NCBI RefSeq assembly: GCF_004005995.1
Contig: NZ_CP034767.1
Location: 2,170,001-2,234,000, forward strand
Reading direction: 5' to 3'
DNA from: Devosia sp. 1566
Lineage (GTDB): Bacteria > Pseudomonadota > Alphaproteobacteria > Rhizobiales > Devosiaceae
DNA length: 64,000 nucleotides
Below the pieces are notes generated by a model. That model did no database searches. It was not told the origin of the DNA and saw only the letters and a program-made list of their open reading frames with translations. Both the position numbers and the translations under genes were made by a program. Of this stretch, positions 1 through 64,000 are shown piece after piece (the first letter of the stretch is position 1; each line of letters opens with the position of its first letter).

Positions 1-1478
1 CTTTGCACCAGGAGGCGGTTGTCCGCGAGCACGGCGGCATTGATCGAGATGCGGGCAGCAAAACCCGCCTTCTGGGGCGGCTTGCCATCAATGCTGTTGG
101 TAAAGGGCGCCCGCGCTCCGTCGGTGAACAAGGACAGCCCGGGCCCATCGTCCTGAAGCTCACTGGAGGTTGCCCTCTTGGTGACACCCGCAACCGCGGT
201 GGTAGATCCAGGAATGGTGGTGAATGTCAGTTCACCGGCAGTATCGCCCACTGCAACATCCACGATCGGGCCAGGCGCGGAGCTGCCGAACTTTGCCTGC
301 AATTGCACCGCCGCATCAGCGCTCCCCGCCGACAAGTTAATGCCGATAACGCGCGCACCCGAAGCATCGCGGTAATCGACATCAGCCTTTGTCGTGTTGA
401 CGATCTTGATCGACTGCGAAGTGCTACCGGTCTCGAGTTTCAGCAGCAGGTCGTTGCCTGGCTGCAACCCGCTGACATCGATAACAAAGCCCCCTGCCAC
501 CGCCGTCCCCGGCGTCTGCACCGTCGAAAATGCCTGGGCGAGACCGGCCGCAATCTCGTCCAGCTGACTTTGCGCCTCCGGGAGGGTCTTGTCACGGAGC
601 GTCAGCAAACCGCCAAGCTCTCCACCCCGGATTCCGCCCGACCGTTGCACGTCGATTTCCAATCCCGACGCGGTCACGAGGGTCAACTTGCCCACGCCAG
701 ACAGCGCGGAGTCGCTATTGAACGCCGAGGAAGCCGTGAGCCTTCCGGGTGTATCGAACCGGAAGCTTGCCGCCCGGCCATCAACCAACCCAACGCCGGA
801 GCCGGTCATCAGGGAAACGGTCCCGTCGGCCTTGTAGTCCGCCTTCACGTCGATGAGTTCAGCCACCGAGGAAACCAGGCGATCGCGCTGGTCCAGCAAC
901 GAAGCCCGGGCCGCATCATCGCCGCCGCGATCGAGCAAGCGGGTATTGACCTCGTGCAGGGAAGCCAACATGCCGTTGAGGTTCTGAACATTGGCCCCGA
1001 TCTGACCTTCTGTCTGAGAACGCATCGTCTGGACATCGCCAGAAAGCCGGTTCAGTGCTTCAGCCATGGCCTGGGCCTGGCTAAGCGCCTGCGCGCGCAC
1101 CGTATAGTCGTCGGGGCTGGTGGCGAGACTCTGCATGGCGTTCTGTAGTTGGCCGTAAAGCGTGTCGAGCGAACCCGCGCTACCCGGCTTGCCGAGAAAG
1201 CCCCCCAGCCGCTCCAGATAGCTTGCCTGAACCCCGGCGTTCGCGGTGTCAGAGACCTGGCGGGTGTAATAGGTCTGCAGACTGGTGTTGAACGCCCGGG
1301 TAGTCCCGAGCGTACGCGCATAGCTGCTGTTCTCGTTGTTGTAGTCGCCAACGGAGAGCGACTGCCGGTGATAGCCTGGCGTGCCTTGGTTGGCCACATT
1401 GCGGCTCAGAATGGCCAGGGAATCCTGGTTCACCCGCAGTCCGGAAACCGCGTTGTTCAAGGAGGTGGTCAGACCCAT
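1..1478 (-). CDS. flgK: Flagellar hook-associated protein 1 FlgK (3' end cut by window)
   Basis: FlgK is the first hook-filament junction protein, exported by the flagellar type III system and assembled on the distal end of the hook. The N-terminus has the axial-protein signature (NNAVSGLRVNQDSLAILSRN, then VANQGTPGY) followed by a long polar alpha-helical region and beta-rich domains. 492 codons are visible with no stop, so the C-terminal D0 helix lies outside the window. The ATG was chosen because AGGAG lies 8 bp upstream and it begins MGLTTSLNN, as in the family. It follows flgE by 63 bp on the same strand, so the two are probably co-transcribed from the flgE promoter. Confidence 0.93.
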   Translation of the reverse strand, partial: MGLTTSLNNAVSGLRVNQDSLAILSRNVANQGTPGYHRQSLSVGDYNNENSSYARTLGTTRAFNTSLQTYYTRQVSDTANAGVQASYLERLGGFLGKPGSAGSLDTLYGQLQNAMQSLATSPDDYTVRAQALSQAQAMAEALNRLSGDVQTMRSQTEGQIGANVQNLNGMLASLHEVNTRLLDRGGDDAARASLLDQRDRLVSSVAELIDVKADYKADGTVSLMTGSGVGLVDGRAASFRFDTPGRLTASSAFNSDSALSGVGKLTLVTASGLEIDVQRSGGIRGGELGGLLTLRDKTLPEAQSQLDEIAAGLAQAFSTVQTPGTAVAGGFVIDVSGLQPGNDLLLKLETGSTSQSIKIVNTTKADVDYRDASGARVIGINLSAGSADAAVQLQAKFGSSAPGPIVDVAVGDTAGELTFTTIPGSTTAVAGVTKRATSSELQDDGPGLSLFTDGARAPFTNSIDGKPPQKAGFAARISINAAVLADNRLLVQ

Positions 1479-1541
1479 GGCGCATGCTCCTGTTCAAACA
1501 GGCGAGGTCGAATCCATCGTCCTCGCCGCCCCGATCCTCGG

Positions 1542-2864
1542 CTATCGGATCATGTTCAAGGCTTCTTGCAGCATCTCGTCAGCGGTGCTGACGATGCGCG
1601 TACCGGCGGCATAGGCCTGCTGGGTGACGATCAGCTTGGTGAACTCGTCCGAGATATCGGTGTTGGACGCCTCGAGGGCCCCGCCGATGATGCCGCCGCC
1701 GGAAAGATCGAGAATGGCCTCGCCCGATTCCGAAGTGGTGGCATAGACGCCACCATCGAGGCGCTTGAGCTTGTTGATGGCGTTAAACTCAGCGGTCACG
1801 ACCTGCGCCACGTCGATGCGCTTGCCGTTCGAGTACGTGGCAACCACCCGGCCGCTGTCGCTGATCGCCACCGACACGAACTCACCCGCGGCATAGCCAT
1901 CCTGGCTAAGCGTCGACACGTCAGCAGTGCCATTCACGTCATCGAACTGGGTCAAGCCGCCCTTGCCGAACTGCAGCTTCACATCACCGATAGGCGTGCC
2001 ATTGACGTTGAGCCCCGTGATAGTGATCTCGCCGTTTGTCGGCTCGGTCATCGCCCCATCAGACCCGAACGAGAACTCGCCGGCCTCAGCCCAGTCACCC
2101 CCGTTGCCCAGATAGTACAGCTGCCAGGTATCCTCGCTCCCGGGCGTTGCCGGATCAGCATGCGAAACCTTACCCCAGCGCAACTGCACGTCGGCGGGAG
2201 CACCGTTCTTGGCGTAAAGCGTGACCGAGCCGCCTTCGATGGATTCCGAGACGAACTGATCAGCATCCGCAACCGGATATGTGATCAGCGCCGTGGCTGG
2301 ATCGGTGCCATCATAAGCCGCCGGACGCGGCATCTGCGGCAGGTTGGCCTCATATTTGATGACGCTGGACTGCCGGGCGCCCAGAAAGCCGTTGGAGATC
2401 TGGATCGGCGCCGGCACCGAACCCGAGACGTTCCCAGTGGCCCGATCAACCGGCAGGCCCTTGAGGTAATAGCCGGCGCCATTGACGAGACGCCCGTCCT
2501 TGTCGAGTTCGAAGTCGCCCCGCCGGGTGTAGAAATTGGTCCCCGAGAACACGGCATTGCCGTCGGACTGCCCAACCTTGGGCTCGACAACGAAAAAGCC
2601 ATTGCTGTTCAGCGCCACGAAGGTCTCACTCGAAACCGTCTTGATATCGCCGCGAACCTCGTTGGTGCCGCGCGACTGCGCCAGTACCGCACCCGGAACC
2701 TGCCGTTTGGTGGGAGCATCCGGGATCAGATCCACGAAATCGGTCTCGATGCGCTTATACGCCGTGGTCTGCGAGTTCGCGATATTGCCCGAGATATTCT
2801 CCAGCGCGTGCGCTTGTGCCCGCAGCCCGGTGACCGCGCTGGAAAGAGCCCCGTAAATTCCCAT
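1542..2864 (-). CDS. flgE: Flagellar hook protein FlgE
   Basis: FlgE polymerises into the flagellar hook, the universal joint between basal body and filament. The 440-residue product starts MGIYGALSSAVTGLRAQ with the rod/hook N-terminal helix and the ISGNIANSQTTAYK motif, and ends with the matching C-terminal helix (ASNTDISDEFTKLIVTQQAY). The central part is beta-rich, as in hook domains D1/D2. A GTG five codons upstream is in frame, but the ATG at 2864 has GGAG 6 bp upstream and matches the family N-terminus. It is the first gene of a flgE-flgK unit; a sigma-54-type promoter lies 47-62 bp upstream. Confidence 0.94.
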   Translation of the reverse strand: MGIYGALSSAVTGLRAQAHALENISGNIANSQTTAYKRIETDFVDLIPDAPTKRQVPGAVLAQSRGTNEVRGDIKTVSSETFVALNSNGFFVVEPKVGQSDGNAVFSGTNFYTRRGDFELDKDGRLVNGAGYYLKGLPVDRATGNVSGSVPAPIQISNGFLGARQSSVIKYEANLPQMPRPAAYDGTDPATALITYPVADADQFVSESIEGGSVTLYAKNGAPADVQLRWGKVSHADPATPGSEDTWQLYYLGNGGDWAEAGEFSFGSDGAMTEPTNGEITITGLNVNGTPIGDVKLQFGKGGLTQFDDVNGTADVSTLSQDGYAAGEFVSVAISDSGRVVATYSNGKRIDVAQVVTAEFNAINKLKRLDGGVYATTSESGEAILDLSGGGIIGGALEASNTDISDEFTKLIVTQQAYAAGTRIVSTADEMLQEALNMIR

Positions 2865-2910
2865 TCTAAACTCCAACACACCTTGCGCCTGCGCGCTTCA
2901 CCCTTGGTAA

Positions 2911-2926
2911 TGCAAGCAGAGTGCCA
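2911..2926 (-). promoter_or_regulatory. Sigma-54 (RpoN) promoter for flgE-flgK
   Basis: On the minus strand the sequence reads TGGCACTCTGCTTGCA, with GG and GC separated by exactly 10 bp, matching the RpoN -24/-12 consensus (TGGCAC-N5-TTGC). Transcription would start near 2899, leaving about a 35-nt leader with the flgE Shine-Dalgarno. Hook operons of Caulobacter-type flagellar hierarchies use sigma-54, so site and gene agree. An activator site (FlbD-like) was not identified. Confidence 0.75.
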
Positions 2927-3106
2927 AAACACAGAAGCTTGGAAAGCAAGGAGATTTGCTCAAGATGCGCGGCTTTCGGGCGCCAGGCCCGGCATGATCA
3001 ACCCACGACCCGGCAGGAATTGCCGCGTGCTTGTGGAGCGGACGCCGTTGCAGTAAACGCGGGCAACCACCACCATCGCCTTAATTCTTTCGGACTGCCG
3101 GTACCC

Positions 3107-3973
3107 ATGCTGTTCAAATCCGCCGACGATTTTATCCGGGCACCGCGCCGTGCGGTCACCGTGTTTGGCATGGCAGGGGTCGGCAAGACCCGGCTGGCCT
3201 CGATGCTGCGCGCCTCGAACTGGTTTCATTATTCAGCCGATTATCGCATCGGCACCCGCTATATGGGCGAGGCCATCGTCGACAACTTCAAGCGCGAGGC
3301 CATGAAGGTGCCGTTCCTGGCGGAACTGCTGCGCTCGGACTCGATCTATATCTCGTCCAACATCACCTTCGACAATCTCGATCCGCTCTCGACCTATCTG
3401 GGCACGCCCGGCAATCCCGAGGCGGGCGGGCTGCCGCTGCACGAATACCAGCGTCGGCAGGAGCAGCATCGCGTGGCCGAGATTGCCGCGCTCCTCGATG
3501 TGCCCCATTTCATTGAGCGCGCACATGCCCTTTATGGCTACAACGACTTCATCGCCGATACCGGCGGCTCGCTGATCGAGGTGATCGATCCCGCCGACCC
3601 GGCCGATCCGGTGGTCAACACCCTGGCCGCGAGCACCGCGCTGCTCTATATCAGAGGCACCGACAAGGACGCAGCCGAACTGGTGCGTCGCTTCAAGCAG
3701 AACCCCAAGCCGATGTATTATCGTCCGCACTTTCTGGTTGAGAAATGGGCCGAGTACAAAGCCTTGAACGGCATCACCGAGGATCGTGACGTGGACCCCG
3801 CCGGCTTTGGCGCCTGGGGCTTTGAGGCCCTGTTGCATGACCGGCTGCCGCGTTACCAGCAGCTGGCCGACAATCACGGCTATGTCGTTGAGGCGTCTGA
3901 CCTCGCCATGGTGCGCGACGGCCAGGGGTTTGTGGATCTGATGGCCGCGGCCATCGAGCAGCGAATGCGCTAG
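3107..3973 (+). CDS. P-loop NTPase of unknown function
   Basis: A 288-residue soluble protein with a clear Walker A motif, GMAGVGKT, at about residues 20-27 (preceded by a VTVF beta-strand) and a possible Walker B strand ending in FIADTGGS. No membrane segment or signal peptide is seen, and I do not recognise a specific partner domain. The ATG at 3107 starts MLFKSADDF just before the P-loop domain; the reading frame stays open about 60 codons further upstream, but that part has Arg/His-rich, non-protein-like composition. No strong Shine-Dalgarno is visible. It is divergent from flgE and lies 67 bp ahead of metA on the same strand, so co-transcription with metA is possible. It could be a GTPase or ATPase; its function is unknown. 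Confidence 0.75.
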   Translation: MLFKSADDFIRAPRRAVTVFGMAGVGKTRLASMLRASNWFHYSADYRIGTRYMGEAIVDNFKREAMKVPFLAELLRSDSIYISSNITFDNLDPLSTYLGTPGNPEAGGLPLHEYQRRQEQHRVAEIAALLDVPHFIERAHALYGYNDFIADTGGSLIEVIDPADPADPVVNTLAASTALLYIRGTDKDAAELVRRFKQNPKPMYYRPHFLVEKWAEYKALNGITEDRDVDPAGFGAWGFEALLHDRLPRYQQLADNHGYVVEASDLAMVRDGQGFVDLMAAAIEQRMR

Positions 3974-4040
3974 CGCGCCTCCCCCCGGGAGACGCGCATT
4001 GCCGACATCGCCATGATCTCCTGCCCCTACGAGGCTCGCT

Positions 4041-4961
4041 ATGCCTATTCGCATTCCCGACAATCTACCTGCCCGCAAGACGCTCGAAGACGAGGGCGTC
4101 AACGTCATGGATTCCTCGCGCGCCGCGCGCCAGGATATCCGGCCGCTCGAAATCGGCCTCCTCAACCTGATGCCCAACAAGGAGCGCACCGAAACCCAGT
4201 TCACCCGGCTGATCGGCTCGACCCCGCTCCAGGTCAACCTGTCGCTGGTGCGGATCACCGATCACCGCTCCAAGAACACCTCCGAAGAATATCTCAACAG
4301 CTTCTACCAGACCTGGGAAGAGGTGCGCGAACGCAAGTTCGACGGCTTTATCGTGACGGGGGCGCCGATCGCCAATATCCCGTTCGAGGACGTGCGCTAT
4401 TGGCGCGAGATGGTCGAGATCATGAACTGGACGCAAACCAACGTCCATCACACCATGTTTATCTGCTGGGGTGCGCAGGCGGCGCTACACCATTTCCATG
4501 GCGCCCGGCGCTATCGCATGGACAGCAAGGCGTTCGGCGTGTTCCGGCACCGGGTGGTCAACCCGCGCTCGCCGTTCCTGCGCGGTTTCTCCGATAGCCC
4601 GATGATACCGGTGTCGCGCTACAACGACATCGATCGTACTACGCTGGGCAGCAATCTCGAGATCCTGATCGACAATCCCGAGATCGGGGTCAGCATGCTG
4701 GGCGACCGGCAGCACCGGGCCGTCTATTTCCTCAATCACCTGGAATACGACAACCGCTCGCTGGCCGACGAGTTCGAGCGCGACCGCAAGGCGGGCCTCG
4801 ACACCCTGCCTCCAGCCAACTTGTTCCCTAACGGCGACACATCTGCCGAACCCGAAAACCGTTGGCGCAGTCACGCCCATCTGTTGTTCCAGAACTGGAT
4901 CAACGAGATCTACCAGACGACGCCCTATGATCTCAGCAACATCGGCACGCCGGAGGACTAA
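4041..4961 (+). CDS. metA: Homoserine O-acyltransferase MetA
   Basis: MetA activates homoserine with acetyl-CoA or succinyl-CoA, the first committed step of methionine synthesis in the cytoplasm. The 306-residue product aligns over its full length with the family: start MPIRIPDNLPA, nucleophile Cys142 in ICWGAQAA, and the C-terminal WRSHAHLLFQNWIN segment. The residue after TGAPI is Ala111; in characterised enzymes position 111 helps set acyl-CoA choice (Gly for succinyl, Glu for acetyl), so specificity cannot be assigned from sequence here. GAGG lies 6 bp before the ATG. A strong hairpin follows the stop codon. Confidence 0.95.
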   Translation: MPIRIPDNLPARKTLEDEGVNVMDSSRAARQDIRPLEIGLLNLMPNKERTETQFTRLIGSTPLQVNLSLVRITDHRSKNTSEEYLNSFYQTWEEVRERKFDGFIVTGAPIANIPFEDVRYWREMVEIMNWTQTNVHHTMFICWGAQAALHHFHGARRYRMDSKAFGVFRHRVVNPRSPFLRGFSDSPMIPVSRYNDIDRTTLGSNLEILIDNPEIGVSMLGDRQHRAVYFLNHLEYDNRSLADEFERDRKAGLDTLPPANLFPNGDTSAEPENRWRSHAHLLFQNWINEIYQTTPYDLSNIGTPED

Positions 4962-4963
4962 AT

Positions 4964-4999
4964 AAATGCGGGGAAGGCTACGGCGCTTTCCCCGCATTT
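4964..4999. terminator. Bidirectional terminator between metA and phoX
   Basis: Inverted repeat with arms AAATGCGGGGAAG and CTTTCCCCGCATTT around a short loop, flanked by A-rich and T-rich ends on both sides. It lies between the convergent metA and PhoX-family stop codons and can serve both strands. Confidence 0.8.
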
Positions 5000-5002
5000 T
5001 GC

Positions 5003-6982
5003 CTATACGGCGATCTTGCCGCCACCCTGCTTGGTGATCACCACCACAGATGGGCGCACGGGCATGGCGTCGTCAAAGTCCGGCCACCGCGTGGACAGAT
5101 CCTCGTAGTACGAGACGCGGCCAAAGCCCTCCCAGTCCTCACCACCATCTGCGGGGTGCTGCACGGCGACAAAGGCGGTTTCGTCGTCCGGAGTGAACAA
5201 TGGCCCACACATCTCGGCGCCTACCGGGACGCGGAAGAACAGCTTGGAGGTCGCCCGAGCATCGCCTTCGGTGTCTACGGCCCACAAGCCGTCGGTGCGA
5301 CCGGTGTCCGACGGATTATTGCCGTCGGTGGAAACCCAGAGGCGCCCTGCAGCATCGACCGCACAGTTGTCGGGCATGCCAAACCAGCCATTTGCAGTGG
5401 TCGCAGTCGAGAATGTTGCGCCAACTTCAGCGACGGAGGGGTCTCCGCACTTGAGCATGACATCCCAAGTCCCGCTAGTCGCCGCAAAGTCGCCGTCTGT
5501 CTCGCCAATCTCGATGATGTGGCCGAAAGCGTTCTTGGCTCGCGGATTGGCGGCGTCTTCCTGTCCAGCCTCACGCCTCGTGTTGTTGGTCAACATCACG
5601 TATACTTTGCCATTGACGCCATTGGGCTGAATGTCCTCAGGACGATCCATCTTGGTAGCCCCGAGCAGATCGGCAGCAAGCCGCGTCGCGATCACCACAT
5701 CCGCTTGGCTGGCAAAGCCATTCTCGGGCGTGAGGGGGCCTTCGCCCTGCACGAGCGGCATCCAGACAAGAGTGCCATCTTCAGCGAACTTGGCGACATA
5801 AAGCGTGCCCTCGTTGAGCAGGTCCATATTTGCCGTCCGGTCATCCGGATTGAATTTTCCGGCGGTTACGAACTTGTAAACATAGTCGAAGCGCTCGTCG
5901 TCGCCGAGGTAAAACACTACCCGGCCATCCCTGGCTATGATGGACTCTGCACCCTCGTGCTTGAAGCGGCCCAGCGCGGTACGCTTCTTGGGAATGGAGC
6001 TGGGATCCATGACGTCGACTTCAACAACATAGCCAAAGCGATTGGGCTCGTTGGGCTCCTTGGACAGATCGAACCGGTCATAATAGTTGGCCCACTCATA
6101 AGAGCCTTCGGGGATGCCGAGGCGCTTGTAGTTCGCCGCTTCCGGGTGGTCGGGAGCGAGTTCTCCGGCAAAGTAGCCGTGGATGTTCTCCTCGGCCATG
6201 ATGTAGGTGCCCCAGGGGGTTACGCCGCCGGCACAGTTGTTGATGGTGCCAAAGACTTTAGTGCCTGTGGGGTCCGCATTGGTCTTGAGGCGATCGTGGC
6301 CAGCGGCGGGACCAGTGACTTCCATTTCCGTGTTGACGGTGATGCGACGATTGAGTGCTCCGTCCTTAACCACGGCCCACTTGCCATCCGTTTTGCGGAT
6401 TTCCACCACTGTGCCGCCATGCGCCATCAGCTCGATGTCGACCTGATCCTTGGTGAGCGGCTTGGTCGTGATCTCGCCCTCCACGATTTCCACGATGCCG
6501 GGAAACATCAAGTGCGGGTTGGTGTACTCGTGATTGACCACAAGCAAACCGTGCTCGGATGAGTCGTCGAATGGGATATAACCGACATAGTCGTTGTTGT
6601 AGCCGAATTGGCGGCTCTGAGCGTCCGCCGTCTGGGCGGCGGGATTGAACTCGGGCGCGTCCGCGAACAAGGCGTCGCCCCAGCGCAGCAGAATATCGGC
6701 GTCGTAGCCCTCGGCTACGTGGTGTGTCTCGTCGATACCAGCTTCAACCTCGGTGAAGTTGAATGCTGACCCTCCCGCGGCCTTCGCCTTCCCCGCCGTC
6801 ATCAAGGCAAGGGGGCTGATGGTTGCGGCAATAGCGGACACCGCCAGCGAGCCCTGCAGGAAGCCACGACGCGAGAAACGGGCGCTGATCAACTCCCCCA
6901 TAGTGGGGTTGGTTGTCGGGTTGCGTGGCGCTGTGTCGACGGCCTCAAGCTGCGAAGTTCGGAAAGGGGATTGATCGTTCAT
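5003..6982 (-). CDS. phoX: PhoX-family phosphatase, Tat-exported
   Basis: A DUF839/PhoX-type protein of 659 residues, a family of Ca/Fe-dependent alkaline phosphatases that release phosphate from organic esters in the periplasm or outside the cell. The N-terminus carries a twin-arginine signal, FSRRGFLQG at about residues 36-44, followed by a hydrophobic stretch and Ala-rich cleavage region. The body contains PhoX-like blocks such as TPWGTYIMAEEN and DGRVVFYLGDDERFDYVYKF. The ATG at 6982 has GAGGAG 7 bp upstream; the open frame upstream of it overlaps a PHO-box-like repeat and is not coding. Expected to be induced by phosphate starvation through PhoB. The exact substrate is not predictable. 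Confidence 0.88.
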   Translation of the reverse strand: MNDQSPFRTSQLEAVDTAPRNPTTNPTMGELISARFSRRGFLQGSLAVSAIAATISPLALMTAGKAKAAGGSAFNFTEVEAGIDETHHVAEGYDADILLRWGDALFADAPEFNPAAQTADAQSRQFGYNNDYVGYIPFDDSSEHGLLVVNHEYTNPHLMFPGIVEIVEGEITTKPLTKDQVDIELMAHGGTVVEIRKTDGKWAVVKDGALNRRITVNTEMEVTGPAAGHDRLKTNADPTGTKVFGTINNCAGGVTPWGTYIMAEENIHGYFAGELAPDHPEAANYKRLGIPEGSYEWANYYDRFDLSKEPNEPNRFGYVVEVDVMDPSSIPKKRTALGRFKHEGAESIIARDGRVVFYLGDDERFDYVYKFVTAGKFNPDDRTANMDLLNEGTLYVAKFAEDGTLVWMPLVQGEGPLTPENGFASQADVVIATRLAADLLGATKMDRPEDIQPNGVNGKVYVMLTNNTRREAGQEDAANPRAKNAFGHIIEIGETDGDFAATSGTWDVMLKCGDPSVAEVGATFSTATTANGWFGMPDNCAVDAAGRLWVSTDGNNPSDTGRTDGLWAVDTEGDARATSKLFFRVPVGAEMCGPLFTPDDETAFVAVQHPADGGEDWEGFGRVSYYEDLSTRWPDFDDAMPVRPSVVVITKQGGGKIAV

Positions 6983-7049
6983 GGATGAGCTCCTCAACAA
7001 GCCTGGAACGCGGATAGATTTGAACCATTCCAAGCTGTAAGCAGCCATC

Positions 7050-7089
7050 CTGAAAGTTGCGCGACGGCCGAACGACAGTTCGGTGACAG
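7050..7089 (-). promoter_or_regulatory. PHO box (PhoB operator) upstream of phoX
   Basis: Four 7-bp direct repeats spaced exactly 11 bp apart on the minus strand: CTGTCAC (7089-7083), CTGTCGT (7078-7072), CCGTCGC (7067-7061) and CTTTCAG (7056-7050). The first two match the PhoB half-site consensus CTGTCAT closely and the last two are weaker. The array ends about 70 bp before the phoX ATG, a normal promoter distance. Confidence 0.75.
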
Positions 7090-7173
7090 CTGCGGCTCGC
7101 CAGGTGATCTGCCCAGCGGCTTGAACGGGCCGCACAACACCCTATGTTCGCAGCCGAACCGGAGAAAAGCCGC

Positions 7174-8622
7174 GTGGCAGGATCGCCCACTACCCTTGTC
7201 GACGAACTGGGCATCGCTCTCGCCAATCTGGCCGATTCCGCGACGGGGGCCTTCACTCCAACGCTGCGGCTGGGGGTGACGGGCCTCAGCCGCGCCGGCA
7301 AGACTATCTTCATCACCGCCCTCGTGCATAACCTCCTCACCGGCGGGCGCCTTCCCGGTTTTGCGGTCATGGCCGAGGGGCGCTTCATCGGTGCTCGGCT
7401 GGCCGAATATCCTGAAGCCACCATCCCGCGCTTTGCCTATGAGCAGCATCTGGAAGCCCTCACCAGCCGCGAACCTTTCTGGCCCGAAGGGACCCGGCGT
7501 ATTTCGCAACTGCGGCTAGTGCTGAAATACCAGTCGTCCGGCTGGCTGTCGGGAATGCGGGGCGCGCGCACGCTCAATCTCGATATTGTCGATTATCCCG
7601 GCGAATGGCTGCTGGACCTGCCGCTGCTGGCGCTCAGCTTTGAGGACTGGAGCCGGGAAGCGCTCGAGCGCGCGCAGCGGCCTGTTTCGCTCCGGCAGGC
7701 CGGCCCGTTCCTGGAACTGCTGGCCGCAACTGATCCCATGGCGGCGGCCAACGACCTCGAGGCTGAACGGCTGGCCGCGGCCTTCACCGATTATCTGCGC
7801 CGCAGCCGGGAAGACGACGCCCTCTCGACCTTGCCGCCGGGCCGGTTCCTGCTGCCGGGCGATCTTGAGGGCTCGCCCGCCCTGACCTTTGCGCCGCTAC
7901 CGCTGACTGCTGGAGCGCGCAGCTCGAGCCTTTACGCCATGCTGGCGGGCCGCTACGAGGCCTATAAGGACCAGGTGGTACGCCCGTTCTTTCGCGAGCA
8001 CTTTGCCCGGCTCGATCGCCAGATCGTCCTCGTTGATACCTTGCGCGCCCTCAATGCTGGACCCGCTGCCGTTGCCGACCTCGAAACGGCACTGACTGCC
8101 GTGCTGTCCTGCTTCCGGCAAGGCGAAACCAACCCGCTCCTGCGCCCCTTTACGCGCAAGATCGATCGCATCCTCTTTGCGGCCACCAAAGCCGATCACG
8201 TCCATCACACCAGCCACGATCGGCTCGAAGCCATCCTCAACCGCTTGGTTGCCGATGCCAGCAAGCGCGCGCGCTTTGCCGGGGCGCAATCGCGCTCCAT
8301 TGCCCTCGCAGCCATTCGGGCCACTCGCGAAGGCACGATCACCGAAGGCGAAGAAACCCTGCCTACCATCATCGGCACCCCCATGGCCGGCGAGGAGCTC
8401 GATGGCACCCGCTACGATGGCAAGACCGAGATCGCGCTGTTTCCCGGCGATCTGCCGGCCCGCCCAGACTCCCTCTTTGCCGATGGCGTGCCGGTGTCGC
8501 TAAACTTCCTACGCTTCACCCCGCCGCGCAACCTCGAGCACAATTCGAGCGGGGACGTGGTGCTCCCCCATATCCGGTCCGACCGGGCTCTCGACTTCCT
8601 GCTGGGAGATCGTCTGGCATGA
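7174..8622 (+). CDS. ycjX: YcjX-family P-loop GTPase
   Basis: DUF463/YcjX protein of about 482 residues. The Walker A motif GLSRAGKT (about residues 37-44) is the family hallmark, followed by LNLDIVDYPGEWLLDLPL and, late in the protein, RILFAATKADHVH, which resembles a guanine-specificity loop. The family is soluble, membrane-associated and linked to envelope stress in enterobacteria; the exact role is unclear. I chose the GTG at 7174 because GGAG lies 9 bp upstream; an in-frame ATG at 7144 lacks a ribosome site and would add 10 residues. It overlaps the next gene by 4 bp (ATGA), the usual ycjX-ycjF pairing. Confidence 0.88.
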   Translation: MAGSPTTLVDELGIALANLADSATGAFTPTLRLGVTGLSRAGKTIFITALVHNLLTGGRLPGFAVMAEGRFIGARLAEYPEATIPRFAYEQHLEALTSREPFWPEGTRRISQLRLVLKYQSSGWLSGMRGARTLNLDIVDYPGEWLLDLPLLALSFEDWSREALERAQRPVSLRQAGPFLELLAATDPMAAANDLEAERLAAAFTDYLRRSREDDALSTLPPGRFLLPGDLEGSPALTFAPLPLTAGARSSSLYAMLAGRYEAYKDQVVRPFFREHFARLDRQIVLVDTLRALNAGPAAVADLETALTAVLSCFRQGETNPLLRPFTRKIDRILFAATKADHVHHTSHDRLEAILNRLVADASKRARFAGAQSRSIALAAIRATREGTITEGEETLPTIIGTPMAGEELDGTRYDGKTEIALFPGDLPARPDSLFADGVPVSLNFLRFTPPRNLEHNSSGDVVLPHIRSDRALDFLLGDRLA

Positions 8623-9629
8623 AACGCCCCGTCGCCTATCCCACCAATCAACCGACCCAGGCGCCCGAACTCAGCCGCGCGCCGCGCGCCTTTGCCCCCA
8701 CCGACGTCGTCATCGCCGAGCCCCAGTTCGATCCGAGCCTCGAAGAAGATCTTGTTGCCCCGCCGATCAAGAAGATGGGTTTTTGGGGCAAGCTCGCCTG
8801 GGGCGCCGGCAGCATCCTGGTGTCAGCGGGGCTGGGCCTGGCCGCAGATCGGTTGATCCGCGACCTCTTCGCCAGCAATCTTTGGCTGGGTTATGCGGGC
8901 CTGGTTGTCCTCGCGATTTTCGTTGTGGCCGTCATCGCCCTTGCGGCCCGCGAAGTCTTCGCCCTGCGCCGCCTGCGCGTCCTCGATGCCCTCCGGCATG
9001 ACGCCGACAGCGCCTTTACGGGCAATGATGCCGATGCGGCCAAGCGCACATTGCAGCGGCTCGAAGCCGTTTATGCCGATCGAGCCGATCTGGCGCGCTC
9101 CCGTCAAACCGTGGCGGAGAACCTGCCGCATCTGTTTGACGGCCACGAGATGATCGCGCTCGGCGAGCGGAGCTTGATGGCACCGCTCGACGCGCGCGCC
9201 AAGGCGCTCACTGCCGCTTCCGCGCGACGGGTCGCGCTGGTCACCGCCGTATCCCCCCGGGCGCTGGTCGATGTCGCCTTCGTTGTCTACGAGAGCTTCC
9301 GGCTGGCCGGGGCGATCGCCCGGCTCTACGGCGCTCGCCCGGGCTTCTTTGGCTCCTGGCGCCTGCTAGGCGCCGTTCTCACCCATCTAGCAGTGACGGG
9401 TGGCCTAGTGCTGACCGACGGGCTAGTTGAGCAACTGATCGGCCAGGGCCTGGCCGCCAAACTCTCCGCCCGGCTGGGTGAGGGCGTGGTGAATGGCTTG
9501 ATGACGGTTCGCGTCGGCATTGCAGCCATCCGCGTCGTCCGCCCCCTGCCCTTCAAGACCCAGGCTCAGCCCATGGTGCGCGACTTCATCCCCGAGCTTA
9601 CCAAGCTGGCCGGGGACGCCGCCAAATAG
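8619..9629 (+). CDS. ycjF: YcjF/TIGR01620-family inner membrane protein
   Basis: A 336-residue DUF697-type membrane protein that habitually accompanies YcjX. A polar, Pro-rich N-terminus of about 50 residues is followed by two predicted membrane helices (about 58-76 and 88-110), a helical cytoplasmic part (AKRTLQRLEAVYADRADLAR) and a hydrophobic C-terminal DUF697 region around ARPGFFGSWRLLGAVLTH. Its start overlaps the ycjX stop, implying translational coupling. Function is unknown; partnership with the GTPase is inferred from conserved gene order. The stop codon lies 1 bp from the stop of the convergent EAL gene. Confidence 0.85.
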   Translation: MKRPVAYPTNQPTQAPELSRAPRAFAPTDVVIAEPQFDPSLEEDLVAPPIKKMGFWGKLAWGAGSILVSAGLGLAADRLIRDLFASNLWLGYAGLVVLAIFVVAVIALAAREVFALRRLRVLDALRHDADSAFTGNDADAAKRTLQRLEAVYADRADLARSRQTVAENLPHLFDGHEMIALGERSLMAPLDARAKALTAASARRVALVTAVSPRALVDVAFVVYESFRLAGAIARLYGARPGFFGSWRLLGAVLTHLAVTGGLVLTDGLVEQLIGQGLAAKLSARLGEGVVNGLMTVRVGIAAIRVVRPLPFKTQAQPMVRDFIPELTKLAGDAAK

Positions 9630-9630
9630 C

Positions 9631-10395
9631 TTAAGCAGCCTTGGCCAACTCGTTGAAGCCCTGGAAGCTTTCCACCTGCGGGCGAGCGAAATAGTAGCCC
9701 TGGAACAGCCGAATTCCCATCCCGCGCAACACCGCAAGTTCCTCCGCGCTCTCAACGCCTTCAGCCAGCAAGGTAATGTCGAGTTCGGCGGCGATACCCG
9801 CAAGACCGCGCACAATGGCCTGCTTGACCTTCGAACTGCCAATGCCGCGCAGCAATTCCATGTCGAGCTTGATCAGATCGGTCTGGAACTGCGCCAGTAG
9901 CGACAGCCCGGCATAGCCCGCTCCGAAATCGTCCAGCGCCGTGGTGAAACCCATGCGATGGTATTCGGCCACGATGTGGCTGACATGAGCGACATTGTCC
10001 ATGCGCTCGTTCTCGGTGAACTCGAACATCAGCCGGGAAGGATCGAACTGCGTCCGGGCAGCCGCCGCCAGGGTGGCCCGAATGCACGCCTTGGGCTCGT
10101 AGACTGCATTGGGCATGAAATTGATGCTGAGCTTGGCGTCACTGCCGCGCAAACGCGGTCCGGCCAATTCGATGGCCTTGACGCGGCAGGCTTGGTCGAA
10201 GGCGTAGCGGTTCTGCTCGTTGACCTGGCTCAGGACCTGGAACGCCCCTTCCCCGCCCACGCCGCGTACCAGGGCTTCATAGCCCCAGATCTTGCCAGCA
10301 GGAACATCGACGATGGGCTGGAACGCCATGGTGAACGGGATCGAAAATGCATTGGCGTCGGCATTGCGACAGCCCTCGCATGAAGTTGCGCTCAT
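9631..10395 (-). CDS. Stand-alone EAL-domain c-di-GMP phosphodiesterase
   Basis: A 254-residue protein consisting almost entirely of an EAL domain, which hydrolyses cyclic-di-GMP. The conserved metal and catalytic elements are visible: EALVR (40-44), Asn92 in INFMP, FEFTENE (124-130), DDFG (155-158), Lys177 in LIKLD and AEGVE (211-215). It should therefore be active rather than a degenerate receptor. A short N-terminus has a CEGC pair (Cys6, Cys9) that could bind metal or sense redox. No GGDEF, PAS or membrane segment is present. The ATG at 10395 is the better of two in-frame starts, though its ribosome site is weak. Confidence 0.88.
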   Translation of the reverse strand: MSATSCEGCRNADANAFSIPFTMAFQPIVDVPAGKIWGYEALVRGVGGEGAFQVLSQVNEQNRYAFDQACRVKAIELAGPRLRGSDAKLSINFMPNAVYEPKACIRATLAAAARTQFDPSRLMFEFTENERMDNVAHVSHIVAEYHRMGFTTALDDFGAGYAGLSLLAQFQTDLIKLDMELLRGIGSSKVKQAIVRGLAGIAAELDITLLAEGVESAEELAVLRGMGIRLFQGYYFARPQVESFQGFNELAKAA

Positions 10396-10476
10396 CGGGA
10401 CACTCGTGGGGAAAGACAGTATCAACTTGCCACTACTGTCCACGGCGGGAGTTAAACAACCGCCAACACCAGCGAT

Positions 10477-10796
10477 TTATTCCTTGGCCGCACTTGGCGC
10501 GAGCGTAACCTTGAGCCCGTCGAGGCCCTCGTCCATCAGGATCTGGCACGACAGGCGCGAATTGGGACGAACATCCCCGACGCTGTCGAGTATATCTTCT
10601 TCTTCATCGCTCGGCGGACCGACAGTTTCGAGCCAATCGGCGTCAACATAGACATGGCAGGTGGCGCAGCTGAGCGCGCCCCCGCACTCGGCCTTGATGT
10701 TGAGCCCCCAGTCGCGAATGACTTCCATCACCCGCCACCCTTCGAGCCCTTCGAGCGTATGGGTTTCCCCGGCCTGGTCCGTCACGTGAATTTCCA

Positions 10797-10797
<1 letters not shown>
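10477..10797 (-). CDS. 2Fe-2S ferredoxin (adrenodoxin-like)
   Basis: A 106-residue [2Fe-2S] ferredoxin with ligands Cys38, Cys44 and Cys47 ([15 protein letters not shown]) and Cys84 (RLSCQI). The acidic stretch DEEEDILDSVGDVRP is the typical partner-docking helix. It starts on the final A of the upstream reductase stop codon (TGATG), so the two are translationally coupled. Together they form an electron-transfer pair taking electrons from NADPH. The likely client is the ferredoxin-type sulfite reductase CysI encoded just upstream. A paralogue lies at 16783-17103. Confidence 0.93.
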
Positions 10798-11861
<1,064 letters not shown>

Positions 11862-11917
11862 TCAAATTTCGGATCGCCTGCAGGCACATGGGCGCTCACA
11901 GGTCATGACGCATGGGG

Positions 11918-11949
11918 TCAGGATCGGCCGCTTGTGCCGCCTATCCTGA
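11918..11949. terminator. Stem-loop between cysH and the FNR gene
   Basis: Inverted repeat TCAGGAT / ATCCTGA with an inner CGGC/GCCG pairing, in the 143-bp gap. No T-tract follows on either strand, so it may be an RNA-processing or weak termination element rather than a true terminator. Confidence 0.35.
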
Positions 11950-11968
11950 TAAGCATGCTCGACTTACC

Positions 11969-13243
11969 TCAGGAGACGCGGCGAAGATAGGGCCGAGTGC
12001 CAATCGGCACTTCGGCCTGCCCCACCGGCTGATAGAAGATATCCATCTCGGGCAGCCGGTTCTCCAGCAGAGCTTGCCGGGTTGGCTCATGGGTTACAAC
12101 GAGGGCATTGACCCCGCAACGACGCATCAGCGGGATTTGGTCCTGCAGCACATCGCCCACGGCACGGATCTCACCGGCAAAACCGTAGCGCTCGGTGAGT
12201 AGGCGTACCGTGGAATAGCCCCGCCCGTCGGTGAAGGCGGGGAACTGCACGGCAACGGAAGCAAAGCGCCCCAGATCGCCGGCGACGTCTTCGACCTTGT
12301 CGCCCGCCACAATCAGCAGCCCCAAGGGGTGAGGGTTGGCGAGGAATGCGGCCCGGTTCGCCACAAGAGTGGCAAACGGAACATGCTTGTAGCGGGCGGT
12401 GGATGGCTCATCGCCTTCGCCCCAGGCCCTGAATGGATCCGCAATAAACGCACCATCCTTGAACAGCGTCAGCGGGGCAGCAGGAGGGGTCATGGGATTG
12501 GCAATGGCTCCGTTGAAGTCGAAATGGATGCCGCATTCCTTCTTGTTGAGCCCACGCCAGCGTCCTGCGCGCGGATCCTCCCCTTCGGCAACCGCCGAGG
12601 TGCAGGGTGCGCATCCGATCGACTTGTAGCCCTTAGCGAACAGCGGGTGCTCGGGCAAGCCATGCTCGATCTTGTACTGGTTCACATCCGCATCGCTGAA
12701 ATAGGCGAGCGGATTGACCTTGATGCGGTTGTCGCTGGTGAGCTCGAAATGCGGCAGCACGCCGCGCTCGACCGTCTGGAAGCGCTTGCGGCCCGTAACC
12801 CAGCCGCCGAAGCGTTCGGTGATGGGCTCGAGCGGCTCGGTTTTGCGGATGTGGCAGCAGGAGTCCGGATCACTCTCCCACAAGGTCCCATCCGGATCAA
12901 AGCGGGCAAGATCGCTGGGGTCAGGCAGCACGGCCGAAACATTGATCAGGCCGAGATGGCGCTTGAGCGTTTCAACGTATTCGAGGGTTTCGGCGAAGTG
13001 CTTGCCGGTTTCGAGAAAGAACACCGGGATGGAGGGGTCGACCTGCGCCGCCACATGCAGCAGCACGGCCGAATCCGCGCCAAAGGAGGACACGATGGCC
13101 AGGTCCCCCGGCAGCACTTCACTCGCCGCATAACGCAGCACGCCAAGCGCATCCATGTCGTCGAACATGCCGTTGAGGGCGACAATGCCCAGCGCGCGCA
13201 GCTTGTCGGGCTTGGGTTCTACCAGGATCTCAGGCAGCGCCAT
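11969..13243 (-). CDS. cysH: APS reductase CysH fused to a DUF934 domain
   Basis: A 424-residue fusion. Residues about 1-250 are an assimilatory adenylyl-sulfate reductase: PP-loop SSFGADS (52-58), Cys129-Cys130 and CAPC (211-214) for a [4Fe-4S] cluster, and the catalytic KECGIH (235-240). The Cys pairs mark the iron-sulfur APS type rather than the PAPS-only type. Residues about 257-420 match DUF934, with the hallmark FPAFTDGRGYSTVRLLTERY and GDVLQDQIPLMRRCG; DUF934 usually occurs as a separate small protein next to cysI/cysH. The ATG at 13243 has AAGGAGG 6 bp upstream and overlaps the end of cysI by 14 bp. The protein reduces APS to sulfite for CysI. Confidence 0.93.
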   Translation of the reverse strand: MALPEILVEPKPDKLRALGIVALNGMFDDMDALGVLRYAASEVLPGDLAIVSSFGADSAVLLHVAAQVDPSIPVFFLETGKHFAETLEYVETLKRHLGLINVSAVLPDPSDLARFDPDGTLWESDPDSCCHIRKTEPLEPITERFGGWVTGRKRFQTVERGVLPHFELTSDNRIKVNPLAYFSDADVNQYKIEHGLPEHPLFAKGYKSIGCAPCTSAVAEGEDPRAGRWRGLNKKECGIHFDFNGAIANPMTPPAAPLTLFKDGAFIADPFRAWGEGDEPSTARYKHVPFATLVANRAAFLANPHPLGLLIVAGDKVEDVAGDLGRFASVAVQFPAFTDGRGYSTVRLLTERYGFAGEIRAVGDVLQDQIPLMRRCGVNALVVTHEPTRQALLENRLPEMDIFYQPVGQAEVPIGTRPYLRRVS

Positions 13244-14888
13244 AAAGGGCCTCCTTGAACGGGGCTTCCCCCAAGCGCCGCACGGCGGTGATGAAGCTTT
13301 CATCGGCGCCCTGGCGGTTGGCGAGATAGGTGTCGACCAGGGTTTCGATGGCGCCGGGCACCTCGTCGGCCTCAAAGCCCGGGCCCAGGATCTTCCCGAT
13401 GGCGGCGGACTCGGTGGCGTCGCCGCCCAGCGTGATCTGGTAGAGTTCGCCGCCTTTTTTCTCGACGCCCAGAATGCCGATATGGCCCACATGGTGGTGC
13501 CCGCAGGCATTGATGCAGCCTGAAATCTTGATCTTGAGCTCGCCGATATCGCGCTGCCGCTCGGGCGCCGCGAAGCGATGCGAGATCGCCTGTGCGATGG
13601 GGATAGAGCGGGCATTGGCCAGGGCGCAGAAATCAAGGCCCGGGCAGCAGATCATGTCGGTGATGAGCCCGATATTACCGTCGGCCAACTCGGCCTCCAC
13701 CAGCCCATCATAGACCACGCGCAGATCGGCTACCGCGACATGGGGCAGAACGAGGTTCTGCTCGTGAGTGACGCGCAGTTCGTCAAAGGAATAGCGCTCG
13801 GCCAGATCGGCAACGGCCTCCATCTGCGCATCGGTGGCGTCGCCGGGCGCTCCGCCCACGGGCTTGAGCGACACGGTCACGCAGGCATAACCGGGCTGTT
13901 TGTGGGAATGGATGTTGTTTTCGAGCCAGCGGCCAAAAGCGAGATCGAGGATCTTTTCGCGTTCAACATCGATGCGCACGGCGCCCTGCTCGCGAAAGGC
14001 CGGTGGCGAGAAGTAAGCGGTGATGCGATCGAGCTCCTCCAGTGGCAGGGTCAGAACGCCACCGCGCACTTCGGCGAACTCGGTTTCCACCTGGCCCTTG
14101 ATGGATTCAAGACCCTCTTCATGAACGAGGATCTTGAAGCGCGCCTTGTACTTGTTGTCCCGCCGGCCATAGCGATTGTAAACGCGCATGATGGATTCCA
14201 GATAGGCCAGCAGGTGCTCGTTGGGCACGAAGCTGTTGATCAGCTTGCCGGTGATCGGCGTGCGCCCGAGCCCGCCCCCGATCCAGACTTCCCAGCCCGT
14301 TTCGCCGGCAGCATTGGCCGCCGCCTGGAGGCCGATATCGTGAAAGCGAATGGCGGCACGGTCTTCCCGCGCCCCGGTGATCGCGATCTTGAACTTGCGC
14401 GGCAGATAGGAGAATTCTGGGTGCAGGCTCGACCATTGCCGGATGATTTCGGCGACCGGGCGGGGATCGATGATCTCATCGGCGGCGGCGCCGGCGAACT
14501 GGTCCGTGGTAACATTGCGGATGCAATTGCCCGAAGTCTGGATCGCGTGCATCTCGACCGAGGCCAGCTCGGCCAGGATCTGCGGAATGTCGCGGAGCTT
14601 GGGCCAGTTGAACTGGATGTTCTGCCGTGTGGTGAAGTGCCCGTAGCCGCGGTCGTAGGTGCGCGCGATATGGGCGAGCTTGCGCAGCTGCCGCGATGAC
14701 AGCGTGCCATACGGCACAGCGACGCGCAGCATATAGGCGTGCAGCTGCAGATAGAGCCCGTTCATCAGCCGCAGCGGTCGGAACTGGTCTTCACTGAGTT
14801 CACCGGAAATGCGGCGCTTCACCTGATCGGCAAACTGAGCGGTACGGCCCTGCACAAAGGCCGCGTCGAATTCGTCATATCGATACAT
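13230..14888 (-). CDS. cysI: Sulfite reductase hemoprotein CysI (nitrite/sulfite reductase family)
   Basis: A 552-residue siroheme and [4Fe-4S] enzyme that reduces sulfite to sulfide in cysteine synthesis. The cluster ligands are in CCPGLDFC and SGCINACGHHH in the C-terminal third; two ferredoxin-like repeats (GHFTTRQNIQFNW and later TVSLKPVGG) surround them. The substrate-contacting TSGNCIRNVTTD segment is intact. The ATG at 14888 has GAGG 6 bp upstream. It overlaps the DUF2849 gene by 14 bp and cysH by 14 bp, so the operon is tightly coupled. No CysJ flavoprotein is encoded nearby, implying ferredoxin as electron donor. A nitrite reductase role is less likely given cysG and cysH. Confidence 0.93.
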   Translation of the reverse strand: MYRYDEFDAAFVQGRTAQFADQVKRRISGELSEDQFRPLRLMNGLYLQLHAYMLRVAVPYGTLSSRQLRKLAHIARTYDRGYGHFTTRQNIQFNWPKLRDIPQILAELASVEMHAIQTSGNCIRNVTTDQFAGAAADEIIDPRPVAEIIRQWSSLHPEFSYLPRKFKIAITGAREDRAAIRFHDIGLQAAANAAGETGWEVWIGGGLGRTPITGKLINSFVPNEHLLAYLESIMRVYNRYGRRDNKYKARFKILVHEEGLESIKGQVETEFAEVRGGVLTLPLEELDRITAYFSPPAFREQGAVRIDVEREKILDLAFGRWLENNIHSHKQPGYACVTVSLKPVGGAPGDATDAQMEAVADLAERYSFDELRVTHEQNLVLPHVAVADLRVVYDGLVEAELADGNIGLITDMICCPGLDFCALANARSIPIAQAISHRFAAPERQRDIGELKIKISGCINACGHHHVGHIGILGVEKKGGELYQITLGGDATESAAIGKILGPGFEADEVPGAIETLVDTYLANRQGADESFITAVRRLGEAPFKEALYGAA

Positions 14889-15204
14889 GACCGTCCTCAC
14901 TCAGATGCTGGCGATCATAGATCTCGCCCTTCAAGGTCAGCGGTGCCGTCGGCCCCGCCGCACGGATACGCTCGCGTAGGCGCTTGGGCACGATCTGCCC
15001 CGCTTCCACGCTGACGTCCTCGACTTCAATGCTGACGATCCGGCCCGTTGCCTTGCTCGCGGCGATGGCTGCGTCGCGCGCTTCGCTCTCGCTCTTGTCA
15101 AAGAGGCGCGCCGCTTGCAGCTGCTCAACCCAGTGGCCTTGCGCGTCCAGATAAACCGTGCCGCCCGAAAGCAGCTCGTTGCCCGTAATGATTTCCATTG
15201 TCAT
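14875..15204 (-). CDS. DUF2849 small protein of the sulfur operon
   Basis: A 109-residue soluble protein beginning MTMEIITGNELLSGGTVYLD, with a DUF2849-type fold assignment from its sequence and its position between cysG and cysI. The start ATG overlaps the cysG stop (ATGA) and its last 14 bp overlap cysI, so all three are translated together. The family occurs in cys operons of alphaproteobacteria; the biochemical role is unknown, perhaps an accessory of sulfite reduction. It has no cysteine residues, so a metal or redox role through Cys is excluded. Confidence 0.85.
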   Translation of the reverse strand: MTMEIITGNELLSGGTVYLDAQGHWVEQLQAARLFDKSESEARDAAIAASKATGRIVSIEVEDVSVEAGQIVPKRLRERIRAAGPTAPLTLKGEIYDRQHLSEDGHVSI

Positions 15205-16595
15205 GCCACCTTGAAGCTTGAAGCGGCCATCTGGGCGGCTTCCGCCCAGTCGCCTTCAGCCACAGCCTCACCCACCAGAATAACCGCAGGCCCATCCGCA
15301 AAATCGAGCTGGTTGCTCGCCAGGGCGCCGAGCGTGCAGGAATAGAGCGTGCGGTTCGCCCGACCGGCATTGACCACAATACCCACCGGCAGCGTCTCGC
15401 TCGCGCCATGCGCCACCAGCCGGGCTGCGACCTGGGCCGAAATCGACTTGCCCATGTAAAGGCCCAGCGTCATGCCGGCCCCCGCCAGCAAAGCCCAATG
15501 CTGCAATTCGTCATCCTCGGCGCCGTGGGCCGTTGCCATGATGAAGCCGCTCGACACCTTGCGCAGGGTCACTGGCGTTGCCGTATCGGCCGCAGCGGCC
15601 AGCGCCGCGCTGACGCCGGGCACCACCTGATAGGCGATCCCCGCCTTGCGGAGTGCCGCGATCTCTTCGCCAGCCCGGCCAAACACCATGGGGTCGCCGG
15701 ACTTGAGGCGCGCCACGCGCTTGCCTTCGCTGGCTAGCCGCACCAGCAGCGTGTTGATTTGTGCCTGCGAAAAGGAATGATGCCCCTTGGCCTTGCCAAC
15801 GGCGATCTGCTCGGCATCGCGGCGCGCCATCTGCACCACCCCATCGGGCACGAGCTGGTCATGCACGATCACATCGGCATCCTGCAGCAGCCGCTGGGCG
15901 CGCAAGGTCAGCAGATCTTCCGATCCGGGCCCGGCTCCGATCAGCCAGACCACGCCCGCCCCGCTGCCACCCTCGACATGCGCCGCCAGCAGGCTCTCGG
16001 CCGCTTCATGGCCACGCCCAGCCGCTTCCGCCCGCTCGATCTCGGGAGAGGTCACCAGAGCCTGGTAGAACCGGCGCCGGGCGCCGCCATCCTGAATCAA
16101 GCTCTCAACGCGGTGCCGTAAACCACCGGCAAGACTCGCCAAATCGCCCAACCGCGGCGACAGCACGGCCTCGATGCGCGCCCGCACCAAGCGTGCAAGC
16201 ACGGGCGCTCGCCCTTCGCTGGAGATGGCGATGGTCAGCGGCGCCCGATCGATGATCGCCGGCGTGAAGAAGTCGCATTCGCCCGGAACGTCAACGACAT
16301 TGAGAGGAATATTGCGAGCCCGAGCCGCATCCTTTGCAACCGAAGCGTCAGGCCCCTCGTCCGCCACAAACACCATCGCGGCGTTATCGAGATCCGACGG
16401 CTGGAACCGGCGCTCAAGAACCTCCACCGGCAGCGCTGAAAAGTCTGCTTCCAGATGAGGAGAGACAATCACGACTAGCGCGGTAGTCTTAACAGCGAGC
16501 CGGGCTTTGTTGAGGGCTTCTTCGCCACCGCCAACAATGACGATGCGACGACCCTGCACTTTCAAGCTCAACGGAAATGTGTTGAGGCGACCCAT
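15201..16595 (-). CDS. cysG: Siroheme synthase CysG
   Basis: A 464-residue multifunctional enzyme making siroheme, the CysI cofactor. Residues about 1-210 form the precorrin-2 dehydrogenase/ferrochelatase half with the NAD site IVIVGGGEEALNKARLA; residues from about 215 form the uroporphyrinogen III methyltransferase half (WLIGAGPGSEDLLTLRA, then RLKSGDPMVFGRAGEE and VVPGVSAALAAAA). It is first in the cysG-DUF2849-cysI-cysH unit. AGGG lies just upstream of the ATG. The 187 bp upstream may hold the operon promoter; I could not identify a CysB-like site. Confidence 0.95.
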   Translation of the reverse strand: MGRLNTFPLSLKVQGRRIVIVGGGEEALNKARLAVKTTALVVIVSPHLEADFSALPVEVLERRFQPSDLDNAAMVFVADEGPDASVAKDAARARNIPLNVVDVPGECDFFTPAIIDRAPLTIAISSEGRAPVLARLVRARIEAVLSPRLGDLASLAGGLRHRVESLIQDGGARRRFYQALVTSPEIERAEAAGRGHEAAESLLAAHVEGGSGAGVVWLIGAGPGSEDLLTLRAQRLLQDADVIVHDQLVPDGVVQMARRDAEQIAVGKAKGHHSFSQAQINTLLVRLASEGKRVARLKSGDPMVFGRAGEEIAALRKAGIAYQVVPGVSAALAAAADTATPVTLRKVSSGFIMATAHGAEDDELQHWALLAGAGMTLGLYMGKSISAQVAARLVAHGASETLPVGIVVNAGRANRTLYSCTLGALASNQLDFADGPAVILVGEAVAEGDWAEAAQMAASSFKVA

Positions 16596-16706
16596 TTCAA
16601 CCCTGACTGTAGACGCCCGGAAATTAGCCCATCCCGGCCAGCGGAAACAGGCCCCGGGGTGCAGTTAAGCCGGGTTTTTCCCTGCGGCGCCTACGCTTGG
16701 AACAGG

Positions 16707-16732
16707 GAAAGAGGCCCGACCAGAGCCGGGCC
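16707..16732 (-). terminator. Hairpin downstream of ferredoxin 2
   Basis: Six-bp GC stem (GGCCCG/CGGGCC, 16713-16732) read on the minus strand and followed by CTCTTT. It sits between the ferredoxin stop and cysG start, where transcription of the prfC unit should end. The T-tract is short. Confidence 0.45.
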
Positions 16733-16782
16733 AAAATAATGCGTCGAAACGCTCTCGCGCGAAAATTGCGCGGCGGGAAATC

Positions 16783-17103
16783 CTAGCCTTGGCGGCTCGG
16801 AACATGCACGACCAGGCCATCAAGGGCATCGCGCACCTTGATCTGGCAGCTCAGCCGACTCGAGGGCTTCACGTCAAAGGCGAAGTCCAGCATGTCTTCT
16901 TCCATGGCCGAGGGCCCGCCAACGGTTTCTTCCCAGGCCGGGTCGACATAGACATGGCAGGTGGCGCAGGTGCAGGCGCCCCCGCATTCGGCCACAATCC
17001 CCGGCACGCCATTCATGATGGCCGCCTCCATCACCGTCGCGCCGTTCTGGGCTTCGGTTTCGATGCGTTCCCCGTCCTTCTGAACGAATGTGATCTTGGT
17101 CAT
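16783..17103 (-). CDS. 2Fe-2S ferredoxin (second copy)
   Basis: A 106-residue adrenodoxin-like ferredoxin with ligands Cys40, Cys46 and Cys49 ([15 protein letters not shown]) and Cys86 (RLSCQI). It is a paralogue of the protein at 10477-10797, sharing the whole cluster region and the acidic docking helix, but has an extra Cys44 inside the cluster loop. Its ATG overlaps the stop of the methyltransferase gene (ATGA). It ends a prfC-methyltransferase-ferredoxin unit directly upstream of cysG, so it may serve sulfite reduction, Fe-S assembly or another monooxygenase-type partner; the partner is not evident. Confidence 0.92.
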
Positions 17104-18305
17104 GGCGATCCAGGCTGTTGTGTTTGGGCGTCGGAGTGAAGCAGGGTTTCGAGATAATGCTGGCGAATGCCGAACATGGCTTTGGTGTCGGCAATCTGGC
17201 GCAAGATCGTGTCGCGGTCGCGTCCAGCGCGACCATCTTTTTCGGCCACGATCAAATTGTTCTTGGGCGTGTGGGCATCCGAAACGAACTCGAAGACCTT
17301 GGTGCGGTATCCGCTCAGCTCCAGCAGCAGGGCCCTGAGCGTATCGGTGACCATCTCGGCCTGCCGCTCGAGGAACGTGCCATGCCGCAGCAGCACGCCC
17401 AGCCGATCGTCCGCCTGCCCGGCCTCCATCTCGCGCCGAATCTGCTTGTGGCAGCAAGGGGCCACCGCGATCAGCGCGGCCCCCGCCTTGATGCCCTTGT
17501 AGATTGCGTCATCGGTCGCGGTGTCGCAGGCATGCAGCGCGATAACGGCATCGGCGCCACCAGCGTTATAGTCCATGATCGTTCCGGGCACGAAGCTGAG
17601 GCCGGTAAAACCCGATTCTGCCGCGGTCGCATTGCCGTCTTCAACCAGCTTGGGCCGCATTTCAACGCCGACGATCTCGGCCGGACGCCCCTGCCCGGCA
17701 AGAAAGTCGTAGAGCGCAAAATCGAGATAGCCCTTCCCCGCGCCCATATCGACGATGCGGGGTGCGTCGGCCTTGATCCCCTGAATCAGTGGAGCAAAGA
17801 TCTCCACCATCTTGTTGATCTGCCTGAACTTGTCCTGCGCATCATTGCGCACGGTCCCGTCCTTGCCGGCAATCCCGAGTGCCTTGAGATAAGGCTTGTC
17901 GGTCTGGGTCAGCGGACGGTTCTTGGCGCGGTTGTGCTCGGTTGGAGCCGCTTCCCGCCCCTCGACCTCGGTGCGCTTGAGACGCACCTTGTCGCCATTG
18001 CGTTCAAAGCTCAGGTCGAACTCGGTGGTGGCGAGCTGGGCGCTGCGGAATTCGGCCTTGAGGCCGGCGCGCAGCGTTGCGAGCGCTTCGGGCTGAATCT
18101 GGTTCTTGATGATGTCGCGCGTCTTGTAGTGGAAGGTGAAGCTGAACTTCTCCACCCCCTTGGCGACGATCTTCTTGACGTCGACCGATTTGAGCTCGGG
18201 CTCGCTGCCATGGTAGCCACCAAGCTTGAGGCGCAACAACGTACCGGTGTTGAACGCGGTCTTGACGGCCAGAAGAAACTCTTCGATGCGCTCGGAAGTG
18301 GTCAA
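17100..18305 (-). CDS. SAM-dependent methyltransferase, METTL25-like (Methyltransf_32)
   Basis: A 401-residue protein. The central Rossmann methyltransferase domain has motif [20 protein letters not shown], followed by [15 protein letters not shown] and VAPCCHKQ, which are characteristic of the Methyltransf_32 family that includes eukaryotic METTL25. The N-terminal 150 residues are a separate charged domain. The start is TTG at 18305: AAGGA lies 6 bp upstream, inside the last codons of prfC, and the TTG overlaps the prfC stop. The frame continues upstream without another good start. Coupling to prfC suggests a translation-related substrate (rRNA, tRNA or a factor), but this is inference. Confidence 0.82.
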
Positions 18306-19909
18306 TGCCGTTCCTTGGTGGTGAGGAAGCGGATCTTGGGCCAATCCTGCTTGGCGCGATCGGCCCACCAGGCGTTTTGCGCCAGGAACACCGGCGCTTC
18401 CGTGCGATCCTCGGCCATGTTGACCTTCTGGGCGGCGATGAAGCGCTTGAGCTCTTCGGGATCGTCGCTTTCAACCCAGCGCGCCACTTCATAGCCCAGC
18501 GATTCAAAGGTGATCGGCACGCCATATTCCTTGGCGACCCGGGCGGACAGCACTTCGAGCTGCAGCTGGCCGACGACACCCACGATCCAGTCCGCGCCGA
18601 CCATGCGACGGAACACCTGGGTGACGCCTTCTTCGGCAAGGTCCGACAGGGCCTTGCTCATCTGCTTGGTCTTCATGTGATCGGTGAGGCGGACGCGGCG
18701 GATAATTTCGGGCGCGAAATTGGGTATGCCGGTAACGTTGATCGTCGCGCCTTCGGTCAGCGTATCGCCGACCGAGAGGGTGCCATGGTTGGGGATGCCG
18801 ACGATATCGCCCGCCACCGCTTCTTCGGCCAATTCGCGGTTATTGCCGAAAAAGAACATCGGGTTGGAAACGGCCATGTCCTTGCCCGAGCGAACATTCT
18901 TGAGGCGCATGCCGCGCTCGAACTTACCTGAGCACAGGCGCACAAAGGCGATGCGGTCGCGGTGATTGGCGTCCATATTCGCCTGCACCTTGAACACAAA
19001 GCCGGTGACCTTTTTATCGGCCGGGGCGATGGGCGCGGGCAGAGCCGGCTGGGGCCGCGGCTCGGGGCCCCAGTCACCGAGCGTGCGCAGCAGTTCGGCA
19101 ACGCTGACGCCCTTGAGTGCCGAGCCAAAGAGGACCGGGCTGAGGTGGCCCTGGTGGAAGGTGTCGAGATCGAAGGCGGGCAACATGGCGCGCGCCATTT
19201 CGAGCGTTTCCAGCGCCGCCATGAACACAGGATTGTCGACCAGGGCATCGTTGTCGAGCAGGTCTTCGAGTTCGTCGAACTCGGCAATGGTCTTGCCCTG
19301 CGGGTTGACCACCCGCTTTTCAACCAAGTCGATATAGCCGCCGAAATCCACCCCCTGTCCGATCGGCCACAGCACGGGGGTAAGGTCGAGCGCCAGCTTG
19401 CTCTGGATTTCATCGATCAGATCGAGCGGGCTTTGCCCTTCGCGGTCGACCTTGTTGATAAAGGTGATGATCGGGATATCGCGCAGTCGGCACACTTCAA
19501 AGAGCTTGAGCGTCTGCGATTCGATACCTTTCGCCGCGTCGATCACCATGATCGCGGCATCCACCGCCGTCAGGGTGCGGTAGGTGTCTTCCGAAAAGTC
19601 GGAGTGGCCTGGCGTATCGAGCAGGTTGAGCGTCAGCCCGTCATATTCAAAGGTCATCACCGAGGAGGTGATGGAAATGCCGCGCTGCTGCTCCATTTCC
19701 ATCCAGTCCGAACGGGTGGAGCGCTGCCCCGCCTTGCCGCGCACGGCACCGGCCTGCTGAATGGCACCGGCAGCCGCCAACAGGCGCTCGGTGAGCGTCG
19801 TCTTGCCGGCGTCAGGGTGCGAAATGATCGCAAAGGTCCGGCGCGTACGGTAAGCTTCGGTGGAAACGGCGCGCGGCGAAAGCTCGGGCGCCAGGGTCGG
19901 CATAGTCAT
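18302..19909 (-). CDS. prfC: Peptide chain release factor 3
   Basis: RF3 is the GTPase that removes RF1/RF2 from the ribosome after termination. The 535-residue product matches the family length (about 530). The G-domain motifs are complete: SHPDAGKTTLTE (30-41), the switch region QRGISITSSV, DTPGHSDF and NKVDREGQ; RF3-specific C-terminal domains follow (FNPARH-like segment, here FESLGYEVARWVESDD). It leads a unit with a methyltransferase and a ferredoxin. The ATG at 19909 gives the expected N-terminus but has no obvious Shine-Dalgarno; an ATG two codons later is equally possible. Confidence 0.96.
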   Translation of the reverse strand: MTMPTLAPELSPRAVSTEAYRTRRTFAIISHPDAGKTTLTERLLAAAGAIQQAGAVRGKAGQRSTRSDWMEMEQQRGISITSSVMTFEYDGLTLNLLDTPGHSDFSEDTYRTLTAVDAAIMVIDAAKGIESQTLKLFEVCRLRDIPIITFINKVDREGQSPLDLIDEIQSKLALDLTPVLWPIGQGVDFGGYIDLVEKRVVNPQGKTIAEFDELEDLLDNDALVDNPVFMAALETLEMARAMLPAFDLDTFHQGHLSPVLFGSALKGVSVAELLRTLGDWGPEPRPQPALPAPIAPADKKVTGFVFKVQANMDANHRDRIAFVRLCSGKFERGMRLKNVRSGKDMAVSNPMFFFGNNRELAEEAVAGDIVGIPNHGTLSVGDTLTEGATINVTGIPNFAPEIIRRVRLTDHMKTKQMSKALSDLAEEGVTQVFRRMVGADWIVGVVGQLQLEVLSARVAKEYGVPITFESLGYEVARWVESDDPEELKRFIAAQKVNMAEDRTEAPVFLAQNAWWADRAKQDWPKIRFLTTKERH

Positions 19910-20091
19910 CGGGGTGGGGCCTTGTCTTGGTGGCCATCAACCATGGGCGGCGATGCACCTGAAAGCGCATTAGATATCGGGCGCTCTATAGGCGTTGGCA
20001 AGGCAAGCCGTCAAATTCCTGCGTTGTGCACAGCGCAAAGCGGCCGGGAGGTCCTCGCAGGCCTCACCGGCAGCGGTGCGCGGCGCACCTG

Positions 20092-20484
20092 CTAATTTAA
20101 GTCGTCGGTCAGCATGCCGGCGATGAAGACGCTCACTTCTTCCACAGCCATGGCGAGGTCGGCAAAGCGCTCCGGCCCGACCACCGCAGCATCGGCCAGT
20201 TCCTCCTCGGCAGCCTGCGCCTGATCGGCAACCGTCCAGGCCCCTACTCCGCGTGCAGCGCCCTTGAGCGTGTGCAGGGCAATCCGCGTTTCCGCCCCAT
20301 CTTCGGCCCGCTGCAGCCGAGCCATATAGCTCTTGATCGTGTCGTGGAACAGCCGCAGCACTTCTTGCTCCAGTCCCTCGTCACCCAGGCACTGGCGAGC
20401 CAGGTGCAAGCGATCGATCGGGCCCCCTTTGTTGGCCTCGCTAGGCGAGAACTGCTGGGGGAGCGATGCTGAGGGATTGGCCAT
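20092..20484 (-). CDS. Hpt domain phosphotransfer protein
   Basis: A 130-residue histidine phosphotransfer protein. The phospho-acceptor is His71 in IALHTLKGAARGVGA, the canonical HxLKG(A/S) motif of Hpt four-helix bundles. No catalytic or receiver domain is present, so it would relay phosphate between a hybrid kinase and a response regulator encoded elsewhere. The ATG at 20484 has GGA 7 bp upstream; an upstream in-frame TTG is less likely. It is transcribed away from the GPR-like gene. A functional link to polar growth is possible but not shown by the sequence. Confidence 0.85.
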   Translation of the reverse strand: MANPSASLPQQFSPSEANKGGPIDRLHLARQCLGDEGLEQEVLRLFHDTIKSYMARLQRAEDGAETRIALHTLKGAARGVGAWTVADQAQAAEEELADAAVVGPERFADLAMAVEEVSVFIAGMLTDDLN

Positions 20485-20828
20485 GGTTTTCCACTTGAAC
20501 AACTACGGCCAAGAACGCGACCGGTTGTCCAAGCCTAAGGGGCTGGCGTGAATACCCTATTAAATCGACGGCGCAGTTTGCGCGCATCGAGCGGTCCGTG
20601 TTACCCACTGCAAAAATTAACCTTTGGGTAAGAAACCGTTCGGTTTGAGTTAAATTGCATGTACTACTTAACGATGAACCAGCGCGCGGCGGCGATGGTA
20701 GAGGACCGATGCAGGGCCATTTGCATCGAATTGAACCAATTTGGCGACAAGCCCGGCAACGGCTTGGCGTTAGATCACCCTCTTAAAACCGCCCCCGCTG
20801 CCAGGCCGATGCGAGAGTTGTAAAGAGT
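20485..20828. promoter_or_regulatory. 344-bp divergent intergenic region before the GPR-like gene
   Basis: No gene is visible here. It is AT-richer than its surroundings around 20610-20670. TTAA-CCTTTGG-GTAA at 20617-20631 resembles a CtrA full site (TTAA-N7-TTAA) with one mismatch, and further TTAA elements follow at about 20652 and 20667. CtrA control would suit a cell-cycle and polar-growth gene, but the match is weak. The promoters for Hpt (minus) and GPR (plus) must lie here. Confidence 0.3.
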
Positions 20829-23800
20829 ATGGCGAAAAACCCGACCCCCCCAGCAAACGATCCTGCGGCCCTAGCGTTTTCAGCGGTGGAAGACGCGCTG
20901 AAGGACTCGGTGTTCAATCTCGACAGCTCGGGCGACAAGCCCGCCGAAAAGCGCAACGATCCTGCCAAGTCAGAGCGCCTTTTGGCGGCCGACAAGATCG
21001 CGGCGCAGGCGGGACCGGTCGCCAATGACGATCGGTTCGGCACTTCCAAAATCCTTTACGGCCTGCAGACCCGCTCGTCAGCGACGCCAGTCTGGATGGC
21101 GGTGATCCTGTCGGTGCTGTGGCTGGGCGCCACCGGCGCGGCCGGCGCCATGCGCTATCGCGACCAGTTCGCCGATTTCGGCAGCTTTGTCGGCACCATC
21201 GATTTCATCTTCCTTGCCGCGCTGATGCTCTTGCCCGTGCTGGGCTTTTTTGCCGTCGCTACCTTGTTCCGTCGCGCGCAGGATCTGCGCAACGCGGCTT
21301 CCACCATCACCCAGGCTGCCATTCGCCTGGCCGAGCCCGAAGTCACCGCCGCCGACAAGGTTGCCTCGGTGGGCCAAGCCGTGCGCCGCGAGGTCAATGC
21401 GCTGGGCGACGGGCTGGAGCGCGCCCTGTCGCGCGCCGGTGAACTCGAAGTGATGATCCACAACGAGGTCACGGCACTCGAGCGCACCTATTCCGACAAC
21501 GAGTCGCGCATGCGCGCGCTGATCGCCGAACTCGCCAGCCAGCGCGAAAGCGTTCTGACCAATACCGAGCGGGTGCGCGAAGCCATTACCGAAAGCCATA
21601 CCGGGCTGGTCTTTGATCTCGATGCCATCTCGCAGCGCATCGCCGGCACCTTGGTGGAAAGCGGTGGCACCCTGACCCGCGCCCTTGAGACTGCCGGCAA
21701 TACGCTCAACAGCAGCTTTGGCGAGCGCACCGAAAACTTCGTTGCCCTGGTCGACAACCGCACCACCGACTTCATCTCCGCGCTCGACAACAGCGCTGGC
21801 CGGGTGTCTCAGAACTTTGACGAGCAAACCGCCGCCATGGCGCGCACGCTCGAGGCTCGCACGGGTGAGCTCGACTCCACCATCGAAACCCGCATGCGTG
21901 CGCTGACCGAGGCGCTCGATAGCCGCGTCGGCGATATCGCCAGTGCCATCGACGACCGCACCGCCCGGCTCGATGAGCGCAGCCGCGAACTGGCTGGCTC
22001 GTTTGAAGAACGCACCGGCAATCTGGCCGGCCTGATTGCCGACCGCAGCGCTACCCTGGCCGACACGCTTGAGCAGCGAAGCAACGCCCTGGCCGGCATA
22101 CTGGAAGACCGCACCAGCGTGCTCTCGGCCGTGCTGGAGCAGCGCGCCGGTGACCTGTCCGGAGCCCTGGGCGACCGCACCAGCGAAATCGCGACCCTGT
22201 TGTCGGAGGGCGGCAACAATCTTCTGGAACAGCTGCGCGAACGCGGCGACTCCGTCACCACAGCGCTCGACACCATCGGCAGCCGCATTGCCGAGGAGAT
22301 CGCTAACCGGTCGCGCGAAGCCGAGGGCATTCTGAACTCGGCCAGCCGCCAGATCGACGAAACCGTTTCCATCCAGCTAAATGGCATCGAGAGCCGCCTG
22401 CAAACGGCCCTGATCGAGCTCAATGGCGCTTTGGAAGATTCCTCCGAACGCGCCCGTTTGACCCTTTCCACGGCCGGACAGGATTCGCTGGGCCAGTTCG
22501 ATGCCCGCCTCGCCGAGGTCACCGGTGCGCTCGATAGCCGCCTGCACAGCCTTGACGATGTGATTGGCGACAAGGGCGAGCAACTGCTGCGTCGCCTTGA
22601 AGCGCAAAGCAGCAGCTTTGCCGCGCGCGCCAATGTTCTGGAAATGGCGCTGAACGAAGAATCGGGTCGCTTCAACGCCGTGGTTGCCGAGCGCACCCGG
22701 GAATTGGGCGAAGTGCTTGGTTCGCGCACCCAGGCCATCACCGATAGCCTCACCACCACCTCGCGTGAACTCGGTGAAAAGCTGGATGGCCATGCCGGCA
22801 TCATCGCCGAAGCCATTGATGGCCGCACCCAGCGTCTCGACGAAATCCTCACCGCCCGCAGCGGCGAAATCCGCGGCGCCTTTGAAAATCGCTTCACCGA
22901 AATCGATGAAGCGCTGGGCGCCCGCACCGGCGAACTCGACCAGGTGCTGAGCACCCGCGCCGGTGAGATCAACCGCGTCATGGGTGCCCATGCCGCCCGC
23001 GTCGAGCAGGTCCTGGGCAGCCGCGCCGGCGAAATCGACCAGACGCTGAGCGCCCGCACGGGGGAACTTGAGCAGGTACTCACCGCCCGCGCCGATCAGA
23101 TCGATCAGGTACTCGGTACACGCGCCAGCGAAATCACCGCGGCCATAACCATCCACACCGATGAGCTCACCGCGACGCTTGATGGCCGTGGCAACGAGTT
23201 CAGCGAGGCCATCCGCCTGCGCTCGCAGGAACTGGGCGAAACCCTACTCACCGGCACCGAGGCTTTCGACCAGGCCATTGCCGGCCGCACCCAGCGCCTT
23301 GCCGATACACTGCAGGACCGCACCGCGGCCCTTTCGACGCAGATCGAGGAAAGCGCTACGGGCCTCGCCGCATCCATCGACCAGCATACCGGCGCGATTT
23401 CGGCCCGCTTCCATCAGCACACCAACCGCTTCGCCAACGAAGTTGATCAGCGGGCAGCTGGCCTCGCCGCCATGCTCGACGAACGGGCGGCCGGCTTTAC
23501 CGGCACAATCGAAAGCCAGACTGCCGATCTGACCGAAGCGCTCGACAGCCGCACCGGCGCATTTATCAATGCGCTCGATACGCGTGCTGCCGACCTCACC
23601 GGCGCGCTGGACAGCCGCCTGACGGATATCACCGGGTCGATGGACAGCCGCGTCGCCGATATCACCGGCGCCCTCGATACCCGCGTTACCGATTTGACCG
23701 GGGCACTCGACACCCGTTTGAGCGGCATCACCGGGGCTCTGGATCGCAGCGTTGCCGAACTGTCTGGTGCGTTCGACAGCCGCGTTGGCGGGATCACTGG

Positions 23801-26800
23801 CGCCCTGGACCAGGGCGTATCGCAGATCACGCAAGCGCTGGAAGGTCGTCTGGAAGGCATCAGCGGTGTGCTTGATCACGGCGTTTCCCAGCTCGGCGAC
23901 ACCCTCGATAGCCGCCTTGGCGGTATTGCTGGCACGCTGGATCAGGGCGTGTCGCAGCTGGCTGGCGCCCTCGACAGCCGCGTCGGCGGCATTGCCGTCA
24001 CCCTCGATCAGGGCGTGTCGCGCCTGACCGGTGCGCTTGACAGCCGCCGCGCTGGGTTCACCGAAGCCCTGGATAGCCGCACGGCCGAGCTCACCGAAGC
24101 ACTCGACACCCGCACCGCAGAACTGACCCAGGCGCTCGACAGCCGCAGCTCGGGCCTTACCGGCGCGCTCGATGCCCGCCTGACGGAGCTGACCGGGGCC
24201 CTTGACGGCCGCGTCAGCGACTTTACCGAGGCCCTCGACGGCCGCGCCTATAGCCTCAACGCAGCACTTGGCGCGCGCACTGACGAGCTCGCTTCCGCGC
24301 TCGACGAGCGCACGGCGAACCTTTCGGGCCAGATCGCTGCCGGCACGGAAAAGCTCAGCACCGAGCTCACCACGCAGGCTGCGGCACTCACCGGTGCGCT
24401 TGATGCGCGCACCAATGAGCTGGCCGGCACGATCGGCATGCGCACCCACCAGCTCAACGACGCACTGGGTGCCCGCACCCAGGCGCTGTCCGACACGCTG
24501 GCGACGCACACCACCTCCATCGGCGAAACCATGGGCCTGCGCACGGCCGAGCTGGCCGACACCATCGCCCAGCAGAGCGAAGACGCCCGCACCCGCATCG
24601 ATGCCTCGCTGCGCGAAGTCACCGACACCATGGCCGAACGCGTCAATGGCATGTCGGACGTGATCGCCAGCAAGGTTGCCGAGGTGAACACCCATCTGGG
24701 CGTTGGGCTCGACAGCGCCGTGGCCAAGATCTCGGATGCCGAAAATGGCGTTGCCGCCCGTCTCGACGCGGTCAGCGCCACTGTGGGCGAAAGCGCGCGC
24801 AAGGCCGCCGATCTCATCGAGACCGGCGTCAACATGGCGCGTCGCGCCATCACCGACATGGTGGACCAGCGCTTGGGCACCCTGCCCGAAGCCATCACCG
24901 CCCGCGCCGATATCACGGCCGAGCGCCTGGCTGCGCTCAACGCCTCGATCAACACCTCGATCACCCAGTCCATGGCGGATCTGGAAGCGGGCGCTGATCG
25001 CATCGAGGAAACCATTTCGACGCGCATCATCGCGGCAACCCACAATATTGCCGAGGATATCAGCGCCACCGCCAATAGCATGGACGCAGCGGTTCGCGCG
25101 GCGATGAACCAGATCCGCTCGGCTGCGGCTGGCATCGACGAGGTCGTTTCGGTCAAGGCCGTTGGTGCGGTCGATGCGATCGGCAATCAGATCGCCGATC
25201 TCAACCGCTCGGTGGAAGAGCAGACCAATGCCTTTGCGGCGCTGGTGACCGAGCGCTCCGACCAGTTGCAGGGCGCCCTGCTCAGCCATGGCAATGTGCT
25301 GCGCGACGCCTTGGCCGACAATGCCCGCGAAGCCGAAACCATCATGTCGGCCTCGACCTCGCGCATCCTGTCCGATGTCACCGCGGCACTGGGCAAGCTC
25401 AACGACTCCAACCTGCTGCTGCAGCGGGTGCTCGATGCCTCGACCGCCAATCTGGCGAGCCTCGAGAGCAGCGTTGCCCAGCAGACTGCGACCTATTCGG
25501 CCACCGTTCGCGAAGCGATCGGCCAGACCGAAGAAGCCGGCCAGATGGTCAGCCAACATGTCGGTGCGCTGCAGAGCACCATCCGCACCATGGTGGACGA
25601 GTTCTCCTCCATGCTCGGCAAGCTGGACGCGGAAGCGGCCAATATGGACCGCGCCTCCTCGGCCCTTGCAACCACGGGCGACTTCGCGGTGGAAACGCTG
25701 GAAGAACGCCGCAACGCCATGGACGCTCTGGCGGCCAGCTTCACCTCGCGTGCCGACGACATCGACAACCGCATGCGCATGTTCGCGCAGTCGATTGCCG
25801 AAACCGTCAACGACACCGAACGCCGCCTGATCGGTGCGCGTCGGGCCATGGACGAGGCCCTGGGTGAAACCACTCATACCGTTGCCGATACGCTGGCCAG
25901 CACCACTTCGGCGGTGACCGAAGCGCTCAGCCAGACTTCGGCCCAGGTCGCCGAGGTGATCCAGGCCAATACCAGCAGCGTCAATGATGCGATCTACGCA
26001 ACCAATGAGCGCCTCAACTCGACGCTCAATGCCAGCACCGAACGCTTCGCGGCGACGCTGAATTCCAGTGCGGCCCAGGTCGATGGCGCCCTTTCCCGCG
26101 CCAGCGACGCGGCGACCGGTGCGCTCAACGAAACCACAAGCACCATCCGCTCGGCCCTTTCCGAACAAACCGCGCAGGTCAATTCGGCGCTGGAAGAAAA
26201 TGCCAACCGCGTGGCCGACATCCTGACGTCGGCCGCCGGCAGCGTCACCGATGTGCTCAGCGCCACCACCAGCACGCTGGCAGAAACCATCAGTGATAGC
26301 GCCGTTTCGGTGCGCAATGCGGTTTCGAGCAATACCGGAGTGTTGCGCCAGGCAATCGACCAGAGCACGGGCACGTTCCGTGAGGCTCTGGAGCAAACCA
26401 GCGGCGATGTGGCATCGCGCCTGGGTGATTTCCGCAGCACCGCGGAAACCGAAAGCGGGCGCGCCAGCGCCGCGCTCCAGGAAGCCCAGCAGCAGATGAT
26501 CGGCGAAATGCAGCGGGCTCTGGAAGAAGCAACGCGCCGGTTCAACGACACCGCCCGCGCCATGCGCGACACCGCCCGCGAAGTGGGCTCCGAGCTCGAA
26601 GCGACCCGTTCCGAGCTGGCCCGCGGCGTTGCCGAACTGCCCGAGGAAACCCGCGCCAGTGCAGCCGCCATGCGACGCGTGGTTGCCGAGCAGATCGAGG
26701 CCCTGAGCGAGCTCAACGCCATTGTGCGCGCGCAGCCGGCCACCCATGACCTGCACGACCGCCGTCCGGCCCAGCGCGCCAACCGTTATGAGGCACCGCG

Positions 26801-27515
26801 CGCCGAAGCCAGCTATCCGCAGCCGCGCGAAGCTGCGCCCGAGCCCGTGCGTCAGGCCCGGATGGAGCCCGCCCGGCCCGCCCAGCCAGAGCCACAGCGC
26901 CAGCCGGCACCCGAGCCGGTCCGCCAAACCCTGGTGGATCCGATCCGTGCGCCCGAGCCCGCTCGTCAGCCGCTGGTCGATCCGATCCGCGCCCCTGAGC
27001 CGGCTCGTCCGGCGGCAGTCCAGCCGGCCGCACCAGTCCAGCCAGCTGCACCGGTTCAGCCCGCAGCACCTGCGGAAGCTGAAGCAAGCCCGGCCGCGCA
27101 GGATACCGGTGGCTGGCTGCGTGATGTGCTGCGCAATGCATCGGCCAAGCAGGCCAGCACCCAGCAGCAAGCGCCGCAGCAGGGTCTTTCGGGGCTGACC
27201 GAGGATATCGCCCGCGCCATCGACGATGCCGCTCTGGGCGAAGCCTGGGCTCGCTACCAAGCCGGGGAATCCAACGTGTTCTCGCGCCGAATCTATACGC
27301 TGACCGGCCAGGGCACCTATGACGATGTCCGCAAGCGCGTGCAGCGCGACGCCGATTTCGCCCGTACGGCCCAAGCTTACATGGGTGAGTTCGAGCAGCT
27401 GCTGAAGCGTGCGGCTGCCGGTCCCCGTGCCGCTGCCGAAACGCGCGAATATCTGCTGTCCGATCGCGGCAAGGTCTACACCATGCTGGCCCATGCCAGC
27501 GGGCGCCTGAACTAG
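20829..27515 (+). CDS. GPR/RgsE-like giant coiled-coil polar growth protein
   Basis: A 2228-residue membrane-anchored protein. Residues 1-86 are polar and end in a FGTSKILYGLQTR motif; two membrane helices follow (about 87-108 and 124-147). Residues about 340-1245 are dominated by 11-residue repeats of the form GALDSRVxxIT, an apolipoprotein-like amphipathic helix; helical coiled coil continues to about 1970. A Pro/Glu/Arg-rich linker (about 1972-2090) precedes a conserved C-terminal domain (EDIARAIDDAALGEAWARYQ and RKRVQRDADFARTAQAY). This architecture and size match Agrobacterium GPR (about 2100 residues, a ring at the growth pole) and Sinorhizobium RgsE. It should scaffold polar peptidoglycan synthesis. 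It is a single gene with a strong terminator; the long antisense open frame is a repeat artefact. Confidence 0.87.
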   Translation: MAKNPTPPANDPAALAFSAVEDALKDSVFNLDSSGDKPAEKRNDPAKSERLLAADKIAAQAGPVANDDRFGTSKILYGLQTRSSATPVWMAVILSVLWLGATGAAGAMRYRDQFADFGSFVGTIDFIFLAALMLLPVLGFFAVATLFRRAQDLRNAASTITQAAIRLAEPEVTAADKVASVGQAVRREVNALGDGLERALSRAGELEVMIHNEVTALERTYSDNESRMRALIAELASQRESVLTNTERVREAITESHTGLVFDLDAISQRIAGTLVESGGTLTRALETAGNTLNSSFGERTENFVALVDNRTTDFISALDNSAGRVSQNFDEQTAAMARTLEARTGELDSTIETRMRALTEALDSRVGDIASAIDDRTARLDERSRELAGSFEERTGNLAGLIADRSATLADTLEQRSNALAGILEDRTSVLSAVLEQRAGDLSGALGDRTSEIATLLSEGGNNLLEQLRERGDSVTTALDTIGSRIAEEIANRSREAEGILNSASRQIDETVSIQLNGIESRLQTALIELNGALEDSSERARLTLSTAGQDSLGQFDARLAEVTGALDSRLHSLDDVIGDKGEQLLRRLEAQSSSFAARANVLEMALNEESGRFNAVVAERTRELGEVLGSRTQAITDSLTTTSRELGEKLDGHAGIIAEAIDGRTQRLDEILTARSGEIRGAFENRFTEIDEALGARTGELDQVLSTRAGEINRVMGAHAARVEQVLGSRAGEIDQTLSARTGELEQVLTARADQIDQVLGTRASEITAAITIHTDELTATLDGRGNEFSEAIRLRSQELGETLLTGTEAFDQAIAGRTQRLADTLQDRTAALSTQIEESATGLAASIDQHTGAISARFHQHTNRFANEVDQRAAGLAAMLDERAAGFTGTIESQTADLTEALDSRTGAFINALDTRAADLTGALDSRLTDITGSMDSRVADITGALDTRVTDLTGALDTRLSGITGALDRSVAELSGAFDSRVGGITGALDQGVSQITQALEGRLEGISGVLDHGVSQLGDTLDSRLGGIAGTLDQGVSQLAGALDSRVGGIAVTLDQGVSRLTGALDSRRAGFTEALDSRTAELTEALDTRTAELTQALDSRSSGLTGALDARLTELTGALDGRVSDFTEALDGRAYSLNAALGARTDELASALDERTANLSGQIAAGTEKLSTELTTQAAALTGALDARTNELAGTIGMRTHQLNDALGARTQALSDTLATHTTSIGETMGLRTAELADTIAQQSEDARTRIDASLREVTDTMAERVNGMSDVIASKVAEVNTHLGVGLDSAVAKISDAENGVAARLDAVSATVGESARKAADLIETGVNMARRAITDMVDQRLGTLPEAITARADITAERLAALNASINTSITQSMADLEAGADRIEETISTRIIAATHNIAEDISATANSMDAAVRAAMNQIRSAAAGIDEVVSVKAVGAVDAIGNQIADLNRSVEEQTNAFAALVTERSDQLQGALLSHGNVLRDALADNAREAETIMSASTSRILSDVTAALGKLNDSNLLLQRVLDASTANLASLESSVAQQTATYSATVREAIGQTEEAGQMVSQHVGALQSTIRTMVDEFSSMLGKLDAEAANMDRASSALATTGDFAVETLEERRNAMDALAASFTSRADDIDNRMRMFAQSIAETVNDTERRLIGARRAMDEALGETTHTVADTLASTTSAVTEALSQTSAQVAEVIQANTSSVNDAIYATNERLNSTLNASTERFAATLNSSAAQVDGALSRASDAATGALNETTSTIRSALSEQTAQVNSALEENANRVADILTSAAGSVTDVLSATTSTLAETISDSAVSVRNAVSSNTGVLRQAIDQSTGTFREALEQTSGDVASRLGDFRSTAETESGRASAALQEAQQQMIGEMQRALEEATRRFNDTARAMRDTAREVGSELEATRSELARGVAELPEETRASAAAMRRVVAEQIEALSELNAIVRAQPATHDLHDRRPAQRANRYEAPRAEASYPQPREAAPEPVRQARMEPARPAQPEPQRQPAPEPVRQTLVDPIRAPEPARQPLVDPIRAPEPARPAAVQPAAPVQPAAPVQPAAPAEAEASPAAQDTGGWLRDVLRNASAKQASTQQQAPQQGLSGLTEDIARAIDDAALGEAWARYQAGESNVFSRRIYTLTGQGTYDDVRKRVQRDADFARTAQAYMGEFEQLLKRAAAGPRAAAETREYLLSDRGKVYTMLAHASGRLN
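23535..24326 (+). repeat. 24 tandem 33-bp units encoding hendecads
   Basis: Twenty-four consecutive in-frame 33-bp units (residues 903-1166) without a single phase shift, consensus (G/E)ALD(S/T)R-x-x-x-(I/L)T. Units alternate in part between a DSRVGGI and a DQGVSQI form (about residues 980-1060), which suggests duplication of two-unit blocks. An 11-residue period gives three helical turns and a long straight amphipathic helix. Repeated DNA of this kind is prone to copy-number change. Confidence 0.9.
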
Positions 27516-27536
27516 TCGGAACTGCAACAAACGAAC

Positions 27537-27566
27537 AAAGGCCCCGGTAAAAACCGGGGCCTTTTT
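27537..27566 (+). terminator. Strong rho-independent terminator of the GPR-like gene
   Basis: Twelve-bp perfect stem AAAGGCCCCGGT / ACCGGGGCCTTT with an AAAA loop, running into TTTTT, 21 bp after the stop codon. Confidence 0.92.
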
Positions 27567-27746
27567 GTTGGGCGTGGCCACTGTGAATTCCCGTCAACGG
27601 CCGAGCCCAGACGCGGAGCTCAAGCAGCCCCGGGTCGGTGCTCGCTGGCAGCCCCCTCTGCTCACGAGGATGCGGCTGAGGCGACCAGGCAAGCTGACGG
27701 CAACCTGTCTCGAAAAAACCAGCCCCTCCGCCGACGCGCGCCGGGC

Positions 27747-28937
27747 TCAGGGCAGCACCGCATCCTTGGGTGGCCGCAGGCGCAACGACAGCAGCACGCA
27801 GCCGATGCCGAGCAGCGACAGCACTGAAATGGCGAAATATGAGGCGACGCCCACATGGGCGACAAGCCAGCCGAACCCCGCTAGGGTAATCACCAAGGTG
27901 GCCTGCTGCAGCATGGTCGCAAAGCCTTGAGCTTCAGCGGCAATGTCCTCGCCAGTCCAATTGGCGATGAAATGCACGACGCCGAAATAGCCGACGCCAT
28001 AGGTTACGGCATGGAGCGTCTGCAGGCCGAACAACACCGCGACCGGCGGATCGAAGGCCATGGCAGTGAACCGGATCAGCGCCGCAATACAGGCAGCAAG
28101 GATCATGCTGCGCGCCGTGACCCGGCCGCCAAAGCGCTGCCACAAGAACATCATCACCGCCTCGGCCAGCGCCGAAGTGGCGATCAGCGGCCCGATGTAA
28201 TAATCGGGAACGCCGTGCTGATGCCAAAGCAGGGCCGCAAAGCTGCCCAGCACGCCATGCCCGGCATTGACGAGGGCAAAGGCGACGAGTGGTAGCACGA
28301 ACCAGGGCTTGAGGGCAGCGCTCAGCTTGGCGGGCTCCGGGCTGAGCGCAGCCAGGGTCGGCACCGCCTCGGGGGCACGGAAGCGCGGCAGTTGCAGCGA
28401 CACCAGTGCGCGCAACAGGGAGACGGCGAAAAACAGCGGCACAAAGGCCGCCGTGCCAAAGGCGGTGACGGCAAAACCGACTCCGGAAGCGGCAACGACA
28501 TAGCCCACCGTGCCCCAGGCCCGGATGGTGCCGAAATCGCCCCCCGTGCGTTGCACCAGCCGCATCGTGGCCGCGTCGATTACCGGGGCGATGGAACCCG
28601 AGGACATGGCGCAGAAGGCCCAGACAAGGACGATGCTCCAGAACTCACTGACGAAAAACAGCCCCAGCGGAAAGGCACCGCCCAGCAGCGCCAGGATCAC
28701 GATCACCGTGCGCCAGTCCTTGGCCTTATCGGCCAATCGCCCGATGAAGAGATTGAGGATCAGCAGGCCCGCCACGGGCACGGCACCCACAATGCCAATC
28801 TGGTCGGCTTGAATGCCTTTTTCACTGAGCCAAATAGCCAGATACACGGAACTGACCGCCATGGGGGCGAAGACGGTCAAGTGAAACAAGGAAGCGCGCA
28901 GGCTGGGACTGTCCCAGCGCGCAGATACCGACGGCAT
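27747..28937 (-). CDS. MFS transporter, HcaT/nucleoside-symporter-like (MFS_1_like)
   Basis: A 396-residue integral membrane protein with about 12 predicted helices. The N-terminal segment APMAVSSVYLAIWLSEKGIQADQIG and the loop GRLADKAKDWR fit the MFS_1_like group that contains the 3-phenylpropionate permease HcaT and nucleoside:H+ symporters. The substrate cannot be predicted. The ATG at 28937 has GGAG 9 bp upstream. It stands alone between the GPR-like gene (opposite strand) and an LpxH-like gene, with no obvious catabolic partner. Confidence 0.82.
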   Translation of the reverse strand: MPSVSARWDSPSLRASLFHLTVFAPMAVSSVYLAIWLSEKGIQADQIGIVGAVPVAGLLILNLFIGRLADKAKDWRTVIVILALLGGAFPLGLFFVSEFWSIVLVWAFCAMSSGSIAPVIDAATMRLVQRTGGDFGTIRAWGTVGYVVAASGVGFAVTAFGTAAFVPLFFAVSLLRALVSLQLPRFRAPEAVPTLAALSPEPAKLSAALKPWFVLPLVAFALVNAGHGVLGSFAALLWHQHGVPDYYIGPLIATSALAEAVMMFLWQRFGGRVTARSMILAACIAALIRFTAMAFDPPVAVLFGLQTLHAVTYGVGYFGVVHFIANWTGEDIAAEAQGFATMLQQATLVITLAGFGWLVAHVGVASYFAISVLSLLGIGCVLLSLRLRPPKDAVLP

Positions 28938-29050
28938 GAAAGAAAAACTCCGGGCAAATCGCCCGGAAGCAAGTTTTGCTGGCTATGCCGTGGAGTTCAA
29001 GAGCAGATTCGCTGGAGCCGGGCTAAATTGTGCTGAATGCAGCACGTTCC

Positions 29051-29845
29051 TCAGGATGCGCGCCGCAAGCGGAACTTGCGCGGCTCTGTGGCTGACATAT
29101 CAGTCCACTTGATCAGCTCGAAGCCGCCCTCTGGCGTTTCGACGATGGCGGTGCAGCTTTCCACCCAGTCGCCGGTATTGATGTAATGAATGCCGAGGCG
29201 GTCATGCATATCGGCGAAGTGGATGTGACCGCAGATCACCCCATCGACGCCCGACTGCTTGGCTTCGTAGACGAGGGCCTCCTCGAAGCGCCCGATTACA
29301 GAAACGGCGTTCTTGACCTTTTGCTTGGCCCAGGCCGACAGCGACCAATATTGCAGCCCGAGGCGCCGGCGCACCCAATTGATGGCGATATTGACGCGCA
29401 GGGCAGCATTATAGGCCCAGTCGCCCACATGGGCGAGCCACTTGGCATTCATCACCACGACGTCGAACTGATCGCCATGGATGACGAGATAGGTTTTCCC
29501 CAGCGCACTGGTATGAACCGTACGATCGACGAATTCGATTTCGCCGAAATAGGTTCCAAGATATTCGCGCAGGAATTCGTCGTGGTTGCCGGGCAGATAA
29601 ACCACGCGTGTACCGGCCGTAGCCTTGTCCAGCAGCACCTGCACCAGCACATTGTATTCGCTGGGCCAGTGCCAGCCTTTGGCGAGCCGCCAGCCATCGA
29701 TGATGTCGCCGACGAGGTAAATCGTCTCGGCGTCATGGGCGCGCAGGAACTCGATCAGCTGTCCCACCCGGATGGGCTTCATGCCCAGGTGGACATCCGA
29801 GATAAAGATCGCCCGGACCTGTCTGGTTTCGCGGCTTTCCGCCAT
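29051..29845 (-). CDS. Calcineurin-like phosphoesterase, UDP-2,3-diacylglucosamine diphosphatase family
   Basis: A 264-residue metallophosphoesterase with all family motifs: SDVHLG (16-21), GDIIDGW (46-52), LPGNHDEF, VIHGDQFD and CGHIHFAD. It belongs to the LpxH-related group annotated as UDP-2,3-diacylglucosamine diphosphatase, acting in lipid A synthesis at the inner membrane. The length is a little above LpxH (about 240). The assignment to lipid A rather than another phosphodiester substrate is by family only. The ATG at 29845 has AGAGGAG 10 bp upstream. Confidence 0.8.
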   Translation of the reverse strand: MAESRETRQVRAIFISDVHLGMKPIRVGQLIEFLRAHDAETIYLVGDIIDGWRLAKGWHWPSEYNVLVQVLLDKATAGTRVVYLPGNHDEFLREYLGTYFGEIEFVDRTVHTSALGKTYLVIHGDQFDVVVMNAKWLAHVGDWAYNAALRVNIAINWVRRRLGLQYWSLSAWAKQKVKNAVSVIGRFEEALVYEAKQSGVDGVICGHIHFADMHDRLGIHYINTGDWVESCTAIVETPEGGFELIKWTDMSATEPRKFRLRRAS

Positions 29846-29921
29846 GCGCTAACGACTCCTCTGCCCCATGGGGGAGGCGCACTTTAACCTCCAGCGTGCC
29901 CGGAGGAAAGCGCAAGCGCCG

Positions 29922-31019
29922 TCACGGAGCGATGCGAGCCTTGAGGCGAGCGATACGATTGTAGCTTTGCTCTATGCGCCGAGCAAAAGCGGGGTCTTTC
30001 TCGGCTTCTGACACGAGAATTTCGAGAACTTCGCGCCCCAGGCCCGGCCGATATTTGGCGGTGTTGGAAAGCAACAGCACATCCATTCCGGCCCGCACCG
30101 CGCGGGTGACGGTGTCGGCGAGACCGAAATGAGCGCGAATCGCTCCCATCTCCAGATCGTCGCTGATCACGACGCCATCAAAGCCCAAATCGCCCCGTAA
30201 CACGCCTTCGATCCAGTCGGGCGAAAGGGAAGCTGGCAAGCGTGTGTCGCCGCCAGAATAAGCGGCATGATAGAGATGGCCCACCATGATCATGTCGGCA
30301 TCGTCAGCCTCGATCAGGGTGCGATAGGGCTCCAGTTCGCTCGCGTCCCAGGTCTTGGTGATATCGACAAAGCCCGCATGGCTGTCGCGGGTGGACGAGC
30401 CGTGGCCCGGGAAATGCTTGATCGCGGTCAACACGCCCGCGGCGCGATGGGCGGCGATAAAGGCCGCGTCATAGGCGGCCACGTCCTCGGCATCAGCGCC
30501 ATAGGCGCGGCCGAACTTGGCGATGATCGGGTTCTTGGGATTGACCTCCATATCGGCCACAGGGCCGAAATTGAGCGTAAAACCCAGCTCGGCAATGGAG
30601 GCGGCCATGCGGGCGTAGATTGACTTGGCTTCGGCCGGGCTGTTGCGGGCCGCGACCGAGCGCGCCGAAGGCACCTCACGAAAGCCGACCTGTTTGGTGA
30701 GGCGCTCGACGGAGCCGCCTTCCTGGTCCAGCGTGATCAGCGGGGGCAGATCGGGAGCAGCGGCCCGGAACTGCCGGTTCATTTCGGTAACGGCGGCAAG
30801 GCTCTTCACATTGCTCTTGAGGAACATGACGCCACCGAGGTGGCCCGCGGCCAGCTCCTCGCGCAAGGCGACGACGGAAGCATCGTCGGCATCATTGCCC
30901 TGAAAGCCGACGACGATCATCTGTCCGGCCATGGTTTCCAGCGTTGCCGCGGCCGCAGGAAGGCTCAGTGCGAGAGCAAACACCGCACTGGCGGCGAAAC
31001 GAGGAAGAGCTTTGATCAA
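29922..31019 (-). CDS. Exported GH3 beta-N-acetylhexosaminidase-like protein
   Basis: A 365-residue glycoside hydrolase family 3 protein of NagZ type, which removes N-acetylglucosamine from peptidoglycan fragments. It has ITLDQEGGSVERL (95-107), the His loop KHFPGHGSSTRDSH (201-214) and the nucleophile segment SDDLEM (286-291). Unlike classical cytoplasmic NagZ it starts with a Sec signal peptide (hydrophobic core about 8-22, AAA cleavage region near 25), so it should act in the periplasm. The start is a TTG; no ATG in frame would keep the signal, and the Shine-Dalgarno is poor, so the exact start is uncertain. A lytic or recycling role in the wall is likely. Confidence 0.82.
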   Translation of the reverse strand: MIKALPRFAASAVFALALSLPAAAATLETMAGQMIVVGFQGNDADDASVVALREELAAGHLGGVMFLKSNVKSLAAVTEMNRQFRAAAPDLPPLITLDQEGGSVERLTKQVGFREVPSARSVAARNSPAEAKSIYARMAASIAELGFTLNFGPVADMEVNPKNPIIAKFGRAYGADAEDVAAYDAAFIAAHRAAGVLTAIKHFPGHGSSTRDSHAGFVDITKTWDASELEPYRTLIEADDADMIMVGHLYHAAYSGGDTRLPASLSPDWIEGVLRGDLGFDGVVISDDLEMGAIRAHFGLADTVTRAVRAGMDVLLLSNTAKYRPGLGREVLEILVSEAEKDPAFARRIEQSYNRIARLKARIAP

Positions 31020-31173
31020 GGAATAGTCCGGAAGTTGAGGAAGCGAGCGGACCTAGACGGCCCAAAGCCGCCCAAACGATGGCCAAGGGCACAACGACAG
31101 GCCGCGGCGCCCAAATAGCGGCGGCGCCGGCGGAAACTGCGTCAAAGGGTCCGGTGCAGATGAAGGTGGGAGC

Positions 31174-31197
31174 GGGCGGAGAGCTGGCCCTCCGCCC
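31174..31197 (-). terminator. Stem-loop after acs
   Basis: Seven-bp stem GGGCGGA/TCCGCCC, 8 bp after the acs stop on the minus strand. No T-tract follows, so termination is uncertain. Confidence 0.35.
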
Positions 31198-31204
31198 CTA
31201 CGGA

Positions 31205-33160
31205 CTAGCTCGAGGGCCGATTTTGCCGGTTGGCGATGAGGTCATCGACCACGGCGGGATCGGCCAGGGTCGAGGTGTCGCCAAGCGAGGCGAAGTCGTT
31301 CTCGGCGACCTTGCGCAGGATGCGCCGCATGATCTTGCCCGAACGTGTCTTGGGCAGGCCGGGGGCCCACTGGATGAGGTCAGGCGTCGCGATCGGGCCG
31401 ATTTCCTTGCGCACCCAGCTGCGAAGTTCGGTGCGCAGCGCGTCGTCGCTGGTTTCGCCCTCCATAAGGGTGACATAGCAATAAATGCCCTGCCCCTTGA
31501 GATCATGCGGATAACCGACGACTGCGGCTTCGGAAACCTTAGGATGGGCAACCAGCGCGCTTTCGATCTCAGCCGTGCCGAGGCGGTGGCCGGAAATGTT
31601 GAGCACATCATCGACCCGGCCGGTGATCCAGTAATAGCCGTCCTCGTCGCGGCGGCAGCCGTCGCCGGTGAAGTAGTAGCCCTTATAGGTCTCGAAATAG
31701 GTCGAAACGAACCGGCTGTGATCGCCGTGGATGGTGCGCGCCTGCCCCGGCCAGCTGTCCTTGATGGCGAGCACGCCCTGTGCCTTGGTCTCTTCCTGCA
31801 CGCGCCCTTCGGGCGAGAGCACCACCGGCTGGACCCCAAAGAACGGCAAGGTGGCCGAGCCGGGCTTGGCCGCAACGGCGCCGGGTAGCGGGGTAATCAT
31901 GATGCCCCCGGTTTCGGTCTGCCACCAGGTGTCGATCACGGCGCAACGCTCGCGGCCCACATGCTTGTGGTACCAGAGCCAGGCTTCGGGATTGATGGGC
32001 TCGCCCACCGAACCGATGAGGCGCAGCGAGGAGAGATCGGCCTTATCAACCCATTCCGCGCCCGCGCCCATCAGCGCGCGGATGGCGGTGGGAGCGGTAT
32101 AGAAGATGTTGACCTTGTGCTTGTCGATCACCTCCCAGAAGCGGGCGGGATTGGGATAGCTCGGAATACCCTCGAACATCACCGTGGTCGCGCCATTGGC
32201 GAGCGGGCCATAGACGAGATAGCTGTGGCCGGTGACCCAACCGATATCGGCGGTGCACCAGTACACCTCGCCCGGCTGGTAGTCGAAGGCGTATTGATGC
32301 GTGATCGAAGCCCAGACGGCATAACCGCCCGTGGTGTGGAGCACACCCTTGGGCTTGCCGGTGGAGCCGGAGGTATAAAGGATAAACAGCGGATCCTCGG
32401 CGCCCATCGGCACGGGATCGTGGAAGGGCTCAACGCCGGCAGCCGCCTCGTGCCACCAGATATCGCGGCTGCCCTTCATGGTGACGGCCGCGCCGGTGTT
32501 GTGCACCACCAGCACCTTGTCGACGCCCGGCGCGTCCGCCAGGGCCTTGTCGACATTGGCCTTGAGCGGCACTGTCTTGCCGCCGCGGCGGCCTTCATCG
32601 GCGGTGATGACGATGCGGCTGTCGCAATCGTTGATGCGGCCGGCCAGGGCGTCGGGCGAAAAGCCGCCGAAGACGACCGAATGGACCGCTCCGATGCGCG
32701 CGCAGGCCAGCATGGCATAGGCGGCCTGCGGAATCATGGGCAGGTAGATGGTGACGCGGTCGCCCTTCTTGACCCCGAGCGAAAGCAGCACATTGGCGCA
32801 GCGGCAAACCTTTTCGTGCAGCTTGCGATAGGTAATGTGTTCGGCTTCGGTGTTGGGATCATCGGGCTCCCAGATGATCGCGACCTGATCGCCACGTTCT
32901 TCCAGATGCCGGTCGATGCAGTTGGCGGCAAGGTTCAGCACCCCGTCTTCGAACCATTTGATCGAGACATCGGGGTAAGCAAAGCTCGTGTTCTTGATCT
33001 TGGTGGGGGCCTTGATCCAGGAGATGCGCCCGGCCTCGTCGGCCCAGAATCCATCGGGGTCGCTGACGGAGCGGGCATACATCTGCTCATACTGCTCCTT
33101 GGTAGCATGGGTATGAGCGGTTGCGGCTGCATCTGGCTGGAATACGAGCTCTTGGCTCAC
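31205..33160 (-). CDS. acs: Acetyl-CoA synthetase
   Basis: Acs makes acetyl-CoA from acetate, CoA and ATP through acetyl-AMP. The 651-residue product matches the E. coli length (652). Motifs in order: [14 protein letters not shown] (P-loop-like A3), [24 protein letters not shown] (A5), [21 protein letters not shown] (A7/A8, split here for length) and [10 protein letters not shown] with the catalytic, acetylation-regulated lysine. The GTG at 33160 was chosen because GGGGAG lies 7 bp upstream and the product begins [10 protein letters not shown]; the open frame upstream is not protein-like. It is transcribed alone, divergent from a GNAT gene. Confidence 0.96.
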
Positions 33161-33307
33161 ACTGGTTCTCCCCTTTTTTGCCTTGCGCTGTTGTACCGCC
33201 GGGGCTGCGCATGGGCAAGGCTGTGCTCCATTAACCCCAGCAAACGAGCGCACTTAGGCCCAGGATGAACTGGTGGTACTGTGCAGGGGTCAAGCCGGGT
33301 GAACCAT

Positions 33308-33922
33308 ATGAGCGACATTGCACTGACGCCAGCGAGTGCCGTGAGCACAGCCGCCCCCAAGGCACCGCTGTTCCGCGCCGCCAGTTACGCCGATATCGGG
33401 CTGGTCCATGCCCGACTGCAGGAAGCCATCGTGACCTCGCCCTTTTACTCGAGCGAGTTCAAGGCCTACGAATCGGCCCGGCTGACCAAGCCCTACCTCG
33501 CCTCGCTGATCGATGCCGATCCGCACCACGTGATGATGTTCATCCTCAAGGGCGAACCCGCTGGTTTCATGATCTCCGGTCCTGAACTGGGCACGCTCTG
33601 GCTTTATTGGTCCTATGTGTTCCCCGACAAGCGCCGCAGCACGCTTGGGGTCCAGGGCATGCGCGCCTTTATCGACCATTGGGACAATGGACGCTTCCAC
33701 AAGATCGCCACCTATACCAAGGCCGGCAATGATCCCGCGGCGGCGATCATGACCCGCATGGGCTTCAAGCAGATCGCGGTGCTCGAGAACCATATCTTTG
33801 GCGAAGACTACCTGCTTTATGAGCGCCCGCTCACCAAGGTGATCCCCGGTTATGACCGTGGTGTCAGCGGCGGCATCGCCAATCGGCTGCGCCGTTCAGC
33901 CCGACTGGCGCTGACCCGGTGA
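33308..33922 (+). CDS. GNAT-family N-acetyltransferase
   Basis: A 204-residue protein with a GNAT fold: a beta-hairpin [14 protein letters not shown], the acetyl-CoA loop area [21 protein letters not shown], and the conserved [16 protein letters not shown] motif near the C-terminus. The acceptor is unknown. The ATG at 33308 (MSDIALT) was preferred over an upstream in-frame start lacking a ribosome site. It faces a polysaccharide flippase and a FemAB-like protein (both minus strand), so it may acetylate a polysaccharide or precursor; this is contextual inference only. Confidence 0.78.
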
Positions 33923-33933
33923 GGCGACTGCGG

Positions 33934-35259
33934 CTAGCCAGCCGCCAGGATAGCGGCCCGCCGGGCGCGAAACCATTGCAGAATGGAGACATCGAGCCCG
34001 GCCAGCTTATAAGCCGTCAGCCACAAACCCGCTGACCAAGCGGTAATGGCGATCAGCGCCGACAGCGACGCGCCCATCAGCCCGAATGGGGGCACCAGCA
34101 GGGCATTGCCAGCCACCAGCATGACAATGCCCAGCCCTACCGCAGGCAGACTGGCATAGGGGCGATCATGGATCGAGAGCACCAGCGATGCCGGCCCCGC
34201 GACCGAGCGCACCACGAGGGACAGGCACAACACGGCAAGCGGCAATGCTCCGGCGGTAAAGGCCGGCCCGAACAGGAGCAGGCCGAACGGCGCGCCTACG
34301 GCCATGACCACGAAGAGCAGGACCGATAAGCCACTGGCGACCACATTGGCCTCGCCCACCTTGCGCAGAAAGGCGCTGCGGTCAGAATTGGCCTGGCTTT
34401 CAAAAATCTCGGGGAGTGTCACGGCATACACCGCGCCGACCCCGAAGGCGGCCAGCGCAAAGATGCGCGTGCATACGCCAAAGATGGCCAATTGCTCGCG
34501 ATCGAGCAGATGGCTGAGCAGCAGCAGGTCGATATCGAAAAAGAAGTCGGTGGCGAGCCCGATCAGCACCCAGGGCACGGCGAAGCGCCACCAGCGGGCG
34601 AGCTCACGCGGCTGAGCCGGCGCTTCGTTTTGAACGGAGCGGAACACCCGCACGACATAGGCGAAGTGCATCAGCGACACCAGGGCACAGCCGACGCCGA
34701 TTACCCACAGCATATTGGAGAATGCCTCGGCTGGCGGAGCCAGGCTCGCAGTCACCAAGAAGGCGCCTACGACAATCAGCGGGCGGAACACGGAATCAAC
34801 CACATAGCCGGCCAACGGGTGCTTGAGCCCAACCAGCAGCGCGCCATTGACGTAAAACATCGCGGTGGCAAAGGCGAGCAGCGCGGCGGGCACCAGATGC
34901 TGCGCCAGCACACTGCCGCCCTGCCCGATCGCCTGCAGCAGTGGGTAACCAATCACCAGCAGCAGCGCCAGCGTGCCCAGGACATGACCATAGGCCCAGA
35001 GCATAAAAATCAGCAGCTGCCGCTGCTGCGCACGCGCCCGGTATTCGGCGGCGAAATAAGCGCCCACGGTCTGGAAGCCGAAAGGCATGGCGACGCTGAT
35101 CAGGTTCACCGCGGCCACGATCAATAGATATTCGCCGAGCAGGCCCGGCCCCCACCAGCGGGCGATCAGCGCCTGGACGACAAAGATCAGCCCCGCACCG
35201 AACAGGCGGGCGCCAAAGATGATGGTGGACTGGGAAGCCAGCCGACGCGCCAAACTCAT
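33934..35259 (-). CDS. Polysaccharide flippase (MOP superfamily, Wzx-like)
   Basis: A 441-residue membrane protein with about 12-14 predicted helices and the MOP signature start (ASQSTIIFGARLFGAGLIFV, ARWWGPGLLGEYLL). It probably flips undecaprenyl-linked oligosaccharides across the inner membrane for exopolysaccharide or LPS assembly. It overlaps the upstream FemAB-like gene by 4 bp (ATGA), so the two are coupled. No glycosyltransferase or Wzy polymerase is in the immediate neighbourhood, so its substrate is made elsewhere. Confidence 0.87.
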   Translation of the reverse strand: MSLARRLASQSTIIFGARLFGAGLIFVVQALIARWWGPGLLGEYLLIVAAVNLISVAMPFGFQTVGAYFAAEYRARAQQRQLLIFMLWAYGHVLGTLALLLVIGYPLLQAIGQGGSVLAQHLVPAALLAFATAMFYVNGALLVGLKHPLAGYVVDSVFRPLIVVGAFLVTASLAPPAEAFSNMLWVIGVGCALVSLMHFAYVVRVFRSVQNEAPAQPRELARWWRFAVPWVLIGLATDFFFDIDLLLLSHLLDREQLAIFGVCTRIFALAAFGVGAVYAVTLPEIFESQANSDRSAFLRKVGEANVVASGLSVLLFVVMAVGAPFGLLLFGPAFTAGALPLAVLCLSLVVRSVAGPASLVLSIHDRPYASLPAVGLGIVMLVAGNALLVPPFGLMGASLSALIAITAWSAGLWLTAYKLAGLDVSILQWFRARRAAILAAG

Positions 35260-36434
35260 GGGGCGCGGCCCTGCCCGCTGTCGCGGGCCTGGTCGGGCCG
35301 TGCAGCGGGGTTGAACAGCCCGGCGACATAGCGGCGCAGCGCGTTAGCGGTGTCGCGGGCCATGAAGGCACCATTGCCAACAAGAAACGGCCAGGGGCGC
35401 GAAGCGTAGTTGGCAACGGGCGGCACGGGGCGGATCACGCCCCGGTCGCCTGCCATGCCCTTCTTGAACTGGTGCAGACCGTGATTGCCATCAGTGCCGC
35501 CCAAATCATACCAACGCGCCTCTGTATTGTCGCGCAGCCAGCGAATGATGTGCCAGTGGATGAAGTAGCCGGCGCGCAGTGGCAGCGCCTTGTCGGCAGT
35601 GGCCCCATAGAGATAAACGGCCCGATCGCCCGCCTTGAAGATCAGGGCCCCGGCGATCACCTCGCCCTCGTGGCGCACGAAGAACAGCTCGGGCCGCAGC
35701 GCAGCGATCTCGGTGTTCATCAGCGCAGGCACGGTTTCATAGGCGGAATGATCGGGGAAATTCTTGCGGTCGAGCATCGCCTCATAAAGCGCGGTGAACT
35801 CACCCAGCCGCCCGGGCTCGGCATGCTCGAAACTCAAGCCTGCTTTTTCGGACTTGTTGAGGTGGTAGCGCCATTTCTGCGCAAAGCTCTTGCGCTGCTC
35901 GGCATCGGAAAGCCTGAGATCGATGATGTAGCGGTTGGGATAAAGCAGCTGCGAGCCCTGCTGAAAACCGCGGGCGCGCAGTTGAGCATAGCTGGCGTTG
36001 TCGGGCTCGATCGACGCGCGCGGCAACACGGAGAGCATCATGCCGCGATGGTCGGCATATTCAGCCACCAGCGCCTCGATCATGCCGGCATGAATGGCTG
36101 ACGCCTGGGGGTGATCGGCATGTTTGAGCATCGGCGCCCATTTTAAAACCGCCAGGGCACCCAGCCGCAGCGGCAGGGGTTGGATCATCACCAGGGCACC
36201 GCCGACGATTTCCCGATCCAGCCGGAACACCATTGGTTCCTGCCGCACCGAGGGCCAACGAGTGGTGCTGAAAAGGTGGAGCTGTTCCTGGCAGACTTCA
36301 TCGAATTCCGCGATGATCCGATCCCATTGCGCCCCGGAAACCAGTTCGGGAGCGAGGGACAATGCCGGAGCCTGGGCTTTCGCCGGTGCCCGGTGGTCCA
36401 GGCGTGGAACGGTTTGATCCAGGATTGCGGGCAT
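35256..36434 (-). CDS. FemAB-like GNAT acetyltransferase of polysaccharide clusters
   Basis: A 392-residue protein of the FemAB/acetyltransf_6 (CelD-like) group, common in alphaproteobacterial exopolysaccharide loci. The second GNAT half is clear: FAQKWRYHLNKSEKAGL, FVRHEGEVIAGALIFKAGDRAVYLYGAT and WYDLGGTDGNHGLHQFKKGM, the last being characteristic. It probably adds an acyl or aminoacyl group to a sugar or lipid-linked precursor. The ATG at 36434 was chosen because the upstream frame is Arg/Ser-rich and not protein-like; GGAG lies 12 bp before, which is rather far. Confidence 0.8.
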   Translation of the reverse strand: MPAILDQTVPRLDHRAPAKAQAPALSLAPELVSGAQWDRIIAEFDEVCQEQLHLFSTTRWPSVRQEPMVFRLDREIVGGALVMIQPLPLRLGALAVLKWAPMLKHADHPQASAIHAGMIEALVAEYADHRGMMLSVLPRASIEPDNASYAQLRARGFQQGSQLLYPNRYIIDLRLSDAEQRKSFAQKWRYHLNKSEKAGLSFEHAEPGRLGEFTALYEAMLDRKNFPDHSAYETVPALMNTEIAALRPELFFVRHEGEVIAGALIFKAGDRAVYLYGATADKALPLRAGYFIHWHIIRWLRDNTEARWYDLGGTDGNHGLHQFKKGMAGDRGVIRPVPPVANYASRPWPFLVGNGAFMARDTANALRRYVAGLFNPAARPDQARDSGQGRAP

Positions 36435-36543
36435 GGGCAGCTTTCGGCTCCGACTAACAAGCCGAAAGCTACTGCGTCGGGATGAGCAAAACCCTAGCCG
36501 AGCGCGGCAAATGCCACAAAACTCGGCCACTGGTTACCAAAGG

Positions 36544-37233
36544 CTAATGCGAGCCGGGACCACCATAGAACAGCGGAATGTGCGGCAGGGTGTGGTCCAG
36601 CAGGGCGTCGGCGCCTTCATAGACCATCTTGGCCGCGACATAGAGGATGATCACCAGGCCGACCCAGGCAATCCAGCGATGCTTGGTCAACAGGCCGGCG
36701 ATAAAGGTGGCGGCAACGCCCATCATCACGACGGAAAGACCCAGGCCGAAGATCAGGGCTTCGGTGTGGTGCTGGGCCGCACCGGCCACGGCCAGCACGT
36801 TGTCGAGCGACATGGAGACGTCGGCAATGATGATCTGCAGCACGGCCTGGCGCAGCGTCTTCTTGGGCGCGCGCCCGGCAACTGAACCGTCGGCGTTGAG
36901 ATCGGCGTCGCCCAAGGCTTCGAGCGCTTCATGTTCCTCATGGGCCGGCTGGCTGAGTTCGCGATACATCTTCCAGCACACATAAAGCAGCAAGATGCCG
37001 CCGGCGATCAGCAAGCCACCGCCCAGCGAGAGCAACTGGGTCGTGATCAGCGCAAAGCAGATGCGCATGATGGTGGCCGCGATGATGCCGATCAGAATGG
37101 CGCGCTTGCGCAGATCCGATGGAAGGCCGGCCGCTGCCAGGCCGATCACCACGGCATTGTCGCCGGCCAGCACCAGGTCGATCATGATGACCTGCAGCAG
37201 CGAAGAAAAGAAACTCGGATCAATGCCGAACAT
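36544..37233 (-). CDS. TerC/YjbE-family integral membrane protein
   Basis: A 229-residue TerC-family protein with about seven membrane helices and the two paired acidic motifs DLVLAGDNAVVIG and ADVSMSLDNVLAVAG that bind metal ions. Members export manganese or assist metalation of exported enzymes. The cytoplasmic loop between helices 3 and 4 is acidic (EEHEALEALGDADLNADG). The upstream region was checked for a yybP-ykoY manganese riboswitch and none was recognised. AGGA lies 9 bp before the ATG. Transcribed alone. Confidence 0.88.
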   Translation of the reverse strand: MFGIDPSFFSSLLQVIMIDLVLAGDNAVVIGLAAAGLPSDLRKRAILIGIIAATIMRICFALITTQLLSLGGGLLIAGGILLLYVCWKMYRELSQPAHEEHEALEALGDADLNADGSVAGRAPKKTLRQAVLQIIIADVSMSLDNVLAVAGAAQHHTEALIFGLGLSVVMMGVAATFIAGLLTKHRWIAWVGLVIILYVAAKMVYEGADALLDHTLPHIPLFYGGPGSH

Positions 37234-37342
37234 GAGGGTGGTCCTGTGGGGGAGAAAAGGCGGTGGCTGGGCTATAGCCGCGATGATGGCCGCTGGAAAG
37301 CATTTGGCTGAGAAATTTCAGCAAAACCTGGCGGGCAATACT

Positions 37343-38827
37343 TTACCGCTCCAGCTGAAAGCTCTCCAGATCGGCCGAAATCGTGCAGCGCACACCTAGC
37401 GGCGCAAACTCGAGGGCGACCTTGCCGTCGATGGTCCCGGCCAGCCCGGCGCGGATCAACCGCGAGCCCGAACCAAGCGTTCGCGGTACACTCACCGGGG
37501 GACCGCCAACTTCCTCCCAGTCGAGCACAAAGCGCTCGCCTTCGGGACTGTCCTGCCGGCCCCAGTTCACCTTCACATAGCCCTCGCCGCCTGAAAGGGC
37601 GCCATATTTGACTGCGTTGGTGGAGAGTTCATGCAAGATCAGTGAAAGGGAAAGCGCCGGTCGCGACGCCACCTCGATGGTTTCGCCCGATAAGCGGAAC
37701 CGTGTTTGGGGGCCATCGTCATGCAGCCGCACCAGCTTGCGCACGATCTCCCCGACGGTGGCGGATCCGGTTTCCCCGGCGATCAGCAAGTCATGGGCGC
37801 CGGCCAGCACCTGGACGCGATCGCCCAGTGACTTGGCCGCCGTCGGGATATCGGGAGCTGTGCGCAGCGTCTGGTTGACGATTGCCTGCACCAGCGCCAG
37901 CTGGTTTTTCATGCGATGGCCAAGTTCGCTGCGCAGCAGCGACTGCTGCTGGTCGGCTTCGATGCGTTCGGTGACATCGATCGCGTGGACAAAGATCGCG
38001 TCCACCTTCCCGTGCAGGTCGCGCAGCGGCTGATAAAGGAAATCGATGATGCGCTGCTCGATGGCGCCGCCGGGCTTACGCTGCAGCTTTACTGGCGTTC
38101 CCCTGCCCAAATGGGCAACGCCGCTCCGGTACACCTCGTCGAGCAGTTCCACAAAACCCTGGTTGACAACCTCGGGCAGCGCTTCACTCACCGGCTTGCC
38201 GACAATGTCGCGGCGGCCCACCAGCATCTGGTAATCGGCATTGGCAACGGTGATCACATGATCAGGCCCGCTCAGCACGGCTATAGCCCCCAGCGTAAGC
38301 TCGAAGACCTGCAGGAAGCGCTCGCGTTCCTGCAGTTCGCGCCGTCGCATCAGCACTTCGGATGTGGTTTCCTGGCAGGCGCAAAAGATGCCGACAATGC
38401 GCCCCTCGCTGTTGCGCACCGGGGTATAGGAAAAAGCGAAGTGGGTTTCCTCGGGATAGCCCTTGCGGTGCATGGTAAACTCGATGTCATCCATCGAGGT
38501 CCCGCGCCCCGCATATGCAGCGTCGATGATGGGCAGCACCTCGTTCCAGATATCGAACCATAATTGCTGGAACGGCCGGCCCAGGGCCTCCGGGTGGCGG
38601 TCGCCGCACATTGCGGCATAGCTATCATTATAAAGGACGGTGTGTTGGGGCCCCCAGAGGATCAGCATAGGCTGCACCGAGCCCAGCATCACCCCGACAA
38701 GGGTGCGCAACTCGGGTGGCCACGCGCTGGGGACGCCTAGTGGATGAACTGTCCAGTCTATGGCGCGCAGCAGCGCTCCGCATTCGCCGCCATCCTTAAG
38801 GATTGTGTCGTTGGTGGATAAGGGCAT
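37343..38827 (-). CDS. HWE-family sensor histidine kinase with two PAS domains
   Basis: A 494-residue soluble sensor kinase. The first PAS region (about 20-150: PMLILWGPQHTVLYNDSYAAMCG) and second PAS region (about 165-290: VFELTLGAIAVLSGPDH) precede an HWE kinase core: phospho-acceptor ELGHRMKNQLALVQAIV, N-box LILHELSTNAVKYGALS and the WEE motif in LDWEEVGGPPV. HWE kinases include light and general-stress sensors in this order of bacteria. No LOV cysteine motif (NCRFLQ) is seen, so blue-light sensing is not supported. No response regulator is adjacent. The ATG at 38827 (MPLSTNDTILKDGG) fits the family N-terminus. Confidence 0.88.
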   Translation of the reverse strand: MPLSTNDTILKDGGECGALLRAIDWTVHPLGVPSAWPPELRTLVGVMLGSVQPMLILWGPQHTVLYNDSYAAMCGDRHPEALGRPFQQLWFDIWNEVLPIIDAAYAGRGTSMDDIEFTMHRKGYPEETHFAFSYTPVRNSEGRIVGIFCACQETTSEVLMRRRELQERERFLQVFELTLGAIAVLSGPDHVITVANADYQMLVGRRDIVGKPVSEALPEVVNQGFVELLDEVYRSGVAHLGRGTPVKLQRKPGGAIEQRIIDFLYQPLRDLHGKVDAIFVHAIDVTERIEADQQQSLLRSELGHRMKNQLALVQAIVNQTLRTAPDIPTAAKSLGDRVQVLAGAHDLLIAGETGSATVGEIVRKLVRLHDDGPQTRFRLSGETIEVASRPALSLSLILHELSTNAVKYGALSGGEGYVKVNWGRQDSPEGERFVLDWEEVGGPPVSVPRTLGSGSRLIRAGLAGTIDGKVALEFAPLGVRCTISADLESFQLER

Positions 38828-39040
38828 CGGGACCGGAAATGAACTGAACAAGGCAGACCGCCGCAATGCCCTCCCCATTTGAAAATTCAGGGCGAGCCCA
38901 GCGGCAACTCGCTTCATTGCAGGTCTGGGCCCGATTGGGAAGCGCTCTGCCGGAGCCTAGATCACGGTTACGCGATCCGCTCCCTGCTGCGGCTTTCGTG
39001 GTTATGGCAGTGCTAACTCTGCCGGATAATCTCGCCCGAT

Positions 39041-39931
39041 CTAGCGGACATATTGGCGCCAGTTGTGCTCCTCGCGAAAGCCCAGCACCTCGCGCGCCTT
39101 GCGATTCGACAGCGGCGCCTCAAAGCCCTCGAGCGGGCGCCGGATCGGCGTGTTAGGCGCCCATTTGGCCAGGAACTCCTCGGTGGGCTCGTCGGCAGTG
39201 ATCTCGTCATTGACGGCGTTGAACACCGAAAAGCCCAGGCCATCCTTTTGCACGCAAAGATCGACGATCTGCCCGAGATCGCGCGCATCGATATAGCTCC
39301 AGGCATTGCGCTTGCGTGACAGGGGGTCGGCGAGAAAGGCCGGGAACTTGTCGTATTCGTGCGGCTCGATCACATTGCCGATGCGCAGCGCATAAATATC
39401 GGCGCCCGAGCGCATCGCAAAGGCGCGCGCGGTCTTCTCGTTGACGACCTTGGACAGGCCATAGCTGTCCATCGGATCGACGTCATAAGCCTCGTCGAGG
39501 GGGAAGCTGTGATAGTCCTTGTCGCCTTCGGCAAAGCACACGCCATAGGTGGTTTCACTCGACGCGATGATGATCTTGCGGATCCCGAGCTTCACCGCCG
39601 CTTCGATCACATTATAGGTCGAGACCACATTGGCTTCGAATGTAGCGTTGTCGGGTCGCAGCAGGATGCGCGGTATGGCGGCAAAATGCACCACTGCATC
39701 CACTGGCGCCGGGCCGGTGCCGGTTTCAAGGCCGGCAAAATCAAAATGCATGGAGAGGGCATTGAATGCCTCCCCGCTCTGCGTGAGGTCGGTTGTCAGG
39801 GTGTTGACCCCTGCCATGGCCAAAGGCGCCAGATCAACATTGAGCACTTGATGGCCGCGCCCCAGGAGATAGGCGATCACATGCCGGCCAGCCTTGCCGC
39901 TCCCGCCGGTAAAAACGATACGCTTGCCCAC
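39041..39931 (-). CDS. NAD-dependent epimerase/dehydratase (extended SDR)
   Basis: A 296-residue extended short-chain dehydrogenase. The N-terminal NAD(P) site is IVFTGGSGKAGRHV and the catalytic pair is YGLSK (Tyr-x3-Lys) with Ser in IIIASSETTYG. Probable sugar-nucleotide or related epimerase; the substrate is not predictable. The start is GTG at 39931, with GGAG 6 bp upstream; it begins right at the nucleotide-binding strand. Transcribed alone, with the HWE kinase gene downstream on the same strand after 213 bp. Confidence 0.83.
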   Translation of the reverse strand: MGKRIVFTGGSGKAGRHVIAYLLGRGHQVLNVDLAPLAMAGVNTLTTDLTQSGEAFNALSMHFDFAGLETGTGPAPVDAVVHFAAIPRILLRPDNATFEANVVSTYNVIEAAVKLGIRKIIIASSETTYGVCFAEGDKDYHSFPLDEAYDVDPMDSYGLSKVVNEKTARAFAMRSGADIYALRIGNVIEPHEYDKFPAFLADPLSRKRNAWSYIDARDLGQIVDLCVQKDGLGFSVFNAVNDEITADEPTEEFLAKWAPNTPIRRPLEGFEAPLSNRKAREVLGFREEHNWRQYVR

Positions 39932-40278
39932 CGCATTCTCCTTTGCGCTACCCACCAGCAACGGCTCAGGCCGCAAGGCGTTCAACCCACGATCGCAATA
40001 ATCACCCGCGCTGCAGCGGCTGCAACAAACTGCGCCGGAACGGCTGCGGCCGGCGCTGCACGGCGGCGCGCGGTGGTGGATTGGGGCCTTCGCAGTTCAT
40101 GGCTGCGGCAAGGTTCGGCAGGCATCGGGCGTGGGGATGTTTGGGCACCATGATAGTGCTCCGTGTTGATCTCTGTGCCCGCCAACGCCGCCCCAGTCCA
40201 GCCGATCCATGTGCCTGCCGCGCAGCAGCATTGCCGCGGCCGAGGTCACGGTGCGATACGGTCTGATCGAGCGCGCTG
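39932..40278. other. 347-bp stretch without a convincing gene
   Basis: Only short, Ala/Arg/Pro-rich open frames with TTG starts and no ribosome sites occur here. I see no RNA gene, hairpin with T-tract or clear operator. It presumably holds the promoter of the SDR gene at its left end. Confidence 0.5.
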
Positions 40279-40425
40279 CTAGCGGATGCTCGCGACCTGG
40301 GTGGTCCCGCCCACGGGCTGCTGGATGTCGAACTTGGGCGTGAAGATCACGATGCCAAGCCCCAGATATAGCATGATTTTTGCCGCCCGCCTGCGTCGCT
40401 GCCGGGCACGATAAGTCAGTCTCAT
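40279..40425 (-). CDS. Possible small membrane protein (48 aa)
   Basis: ATG-initiated frame of 48 codons starting MRLTYRARQRRRRAAK, followed by one hydrophobic stretch (IMLYLGLGIVIFTP) and a short polar tail ending QVASIR. A strongly basic start before a single membrane helix fits a type II small membrane protein. No good Shine-Dalgarno is visible, so the call rests on composition alone. If translated it would lie in the inner membrane with its basic end in the cytoplasm. Confidence 0.4.
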   Translation of the reverse strand: MRLTYRARQRRRRAAKIMLYLGLGIVIFTPKFDIQQPVGGTTQVASIR

Positions 40426-40672
40426 GGCAAAACCCGGCGGGATGGGCGGAACATTAATGAAGCCTCAAGGGAGAGGTCTTCATTGCAGGCTTCTGGGTCC
40501 GCGCCAAGCTTTGCCTCGCAAGAAGGTGAACGGGAGCGCTTAACGCCGCAGCCCCTGTGAATAGGGGGGATTACCGGGCGTTGTTCCAGGCTGGAGCGAC
40601 TGACCCCCCTGCACGGCCGGGAACAAGTGCGCCCCTCTGCAGTTGACCTTGCCTAACACCATGGAGAACACG

Positions 40673-40828
40673 ATGAGCAAGGACGATCGTCAAAAAGAAC
40701 AGCTCAAGCACGTGGATGCAGGCGGCCATCTCGGCGGGACCGATTTCGGTCAGCAAGGCGGCGAAGCCAAGACCAAGGACACCAAGGAAGGCGGCGACAA
40801 GCAGCGCCCGAACGACGGCTCAAACTAG
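40673..40828 (+). CDS. Small hydrophilic Gly/Lys/Asp-rich protein (51 aa)
   Basis: A 51-residue, highly polar protein beginning MSKDDRQKEQLKHVDAGG, with Gly-Gly-rich charged repeats and no hydrophobic core; it is probably disordered, like many small stress or desiccation proteins. The ATG at 40673 has GGAG exactly 6 bp upstream and the gene is followed within 25 bp by a strong terminator, so it is a genuine, separately transcribed gene. I do not recognise the family. Confidence 0.72.
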   Translation: MSKDDRQKEQLKHVDAGGHLGGTDFGQQGGEAKTKDTKEGGDKQRPNDGSN

Positions 40829-40851
40829 CTGTCTGATCTTCTCTCCAACGC

Positions 40852-40885
40852 AAGGGGCCTCGCTGATCAGCGGGGCCCTTTTTCG
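40852..40885 (+). terminator. Rho-independent terminator after the small hydrophilic gene
   Basis: GGGGCC-CGCTGATCAGCG-GGGCCC hairpin running into TTTTTC. It also separates the gene from the convergent SDR gene. Confidence 0.85.
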
Positions 40886-40896
40886 TGATTCGACTG

Positions 40897-41883
40897 CTAC
40901 TGGCCGAGCGCCGACTGAGCGGCCGCAATCTGGCCGATCAATTGGTCGAACCCGGCGTCCACCTTCAATCCGGCGGCCATGCGCCGCCGCAAATGGGCCA
41001 GCGGCTCCTCGAGCACTGTTTCGAGCACTTCGGCGCACTCGAACTCCCCAACGACGCTCTTGATCTTGGTATTGTCGAACAGCGCCGACCAGCTCTTGTC
41101 GCCCCGCAATGGCCCCTCCCATTCCGGGTTGAACCGCACCAGCGTGTCGGTTGGTACATGCACGATCTGCGCCTGAACGCCCAGGCCCGCAGCAATCGCG
41201 GTGTGGATTGCGTCCCAGCTATAGCCGCGATCTGAAGTGATATGGAAAATCTCGCCCAGCGCATCCGGATGGGCGAACAGCCGCACAAAGGGAACGGCAA
41301 AATCGGCCGAGCGAGTCAGTGTCCAAGGGGTCGCGCCATCGCCCGCAACAATGATCGGCTTACCATCGAGCAGGCGCTGCACGGTGGTATCGGCCGGCCC
41401 CATCATGGTCGGCAAGCCCGTCCGCACTGTGTGGCTGGGCCGCACAATGGTCCAGGGCAGGCCGGTGCTGGCCTGGAGCATGGTTTCGCAGGCGATCTTG
41501 TCCTGGCTGTATTTCCAGAACGGATTGATCGCCGGGGTTTGCTCGGTGATCACGTAATGGCGGGCTGGCTTTTCATAAACGGACGCCGAGGAGATGAAGA
41601 CGTACTGCCCCACCCGGCCCGTAAACACCGCGATGTCCTGCGCCATCTGCTCGGGCGTGAACACCATGAACTGGCACACCACGTCCCATTGCTGTTCGCC
41701 GAGTTGGCGATAGCTGGCTGGATCCTTCATGTCGCCGGCGATCACGCTAACGCCGGGTGGCAGCGCCACGTCGGACTTGCCGCGGTTGAACAACGTGACC
41801 TCGTGCCCCGCCTCCACCGCTTCTGCCACGCAGGGGAGCGAAATCTGCCCCGTCCCGCCCACAAACAGCACCTTGGTTGCCAT
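40897..41883 (-). CDS. NAD-dependent epimerase/reductase (atypical SDR, CSP41-like)
   Basis: A 328-residue atypical SDR with nucleotide site VLFVGGTGQISLPCV at residues about 5-19 and SSASVY followed by YSQDK as the catalytic region. The layout resembles CSP41-like proteins and isoflavone-reductase-type SDRs. Substrate unknown. The ATG at 41883 has GAGGAGG 9 bp upstream and starts right before the Rossmann strand; an open frame upstream is not protein-like. It is convergent with the small hydrophilic gene and lies next to tRNA-Lys. Confidence 0.8.
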   Translation of the reverse strand: MATKVLFVGGTGQISLPCVAEAVEAGHEVTLFNRGKSDVALPPGVSVIAGDMKDPASYRQLGEQQWDVVCQFMVFTPEQMAQDIAVFTGRVGQYVFISSASVYEKPARHYVITEQTPAINPFWKYSQDKIACETMLQASTGLPWTIVRPSHTVRTGLPTMMGPADTTVQRLLDGKPIIVAGDGATPWTLTRSADFAVPFVRLFAHPDALGEIFHITSDRGYSWDAIHTAIAAGLGVQAQIVHVPTDTLVRFNPEWEGPLRGDKSWSALFDNTKIKSVVGEFECAEVLETVLEEPLAHLRRRMAAGLKVDAGFDQLIGQIAAAQSALGQ

Positions 41884-42035
41884 CGCCCGTTTCCTCCTCG
41901 GCTGGTTCAGCGCACGGCACACCATGCCGCGACCCAGCGATTCGCGCACCGGGCACGCCTTTTGGGGCACCAACGCCGTGACGGGTCAAGGCGACTGCCT
42001 TGCCGATCACCACAAATACGGGGAAAGAAGAACCT

Positions 42036-42111
<76 letters not shown>

Positions 42112-42295
42112 GGTTGAAAAACCCGGTACCAAGGTTGGCGCCTCTCTAGCAAAGGGATCGGGGACTGTCCAGCGCCCGCTGTCACTTTCCACAAGGGCTT
42201 GATTAGCTAGATTAACAAGTCCATCCCCCGAAGAACAACCGGCGCAACCATCGGCCACCCATCGTCTTTGGCTGGCGCAAGCCTTGGAGACCTCT

Positions 42296-43084
42296 ATGCT
42301 CGATTCCGATTTCCTCGCCCTTTCCACCACCTGGATCATCGCCAATGTCTGGTCGGGGCTGGTCGCCCTGGTCGTGCTGGTCGGCGGCTGGATGTTGGCG
42401 GGGCTCCTGTCGCGCTACGTCGTGCAGCTCCTGCCCGGGCGCTTACACCGCGACCCCACCATCGTACCGCTCCTGTCGCAAGTGGTGCGTTATGGCGTGC
42501 TGCTGGTGACCATTATTATCGTGCTGGGCCAGTTCGGGGTGCAGACCGCTTCCATCCTTGCCGTGCTTGGTGCTGCCGGTCTGGCGGTCGCCCTGGCCTT
42601 GCAAGGCACCCTTTCCAATATTGCTGCGGGCATCCTGCTGGTGCTGCTGCGCCCCTTCAATGTGGGCGATCAGATCGATGCCGACGGCATTGCCGGCACC
42701 GTGGTGGAAGTGGGCTTGTTTGCAACGCAGATGCGCACGGCTGAAGGGGTCTTCATGTTCGCCCCCAATTCCAAGCTCTCCAACGCCAAGATCATCAACT
42801 ATACCCGCGAAGCGTCGCGCGTTCTCGAGCTCAAGTTCAATGTGCCCCGCACGGCCGATATCGGGGCGGTGCGCCAGGCGGTGCTGGCGGGCCTTACAAG
42901 CGGGCAACCCGAAGCTGCCGGCCAGCCGGAAATCCTGGTTGATGCCCTGGGTGATTCGACTGTGACCCTCGCGGTGCGGGTTGCGGTGTCCAGCCGCAAC
43001 TGGATGCAGGCGCGGGCTGATATGCAGGAGCGGCTGAAATCCGTCTTGGATACTGCCAATGGTTTTGCCCAGCCCGCTGCATAG
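42296..43084 (+). CDS. Small-conductance mechanosensitive channel (MscS family)
   Basis: A 262-residue minimal MscS channel. Two N-terminal membrane helices (about 15-45 and 62-82) precede the pore-lining TM3 with its Gly/Ala pattern (ILAVLGAAGLAVALALQGTL and SNIAAGILLVLLRPFNVGD). The beta domain and alpha/beta cytoplasmic cage follow (VFMFAPNSKLSNAKIINYT). It opens on hypo-osmotic shock to release solutes. The ATG at 42296 has GGAG 8 bp upstream. Transcribed alone, divergent from tRNA-Lys. Confidence 0.93.
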   Translation: MLDSDFLALSTTWIIANVWSGLVALVVLVGGWMLAGLLSRYVVQLLPGRLHRDPTIVPLLSQVVRYGVLLVTIIIVLGQFGVQTASILAVLGAAGLAVALALQGTLSNIAAGILLVLLRPFNVGDQIDADGIAGTVVEVGLFATQMRTAEGVFMFAPNSKLSNAKIINYTREASRVLELKFNVPRTADIGAVRQAVLAGLTSGQPEAAGQPEILVDALGDSTVTLAVRVAVSSRNWMQARADMQERLKSVLDTANGFAQPAA

Positions 43085-43099
43085 GCCTGCCGTTAAGTC

Positions 43100-43300
43100 C
43101 TAAAGTCCACGCCGCTCCTTAAAGGACTGCAAGTCCAGCACGTTTCCCTGCCAAGCGGGCGCATCTTCGGTCAGATCATCGATCAGGGTGATGGTTCGCT
43201 CGACGATGTTACGCAACTGCCGCGACTGGTTGTCGCCACCCTGCAGCATGGCCGCGGCGCGTCGAAGATGCTCGCGCGCAAGATCGTAGGTTGGCTTCAT
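43100..43300 (-). CDS. Small conserved-looking protein (66 aa)
   Basis: A 66-residue helical protein starting MKPTYDLAREHLRRAAAML, with a second helix RNIVERTITLIDDLTED and ending LQSFKERRGL. The ATG at 43300 has AGGAG 8 bp upstream, a strong ribosome site, which supports a true gene. Soluble, no Cys, no signal. Function not recognised. Convergent with the MscS gene (15-bp gap). Confidence 0.65.
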   Translation of the reverse strand: MKPTYDLAREHLRRAAAMLQGGDNQSRQLRNIVERTITLIDDLTEDAPAWQGNVLDLQSFKERRGL

Positions 43301-43528
43301 GGCAATGGCTCCTGTCGGAAGATTCTGGTGAGTCGGTGCACTCGGCACGCCCGCAGAAGATGGGACCGCATGCCTTCGCGGTCCTTGCGGGAACCGGGGG
43401 CATTTGCATCAAATGCAATCGAAAGGACAACGAGGCGCAAAGGCCTGCACACAATGGGAAACTGCGCCGTCCAGCCCCTTTTTGGCTGTGCACAACAGCG
43501 GTAAAGCGGGTTCGGGGTGGGCGAGGCC

Positions 43529-44479
43529 TTAAGGCGCGGTGATGCCGATGCGGGCGCGCAGGCCCCGGTGGTTGGAGCCGAAGGTTTCGGGCAGCGCTGC
43601 CAGGCTTTCCACCACCGCATTGCCGAGGGTGAAGACATTGTCGATCGGCACGCCAAGCAGTCCGAACTCGGGCGGCCAAGTCGAGGGATAGAATGGCGCC
43701 ACCTGCAATTGGCTGCCCCGCACCAGCCGATTGATCGCATAGGACCAGGGCGCAGCATTGAAATCTCCCGCAATGATCGCGGGCTCCTCGACCGCTTCCA
43801 GGATGTCGCGCAGCCGGCTCAGTTCCGCTTCCGACTGCATGTCGAAATACGGCTTGGTCAGGTGCACGGCCACGAGGGTTACCGCTTCCCCACCGATCCG
43901 CGTGCGCGCGGTGATCACCCGCTGCTGGGAGAAGTTCGACAGGCTGAGGGTTTGCACATCTTCGAGCGCGGTGCGCGAGAACATGGTGAGGTCGCAGGTC
44001 AGCTCCTGCTCGCAGCCGATGCGATAGGGGTAAACGGCAGCAAGCGCGCCCAGCTCGGGAAACAAGGGGGCCGATTCGAGGGTAAACACCACATCCGCCG
44101 ACGAGGCGGCGAGCATCCCGGCAATAGCCGGCCCATTCTCGGTATTGTTGTTGAGGATGTTGAAGCTGACCAGCTCAACCGTCCGCGTCACCGGGCGGGC
44201 AGCAGCCGCCAGGCGCGCTTGTTGTTGCCCGTAGATAATCCAGCCACCCTGCCCCACGCTCAGCAGCGCGAGCAGCGCCAGCAGCCCGGCGCGCCAGCGT
44301 GAGCCGGCAATGGCCAGGGCTATCGCCAGGGCAAGGCAAAGCAGTGCCGAGTGGAAGCGCAGCGTCTGCAGCAGTGGCTGACCAGGCAGCAATGGCCAGA
44401 CTGTGCCCCCGACCAGCAGGACGAGGGCCGTGACGGCCAGCCCGGTTAGAACGCCCCTGATTTCGCTCCGGCTGATCAT
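43529..44479 (-). CDS. Membrane-anchored endonuclease/exonuclease/phosphatase family protein
   Basis: A 316-residue protein with three N-terminal hydrophobic helices (about 8-85) and a C-terminal EEP domain: LVSFNILNNN, the metal-binding Glu in FTLESAP, VAVHLTKPYFD, IIAGDFNAAPWS and a terminal SNHRGLRARI in place of the usual SDH. The catalytic domain would face the periplasm or outside. EEP proteins cut DNA, RNA, phospholipids or phosphoinositides; the substrate here is open. The ATG at 44479 has GAGG 8 bp upstream. It follows leuA by 109 bp on the same strand. Confidence 0.82.
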   Translation of the reverse strand: MISRSEIRGVLTGLAVTALVLLVGGTVWPLLPGQPLLQTLRFHSALLCLALAIALAIAGSRWRAGLLALLALLSVGQGGWIIYGQQQARLAAAARPVTRTVELVSFNILNNNTENGPAIAGMLAASSADVVFTLESAPLFPELGALAAVYPYRIGCEQELTCDLTMFSRTALEDVQTLSLSNFSQQRVITARTRIGGEAVTLVAVHLTKPYFDMQSEAELSRLRDILEAVEEPAIIAGDFNAAPWSYAINRLVRGSQLQVAPFYPSTWPPEFGLLGVPIDNVFTLGNAVVESLAALPETFGSNHRGLRARIGITAP

Positions 44480-44588
44480 GGCAAGCACCTCGCCCGCCTT
44501 GATGCCCGATGGCAGGCGTTTACGCAACGCGCGGCTAAGCCTGCCGCACAACTTGGCGCGACAGGCTTGCGGGTGTTGTCAGCGTGTC

Positions 44589-46151
44589 TTAGCCGGCCAT
44601 GGCGCCCTGGGCGGCGGCGCCGCGCTCGATCATCAAGCGGTTAAAGGCATTGAGGTAAGCGCGGGCGGAAGCCACCAGCGTATCGGGCTCGGCGGCATTG
44701 CCCGAGGCAATGCGGCCGTTCATTTCGAGGCGCACATGAGCACTGGCCTGCGCATCGGTGCCGCCGGTCACGCCGTCCACCGCATAAAGCACCAGGTGCG
44801 GCTGCTGGCCCACGGCCTCCTTGATGGCATTGAAGATCGCATCGACCGAACCGGTGCCATCAAAGCTCACCGAGCTTTCATCGCCATCGATCGACAGGGT
44901 AATATTGGCGCGGTGCGTGCCGCCGGTCTTGGAAATGACTTCCATATCAACAAGGCGGATGCGATCGCCGACCGAGCCGACTTCATCGTCCACCAGCGCC
45001 ACGATATCGGCGTCATAGACGTGCTTTTTGCGGTCAGCCAGATCCTTGAAGCGCTGGAAGGCTTCCTGGAAGGCATTCTCGCCCAGCTCATAGCCAAGTT
45101 CCTTGAGCTTGTCCTTGAAGGCGGCGCGGCCGGAATGCTTGCCCATCACCAGGGTCGTTTCCTTGATGCCGACGCTGGCTGGCGTCATGATCTCATAGGT
45201 CTCGGCATTCTTGAGCATGCCATCCTGGTGGATGCCGCTTTCATGGGCGAAGGCATTCTTGCCCACGATGGCCTTGTTGTATTGCACCGGGAAATTGGCC
45301 GCGGCCGCAACGATGCGGCTGGCGCGAGCGAGATGGGTGGTTTCAATTCCGGTGTGGTAGGGCATGGCATCGGCGCGGGTGCGCAGCGCCATCACCACTT
45401 CCTCGAGCGCCGCATTGCCGGCGCGTTCGCCCAGGCCATTGATCGTGCATTCGATCTGGCGGGCGCCGGCGGCAACACCGGCCAGCGAATTGGCGACAGC
45501 CAAGCCCAGGTCGTTGTGGCAATGCACCGAAAAGATTGCCTTGTCGGCATCGGGCACGGTCTCGATGATGGTCTTGAACATGCGGAAATGCTCTTCGGGC
45601 ACCGCATAACCCACCGTATCGGGCAGGTTGATCGTGGTGGCACCGGCCCGAATCGCGGTTTCGACGCAGCGCTTGAGGAATTCGAGCGGCGTGCGGGTCG
45701 CGTCCATAGCTGACCATTCCACGTCGTCCACCAGGTTGCGCGCCTGGGCAACGGTGCGCGCGATGATCTCGATCACCTCGTCTTCGGTCTTCTTCATCTG
45801 GTGCGCCAGATGGATCGGCGAGGTCGAAACGAACGTATGGATGCGCCCCTTGCGGGCATGACGCACCGCTTCGCCGGCCCGGTCGATATCGGCGGTGATG
45901 GCGCGCGCCAGCCCAGCCACCGTGGCGTTCTTGACCTGCTTGGCCACAGCCACCACGGCTTCAAAGTCGCCATTAGAGGCGATGGGGAAACCGGCCTCGA
46001 TGATATCGACGCCCATTTCGTCGAGCGTTTCGGCGACCTGCAGCTTTTCTTCCAGCGTCATCGTGGCGCCGGGCGATTGCTCGCCGTCGCGCAGCGTGGT
46101 GTCGAAGATGAAGACGCGGTCTTTGTTGGTGTCGGTAGCGGGGGAAGTCAT
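44589..46151 (-). CDS. leuA: 2-Isopropylmalate synthase LeuA
   Basis: LeuA condenses acetyl-CoA with 2-oxoisovalerate, the first committed step to leucine. The 520-residue product has the HMGL-like barrel ([16 protein letters not shown] at the start, metal ligands in [14 protein letters not shown], and [14 protein letters not shown]) and the C-terminal regulatory LeuA dimer domain from about residue 400 ([20 protein letters not shown]), so leucine feedback inhibition is expected. The ATG at 46151 has AGGA 9 bp upstream. A Leu-rich short ORF and hairpins precede it and may form an attenuator. Confidence 0.96.
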
Positions 46152-46264
46152 GCGGATGATCCTATCAAACGGCCCAAAGCCAAGGCTCTGCAGGCCGGAC
46201 ATTTACTGTTCGGCTGGTGGCGTAATCCCCTGACGACCCGCTCGCTTGATCGAGCTGCCGGTGA
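46152..46264 (-). promoter_or_regulatory. Candidate leuA leader RNA structures
   Basis: Between the Leu-rich ORF and leuA, the minus strand can form CCCCTGA/TCAGGGG (the first arm overlaps the ORF stop), an inner GCTCG/CGAGC stem, and a second hairpin at 46170-46197 (CGGCC with nested AGAGCC/GGCTTT) followed by GTTTGAT, just before the leuA ribosome site. The arrangement fits attenuation, but the T-tract is short. Confidence 0.35.
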
Positions 46265-46396
46265 TCAGGGGCTGATAAGAAGAAGCACTAGCGCTGGAAG
46301 CAGCAACAAAGCGGCGGCAACGAAAAGGCGGGCCTGAAGGGCCTGGCGCTGTTCGACGGCAATGGCAATGGCGCGCTTGCGCTGCATAACATTCAT
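46265..46396 (-). CDS. Leu-rich short ORF upstream of leuA (possible leader peptide)
   Basis: A 43-codon ATG frame ending in LFVAAALLLLPALVLLLISP. The last 25 codons contain ten leucines, mostly the codons CTT, TTG and CTA that are rare in this GC-rich genome, a sign of a regulatory leader peptide for leucine. The second ATG (46387) has GGAT 8 bp upstream. The alternative is a small one-helix membrane protein with a basic N-terminus (MNVMQRKRAIAIAVEQRQ). Confidence 0.45.
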   Translation of the reverse strand: MNVMQRKRAIAIAVEQRQALQARLFVAAALLLLPALVLLLISP

Positions 46397-46481
46397 CCGG
46401 TTGCGTGGCGATAATGGCCCACATCAGCCTGGGTTGCAACCCTGGAGGACAGGCTGGGCGCAAGGAACTGTGCTGATAAGC

Positions 46482-47375
46482 TCAGTCCCCCAGATCCAGG
46501 GCCCCTTCCCCAACGATGACGGCATGCCCGCCAATGCCCCCATGCACCAGCCGGTCGCGCTCCTTGCGCAACTGGATGGTGATGCGGCAGGGCCGCCCCA
46601 TCTCCACCCCCTGCCGGATCACAAGGTCGATCTGGCCGGTGCCGATATTAACATGTTCGGAGAGGAGCCCAATCAGCGCCGCCGCGGCCGAACCGGTGCC
46701 CGGATCCTCGGCAAGGCCAAGCCCGGGCGCAAACATGCGGGCGGCAATATCATTGCCGGGCTCATCGGGAGTGAGCGTAAACAGATAGACCGAGTGCCGC
46801 CCGTGGGGGAAAACCTCGTTCCATGCCGCCATGTTCGGCCGTGCCCGCTTCAGCACCGCAGCGTCCCGCACCGGCACGAGGTGGAACACCACCCCGGCTG
46901 AATACACGGTGGGGCGATAAGGACCGCACCCGATCTCCTCGGGATCAATGCCCAGAGCCTGGGCGATTGCCAGCATGTTGTCGAGCTTGCCCACCTGCTC
47001 GGGCAGTTGCGGCAGCGCAAAACGCGCCTCGCCCGAGCTCTTGTCGGTTTTTTCGAACAGCGCCGTGATCAGCCCGATCTTTTCCTCTAGCCGGACGGCG
47101 CTGACCTTGTTTTGCAGCCCCAGCACCACCGCCGCCCCGACAGTCGGATGGCCGGCAAAGGGCAACTCGGTCATCGGCGTAAAGATGCGCACGCCAGCCG
47201 AATTGCGCTCGGTCTGTGGCTTGAGCAGAAACACCGTTTCGCTGAGGTTGAACTCGCGGGCAATGGTTTGCATCTCGTCGTCGAGCAAGCCATCGGCCTT
47301 GCAAACCACCGCCAGTGGATTGCCGGCAAAGCGCTCCTGCGTGAAGACGTCCAGCAGCAGATAATTCAGTTTCAT
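46482..47375 (-). CDS. PhzF-family protein (epimerase/isomerase)
   Basis: A 297-residue PhzF/YddE-like protein with a diaminopimelate-epimerase fold. The general-base Glu is in FNLSETVFLL, and the two conserved loops LPFAGHPTVGAA and AEDPGTGSAAAAL are intact, so it should be catalytically competent. In other bacteria the family isomerises phenazine precursors, but no phenazine genes occur here, so its substrate is unknown. The ATG at 47375 has AGGGGG 7 bp upstream. Confidence 0.87.
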   Translation of the reverse strand: MKLNYLLLDVFTQERFAGNPLAVVCKADGLLDDEMQTIAREFNLSETVFLLKPQTERNSAGVRIFTPMTELPFAGHPTVGAAVVLGLQNKVSAVRLEEKIGLITALFEKTDKSSGEARFALPQLPEQVGKLDNMLAIAQALGIDPEEIGCGPYRPTVYSAGVVFHLVPVRDAAVLKRARPNMAAWNEVFPHGRHSVYLFTLTPDEPGNDIAARMFAPGLGLAEDPGTGSAAAALIGLLSEHVNIGTGQIDLVIRQGVEMGRPCRITIQLRKERDRLVHGGIGGHAVIVGEGALDLGD

Positions 47376-47435
47376 GACAGGCCCCCTGCCCTCAGCAATG
47401 GAGTTGCTGGGGAGACCTGTCAAGCCGCGGGACGA

Positions 47436-47927
47436 CTACTGCGCCGCCAAGGCGTAACTCGCGCGCTCGAGCCCGAGATGCTCACAAAGCGCCGCGACGC
47501 CAACATTATGATCTTCCCGCCCCGGCAGGCCTGAAATGGTCAGGCACCCGATAATGCCCGCGCCCGGCACCCGCAGGGGAAAACCGCCACCGGCAAAGAC
47601 ATAGTCCACCGGGTCCACCCCGGCCTGTGGCGGAAGCGGCGCTTCGCCCCGCTCCAGCACCAGCCGGTAGCTGGCCCGCTGGAAGCGCCTGACCGAATTG
47701 ATCTTGCGCCGCACCCATTCGGCATTGTCCGGGCCCGTGCCTCCGGTTGCCGCAAAAAACAACCGCCGATCCCAGGTGCAGATATCCACCACGAGAGACA
47801 AACCTTCCACCAGCGCGCGTGCCCGCACCGATGAGCCGATGCTGAACGCCACATCCTCATCGAGGCGCGGCAAGGCGAGTTCGAGTTCCTGTCGCTTGAT
47901 CAGCGCGATATCGTCGTGAGTTGTCAT
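47436..47927 (-). CDS. UPF0303 family (heme-degrading-domain-like) protein
   Basis: A 163-residue UPF0303/GlcG-HbpS-like protein. Typical segments are the N-terminal helix DDIALIKRQELELALPRLD, DICTWDRRLFFAATGGTGPDN, RKINSVRRFQRASYRL and AGGGFPLRVPGAGIIGCLTISGL. Members bind heme or chaperone proteins; no enzymatic activity can be claimed. It starts 3 bp after the GFA gene stop with AGGA 8 bp upstream, so the two are probably co-transcribed. Confidence 0.82.
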   Translation of the reverse strand: MTTHDDIALIKRQELELALPRLDEDVAFSIGSSVRARALVEGLSLVVDICTWDRRLFFAATGGTGPDNAEWVRRKINSVRRFQRASYRLVLERGEAPLPPQAGVDPVDYVFAGGGFPLRVPGAGIIGCLTISGLPGREDHNVGVAALCEHLGLERASYALAAQ

Positions 47928-47930
47928 GTT

Positions 47931-48395
47931 TCAGTCCTGATGAAGCCGGGTCCAGGCGTCGAACAGCGGCGTGCGATCCACGGCGCCTTGGGGAAAATTG
48001 ACGAGGTCAGGATCGATGCTGGCCCAGGCGGCCTTGCTGTTCGTCCAGATATTGCCCACCGGGACCGCCCAGTCGATGTCATCGAGCGTGCCAGCCCGCA
48101 TCACGCGGATACCTGGCATTGGGGGCAGGTTCCACACCCAGCCATGGCAATGGGCACAAAAATGCATGGCAATGACATTGCCGCTATCCGCGCGCCGGTC
48201 GTAGCGCACCGTGTCACCCGAAAGCTTCTCGATATCCTCTTCGCGGGCGATCATCGACATCGACCAGCCCGCCCCCGAAAAGCGCTGGCAATCCTTGCAG
48301 TGGCAATTATAGACCGAAAGCGGGGCAGCCTTGAGCCGGTAGCGCACGGCGCCACACTGGCATCCGCCCTCCTGGGGAAACTCTGGTAAGCGCAT
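47931..48395 (-). CDS. GFA family protein (zinc, glutathione-dependent formaldehyde-activating-like)
   Basis: A 154-residue GFA/CENP-V-domain protein with the zinc ligands GGCQCGAVRY, NCHCKDCQRFSG and HFCAHCHGWVW. The founding member catalyses addition of formaldehyde to glutathione, but most family members are uncharacterised. Co-directional with the UPF0303 gene. No formaldehyde-oxidation genes lie nearby. Confidence 0.85.
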   Translation of the reverse strand: MRLPEFPQEGGCQCGAVRYRLKAAPLSVYNCHCKDCQRFSGAGWSMSMIAREEDIEKLSGDTVRYDRRADSGNVIAMHFCAHCHGWVWNLPPMPGIRVMRAGTLDDIDWAVPVGNIWTNSKAAWASIDPDLVNFPQGAVDRTPLFDAWTRLHQD

Positions 48396-48456
48396 GGGTC
48401 ACTCCTCCCGATCTAGTTACCGGGTTTGGCGGCGGCGCGGAAGATGGAGGACGGCA

Positions 48457-48483
48457 AAAGAAAACGGGGGCCGAAGCCCCCGT
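48457..48483 (-). terminator. Terminator of ilvC
   Basis: Perfect 8-bp stem ACGGGGGC/GCCCCCGT with a UUCG tetraloop, followed on the minus strand by TTTCTTTT, 12 bp after the ilvC stop. Confidence 0.92.
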
Positions 48484-48494
48484 CTGAAAGCGAA

Positions 48495-50176
<1,682 letters not shown>

Positions 50177-50224
50177 GCACGAACTCCCCTGGCAGGCTGA
50201 TCTGCCGCAAATTTCATCGGCATG

Positions 50225-50242
50225 CCGTACCGTACGGTACGG
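50225..50242. promoter_or_regulatory. Perfect 18-bp palindrome, probable TetR operator
   Basis: CCGTACCGTACGGTACGG is identical to its reverse complement and is itself built from repeated CCGTA/CGGTA pentamers. It lies 49 bp upstream of the TetR GTG start, where an autoregulatory operator is expected. Confidence 0.75.
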
Positions 50243-50501
50243 TTCTGCGCAACTGTTTCTTTGCCTGTGTGTATGAGGACGGAGATGATCACCTGTAGGT
50301 CTCCGTCATGACCTGCGGCGAGCGGGAGTATCTCTGAGGATCGGCCCGATTCCTAAAATGGGCCTTACCTACCAGACCGAGGCGTGCACACGCCGACCAA
50401 TAGCGGGCTCAGCATCGAAGGCGGGACGATCAGTCTCACACGTCAGTGTTGAACTTCCGTCAGCCGGCTTGATCATCTCATTGCGACGCAGGAAGCACGC
50501 A
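50243..50501. other. Gene-free stretch between TetR promoter and ABC operon end
   Basis: No gene is visible. An 8-bp inverted repeat GACGGAGA/TCTCCGTC (50278-50307) could end transcription of the ABC operon on the minus strand, but it has no T-tract. Confidence 0.4.
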
Positions 50502-51257
50502 TCAGTGGGAGATCTGGCCCAGGAACGTCTTGGTCCGCTCGTTCTGCGGGTTGGAAAAGAAGCTTTCGGGTTCGCCGATCTCGACGATTTCGCCCTTGTC
50601 CATGAAGATCACCCGATCGGCCACCTTGCGGGCAAAGCCCATTTCGTGGGTCACCACCAGCATGGTCATGCCTTCGCGGGCGAGGTCGATCATGGTGTCG
50701 AGCACTTCGTTGACCATCTCGGGGTCAAGCGCCGAGGTGGGCTCATCGAACAGCATGATCTTGGGGTTCATGCAGAGCGCCCGGGCAATGGCGACGCGCT
50801 GCTGCTGACCGCCTGAAAGCTGGGCGGGGTATTTGTCGGCCTGTTCAGGGATGCGCACGCGCTCGAGATAGCGCCGCGCCGTCGCCTCGGCTTCCGCCTT
50901 GCTCACCCCGCGCACCAGGGTGGGGGCGAGCATGCAGTTTTCCAGCACAGTCATGTGCGGGAAGAGGTTAAACTGCTGGAACACCATGCCGACATCGCGG
51001 CGGATCTTTTCCACATTACTGCCCGAGGTCAACTCGATGCCATCAACGGTGATGGTGCCGGACTGGATGGTTTCGAGCTGGTTGATGCAGCGAATAAGGG
51101 TGGATTTGCCGGATCCGGAGGGGCCGCACACGACGATCTTCTCGCCGCGTGCGACGGACAGGTTGATGGCATTGAGGGCGTGGTAGCTGTCATACCATTT
51201 ATCGACGTCGCGCATGGCGACGGCGATATCGGCAGTTTCGGGTGCAGCCTTGGTCAT
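50502..51257 (-). CDS. Amino acid ABC transporter ATP-binding protein
   Basis: A 251-residue ATPase of the polar amino acid (PAAT) importer family, close to GlnQ/AapP. Walker A GPSGSGKS (45-52), Q-loop [16 protein letters not shown], signature LSGGQQQR (147-154), Walker B IMLFDEP (167-173) and the switch His in VVTHEMGFA are all intact. It is last in the permease-permease-binding protein-ATPase operon. The ATG at 51257 begins a normal family N-terminus; the nearest GAGG is 12 bp away. Confidence 0.95.
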
Positions 51258-51291
51258 TGCAGTTTCTGCCCTCAAGTCCTGATCTGTCGGT

Positions 51292-52092
51292 TTATTCGCC
51301 TGCCACCACGAATTCGGGCAGCGGTCCGCCAACCCATTCCTGGTGCAGTGCATTCAACTTGCCGTCTGCCTTCACGCTGGCGATGAAATCGTTGATATAG
51401 GCAAGCAGCTCATCGCTGCCCGGGCGCACGGCAATGCCCTGGCTCTGCTGGCGCAGCGAGAACTTGGTGTTGAAGCGATCGGGCGCCATGGTGTTGATCT
51501 GCGCGATCACGACGTTGGACGCGCCCATGAGCGGGGTCTGGCCCGAAAGCAGGGCCTGCACGGCCGAGGCATCGTCGTCGAAGCGCTGGATATTGGCGTC
51601 AGCGGGCGCAATCTCGGTGATGGCCGTGTCCTGGGTGGAAGCGCGGGCCACCGCGATGTTCTTGCCCGACAGCCCCTCGGGCCCGGTTACGTCGAGATTG
51701 GCATCGCCAAACACAAAGATTTCGATACCGGCATAGGGGTCGGAGAAATTGACCTGCTGGGCGCGCTCGGGCGTGATGCCGAGGGAAGCGACCAGAATAT
51801 CGACCTGGTTGGACAAGAGATACGGGATGCGATTGGGACCGGTGACCGGCACGAGGTTGACTTCAACGCCCATATGCTCGGCCAACAGGCGAGCCACGTC
51901 CGCATCATAGCCGTCGGGGTTGCCCGACTGATCAAGAATGCCGAATGGGGGGAAATCAACCAGCATCCCCACATTGATGGTGCCGCGCTGCTGAATTTCC
52001 TCGACCGTCTGCGCGACGGCGGGGGCGCTCACAAGGCCCGCGGCGAACAATGCCGCACCGGCCAGCCCGATCAGTTTTTTGCTCAGTTTCAT
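51292..52092 (-). CDS. Amino acid ABC transporter substrate-binding protein
   Basis: A 266-residue periplasmic solute-binding protein of family 3. It has a Sec signal peptide ([22 protein letters not shown], split at AQT) and the family pattern [32 protein letters not shown] and the later hinge segment [20 protein letters not shown]. The ligand is probably a polar or charged amino acid but cannot be named. Located 32 bp after the second permease; GGAG lies 11 bp before the ATG. Confidence 0.93.
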
Positions 52093-52124
52093 TTCAAGCT
52101 CACTCCCAGTGTGATGACGTCCGG

Positions 52125-52781
52125 TCAGCGCGTGGTGGCCACGGCAAACCGACCCTCCAGATGCCGGGCCCACATCGACAGCGGCCAGCACAGGATGAAA
52201 TACAGCGCCCCTACCAGCGAGAACACGAGCAAAGGCTGGAAGGTGGCATTGTTGATGATCTGGCCAGCGCGGGTCAGTTCCACAAAGCCGATGATCGAGG
52301 CCAGTGAGGTCCCCTTGATCAACTGCACGAGGAAGCCAACCGTTGGCGCGACCGAAATCTTGGCGGCCTGGGGCAGGATAACATAGCGCATGCTGTCCCA
52401 GTAGTTGAGGCCCAGCACATAGCTGGCCTCGCCCTGACCCGAGGGCACCGCCTCGATGCAGCCGCGCCAGATCTCGCCCAGATACGCGCTGGCATGCAGC
52501 GTCAGCGCCACCGCGGCCGCGATCCATGGATTGATGCCCACGCCCATGATCGACAGGCCGAAATAAACGAGGAACAGCTGCATGAGCAGCGGTGTGCCCT
52601 GGAACACCCGGATAAAGGCCAGTGCCAGATAGCGCAGCCATGGCTTTTTGGAGACGCGCCCCAGTGCAACGGCTATGCCCCCAAGGGCGCCGCCGGCAAA
52701 GGCAATGGCGGACAGCAGCAGCGTCCACTGCACTGCGCTGACGATATAAAGGATTTCATTGGGGCCAAAGGGGCGAAACAT
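52125..52781 (-). CDS. Amino acid ABC transporter permease (second)
   Basis: A 218-residue inner-membrane permease of the HisMQ type with about five helices and the EAA loop near EASYVLGLNYWDSMRYVILPQA. It starts TLLLSAIAFAGGALGGIAVALGR, the usual permease N-terminal helix. It begins 9 bp after the first permease stop, so the pair is translated together and should form a heterodimer. Confidence 0.93.
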   Translation of the reverse strand: MFRPFGPNEILYIVSAVQWTLLLSAIAFAGGALGGIAVALGRVSKKPWLRYLALAFIRVFQGTPLLMQLFLVYFGLSIMGVGINPWIAAAVALTLHASAYLGEIWRGCIEAVPSGQGEASYVLGLNYWDSMRYVILPQAAKISVAPTVGFLVQLIKGTSLASIIGFVELTRAGQIINNATFQPLLVFSLVGALYFILCWPLSMWARHLEGRFAVATTR

Positions 52782-52790
52782 GGCTTGATC

Positions 52791-53462
52791 CTATCGCGCC
52801 AGCGGATAGCGGAACGCGGCGCGTCCGATCGCGGAAAACAGGCCGGAAAAGCCCAGCGACAGAATGAAATACATGATGGTGATCACCAGATAGACCTCGA
52901 AGGCTGCAAAGGTCGAGGACTGGATGTTGTTGCCGGCCGCCGCCAGGTCGGTCGCGGAAATGGCCGACACCACCGACGAGGTCAGCATTAGATAGATGAA
53001 CTGGCTGGTGAGCGCCGGATAGATGGTGCGCAGCGCCGGCTTGAGGATGATGTAGCGAAAGATCTGATGCCCTTTGAGGCCAAGCGCCTTACCCGCCTCG
53101 ACCTGCCCGCGGTTGATCGACTCGATCCCGGCGCGCACGATCTCGGTGGCGTAGGCGCCCACATTGACCGACAGCGCGACGAGTGCAGCGGTGTTCGGAT
53201 CAAACCGGATGCCGAGTGCCGGAAGCGAGAAATAGATAAAGAAGATCTGGATCAGGAACGGGGTGTTGCGGATCACCTCGATATAAAGGTTCACCAGCCA
53301 GCGCAGGGGCTTGGGCCCGGTCGTTTTTGCCAGCGCGCAGGGGATCGCGATCAGCGTGCCAATCAGGATGGCGCCCAGGCTGAGCTGGATGGTGATCAAG
53401 GCGCCGTAGATCAACTGATCGAAATTGTTGAACACCGGCGCAAAATTGAACTGGTAACCCAC
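52791..53462 (-). CDS. Amino acid ABC transporter permease (first)
   Basis: A 223-residue HisMQ-type permease with helices and the EAA loop VEAGKALGLKGHQIFRYIILKPA; the N-terminus IYGALITIQLSLGAILIGTLI and the segment IEVIRNTPFLIQIFFIYF are typical. It is the first gene of the ABC operon. The start is GTG at 53462 with a weak ribosome site. A LacI-type operator overlaps the promoter 28-41 bp upstream. Confidence 0.93.
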   Translation of the reverse strand: MGYQFNFAPVFNNFDQLIYGALITIQLSLGAILIGTLIAIPCALAKTTGPKPLRWLVNLYIEVIRNTPFLIQIFFIYFSLPALGIRFDPNTAALVALSVNVGAYATEIVRAGIESINRGQVEAGKALGLKGHQIFRYIILKPALRTIYPALTSQFIYLMLTSSVVSAISATDLAAAGNNIQSSTFAAFEVYLVITIMYFILSLGFSGLFSAIGRAAFRYPLAR

Positions 53463-53489
53463 GGGTTCTGCCCCAGACCTTGCTCGCGA

Positions 53490-53527
53490 TTAGATCGATC
53501 TAAATAGCACCGCGCCGCGAAGGTCAA
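53490..53527 (-). promoter_or_regulatory. ABC operon promoter with LacI-type operator
   Basis: Perfect 14-bp palindrome TTAGATCGATCTAA (53490-53503) with the central CG typical of LacI-family sites. It overlaps a likely -10 (TATTTA/TTTAGA); a -35 TTGACC lies at 53527-53522. A near-copy precedes the lacI-type gene itself. Confidence 0.75.
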
Positions 53528-53530
53528 CCC

Positions 53531-54568
53531 TTAGGCGAGCGCTCCAACAGGTCCAATCGAGCCGCGCTCAACCAGGTGGCTGGGCACGGTGCGCCGCTCC
53601 GGGGGGGCATCGGGATTGTCGATCCGGTGCAGCAGTTGTTGGGCGGCGTGCAGGCCGATGGCGAAGGGCTCGGTGGCGACCGAGGCCAGTCCGGGTCGCA
53701 CCAGATCGGCTTCCGCGACATTGTCATAGCCGATCAAGGACACGTCACGCCCTGGCACCAGCCCGCTGTCGCTGAAGCCCTTGTGCATACCCAAGGCGAT
53801 CACGTCGTTGTGACAAATCCAGGCAGTTGGCGCGGAAGTTTGTGCTGCCATGCTCTGGGCCAGTGCAATGGCTGCGGCATGCGTGGATTCGATGACGGTT
53901 TCGATGGGCTGAAGCGCCTTGTGCCGGCGCATGGCGGAGCGGAACGCCCCGAGCCTTTCGTCCCGGGCCGAATGGTTGAGATTGCCGGCGACAAAGCCGA
54001 TAAGGCTATGTCCCAGCTCTGCAAGAAGGCTGACGGCGCTCTCCATTCCCCCGGCCTGGTCCATCCCGGTATAATCGACCTCGCCGGCAGCCGATGTCCG
54101 CAGCACCTCGCCCACAGGCATGCCCCAATCCCTGAGGCGGGCGATGAAGCCGGGCTCGGTGCCCGCTGCCGGGCAAACGATCAGCCCGTCCACCCCATGC
54201 TCGCGCATCCGGTTGACGAAGACGTCCTGCTTAGCCGGCGACTCCCCGGAATGGGCGATAAAGGTGGCCAATCCGGCCCCATCGATGACCTCATCGATCC
54301 CGGCGAGAAGCTCGCCGAAGAAGGTGTTTGAAAGATTGGGGATAATCACCCCGATCGTGCGGCTCCGCGCGGCCCGCATCCCAGCAGCGCCGACATTATA
54401 GACATAGCCGATCTCGGCCATGGCCGCTTCGACGAGCGCCCGGGTATCCTCACTCACCAACGGGCTCTTGCGCACGACCAGCGAGGCCGTCGCTCGGGAC
54501 ACGCCGGCCTTCTGGGCAACGTCCACCAATGTTGGCCGCACACGCGGCGACATCCTTTTGTTCATCAT
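53531..54568 (-). CDS. LacI-family transcriptional regulator
   Basis: A 345-residue LacI/PurR repressor. The N-terminal helix-turn-helix is TLVDVAQKAGVSRATASLVV, with the hinge helix GMRAARSRTIGVIIPN, and a periplasmic-binding-protein-like ligand domain (SNTFFGELLAGIDEVIDGAG and WICHNDVIALG). It lies directly upstream of an amino acid ABC operon, which is unusual since the family mostly senses sugars or purines. It probably represses itself and the ABC operon through two related operators. ATG at 54568 or the next codon. Confidence 0.92.
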   Translation of the reverse strand: MMNKRMSPRVRPTLVDVAQKAGVSRATASLVVRKSPLVSEDTRALVEAAMAEIGYVYNVGAAGMRAARSRTIGVIIPNLSNTFFGELLAGIDEVIDGAGLATFIAHSGESPAKQDVFVNRMREHGVDGLIVCPAAGTEPGFIARLRDWGMPVGEVLRTSAAGEVDYTGMDQAGGMESAVSLLAELGHSLIGFVAGNLNHSARDERLGAFRSAMRRHKALQPIETVIESTHAAAIALAQSMAAQTSAPTAWICHNDVIALGMHKGFSDSGLVPGRDVSLIGYDNVAEADLVRPGLASVATEPFAIGLHAAQQLLHRIDNPDAPPERRTVPSHLVERGSIGPVGALA

Positions 54569-54585
54569 CCCCCCGAACTGCCCGT

Positions 54586-54615
54586 ATTAGATCGATCCAG
54601 AATCATTGCTGTCAA
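54586..54615 (-). promoter_or_regulatory. lacI-type promoter with operator
   Basis: -35 TTGACA (54615-54610), 18-bp spacer, -10 TCTAAT (54591-54586). The operator copy TTAGATCGATCCAG (plus strand, 54587-54600) differs from the ABC operator at 2 of 14 positions and covers the -10, indicating autorepression. The divergent old-yellow-enzyme gene may share this control. Confidence 0.72.
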
Positions 54616-54789
54616 CAACGGAGGAGCACATAGCGAAGCGGACTGGGCAGGCGGGGATTGTTACAAACATAAGGGCCGGCGCAACCCGGCCCTGGTTTCT
54701 GCGCACTCGAACTCTCTTCATCGGCACTTGCCGATGGATGCGCTTGTGTGCAATCTGCAGGTTCTGTTTTCCCCAGCGGTTTTTCCCTC

Positions 54790-55929
54790 ATGTCCTTGCT
54801 GTTTACCCCCACTGCCTTGCGCCGCCTCAAGCTGCGCAATCGCACCGTGATTGCCCCAATGTGCCAGTATTCGGCTCGCGATGGCTTTGCCAATGACTGG
54901 CACCTGGTGCATCTCGGCCGCTTTGCCATGGGTGGGTTCGGGCTGGTCATCACCGAGGCAACGGGCGTTACCCCCGAGGGCCGCATTTCCTATGCCGATC
55001 TCGGCATCTGGAAGGACGAGCACATTCCCGGGCTAACCCGCATCGTCGATTTCCTTCACGCCCAGGGTGCCGCTGCCGGCATCCAGCTGGCCCATGCCGG
55101 GCGCAAGGCCTCGACGCCCATTCCCTGGCGCAAGGGCTTTGACGAAACCGAGGAGGAAAAGCCTGGCGTCGGCTTCCAAAGCTGGACGCCCGTCGGTCCT
55201 ACCGACGAGATTCATGCCGAGGGCAAGAACTTCACCAAGCCGACGGCCCTTGATGCCGCTGGCATTCGCAATGTCATCGAAGCCTTCGTCGCCGGCGCGC
55301 TGCGCGCCAATGAGGCAGGCTTTGACCTCGTCGAGATCCACGCCGCCCACGGTTATCTGCTCAACCAGTTCCTGTCGCCACTCGCCAACAAGCGCACCGA
55401 CAACTATGGCGGCAGCCGCGAAAATCGCATGCGCCTGGTGCTGGAAGTCACGCAAGCCGTACGCGCCGTGTGGCCGGCCGACAAACCTGTCATCGTGCGC
55501 CTGTCGGTCAGCGACAATGATCCCGCCGGCTGGCAGGTGGAAGACAGCATCGTGCTCGCCCGCGAACTCAAGGCGCTGGGCGTCGACGCGATAGACTGCA
55601 GCAGCGGCGGCTTTGATTCAGGCGCCATCCGTTCCACCCCTGGCTATCAGGTGCCCTTCAGCGCCGCCGTGCGCAAAGGGGCTGATATCCCCACCATGGC
55701 GGTTGGCCTGCTCGGGGGTGATCCGGCGGCCGACGAAGCCGTGCTGGCCAATGGCGATGCCGATTTCGTTGCGCTGGCCCGGGCGGCATTGGATGACCCC
55801 AATTGGGCTGTCCATGCCCGCCACGCGCTGGGAGAACCGGGCTACGAGTTGTGGCCCAACCAGGCGGCCCGGGTGCGCGAACGCGACCGCTGGCTCAAGC
55901 AGCGCGAGTTTGCCGAACAGGATTCGTAA
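54790..55929 (+). CDS. Old yellow enzyme, NADH:flavin oxidoreductase (YqjM class)
   Basis: A 379-residue FMN-dependent ene-reductase that reduces activated C=C bonds with NAD(P)H. The YqjM-class marks are Cys25 and Tyr27 in APMCQYSA, and the substrate-binding pair His184/His187 in VEIHAAHGYL, followed by NQFLSPLANKRTDNYGGS. Physiological substrate unknown; often linked to electrophile stress. The ATG at 54790 is the family start but has no clear Shine-Dalgarno. Divergent from the LacI-family gene. Confidence 0.92.
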   Translation: MSLLFTPTALRRLKLRNRTVIAPMCQYSARDGFANDWHLVHLGRFAMGGFGLVITEATGVTPEGRISYADLGIWKDEHIPGLTRIVDFLHAQGAAAGIQLAHAGRKASTPIPWRKGFDETEEEKPGVGFQSWTPVGPTDEIHAEGKNFTKPTALDAAGIRNVIEAFVAGALRANEAGFDLVEIHAAHGYLLNQFLSPLANKRTDNYGGSRENRMRLVLEVTQAVRAVWPADKPVIVRLSVSDNDPAGWQVEDSIVLARELKALGVDAIDCSSGGFDSGAIRSTPGYQVPFSAAVRKGADIPTMAVGLLGGDPAADEAVLANGDADFVALARAALDDPNWAVHARHALGEPGYELWPNQAARVRERDRWLKQREFAEQDS

Positions 55930-56005
55930 GCGCACCCATCCTATTTCTGCCGCTTTGCCGGCGGCAGATCGCTCTTGGCCAGCCGGTCAACCAGGGAGAA
56001 GCTCG

Positions 56006-56440
56006 GTGGATACCAAAGCCGCTGTTATTGCACTGCTCAGTGTCTGGGGTGTGGGCGCCTGCCCCACCCTGCCCGCCACGGCTCAGGAAGCCGAAGGCAG
56101 CATGGAGGAGGAGGAGCGCGAGACCGGCAATCCGCTGCTTAACAAGGTCTGGGTGCGCTCCGATGCCGACGAGAACCTGCCCGGACCCATGCAGATCTTT
56201 CTGGAGGACGGCACGCTGGTCAGCGATAGCTGCTGGGAAACCTATCGGCTGTCCAAATGGCAGCAGGTCTCGTCCACGGCCATCAGCTGGGACGAAGATG
56301 GCATGACCATCGACGCCGATATCGCTACCCTCACCGAAACCGAACTGGTGCTGCGCCTGCACCTGGGCACGGAAACCCAGGAACAGCGCTTCGTCACGGC
56401 AACCGTGCCCTATGTCTGCCCGGATATAATCAAGGGCTAA
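56006..56440 (+). CDS. Small exported protein of unknown function
   Basis: A 144-residue protein with a signal peptide (MDTKAAVIALLSVWGVGAC) that contains a possible lipobox VGAC; a signal-peptidase I site after ATA is the alternative. The mature part is acidic at first (EEEERETG) and then beta-rich (VWVRSDADENLPGPMQIFL, LVSDSCWETYRL, TETELVLRLHL), with two cysteines that could form a disulfide. The GTG at 56006 has GGGAG 7 bp upstream. I do not recognise the family. It ends 3 bp before the convergent kup stop. Confidence 0.72.
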   Translation: MDTKAAVIALLSVWGVGACPTLPATAQEAEGSMEEEERETGNPLLNKVWVRSDADENLPGPMQIFLEDGTLVSDSCWETYRLSKWQQVSSTAISWDEDGMTIDADIATLTETELVLRLHLGTETQEQRFVTATVPYVCPDIIKG

Positions 56441-56443
56441 GGG

Positions 56444-58369
56444 CTATAGCACCACCTGCGTGCCGATCTCGACGACGCGGCCCGTTGGTATGTGGAAATA
56501 CTCCGTGGCGTCGCTGGCATTGCGCGCCAACCGCGTGAACAACCGGTCTTGCCAATAGCGCACCAGCCCTTGGCGCGGCCCGGGCTTGAGCGAGCGGCGC
56601 GACAGGAAGAACGAGGTCGACATGATGTCGAACTTCCAGCCCAGCTTGCGCCCCAGGATCAAGGCCTTTGGAATATTGGGGCTTTCCATATAGCCAAAGG
56701 TCACGACCACGCGGCTGAACAGCTCGTTATAGGCGTCGATCGTCACCTTCTCGTCGTCCGGCACGCGCGGGGACGCCGATGTGCGCACCGTCAGAATCAC
56801 GTTTTGCTCGTGCAGCACCTTGTAGTGCTTGAGGCTATGGAGCAGCGCCGTTGGGGCGCCTTCGATATCGCTGGTCAGGAACACGGCGGTGCCGGGCACC
56901 AATGTCGGGCGTTTCTTGGAGAGATTATCCACGAGGAACTGCAACGGCACTTCATCGCGCCGGGTCTTTTCCGCCAGGCGCCGTCGGCCGCCAATCCAGC
57001 TTGCCATGATGACCGCGACTGTCAGCGCCACCGCAGCGGGGACCCAGCCGCCCTGGAACAGTTTGGAGACATTGGCGGCGAAGAACCCGCCATCGATCAC
57101 AACGAACACAACGCCGAACAGCACCACGACCGCCGGGTTCCACTTCCAATTGCGCCACATCACCACCAGCAGCAGCGCCAGGGTAACGATCATCACGCCC
57201 GAAACCGCGATACCATAGGCGTTCGACAACGCCTCGGAACTGCCGAACGCAATCACCAGCATCAGCACGCCGAGCATCAGCATCGTATTGATCTGAGGCA
57301 TGTAGATCTGACCGCTTTGGGTAGCGGAGGTGTGCTGCACCACCATGCGCGGCAGCATGTTGAGCGCGATAGCCTGCTGCGCCAGGCTGTAGGTGCCCGA
57401 GATAACCGCCTGGCTGGCGATGATTGTCGCCATGGTCGCAAGTGCCACAAACGGCCCCAAGGCCCATTCCGGCTGCATTTCAAAAAACGGGCTTTCGACA
57501 TTCTCGACGCCCATCTGCAACACAAAGGCGCCCTGCCCGAAATAGTTGAGCAAGAGGCACGGAAACACCAGGGCGAACCAGGCAATCACAATGGGCCGAC
57601 GCCCGAAATGCCCCAAATCCACATACAGCGCCTCGGCCCCGGTCACCGCCAGGAACACAGCGCCGATCACCACAAAGGCAATGCCGAAATGCGTGGCCAG
57701 AAACTCGACGCCCAGGAAAGGATTGATCGCCAGCAGCACCGCTGGGTACTGCACAATATGCACCAGCCCGGAAATGCCCAGGGTCAGGAACCAGATCCCG
57801 GTTACGGGACCAAACACGATCGAGACCTTGGCAGTGCCAAAGCGCTGCACCATGAAGATGCCGACAATGATCACCAGCGTGATCGGCACCACCCAGCGGC
57901 GCATATTGGGGGCTACGAGTTCAATACCCTCAACCGCCGACAACACCGAGATAGCGGGAGTGATGATCGCGTCGCCAAAAAACAGCGAGGCTCCCAGCAC
58001 GCCGAGTACGGTGATCCACATCGGCGGATTGGTGAAGGTCTTGCGCGCCAAGGCCATCAGCGAAAGCGTACCGCCCTCGCCCTTGTTGTCCGCGCGCGTA
58101 ACGAAGAACACATATTTGACCGCGACGGTCAGCGTCAGCGCCCAAACAATCAGCGACAGCAGTCCCAGGATTTCGCTGCTGCTCGAAGCGGCACCGGGAC
58201 GAATGCTCATCGCCTGCCGGAAGGCATAGATCGGGCTCGTGCCAATATCGCCATAGACCACCCCAAGCGCGCCGAGCAGCAGCATGGGCAGGTCTTTGTT
58301 GTGAGAGTGGTCGTGAAGATCGCTCGCATCGGCACCGGTGCTGGCACCGGCCGTATTCGTCTGCGTCAT
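56444..58369 (-). CDS. kup: Potassium transporter Kup
   Basis: A 641-residue KUP/HAK-type K+:H+ symporter with 12 predicted helices up to about residue 450 and a soluble C-terminal domain. Family signatures: LGALGVVYGDIGTSPIYAFRQ near the start, GGTLSLMALA, ITPAISVLSAVEG and the ending FHIPTGRVVEIGTQVVL. It imports potassium constitutively, mainly at low pH or high osmolarity. The ATG at 58369 gives a 30-residue polar N-terminus as usual. Transcribed alone. Confidence 0.95.
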   Translation of the reverse strand: MTQTNTAGASTGADASDLHDHSHNKDLPMLLLGALGVVYGDIGTSPIYAFRQAMSIRPGAASSSSEILGLLSLIVWALTLTVAVKYVFFVTRADNKGEGGTLSLMALARKTFTNPPMWITVLGVLGASLFFGDAIITPAISVLSAVEGIELVAPNMRRWVVPITLVIIVGIFMVQRFGTAKVSIVFGPVTGIWFLTLGISGLVHIVQYPAVLLAINPFLGVEFLATHFGIAFVVIGAVFLAVTGAEALYVDLGHFGRRPIVIAWFALVFPCLLLNYFGQGAFVLQMGVENVESPFFEMQPEWALGPFVALATMATIIASQAVISGTYSLAQQAIALNMLPRMVVQHTSATQSGQIYMPQINTMLMLGVLMLVIAFGSSEALSNAYGIAVSGVMIVTLALLLVVMWRNWKWNPAVVVLFGVVFVVIDGGFFAANVSKLFQGGWVPAAVALTVAVIMASWIGGRRRLAEKTRRDEVPLQFLVDNLSKKRPTLVPGTAVFLTSDIEGAPTALLHSLKHYKVLHEQNVILTVRTSASPRVPDDEKVTIDAYNELFSRVVVTFGYMESPNIPKALILGRKLGWKFDIMSTSFFLSRRSLKPGPRQGLVRYWQDRLFTRLARNASDATEYFHIPTGRVVEIGTQVVL

Positions 58370-58460
58370 AAACCTGTGCTCTCATGGGTAACGGCGGGCG
58401 CCGCTATACACCTCGGATATCTCACATACAACACAACTTCTATTCAAGCGCCCAAACGCA

Positions 58461-58489
58461 CAGGGGCCGCTCACACCGAGCGGCCCCTG
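58461..58489. terminator. Stem-loop after the FMN reductase gene
   Basis: Perfect 11-bp stem CAGGGGCCGCT/AGCGGCCCCTG with a 7-nt loop, between the FMN reductase stop and the kup start. No T-tract on either side, so it may act as a partial terminator or mRNA-end stabiliser. Confidence 0.5.
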
Positions 58490-58526
58490 ACGTCAACGAA
58501 AGCTGGAGGTCTGGCTTTCGAAATAC

Positions 58527-59144
58527 CTATTCGGCCGCGACGGCAGCCCGGGCATTATCCTGGGCGCGAGCGGCCTTGGTGGCAGTGCCCCACCAGATCA
58601 GCTGGTCTAGCATGTCCTTGGCGCTAGGGCCGATCGAGCCTTCGATATCGCTGAAGCTCTTGTTCTGGCCGCCGAGCGGATGCACGGCAAAGAAGTCGCT
58701 GCCCCCGATATGGACGGCCGAGCGGGTCGAGACCATCTGCATCTCGACGCCGATGCCGCGCAGATGTTCGGCCGCACGGGTGCCGCCAACGCTGCCATAG
58801 GCGACGATGCCGAAGGGCTTGCGATTCCACTCGACATAGGACTGGTCGATCGCGTTCTTAAGCGCGCCGGTGATGGACCGGTTGTATTCGGCGACGACGA
58901 AGATGAAGCCGTCAAACTCTGCGACCTTCTTTTGCCAGGCGACAGCACGGGGGTCGCTTGAAGGCATCCACATATTGGACGCCACTTCGTTGAAGAAGGG
59001 CAGGTCGAAATCGCGCAGGTCGACCAGTTCAGCCTCGATCTCGTCACGGGCATTGGCCTTGTCGAGAATCCACTGCGCCGGCTTGTCGCCGAAGCGGCTT
59101 TCGCGGGTGGACGAGATAATGACGCCAATCTTGAGTTTGGACAT
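58527..59144 (-). CDS. NADPH-dependent FMN reductase family protein
   Basis: A 205-residue flavodoxin-like FMN reductase (chromate/quinone/azo-reductase group). The phosphate-binding loop is IGVIISSTRESRFGDKP at residues about 5-21; FVVAEYNRSITGALKNAIDQ is the second family signature. It transfers electrons from NAD(P)H to quinones, FMN or xenobiotics. The ATG at 59144 has AAGGAGG 8 bp upstream. Two GTTAC repeats just upstream (59160-59175) may be part of an operator. Confidence 0.9.
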   Translation of the reverse strand: MSKLKIGVIISSTRESRFGDKPAQWILDKANARDEIEAELVDLRDFDLPFFNEVASNMWMPSSDPRAVAWQKKVAEFDGFIFVVAEYNRSITGALKNAIDQSYVEWNRKPFGIVAYGSVGGTRAAEHLRGIGVEMQMVSTRSAVHIGGSDFFAVHPLGGQNKSFSDIEGSIGPSAKDMLDQLIWWGTATKAARAQDNARAAVAAE

Positions 59145-59380
59145 TGCGTGCCCTCCTTGGTAACAAAACGTAACTGAGGCGATATATGTGCCTGTACGAT
59201 TTCCACGCAAGTGGGCACGCTCATGTCCGTGGGTTCCCCGAAGGGAGCTAAGGCACATGGGTGTAAGTATCTGACTGCCTTAAGTTGCCGGATTTCTGGG
59301 CTTTTGAGGGCTGCGCACCAACAGCTGCACTCGGTGTGTTCAACGCAGCGTTCGTCAAACCTGACCGACGGGCTGTTGGC

Positions 59381-60124
59381 TCAACCGCCCAGCACGGCAC
59401 GATAGCGGCGTACTGCTTCGGCAAACCCCATCAGCAGCGCATCGGCCGTGATACCATGGCCGATGGAGACTTCGGCTACGCCAGGCACCGCATCCTGAAA
59501 CGCGGGCAAATTGTCCAGGGTCAAATCGTGCCCGGCATTGACCCCAAGGCCAAGCGCCATGGCGTCGGCCGTGGTGCCAGCAAGCTTGGACAACTCAACC
59601 GCCGCCCGCTCGGGATCATCAAAGCAGGCGCCATAGGGGCCGGTATAAAGCTCGATCCGGTCCGCGCCCAAATCGCGCGCCGCTTCCGTGCCATAAAGCC
59701 CCGCATCGGGATCGCAAAACAGCGACACGCGGCTGCCCATCTCCTTGAGCTGCTTGATCACCGGCCACAGCATCGCCGCCGAAGCAGCAAAATCCCAGCC
59801 ATGATCGGAGGTCGCCTGTGCCGGATCGTCGGGCACCAGCGTCACCTGCTGGGGCCGCACCGCATCGATCAGCGCCAGGAAATCGTCGCTCGGATAGCCT
59901 TCGATGTTGAACTCGGCTCCGGGATAGTCCTCCCGCAGCAAGGCCGCGAGTTCGAACACATCCGTGCGCCTAATATGGCGCTGATCCGGGCGGGGATGGA
60001 TGGTGATCCCGCTTGCCCCGGCATCCAGCACCACCCGGGCGATGCCGGTTACGCTGGGCCAGGGCAGATCGCGTCGATTGCGCAGCTGCGCCACGGCATT
60101 GAGATTGACGGAAAGCAGGGTCAT
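59381..60124 (-). CDS. pdxJ: Pyridoxine 5'-phosphate synthase
   Basis: PdxJ closes the pyridine ring of vitamin B6 from 1-deoxyxylulose 5-phosphate and amino-acetone phosphate. The 247-residue TIM barrel has His43 and Arg45 ([12 protein letters not shown]), Glu75 in FNIEGYP and the VNAGHDL His. The N-terminal [19 protein letters not shown] form, with Ala in place of the His of E. coli VNIDHIATLRNAR, is the form found in rhizobia and is not a defect. Downstream of ilvN by 85 bp on the same strand. Confidence 0.93.
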
Positions 60125-60209
60125 CGCGAAAAACTCGGCGTTGCGGTGCGGTTTAGGAACTGACTGCCATCAGCAGTACTGATCCTGCGCGCCCGGCACA
60201 ACACCGCGA

Positions 60210-60764
60210 TCACATCCCCTCGGGACCCCGGGAGATCGCCGCCAACCCAGTGCGCACCACTTCCACCAGGCCGAGCGGCGCCATCAAGGCGATGAAGCTG
60301 TCTATCTTGCTCGACTTGCCCGTCACTTCGAACACGAAGCTTTCGACGGTTGCGTCAACGATTTGCGCCCGAAACGCATCGGCCAACCGCAAGGTCTCGG
60401 CGCGGTGGTCGCCCGAACCCGCCACCTTGATCAGCGCCAGCTCGCGCTCCACCGAGCCCCCTTCGCTGGTCAGGTCATGCACCTTGTGCACCGGCACCAG
60501 GCGCTCAAGCTGCAGCTTGATTTGCACCAGCACCTTGGGCGTCGCCACCACCACCACAGTGATGCGGCTAAGTCGCTTGTCGTGTTCGGTCTCGCTGACG
60601 GTCAGGCTCTCGATATTATAGCCCCGGGCCGAAAACAGCCCCACCACGCGTGCAAGAATACCCGGCTCATTGTCCACCAGCACCGACAGCGTATGCCGCT
60701 CGATCTCCTGGTTTTCCTTGGTCATGAAATAAGCCGAACCGGTCGGCTGCAGATGTGCGTTCAT
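60210..60764 (-). CDS. ilvN: Acetolactate synthase small subunit
   Basis: The regulatory subunit of AHAS, which confers valine feedback inhibition. The 184-residue product has an N-terminal ACT domain (HTLSVLVDNEPGILARVVGL, ARGYNIESLTVSETE) and the C-terminal ALS_ss domain. The ATG at 60764 has GAGG 9 bp upstream, preceded by an A-rich spacer. It follows ilvB by 147 bp on the same strand; the gap carries a palindromic repeat. The two are presumably co-transcribed. Confidence 0.95.
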   Translation of the reverse strand: MNAHLQPTGSAYFMTKENQEIERHTLSVLVDNEPGILARVVGLFSARGYNIESLTVSETEHDKRLSRITVVVVATPKVLVQIKLQLERLVPVHKVHDLTSEGGSVERELALIKVAGSGDHRAETLRLADAFRAQIVDATVESFVFEVTGKSSKIDSFIALMAPLGLVEVVRTGLAAISRGPEGM

Positions 60765-60825
60765 TTTTTTGGTCCTCAACTGCTGGGCTCTGAAACGGTG
60801 CCTCCCGCCCCGGTATCATCCCGAC

Positions 60826-60873
60826 CTTGAGCCGGGATCCATCTCGAGATCTCAAGATGGGCCCCGGCTCAAG
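60826..60873. repeat. Palindromic repeat (REP-like) between ilvB and ilvN
   Basis: Inverted repeat with 11-bp perfect outer arms CTTGAGCCGGG/CCCGGCTCAAG and inner CATCT/AGATG arms. Its sequence style (CATCCCG...CTTGAG-CCGGGATCCA) resembles dispersed palindromic elements common in alphaproteobacteria. In mRNA it forms a long hairpin between two co-transcribed genes. Confidence 0.7.
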
Positions 60874-60911
60874 GCGGGGGTAGACACGGAGCGCGGGAGA
60901 AATCGCGCCTC

Positions 60912-62681
60912 CTAAACCAGCGCCCTTCCCTTTTCATCGATGATCGAGCCGATATTGGCGGTATCGGGCAAGATGATCTCATTATGCGGCTTGCCCGATG
61001 GGATCATCGGCAGCGCATTCTCGTCCTTCTCCACCACGCAGTCGAACAGCACCGGACCATCATAATCGAGCATCTCGGCAATCGCCGCATCGAGCTCGGC
61101 CGGGTTCTCGCACCGGATACCCTTGCCGCCATAAGCCTCTGCCAGCTTGACGAAATCGGGCAGCGATTCCGAATAGGAATGCGCATAGCGCGAGCCATGC
61201 AGCAGGTCCTGCCACTGGCGCACCATGCCCATGCGCTCATTGTTGAGGATGAAGATCTTGACCGGCAAGCGGTACTGCACCGCCGTGGACATTTCCTGCA
61301 TCGTCATCTGCACGCTGGCTTCGCCGGCGATGTCGATCACGAGAGCGTCGGGATGCGCCACCTGCACGCCGACCGCCGCTGGCAGGCCATAGCCCATGGT
61401 CCCCAAACCGCCCGAGGTCATCCAGCGATTGGGCTTTTGGAAATGGAAGTGCTGCGCGGCCCACATCTGGTGCTGCCCAACCTCGGTCGTGATGTAGACA
61501 TCCCGGTCCTTGGTCGCCTCATAAAGGCGCTGGATCGCGTATTGCGGCTTGATCGTCGTGTCCGAGTTCTGGAAGCCCAGCGAGTTGACCGAGCGCCACT
61601 TGCCGATCTGCCCCCACCATGGCGCCAGCGCTTCGGTACGCGGCTGGTTGGTCTTGGAGCGCCAGATTCGCACCATTTCGGCCAAAACCCGCCCGCAATC
61701 GCCGATGATGGGCAGGTCCACGGGGATGATCTTGTTGATCGAGCTTGGGTCGATATCCACATGGATCTTGCGGCTGCCAGGCGAAAACGCGTCGATCCGG
61801 CCGGTGATGCGGTCATCGAACCGCGCCCCGATATTGATCATCAGATCGCAGCCATGCATGGCGAGGTTCGCTTCATAAGTGCCGTGCATGCCCAGCATTC
61901 CCAACCACTGCGGATTGGCCGCCGGAAACGCGCCCAGCCCCATCAGCGTCGAGGTCACCGGAAAGCCGGTCAGCTCAGCCAGTTCACGCAGATGCTCAGA
62001 GGCCTGCGGCCCGGCATTGATCACGCCGCCACCGGTATAAAACACCGGGCGCTCGGCCTTGAGCATCATGTCGACAGCAGCCTCGATCGCGGCGATGTCC
62101 CCATCCACCTGCGGGCGATAGCTGCGCTGGCGCAGGCTCTGCGCGTCCGGCTTGTAGTAGGTGCCTAGTGCAAACTGCACATCCTTGGGAATATCGATCA
62201 CCACCGGGCCGGGCCGGCCGGTCGTCGCGATCAGGAACGCTTCATGCAGCACCCGCGGCAGGTCCTCGATGCGCTTCACCAGATAATTGTGCTTGGTGCA
62301 GGAGCGGGTGATCCCCACCGTGTCGCATTCCTGGAACGCGTCGGTGCCGATCAGCGAGGTCGGCACCTGGGCGGTGATGCACACCAGCGGAATGGAATCG
62401 AGCAGCGCATCGGTCAATCCGGTGATCGCGTTGGTCACCCCCGGGCCCGAGGTCACCAGCACCACGCCCGGCTTGCCGGTCGAGCGGGCATAGCCCTCGG
62501 CCATATGGGTCGCGCCCTGTTCGTGGCGCACGAGGATATGCTGGATCACATCCTGCTGGAACATCGCGTCATAGATCGGCAGCGCCGCGCCACCGGGATA
62601 GCCAAAGATATGCTCGACACCCTGATCGGTTAGCGCCTGGATCACCATCTCGGCGCCCGTCATCTTCTCGTGTTCCGCCAT
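60912..62681 (-). CDS. ilvB: Acetolactate synthase large subunit
   Basis: The catalytic AHAS subunit, which makes acetolactate and acetohydroxybutyrate for valine, leucine and isoleucine. The 589-residue product has the ThDP-dependent layout: Glu53 in LVRHEQGATHMAEGYAR, central FAD-type domain, and the ThDP-binding region IAGEASVQMTMQEMSTA in the alphaproteobacterial form. The ATG at 62681 has AAGGAG 8 bp upstream. Expression is probably governed by the leader peptide and terminator in the 5' region. Confidence 0.96.
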   Translation of the reverse strand: MAEHEKMTGAEMVIQALTDQGVEHIFGYPGGAALPIYDAMFQQDVIQHILVRHEQGATHMAEGYARSTGKPGVVLVTSGPGVTNAITGLTDALLDSIPLVCITAQVPTSLIGTDAFQECDTVGITRSCTKHNYLVKRIEDLPRVLHEAFLIATTGRPGPVVIDIPKDVQFALGTYYKPDAQSLRQRSYRPQVDGDIAAIEAAVDMMLKAERPVFYTGGGVINAGPQASEHLRELAELTGFPVTSTLMGLGAFPAANPQWLGMLGMHGTYEANLAMHGCDLMINIGARFDDRITGRIDAFSPGSRKIHVDIDPSSINKIIPVDLPIIGDCGRVLAEMVRIWRSKTNQPRTEALAPWWGQIGKWRSVNSLGFQNSDTTIKPQYAIQRLYEATKDRDVYITTEVGQHQMWAAQHFHFQKPNRWMTSGGLGTMGYGLPAAVGVQVAHPDALVIDIAGEASVQMTMQEMSTAVQYRLPVKIFILNNERMGMVRQWQDLLHGSRYAHSYSESLPDFVKLAEAYGGKGIRCENPAELDAAIAEMLDYDGPVLFDCVVEKDENALPMIPSGKPHNEIILPDTANIGSIIDEKGRALV

Positions 62682-62750
62682 CTTGCTTGCTCCTTGGTTG
62701 CCCCACCGGGCCGTTCGGTTCCGCCCCTCCGCCCCGGCGGAAAATGGGCA

Positions 62751-62774
62751 ATAAAAAAGGCCCCGTTTGGGACC
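62751..62774 (-). terminator. Attenuator terminator in the ilvB leader
   Basis: Read on the minus strand: GGTCCC-AAAC-GGGGCC (one G-U pair) running into TTTTTTAT, 70 bp before the ilvB start and 33 bp after the leader-peptide stop. A terminator between a promoter and its own gene is the mark of attenuation. Confidence 0.8.
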
Positions 62775-62781
62775 TGTTTTC

Positions 62782-62829
62782 GGCGCATCAGCATTCGCGC
62801 GGGATGTTATCCCACGTCGCCGATGCGCC
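62782..62829 (-). promoter_or_regulatory. Pause/protector hairpin of the ilvB attenuator
   Basis: Perfect 8-bp stem GGCGCATC/GATGCGCC with an inner GGGAT/ATCCC stem. The left arm lies inside the leader peptide, just past the Val codons. The GGGAT segment (with neighbours TGGGAT, 62814-62809) can alternatively pair with GTCCCA of the terminator arm (62773-62768), giving an antiterminator. Confidence 0.6.
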
Positions 62830-62857
62830 AGCCTACTACGAGAATGAGTGCCCGCAC
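62807..62857 (-). CDS. ilvB leader peptide (16 aa)
   Basis: GTG-initiated peptide MRALILVVGWRIGDVG followed by TAA. Leu-Ile-Leu-Val-Val at residues 4-8 are the products of the pathway, the expected control codons. GGAG lies 7 bp before the GTG. A ribosome stalled there would cover the left arm of the following hairpin and favour antitermination. Seen directly; the mechanism is inferred from known ilv leaders. Confidence 0.78.
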   Translation of the reverse strand: MRALILVVGWRIGDVG

Positions 62858-62950
62858 GGGACCTCTCCATAAAAAAGTTGGTTTGTTTCTAGCCCCTCGC
62901 CCGAAATCGGTCAAGCGGGCAAATGCCATCGCCCGAGCCGGGCACAAAAA

Positions 62951-62980
62951 CAAAAAAGGCTCCCCGGAGGGAGCCTTTCC
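62951..62980 (-). terminator. Terminator of the first cold-shock gene
   Basis: AAAGGCTCCC / GGGAGCCTTT-type stem (one unpaired position near the loop) running into TTTTTTG on the minus strand, 20 bp after the stop codon. Confidence 0.9.
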
Positions 62981-62999
62981 AGATCCGATAAGGGATCGC

Positions 63000-63212
63000 T
63001 TAGTTGTCGAGCAGGGTCAGGTTCGTTGCTGAAACCTTGCCATCGCGGCCGGTCTCGAGCTCGTAGGTGACCTTGTCGCCTTCATACAGGCCCTGCAGGC
63101 CCGAACGCTGAACGGCGGAGATGTGCACGAATGCGTCCTGGCCGCCATTCTCAGGCGAAATGAAGCCGAAGCCCTTGGTGGTGTTGAAAAACTTAACGGT
63201 ACCGGTGATCAT
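63000..63212 (-). CDS. Cold-shock protein (CspA family)
   Basis: A 70-residue OB-fold protein with RNP1 KGFGFISP and RNP2 DAFVHISAV; it binds single-stranded RNA/DNA as an RNA chaperone. The ATG at 63212 has AGGG 6 bp upstream. A paralogue 286 bp upstream (63498-63713) is nearly identical, differing in the first residues, at GGQ/GEK and at the C-terminus. Each copy has its own terminator and so its own transcript. Cold induction cannot be claimed from sequence. Confidence 0.95.
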   Translation of the reverse strand: MITGTVKFFNTTKGFGFISPENGGQDAFVHISAVQRSGLQGLYEGDKVTYELETGRDGKVSATNLTLLDN

Positions 63213-63449
63213 GGCTGACCCTTTTCTGTGTGCTCTCGCCGCGGCGAACGAGCCGTTGCCCATGACAACATGTCGGTGGGCGCATACACGTTCGCAAGTT
63301 GAGCAGGTAGCCAGGCCGAAATTCGGCAGATCAGGCAGCCGACGTAGGCTGTAAAACGTATGCCTGCCTTATGCACGGAACTGAAGAAAAAGTAAAGCCC
63401 CCGGGGCGCTAGCGGTATCGGCATGGCGAACGGCGCTCTGCGGCGGGAC

Positions 63450-63475
63450 AAAAAAGGCCCCGCTACCGGGGCCTT
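63450..63475 (-). terminator. Terminator of the second cold-shock gene
   Basis: GGCCCCG/CGGGGCC stem with AA/TT extension and 4-nt loop, followed by TTTTTTG on the minus strand, 22 bp after the stop codon. Confidence 0.92.
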
Positions 63476-63497
63476 CCGAAACTCGAACCTGTTGAGT

Positions 63498-63713
63498 TTA
63501 GCTCAGCAGGGTCAGGTTGGTGGCGGAAACCTTGCCGTCACGGCCGGTCTCGAGTTCATAGGTCACCTTGTCGCCTTCATACAGGCCCTGCAGGCCCGAA
63601 CGCTGGACGGCGGAGATGTGGACAAACGCGTCCTTCTCACCATTTTCTGGCGAGATGAAGCCGAAGCCCTTGGTGGTGTTGAAGAATTTCACGGTACCGG
63701 TGATTGCGGCCAT
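63498..63713 (-). CDS. Cold-shock protein (CspA family), tandem paralogue
   Basis: A 71-residue CspA-type OB-fold protein with intact RNP1 (KGFGFISP) and RNP2 (DAFVHISAV). The ATG at 63713 (MAAITGTVKFF) has AGGA about 9 bp upstream. It lies upstream of the other csp gene on the same strand with its own terminator between them, so the two are separately transcribed duplicates. Near identity at protein level suggests recent duplication or gene conversion. Confidence 0.95.
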   Translation of the reverse strand: MAAITGTVKFFNTTKGFGFISPENGEKDAFVHISAVQRSGLQGLYEGDKVTYELETGRDGKVSATNLTLLS

Positions 63714-63909
63714 GGAATTTGATCCTCGTAACAAGTGGTCGCCGCCGCGGCGGCTAAGGGTTGAATACGGGCGGGAAAGCCCGGTCTAACGATTCACAGT
63801 CAGGAGGTAGCCAAGTTTCCGGCACGCCGGTGATTGGATTAGCGCAAGACGAGTGTAACGTATGTTGTGAAATATGCCGCGCCCGCAAACAAATTTCAAG
63901 TCCTTCATA

Positions 63910-63950
63910 AACAAAGACACTCGGCCCGGGAGGGACTCCGGACCGAGTGT
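63910..63950 (-). terminator. Terminator of a gene beyond the right edge
   Basis: Eight-bp stem ACACTCGG/CCGAGTGT extended by a CCGG/CCGG inner stem, followed on the minus strand by CTTTGTTTAT. The rest of 63714-64000 holds no gene I can support; it should contain the promoter of the second csp gene. Confidence 0.7.
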
Positions 63951-64000
63951 TGGCGCCCCGAGGGGCGCGCGCCGCATGGGGCGATGCGGCGACCTGTTTA

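Follow-up and report, generated by a model that had tools for sequence, protein, structure and literature searches.

The window, by which we mean the whole stretch of 64,000 nucleotides that was analyzed, carries on its forward strand a gene that is in all likelihood the orthologue of GPR/RgsE in a Devosia-like bacterium, judging from its occurrence throughout the order and from its architecture. GPR of Agrobacterium (Atu1348, 2115 amino acids) and RgsE of S. meliloti (SMc00190, 2089 amino acids) form a ring at the growing pole (PMC8262873, PMC7327166). The frame in the window begins with ATG, at a start codon that matches that of a Devosia homologue (P0002), and encodes 2228 amino acids. The following features were located in it.

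20829..27515, forward strand: scaffold gene, very probably of the GPR/RgsE family, 2228 amino acids (open frame, PF01442, profile matches)
20856..20918, forward strand: motif near the N terminus around DPAALAFSAVEDALK, at residues 10-30; relatives from the order have a similar one (judged by eye, without statistics)
21021..21035, forward strand: ANDDR motif, residues 65-69, invariant in all six rows of alignment A2
21090..21152, forward strand: predicted transmembrane helix 1, residues ~88-108 (hydropathy)
21177..21272, forward strand: predicted transmembrane helix 2, residues ~117-148 (hydropathy)
21276..21473, forward strand: conserved stretch after the transmembrane pair, at residues 150-215 and within the N-terminal module common to TipN (alignment A2, hhalign, TipN profile)
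21339..26639, forward strand: predicted helical rod of about 161 hendecads with one proline, residues 171-1937 (periodicity, composition, AF2 model of residues 900-1300)
22898..23135, forward strand: 33-bp tandem array of 7.2 copies within the rod (repeat scan)
23596..23806, forward strand: 33/66-bp tandem arrays within the rod (repeat scan)
23870..24147, forward strand: 33/66-bp tandem arrays within the rod (repeat scan)
26796..27092, forward strand: proline-rich linker, residues ~1990-2088, containing 42- and 18-bp tandem arrays (composition, repeats)
27108..27143, forward strand: short motif GGWLRDVLRNAS at residues 2094-2105; many relatives have a similar one (alignments A1 and A7)
27177..27512, forward strand: predicted all-helical C-terminal domain, residues ~2117-2228, found across Alphaproteobacteria (profiles, AF2)

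A sequence-only reading of this DNA had described a protein of 2228 residues with two N-terminal membrane helices, and the frame and hydropathy agree with it. The proline-rich linker and conserved C-terminal domain that it named are likewise present. A frame of 1445 amino acids on the opposite strand (23244-27581, reverse) was considered as a gene and rejected. In 4 of 15 representatives of the order (L255, L260, L265 and L266) the orthologue is covered by an antisense frame that exceeds the sense frame in length, so the one in the window is probably a side effect of repetitive, GC-rich coding sequence.

The neighborhood of the gene is partly conserved. Within 20-kb stretches around the orthologue, a 2Fe-2S ferredoxin gene is present in all 15 representatives of the order and an Hpt-domain gene in ten. 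The ferredoxin gene of the window (PF00111) lies at 16783-17457 on the reverse strand. The Hpt-domain protein (PF01627, E 5.2e-8, with an HTLKG motif) is encoded at 20095-20502 on the reverse strand, divergently and about 330 bp upstream of the scaffold gene, and it is possible that it links phospho-signaling to polar growth. One representative has MlaE/ABC/MlaD phospholipid-transport genes near the orthologue (L266:1248-4787), with homologous ORFs in seven or eight others.

Periodicity, length and charge of the rod

Large hydrophobic residues in the rod recur with a period of 11/3. Over residues 171-1937 the power at this period reaches 120.3; 1000 shuffled sequences averaged 1.04 and never exceeded 8.52. 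At 3.5 (the heptad) the power is 0.1, and at 25/7 it is 1.9. In 220-residue segments the optimum lies at 3.65-3.67 between about residues 221 and 1540 and again over 1651-1980; the segments 1431-1650 and 1541-1760 peak at 3.59-3.60 instead. Over residues 661-1430, two of the eleven hendecad positions are occupied by LIVMFYW in 97% and 96% of cases, and a third usually holds Thr, Ala, Val or Leu. Among the 1,767 residues of the rod there is a single proline, at 1353, and the longest proline-free run is 1182 residues. The earlier estimate of about 900 residues of 11-residue repeats was thus correct as to the array and too low as to its length. The array had also been called extreme, which holds in the genus, where the frame is the longest of 71 matching genomes, but not in the order, where the frames listed reach 2940 amino acids.

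The period differs between the order and its relatives. It is 3.62-3.665 in the 15 representatives of the order, 3.65-3.665 in 59 members of the genus and 3.63-3.665 in 117 GPR-like proteins from protein searches (134 proteins, less 17 that were dropped for want of the C-terminal motif). Outside the order, 39 proteins have periods of 3.56-3.62, and 120 TipN-like proteins have periods of 3.57-3.59. The ranges inside and outside the order touch at 3.62 (L254 and L372 inside, L134 outside). These two members of the order belong to five Rhizobiaceae-like relatives, a family assignment inferred from names, of which the remaining three have periods of 3.64-3.655. The period of an undistorted helix is given as 3.63 (PMC9858780), and the figures in that paper suggest that the rods of the order (3.62-3.67) are nearly straight and that the others (3.56-3.62) are weakly left-handed.

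Two simple accounts of these rods were rejected. Hendecads do not appear to be a consequence of length, since outside the order length and period show no correlation (Spearman coefficient of -0.08, P 0.61, 43 proteins). Nor do rods lengthen only with the loss of MreB, a match to which is present in 18 of the 19 listed genomes outside the order that have frames of at least 1500 amino acids; the exception (G418) is 69% complete.

A comparable rod is known from Scy, which acts in polar growth. Scy and FilP, relatives of DivIVA, have a DivIVA-type N terminus unlike that of the window protein; we claim no homology, and the likeness would be one of convergence. In Streptomyces, Scy consists almost entirely of hendecads over more than 1000 residues, as the window rod does, and it is grouped with other proteins of division and polarity (PMC9858780).

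Measured between anchors, the rods of 60 sequences from the genus range from 1220 to 1741 residues, a set that omits 11 of the 71 matching genomes (ten with frames below 1400 amino acids, and G638, whose gene is near a contig end). TipN rods, from Brevundimonas and near relatives, have 448 residues in 67 of 68 sequences and 444 in the other, after 12 of 80 were dropped for want of an anchor. In 27 independent pairs from the genus with at least 70% identity, 57 of 63 indels have a length exactly divisible by 11, a figure partly favored by the method, in that aligners prefer in-register gaps in repetitive arrays. Over 1,628 pairs with at least 60% identity, 6959 of 8046 indels of at least five residues are multiples of 11 where about 731 are expected, although the same events are counted many times over. 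The total difference in rod length is a multiple of 11 in 11 of the 22 independent pairs that differ in length; anchor gaps and the six non-multiple indels explain some of the remaining pairs. Rod length from anchor to anchor leaves a remainder of 8 on division by 11 in 21 of 61 sequences, all of which are among the 25 with a gap-free C-terminal anchor.

We call selection for helical phase on rod length plausible and go no further, because recombination of 33-bp units could yield a quantum of 11 residues by itself. It is quite conceivable that the mutation process, through unequal recombination or slippage of such units, generated the multiples of 11 without selection for phase. The gene contains 33- and 66-bp tandem arrays, and their recombination alone gives multiples of 33 bp. 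The indels that are not multiples of 11 point the other way, as they are mostly 11k+7 with some 11k+4, which roughly keeps the seam and is not an even spread. This argument is weak, since few ancestral events are being recounted.

It is rather unlikely that the rod is a lipid-binding, apolipoprotein-like array, bundled or lying on the membrane, that organizes the lipids of the growth pole and for which protein scaffolding is secondary. The protein matches PF01442 (E 2.6e-88, over the curated cut-off) and PF07464, as would be expected of such an array; but PF01442 also matches non-lipid amphipathic helices, and a match to it does not by itself establish lipid binding. Genes for MlaE-type phospholipid transport occur near the gene in eight or nine of the 15 representatives of the order (by ORF homology, and by Pfam in L266). 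In the window, ten neighboring ORFs scanned with Pfam included none assigned to Mla, and three of them had no match. A single-sequence AF2 model of residues 900-1300 (pTM 0.23) has helices of 144 and 248 residues, with a low-confidence break at 1041-1056 and no bundle. The rod is also acidic (net charge of -115 with 10 Lys over residues 150-1985) and so ill suited to anionic membranes, and related rods outside the order have the same ends but a different period. The absence of an Mla assignment, the long helices, the charge and the related rods stand against such a lipid-binding array, for which the authors of PMC8262873 have argued.

Relationship to GPR, RgsE and TipN

We consider it highly likely that the gene is a GPR/RgsE orthologue whose product, tethered to the membrane, serves as a scaffold for the growing pole. 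The assignment draws on C-terminal matches throughout the order, the PF01442 match, synteny, the lack of an MreB match and the published properties of GPR and RgsE. The latter two proteins are known to us from descriptions in papers, so the likeness to the window protein is one of described features and not a direct sequence match. Both are described as having two N-terminal transmembrane helices, a helical region of great length with a PF01442 match and low-complexity regions close to the C terminus, and as occurring throughout Rhizobiales. The window protein resembles them in each respect: it has a predicted continuous helix on the scale of their roughly 1,700 residues that matches PF01442, and a low-complexity region followed by a conserved C-terminal part. 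It differs in being slightly longer, with a rod period of 3.66.

A profile of the C-terminal domain (A1) matches 236 of the 249 genomes of the order, two of them (G002 and G212) twice. Eight of the 13 genomes without a match are less than 90% complete, and five are at least 90% complete (G036, G068, G135, G153 and G208). Within the genus 71 of 75 genomes match, and none of the four without a match is more than 77% complete. In the complete genome of the window, this profile and that of the N-terminal module each match one place. A search with residues 1990-2228 found 79 proteins, with names that include Devosia, Xanthobacter, Bradyrhizobium, Pseudochrobactrum and Nitratireductor; Liberibacter and Bartonella proteins are also among the relatives found by protein search. 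A homologue in a eukaryotic protein set (P0037) is probably bacterial contamination.

Rhizobiales are reported to be without MreB (PMC8546619). At E 1e-20, we found no MreB match in the complete genome of the window or in four other sampled genomes of the order, and a match in 354 of 380 genomes of the class outside it. The sequence-only reading had proposed a GPR/RgsE polar-growth scaffold from a Devosia-like lineage; the 236 matching genomes, PF01442, synteny and the lack of MreB bear out the scaffold, and the names of the best homologues the lineage. It is very improbable that the gene belongs to some other coiled-coil family whose low-complexity features arose by convergence, because, although long helical arrays draw spurious matches (here the ZorA and SpiroCoCo profiles, both below their curated cut-offs), the orthology rests on the non-repetitive ends, each with one place in the genome, and on synteny.

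Depletion of GPR or RgsE leads to round or curved cells, and over-production to ectopic poles (PMC8262873, PMC7327166). Removal of the C-terminal 221 residues of Agrobacterium GPR blocks complementation (PMC8262873), and RgsE of S. meliloti interacts with TolQ, RgsA and RgsS (PMC7327166). RgsE is dispensable for growth in S. meliloti, yet cell shape and growth rate suffer (PMC7327166); the description as an essential organizer may therefore not apply to every species.

The C-terminal domain had been singled out as a separate module, and it is indeed folded with confidence by AF2 (block-mean pLDDT of 95-97 over residues 2125-2224) and more widespread than first supposed. It is absent from Pfam and NCBIfam, and profile searches detect it in 147 of the 380 genomes of the class outside the order. 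No sequence in the PDB matched the C-terminal profile convincingly (best E 0.02), and no known fold was found in fold-match lists, although absence from these does not make the fold new. The N-terminal module is far harder to trace, as its profile A2 alone matches 43 of 385 genomes of the class; all profile sets share descent. With a hydropathy threshold, 20 representatives of the class show two clearly separate peaks in ten cases, overlapping peaks in two and a single peak in eight.

Some family members have no rod. Frames of 297-408 amino acids with a divergent C-terminal domain (L249-L253 and L284-L288) are such rodless relatives, and in three genomes (G269, G530 and G607) the rodless form is a second copy beside a long one. 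A reduced genome of 0.9 Mb (G316) retains a family member of 647 residues (L217).

The C-terminal matches extend to Caulobacteraceae, including Brevundimonas halotolerans (G311) and Brevundimonas sp. Root608 (G524), where such proteins are named "tipN" or "polar localization protein TipN" in the sources. The domain is divergent in this family (hmmsearch E 1.8e-9 to 4.4e-8 for three proteins). Profile comparison with hhalign, made without intermediates and with 35 GPR sequences against 64 and 74 of 80 TipN sequences, aligns the N-terminal transmembrane modules of GPR and TipN with a probability of 95.9 (P 5e-9, 133 columns) and their C-terminal domains with a probability of 92.1 (P 6.3e-7, 61 columns). 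Five mismatched or rod-rod comparisons gave probabilities of at most 2.2. In the genome of the window, the best match to the TipN profile is the transmembrane module of the window gene (E 2.6e-5, the next match being 0.07), and the C-terminal part of this profile has no match by itself. By these profile comparisons, both ends of the window protein are homologous to those of TipN and follow one another along the chain as they do there, and the rods give no match (probability 2.2).

The TipN side of the comparison consists of Brevundimonas-type proteins named tipN rather than the TipN sequence of C. crescentus, which has 882 amino acids (PMC13170164). Their rod has a constant length of 448 residues and a period of 3.57-3.59, whereas rods in the genus of the window have 1220-1741 residues and periods of 3.65-3.665. 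Because the rod of the window protein is not of the TipN type, we regard the protein as a homologue of TipN and do not class it as TipN. A further difference is that TipN is reported to regulate MreB (PMC4460556), to which the genome of the window has no match. A resemblance of GPR to TipN has already been asserted in print (PMC8546619), the two have been termed "analogous" (PMC13170164), and a 2015 review treats TipN as specific to Caulobacter (PMC4460556). Among the passages covered, searches pairing both names brought up no paper on a domain common to them.

Proposed working and origin of the scaffold

We propose that the N-terminal transmembrane pair anchors the scaffold in the inner membrane. 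Given the hendecad register and the near absence of proline, the 1,767-residue helix would be expected to pair up in a coiled coil or bundle that is nearly straight. An alpha-helix rises by about 0.15 nm per residue, and at full extension the rod would measure as much as about 265 nm. Such a long, stiff rod might span a distance or supply the struts of the ring. The flexible proline-rich linker would present the C-terminal domain, which probably binds partners and might dock them or close the ring. Rod length would be nearly neutral, and helical phase would not.

It has been argued that GPR must fold, with a 1,700-residue helix put at 600 nm (PMC8262873). This figure needs correction: 1,700 helical residues at 0.15 nm amount to 255 nm, close to the 200-nm diameter of the ring. 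Foci of N-terminal GFP-GPR fusions (PMC8262873) mark the positions of the N-termini only. We infer that the rod is extended and not folded back. Two regions of GPR were modeled as an extended helix that runs into a three-helix bundle of apolipoprotein type (PMC8262873), and these bundle models are a poor fit to a fully extended rod.

As to origin, we tentatively suggest that GPR and TipN derive from one ancient alphaproteobacterial pole organizer, with the transmembrane pair and the C-terminal domain as its core, and that a hendecad rod converted a marker into a ring after the loss of MreB. The rod would be an optional spacer, absent in some members and about 2,000 residues long or longer in others. 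In the ancestor of Hyphomicrobiales, with MreB gone, a weakly left-handed coil with a period of about 3.57 would have become a near-straight hendecad rod. This rod would gain and lose 33-bp units, and the pole marker would become the growth-pole ring itself.

The gene itself adds one member to an already known family, and the wider interest lies at the level of that family. An uncurated, conserved C-terminal domain ties a growth-pole ring protein to TipN, and the rod has a different period and a variable length in an order without MreB. With ends common to both proteins, experiments in Caulobacter and in rhizobia can inform each other. The C-terminal domain is a compact target with a confident model, and the steps of 11 residues offer a clean test of rod length versus helical phase. 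GPR is a leading scaffold candidate for wall growth at one pole without MreB in the rod-shaped Hyphomicrobiales.
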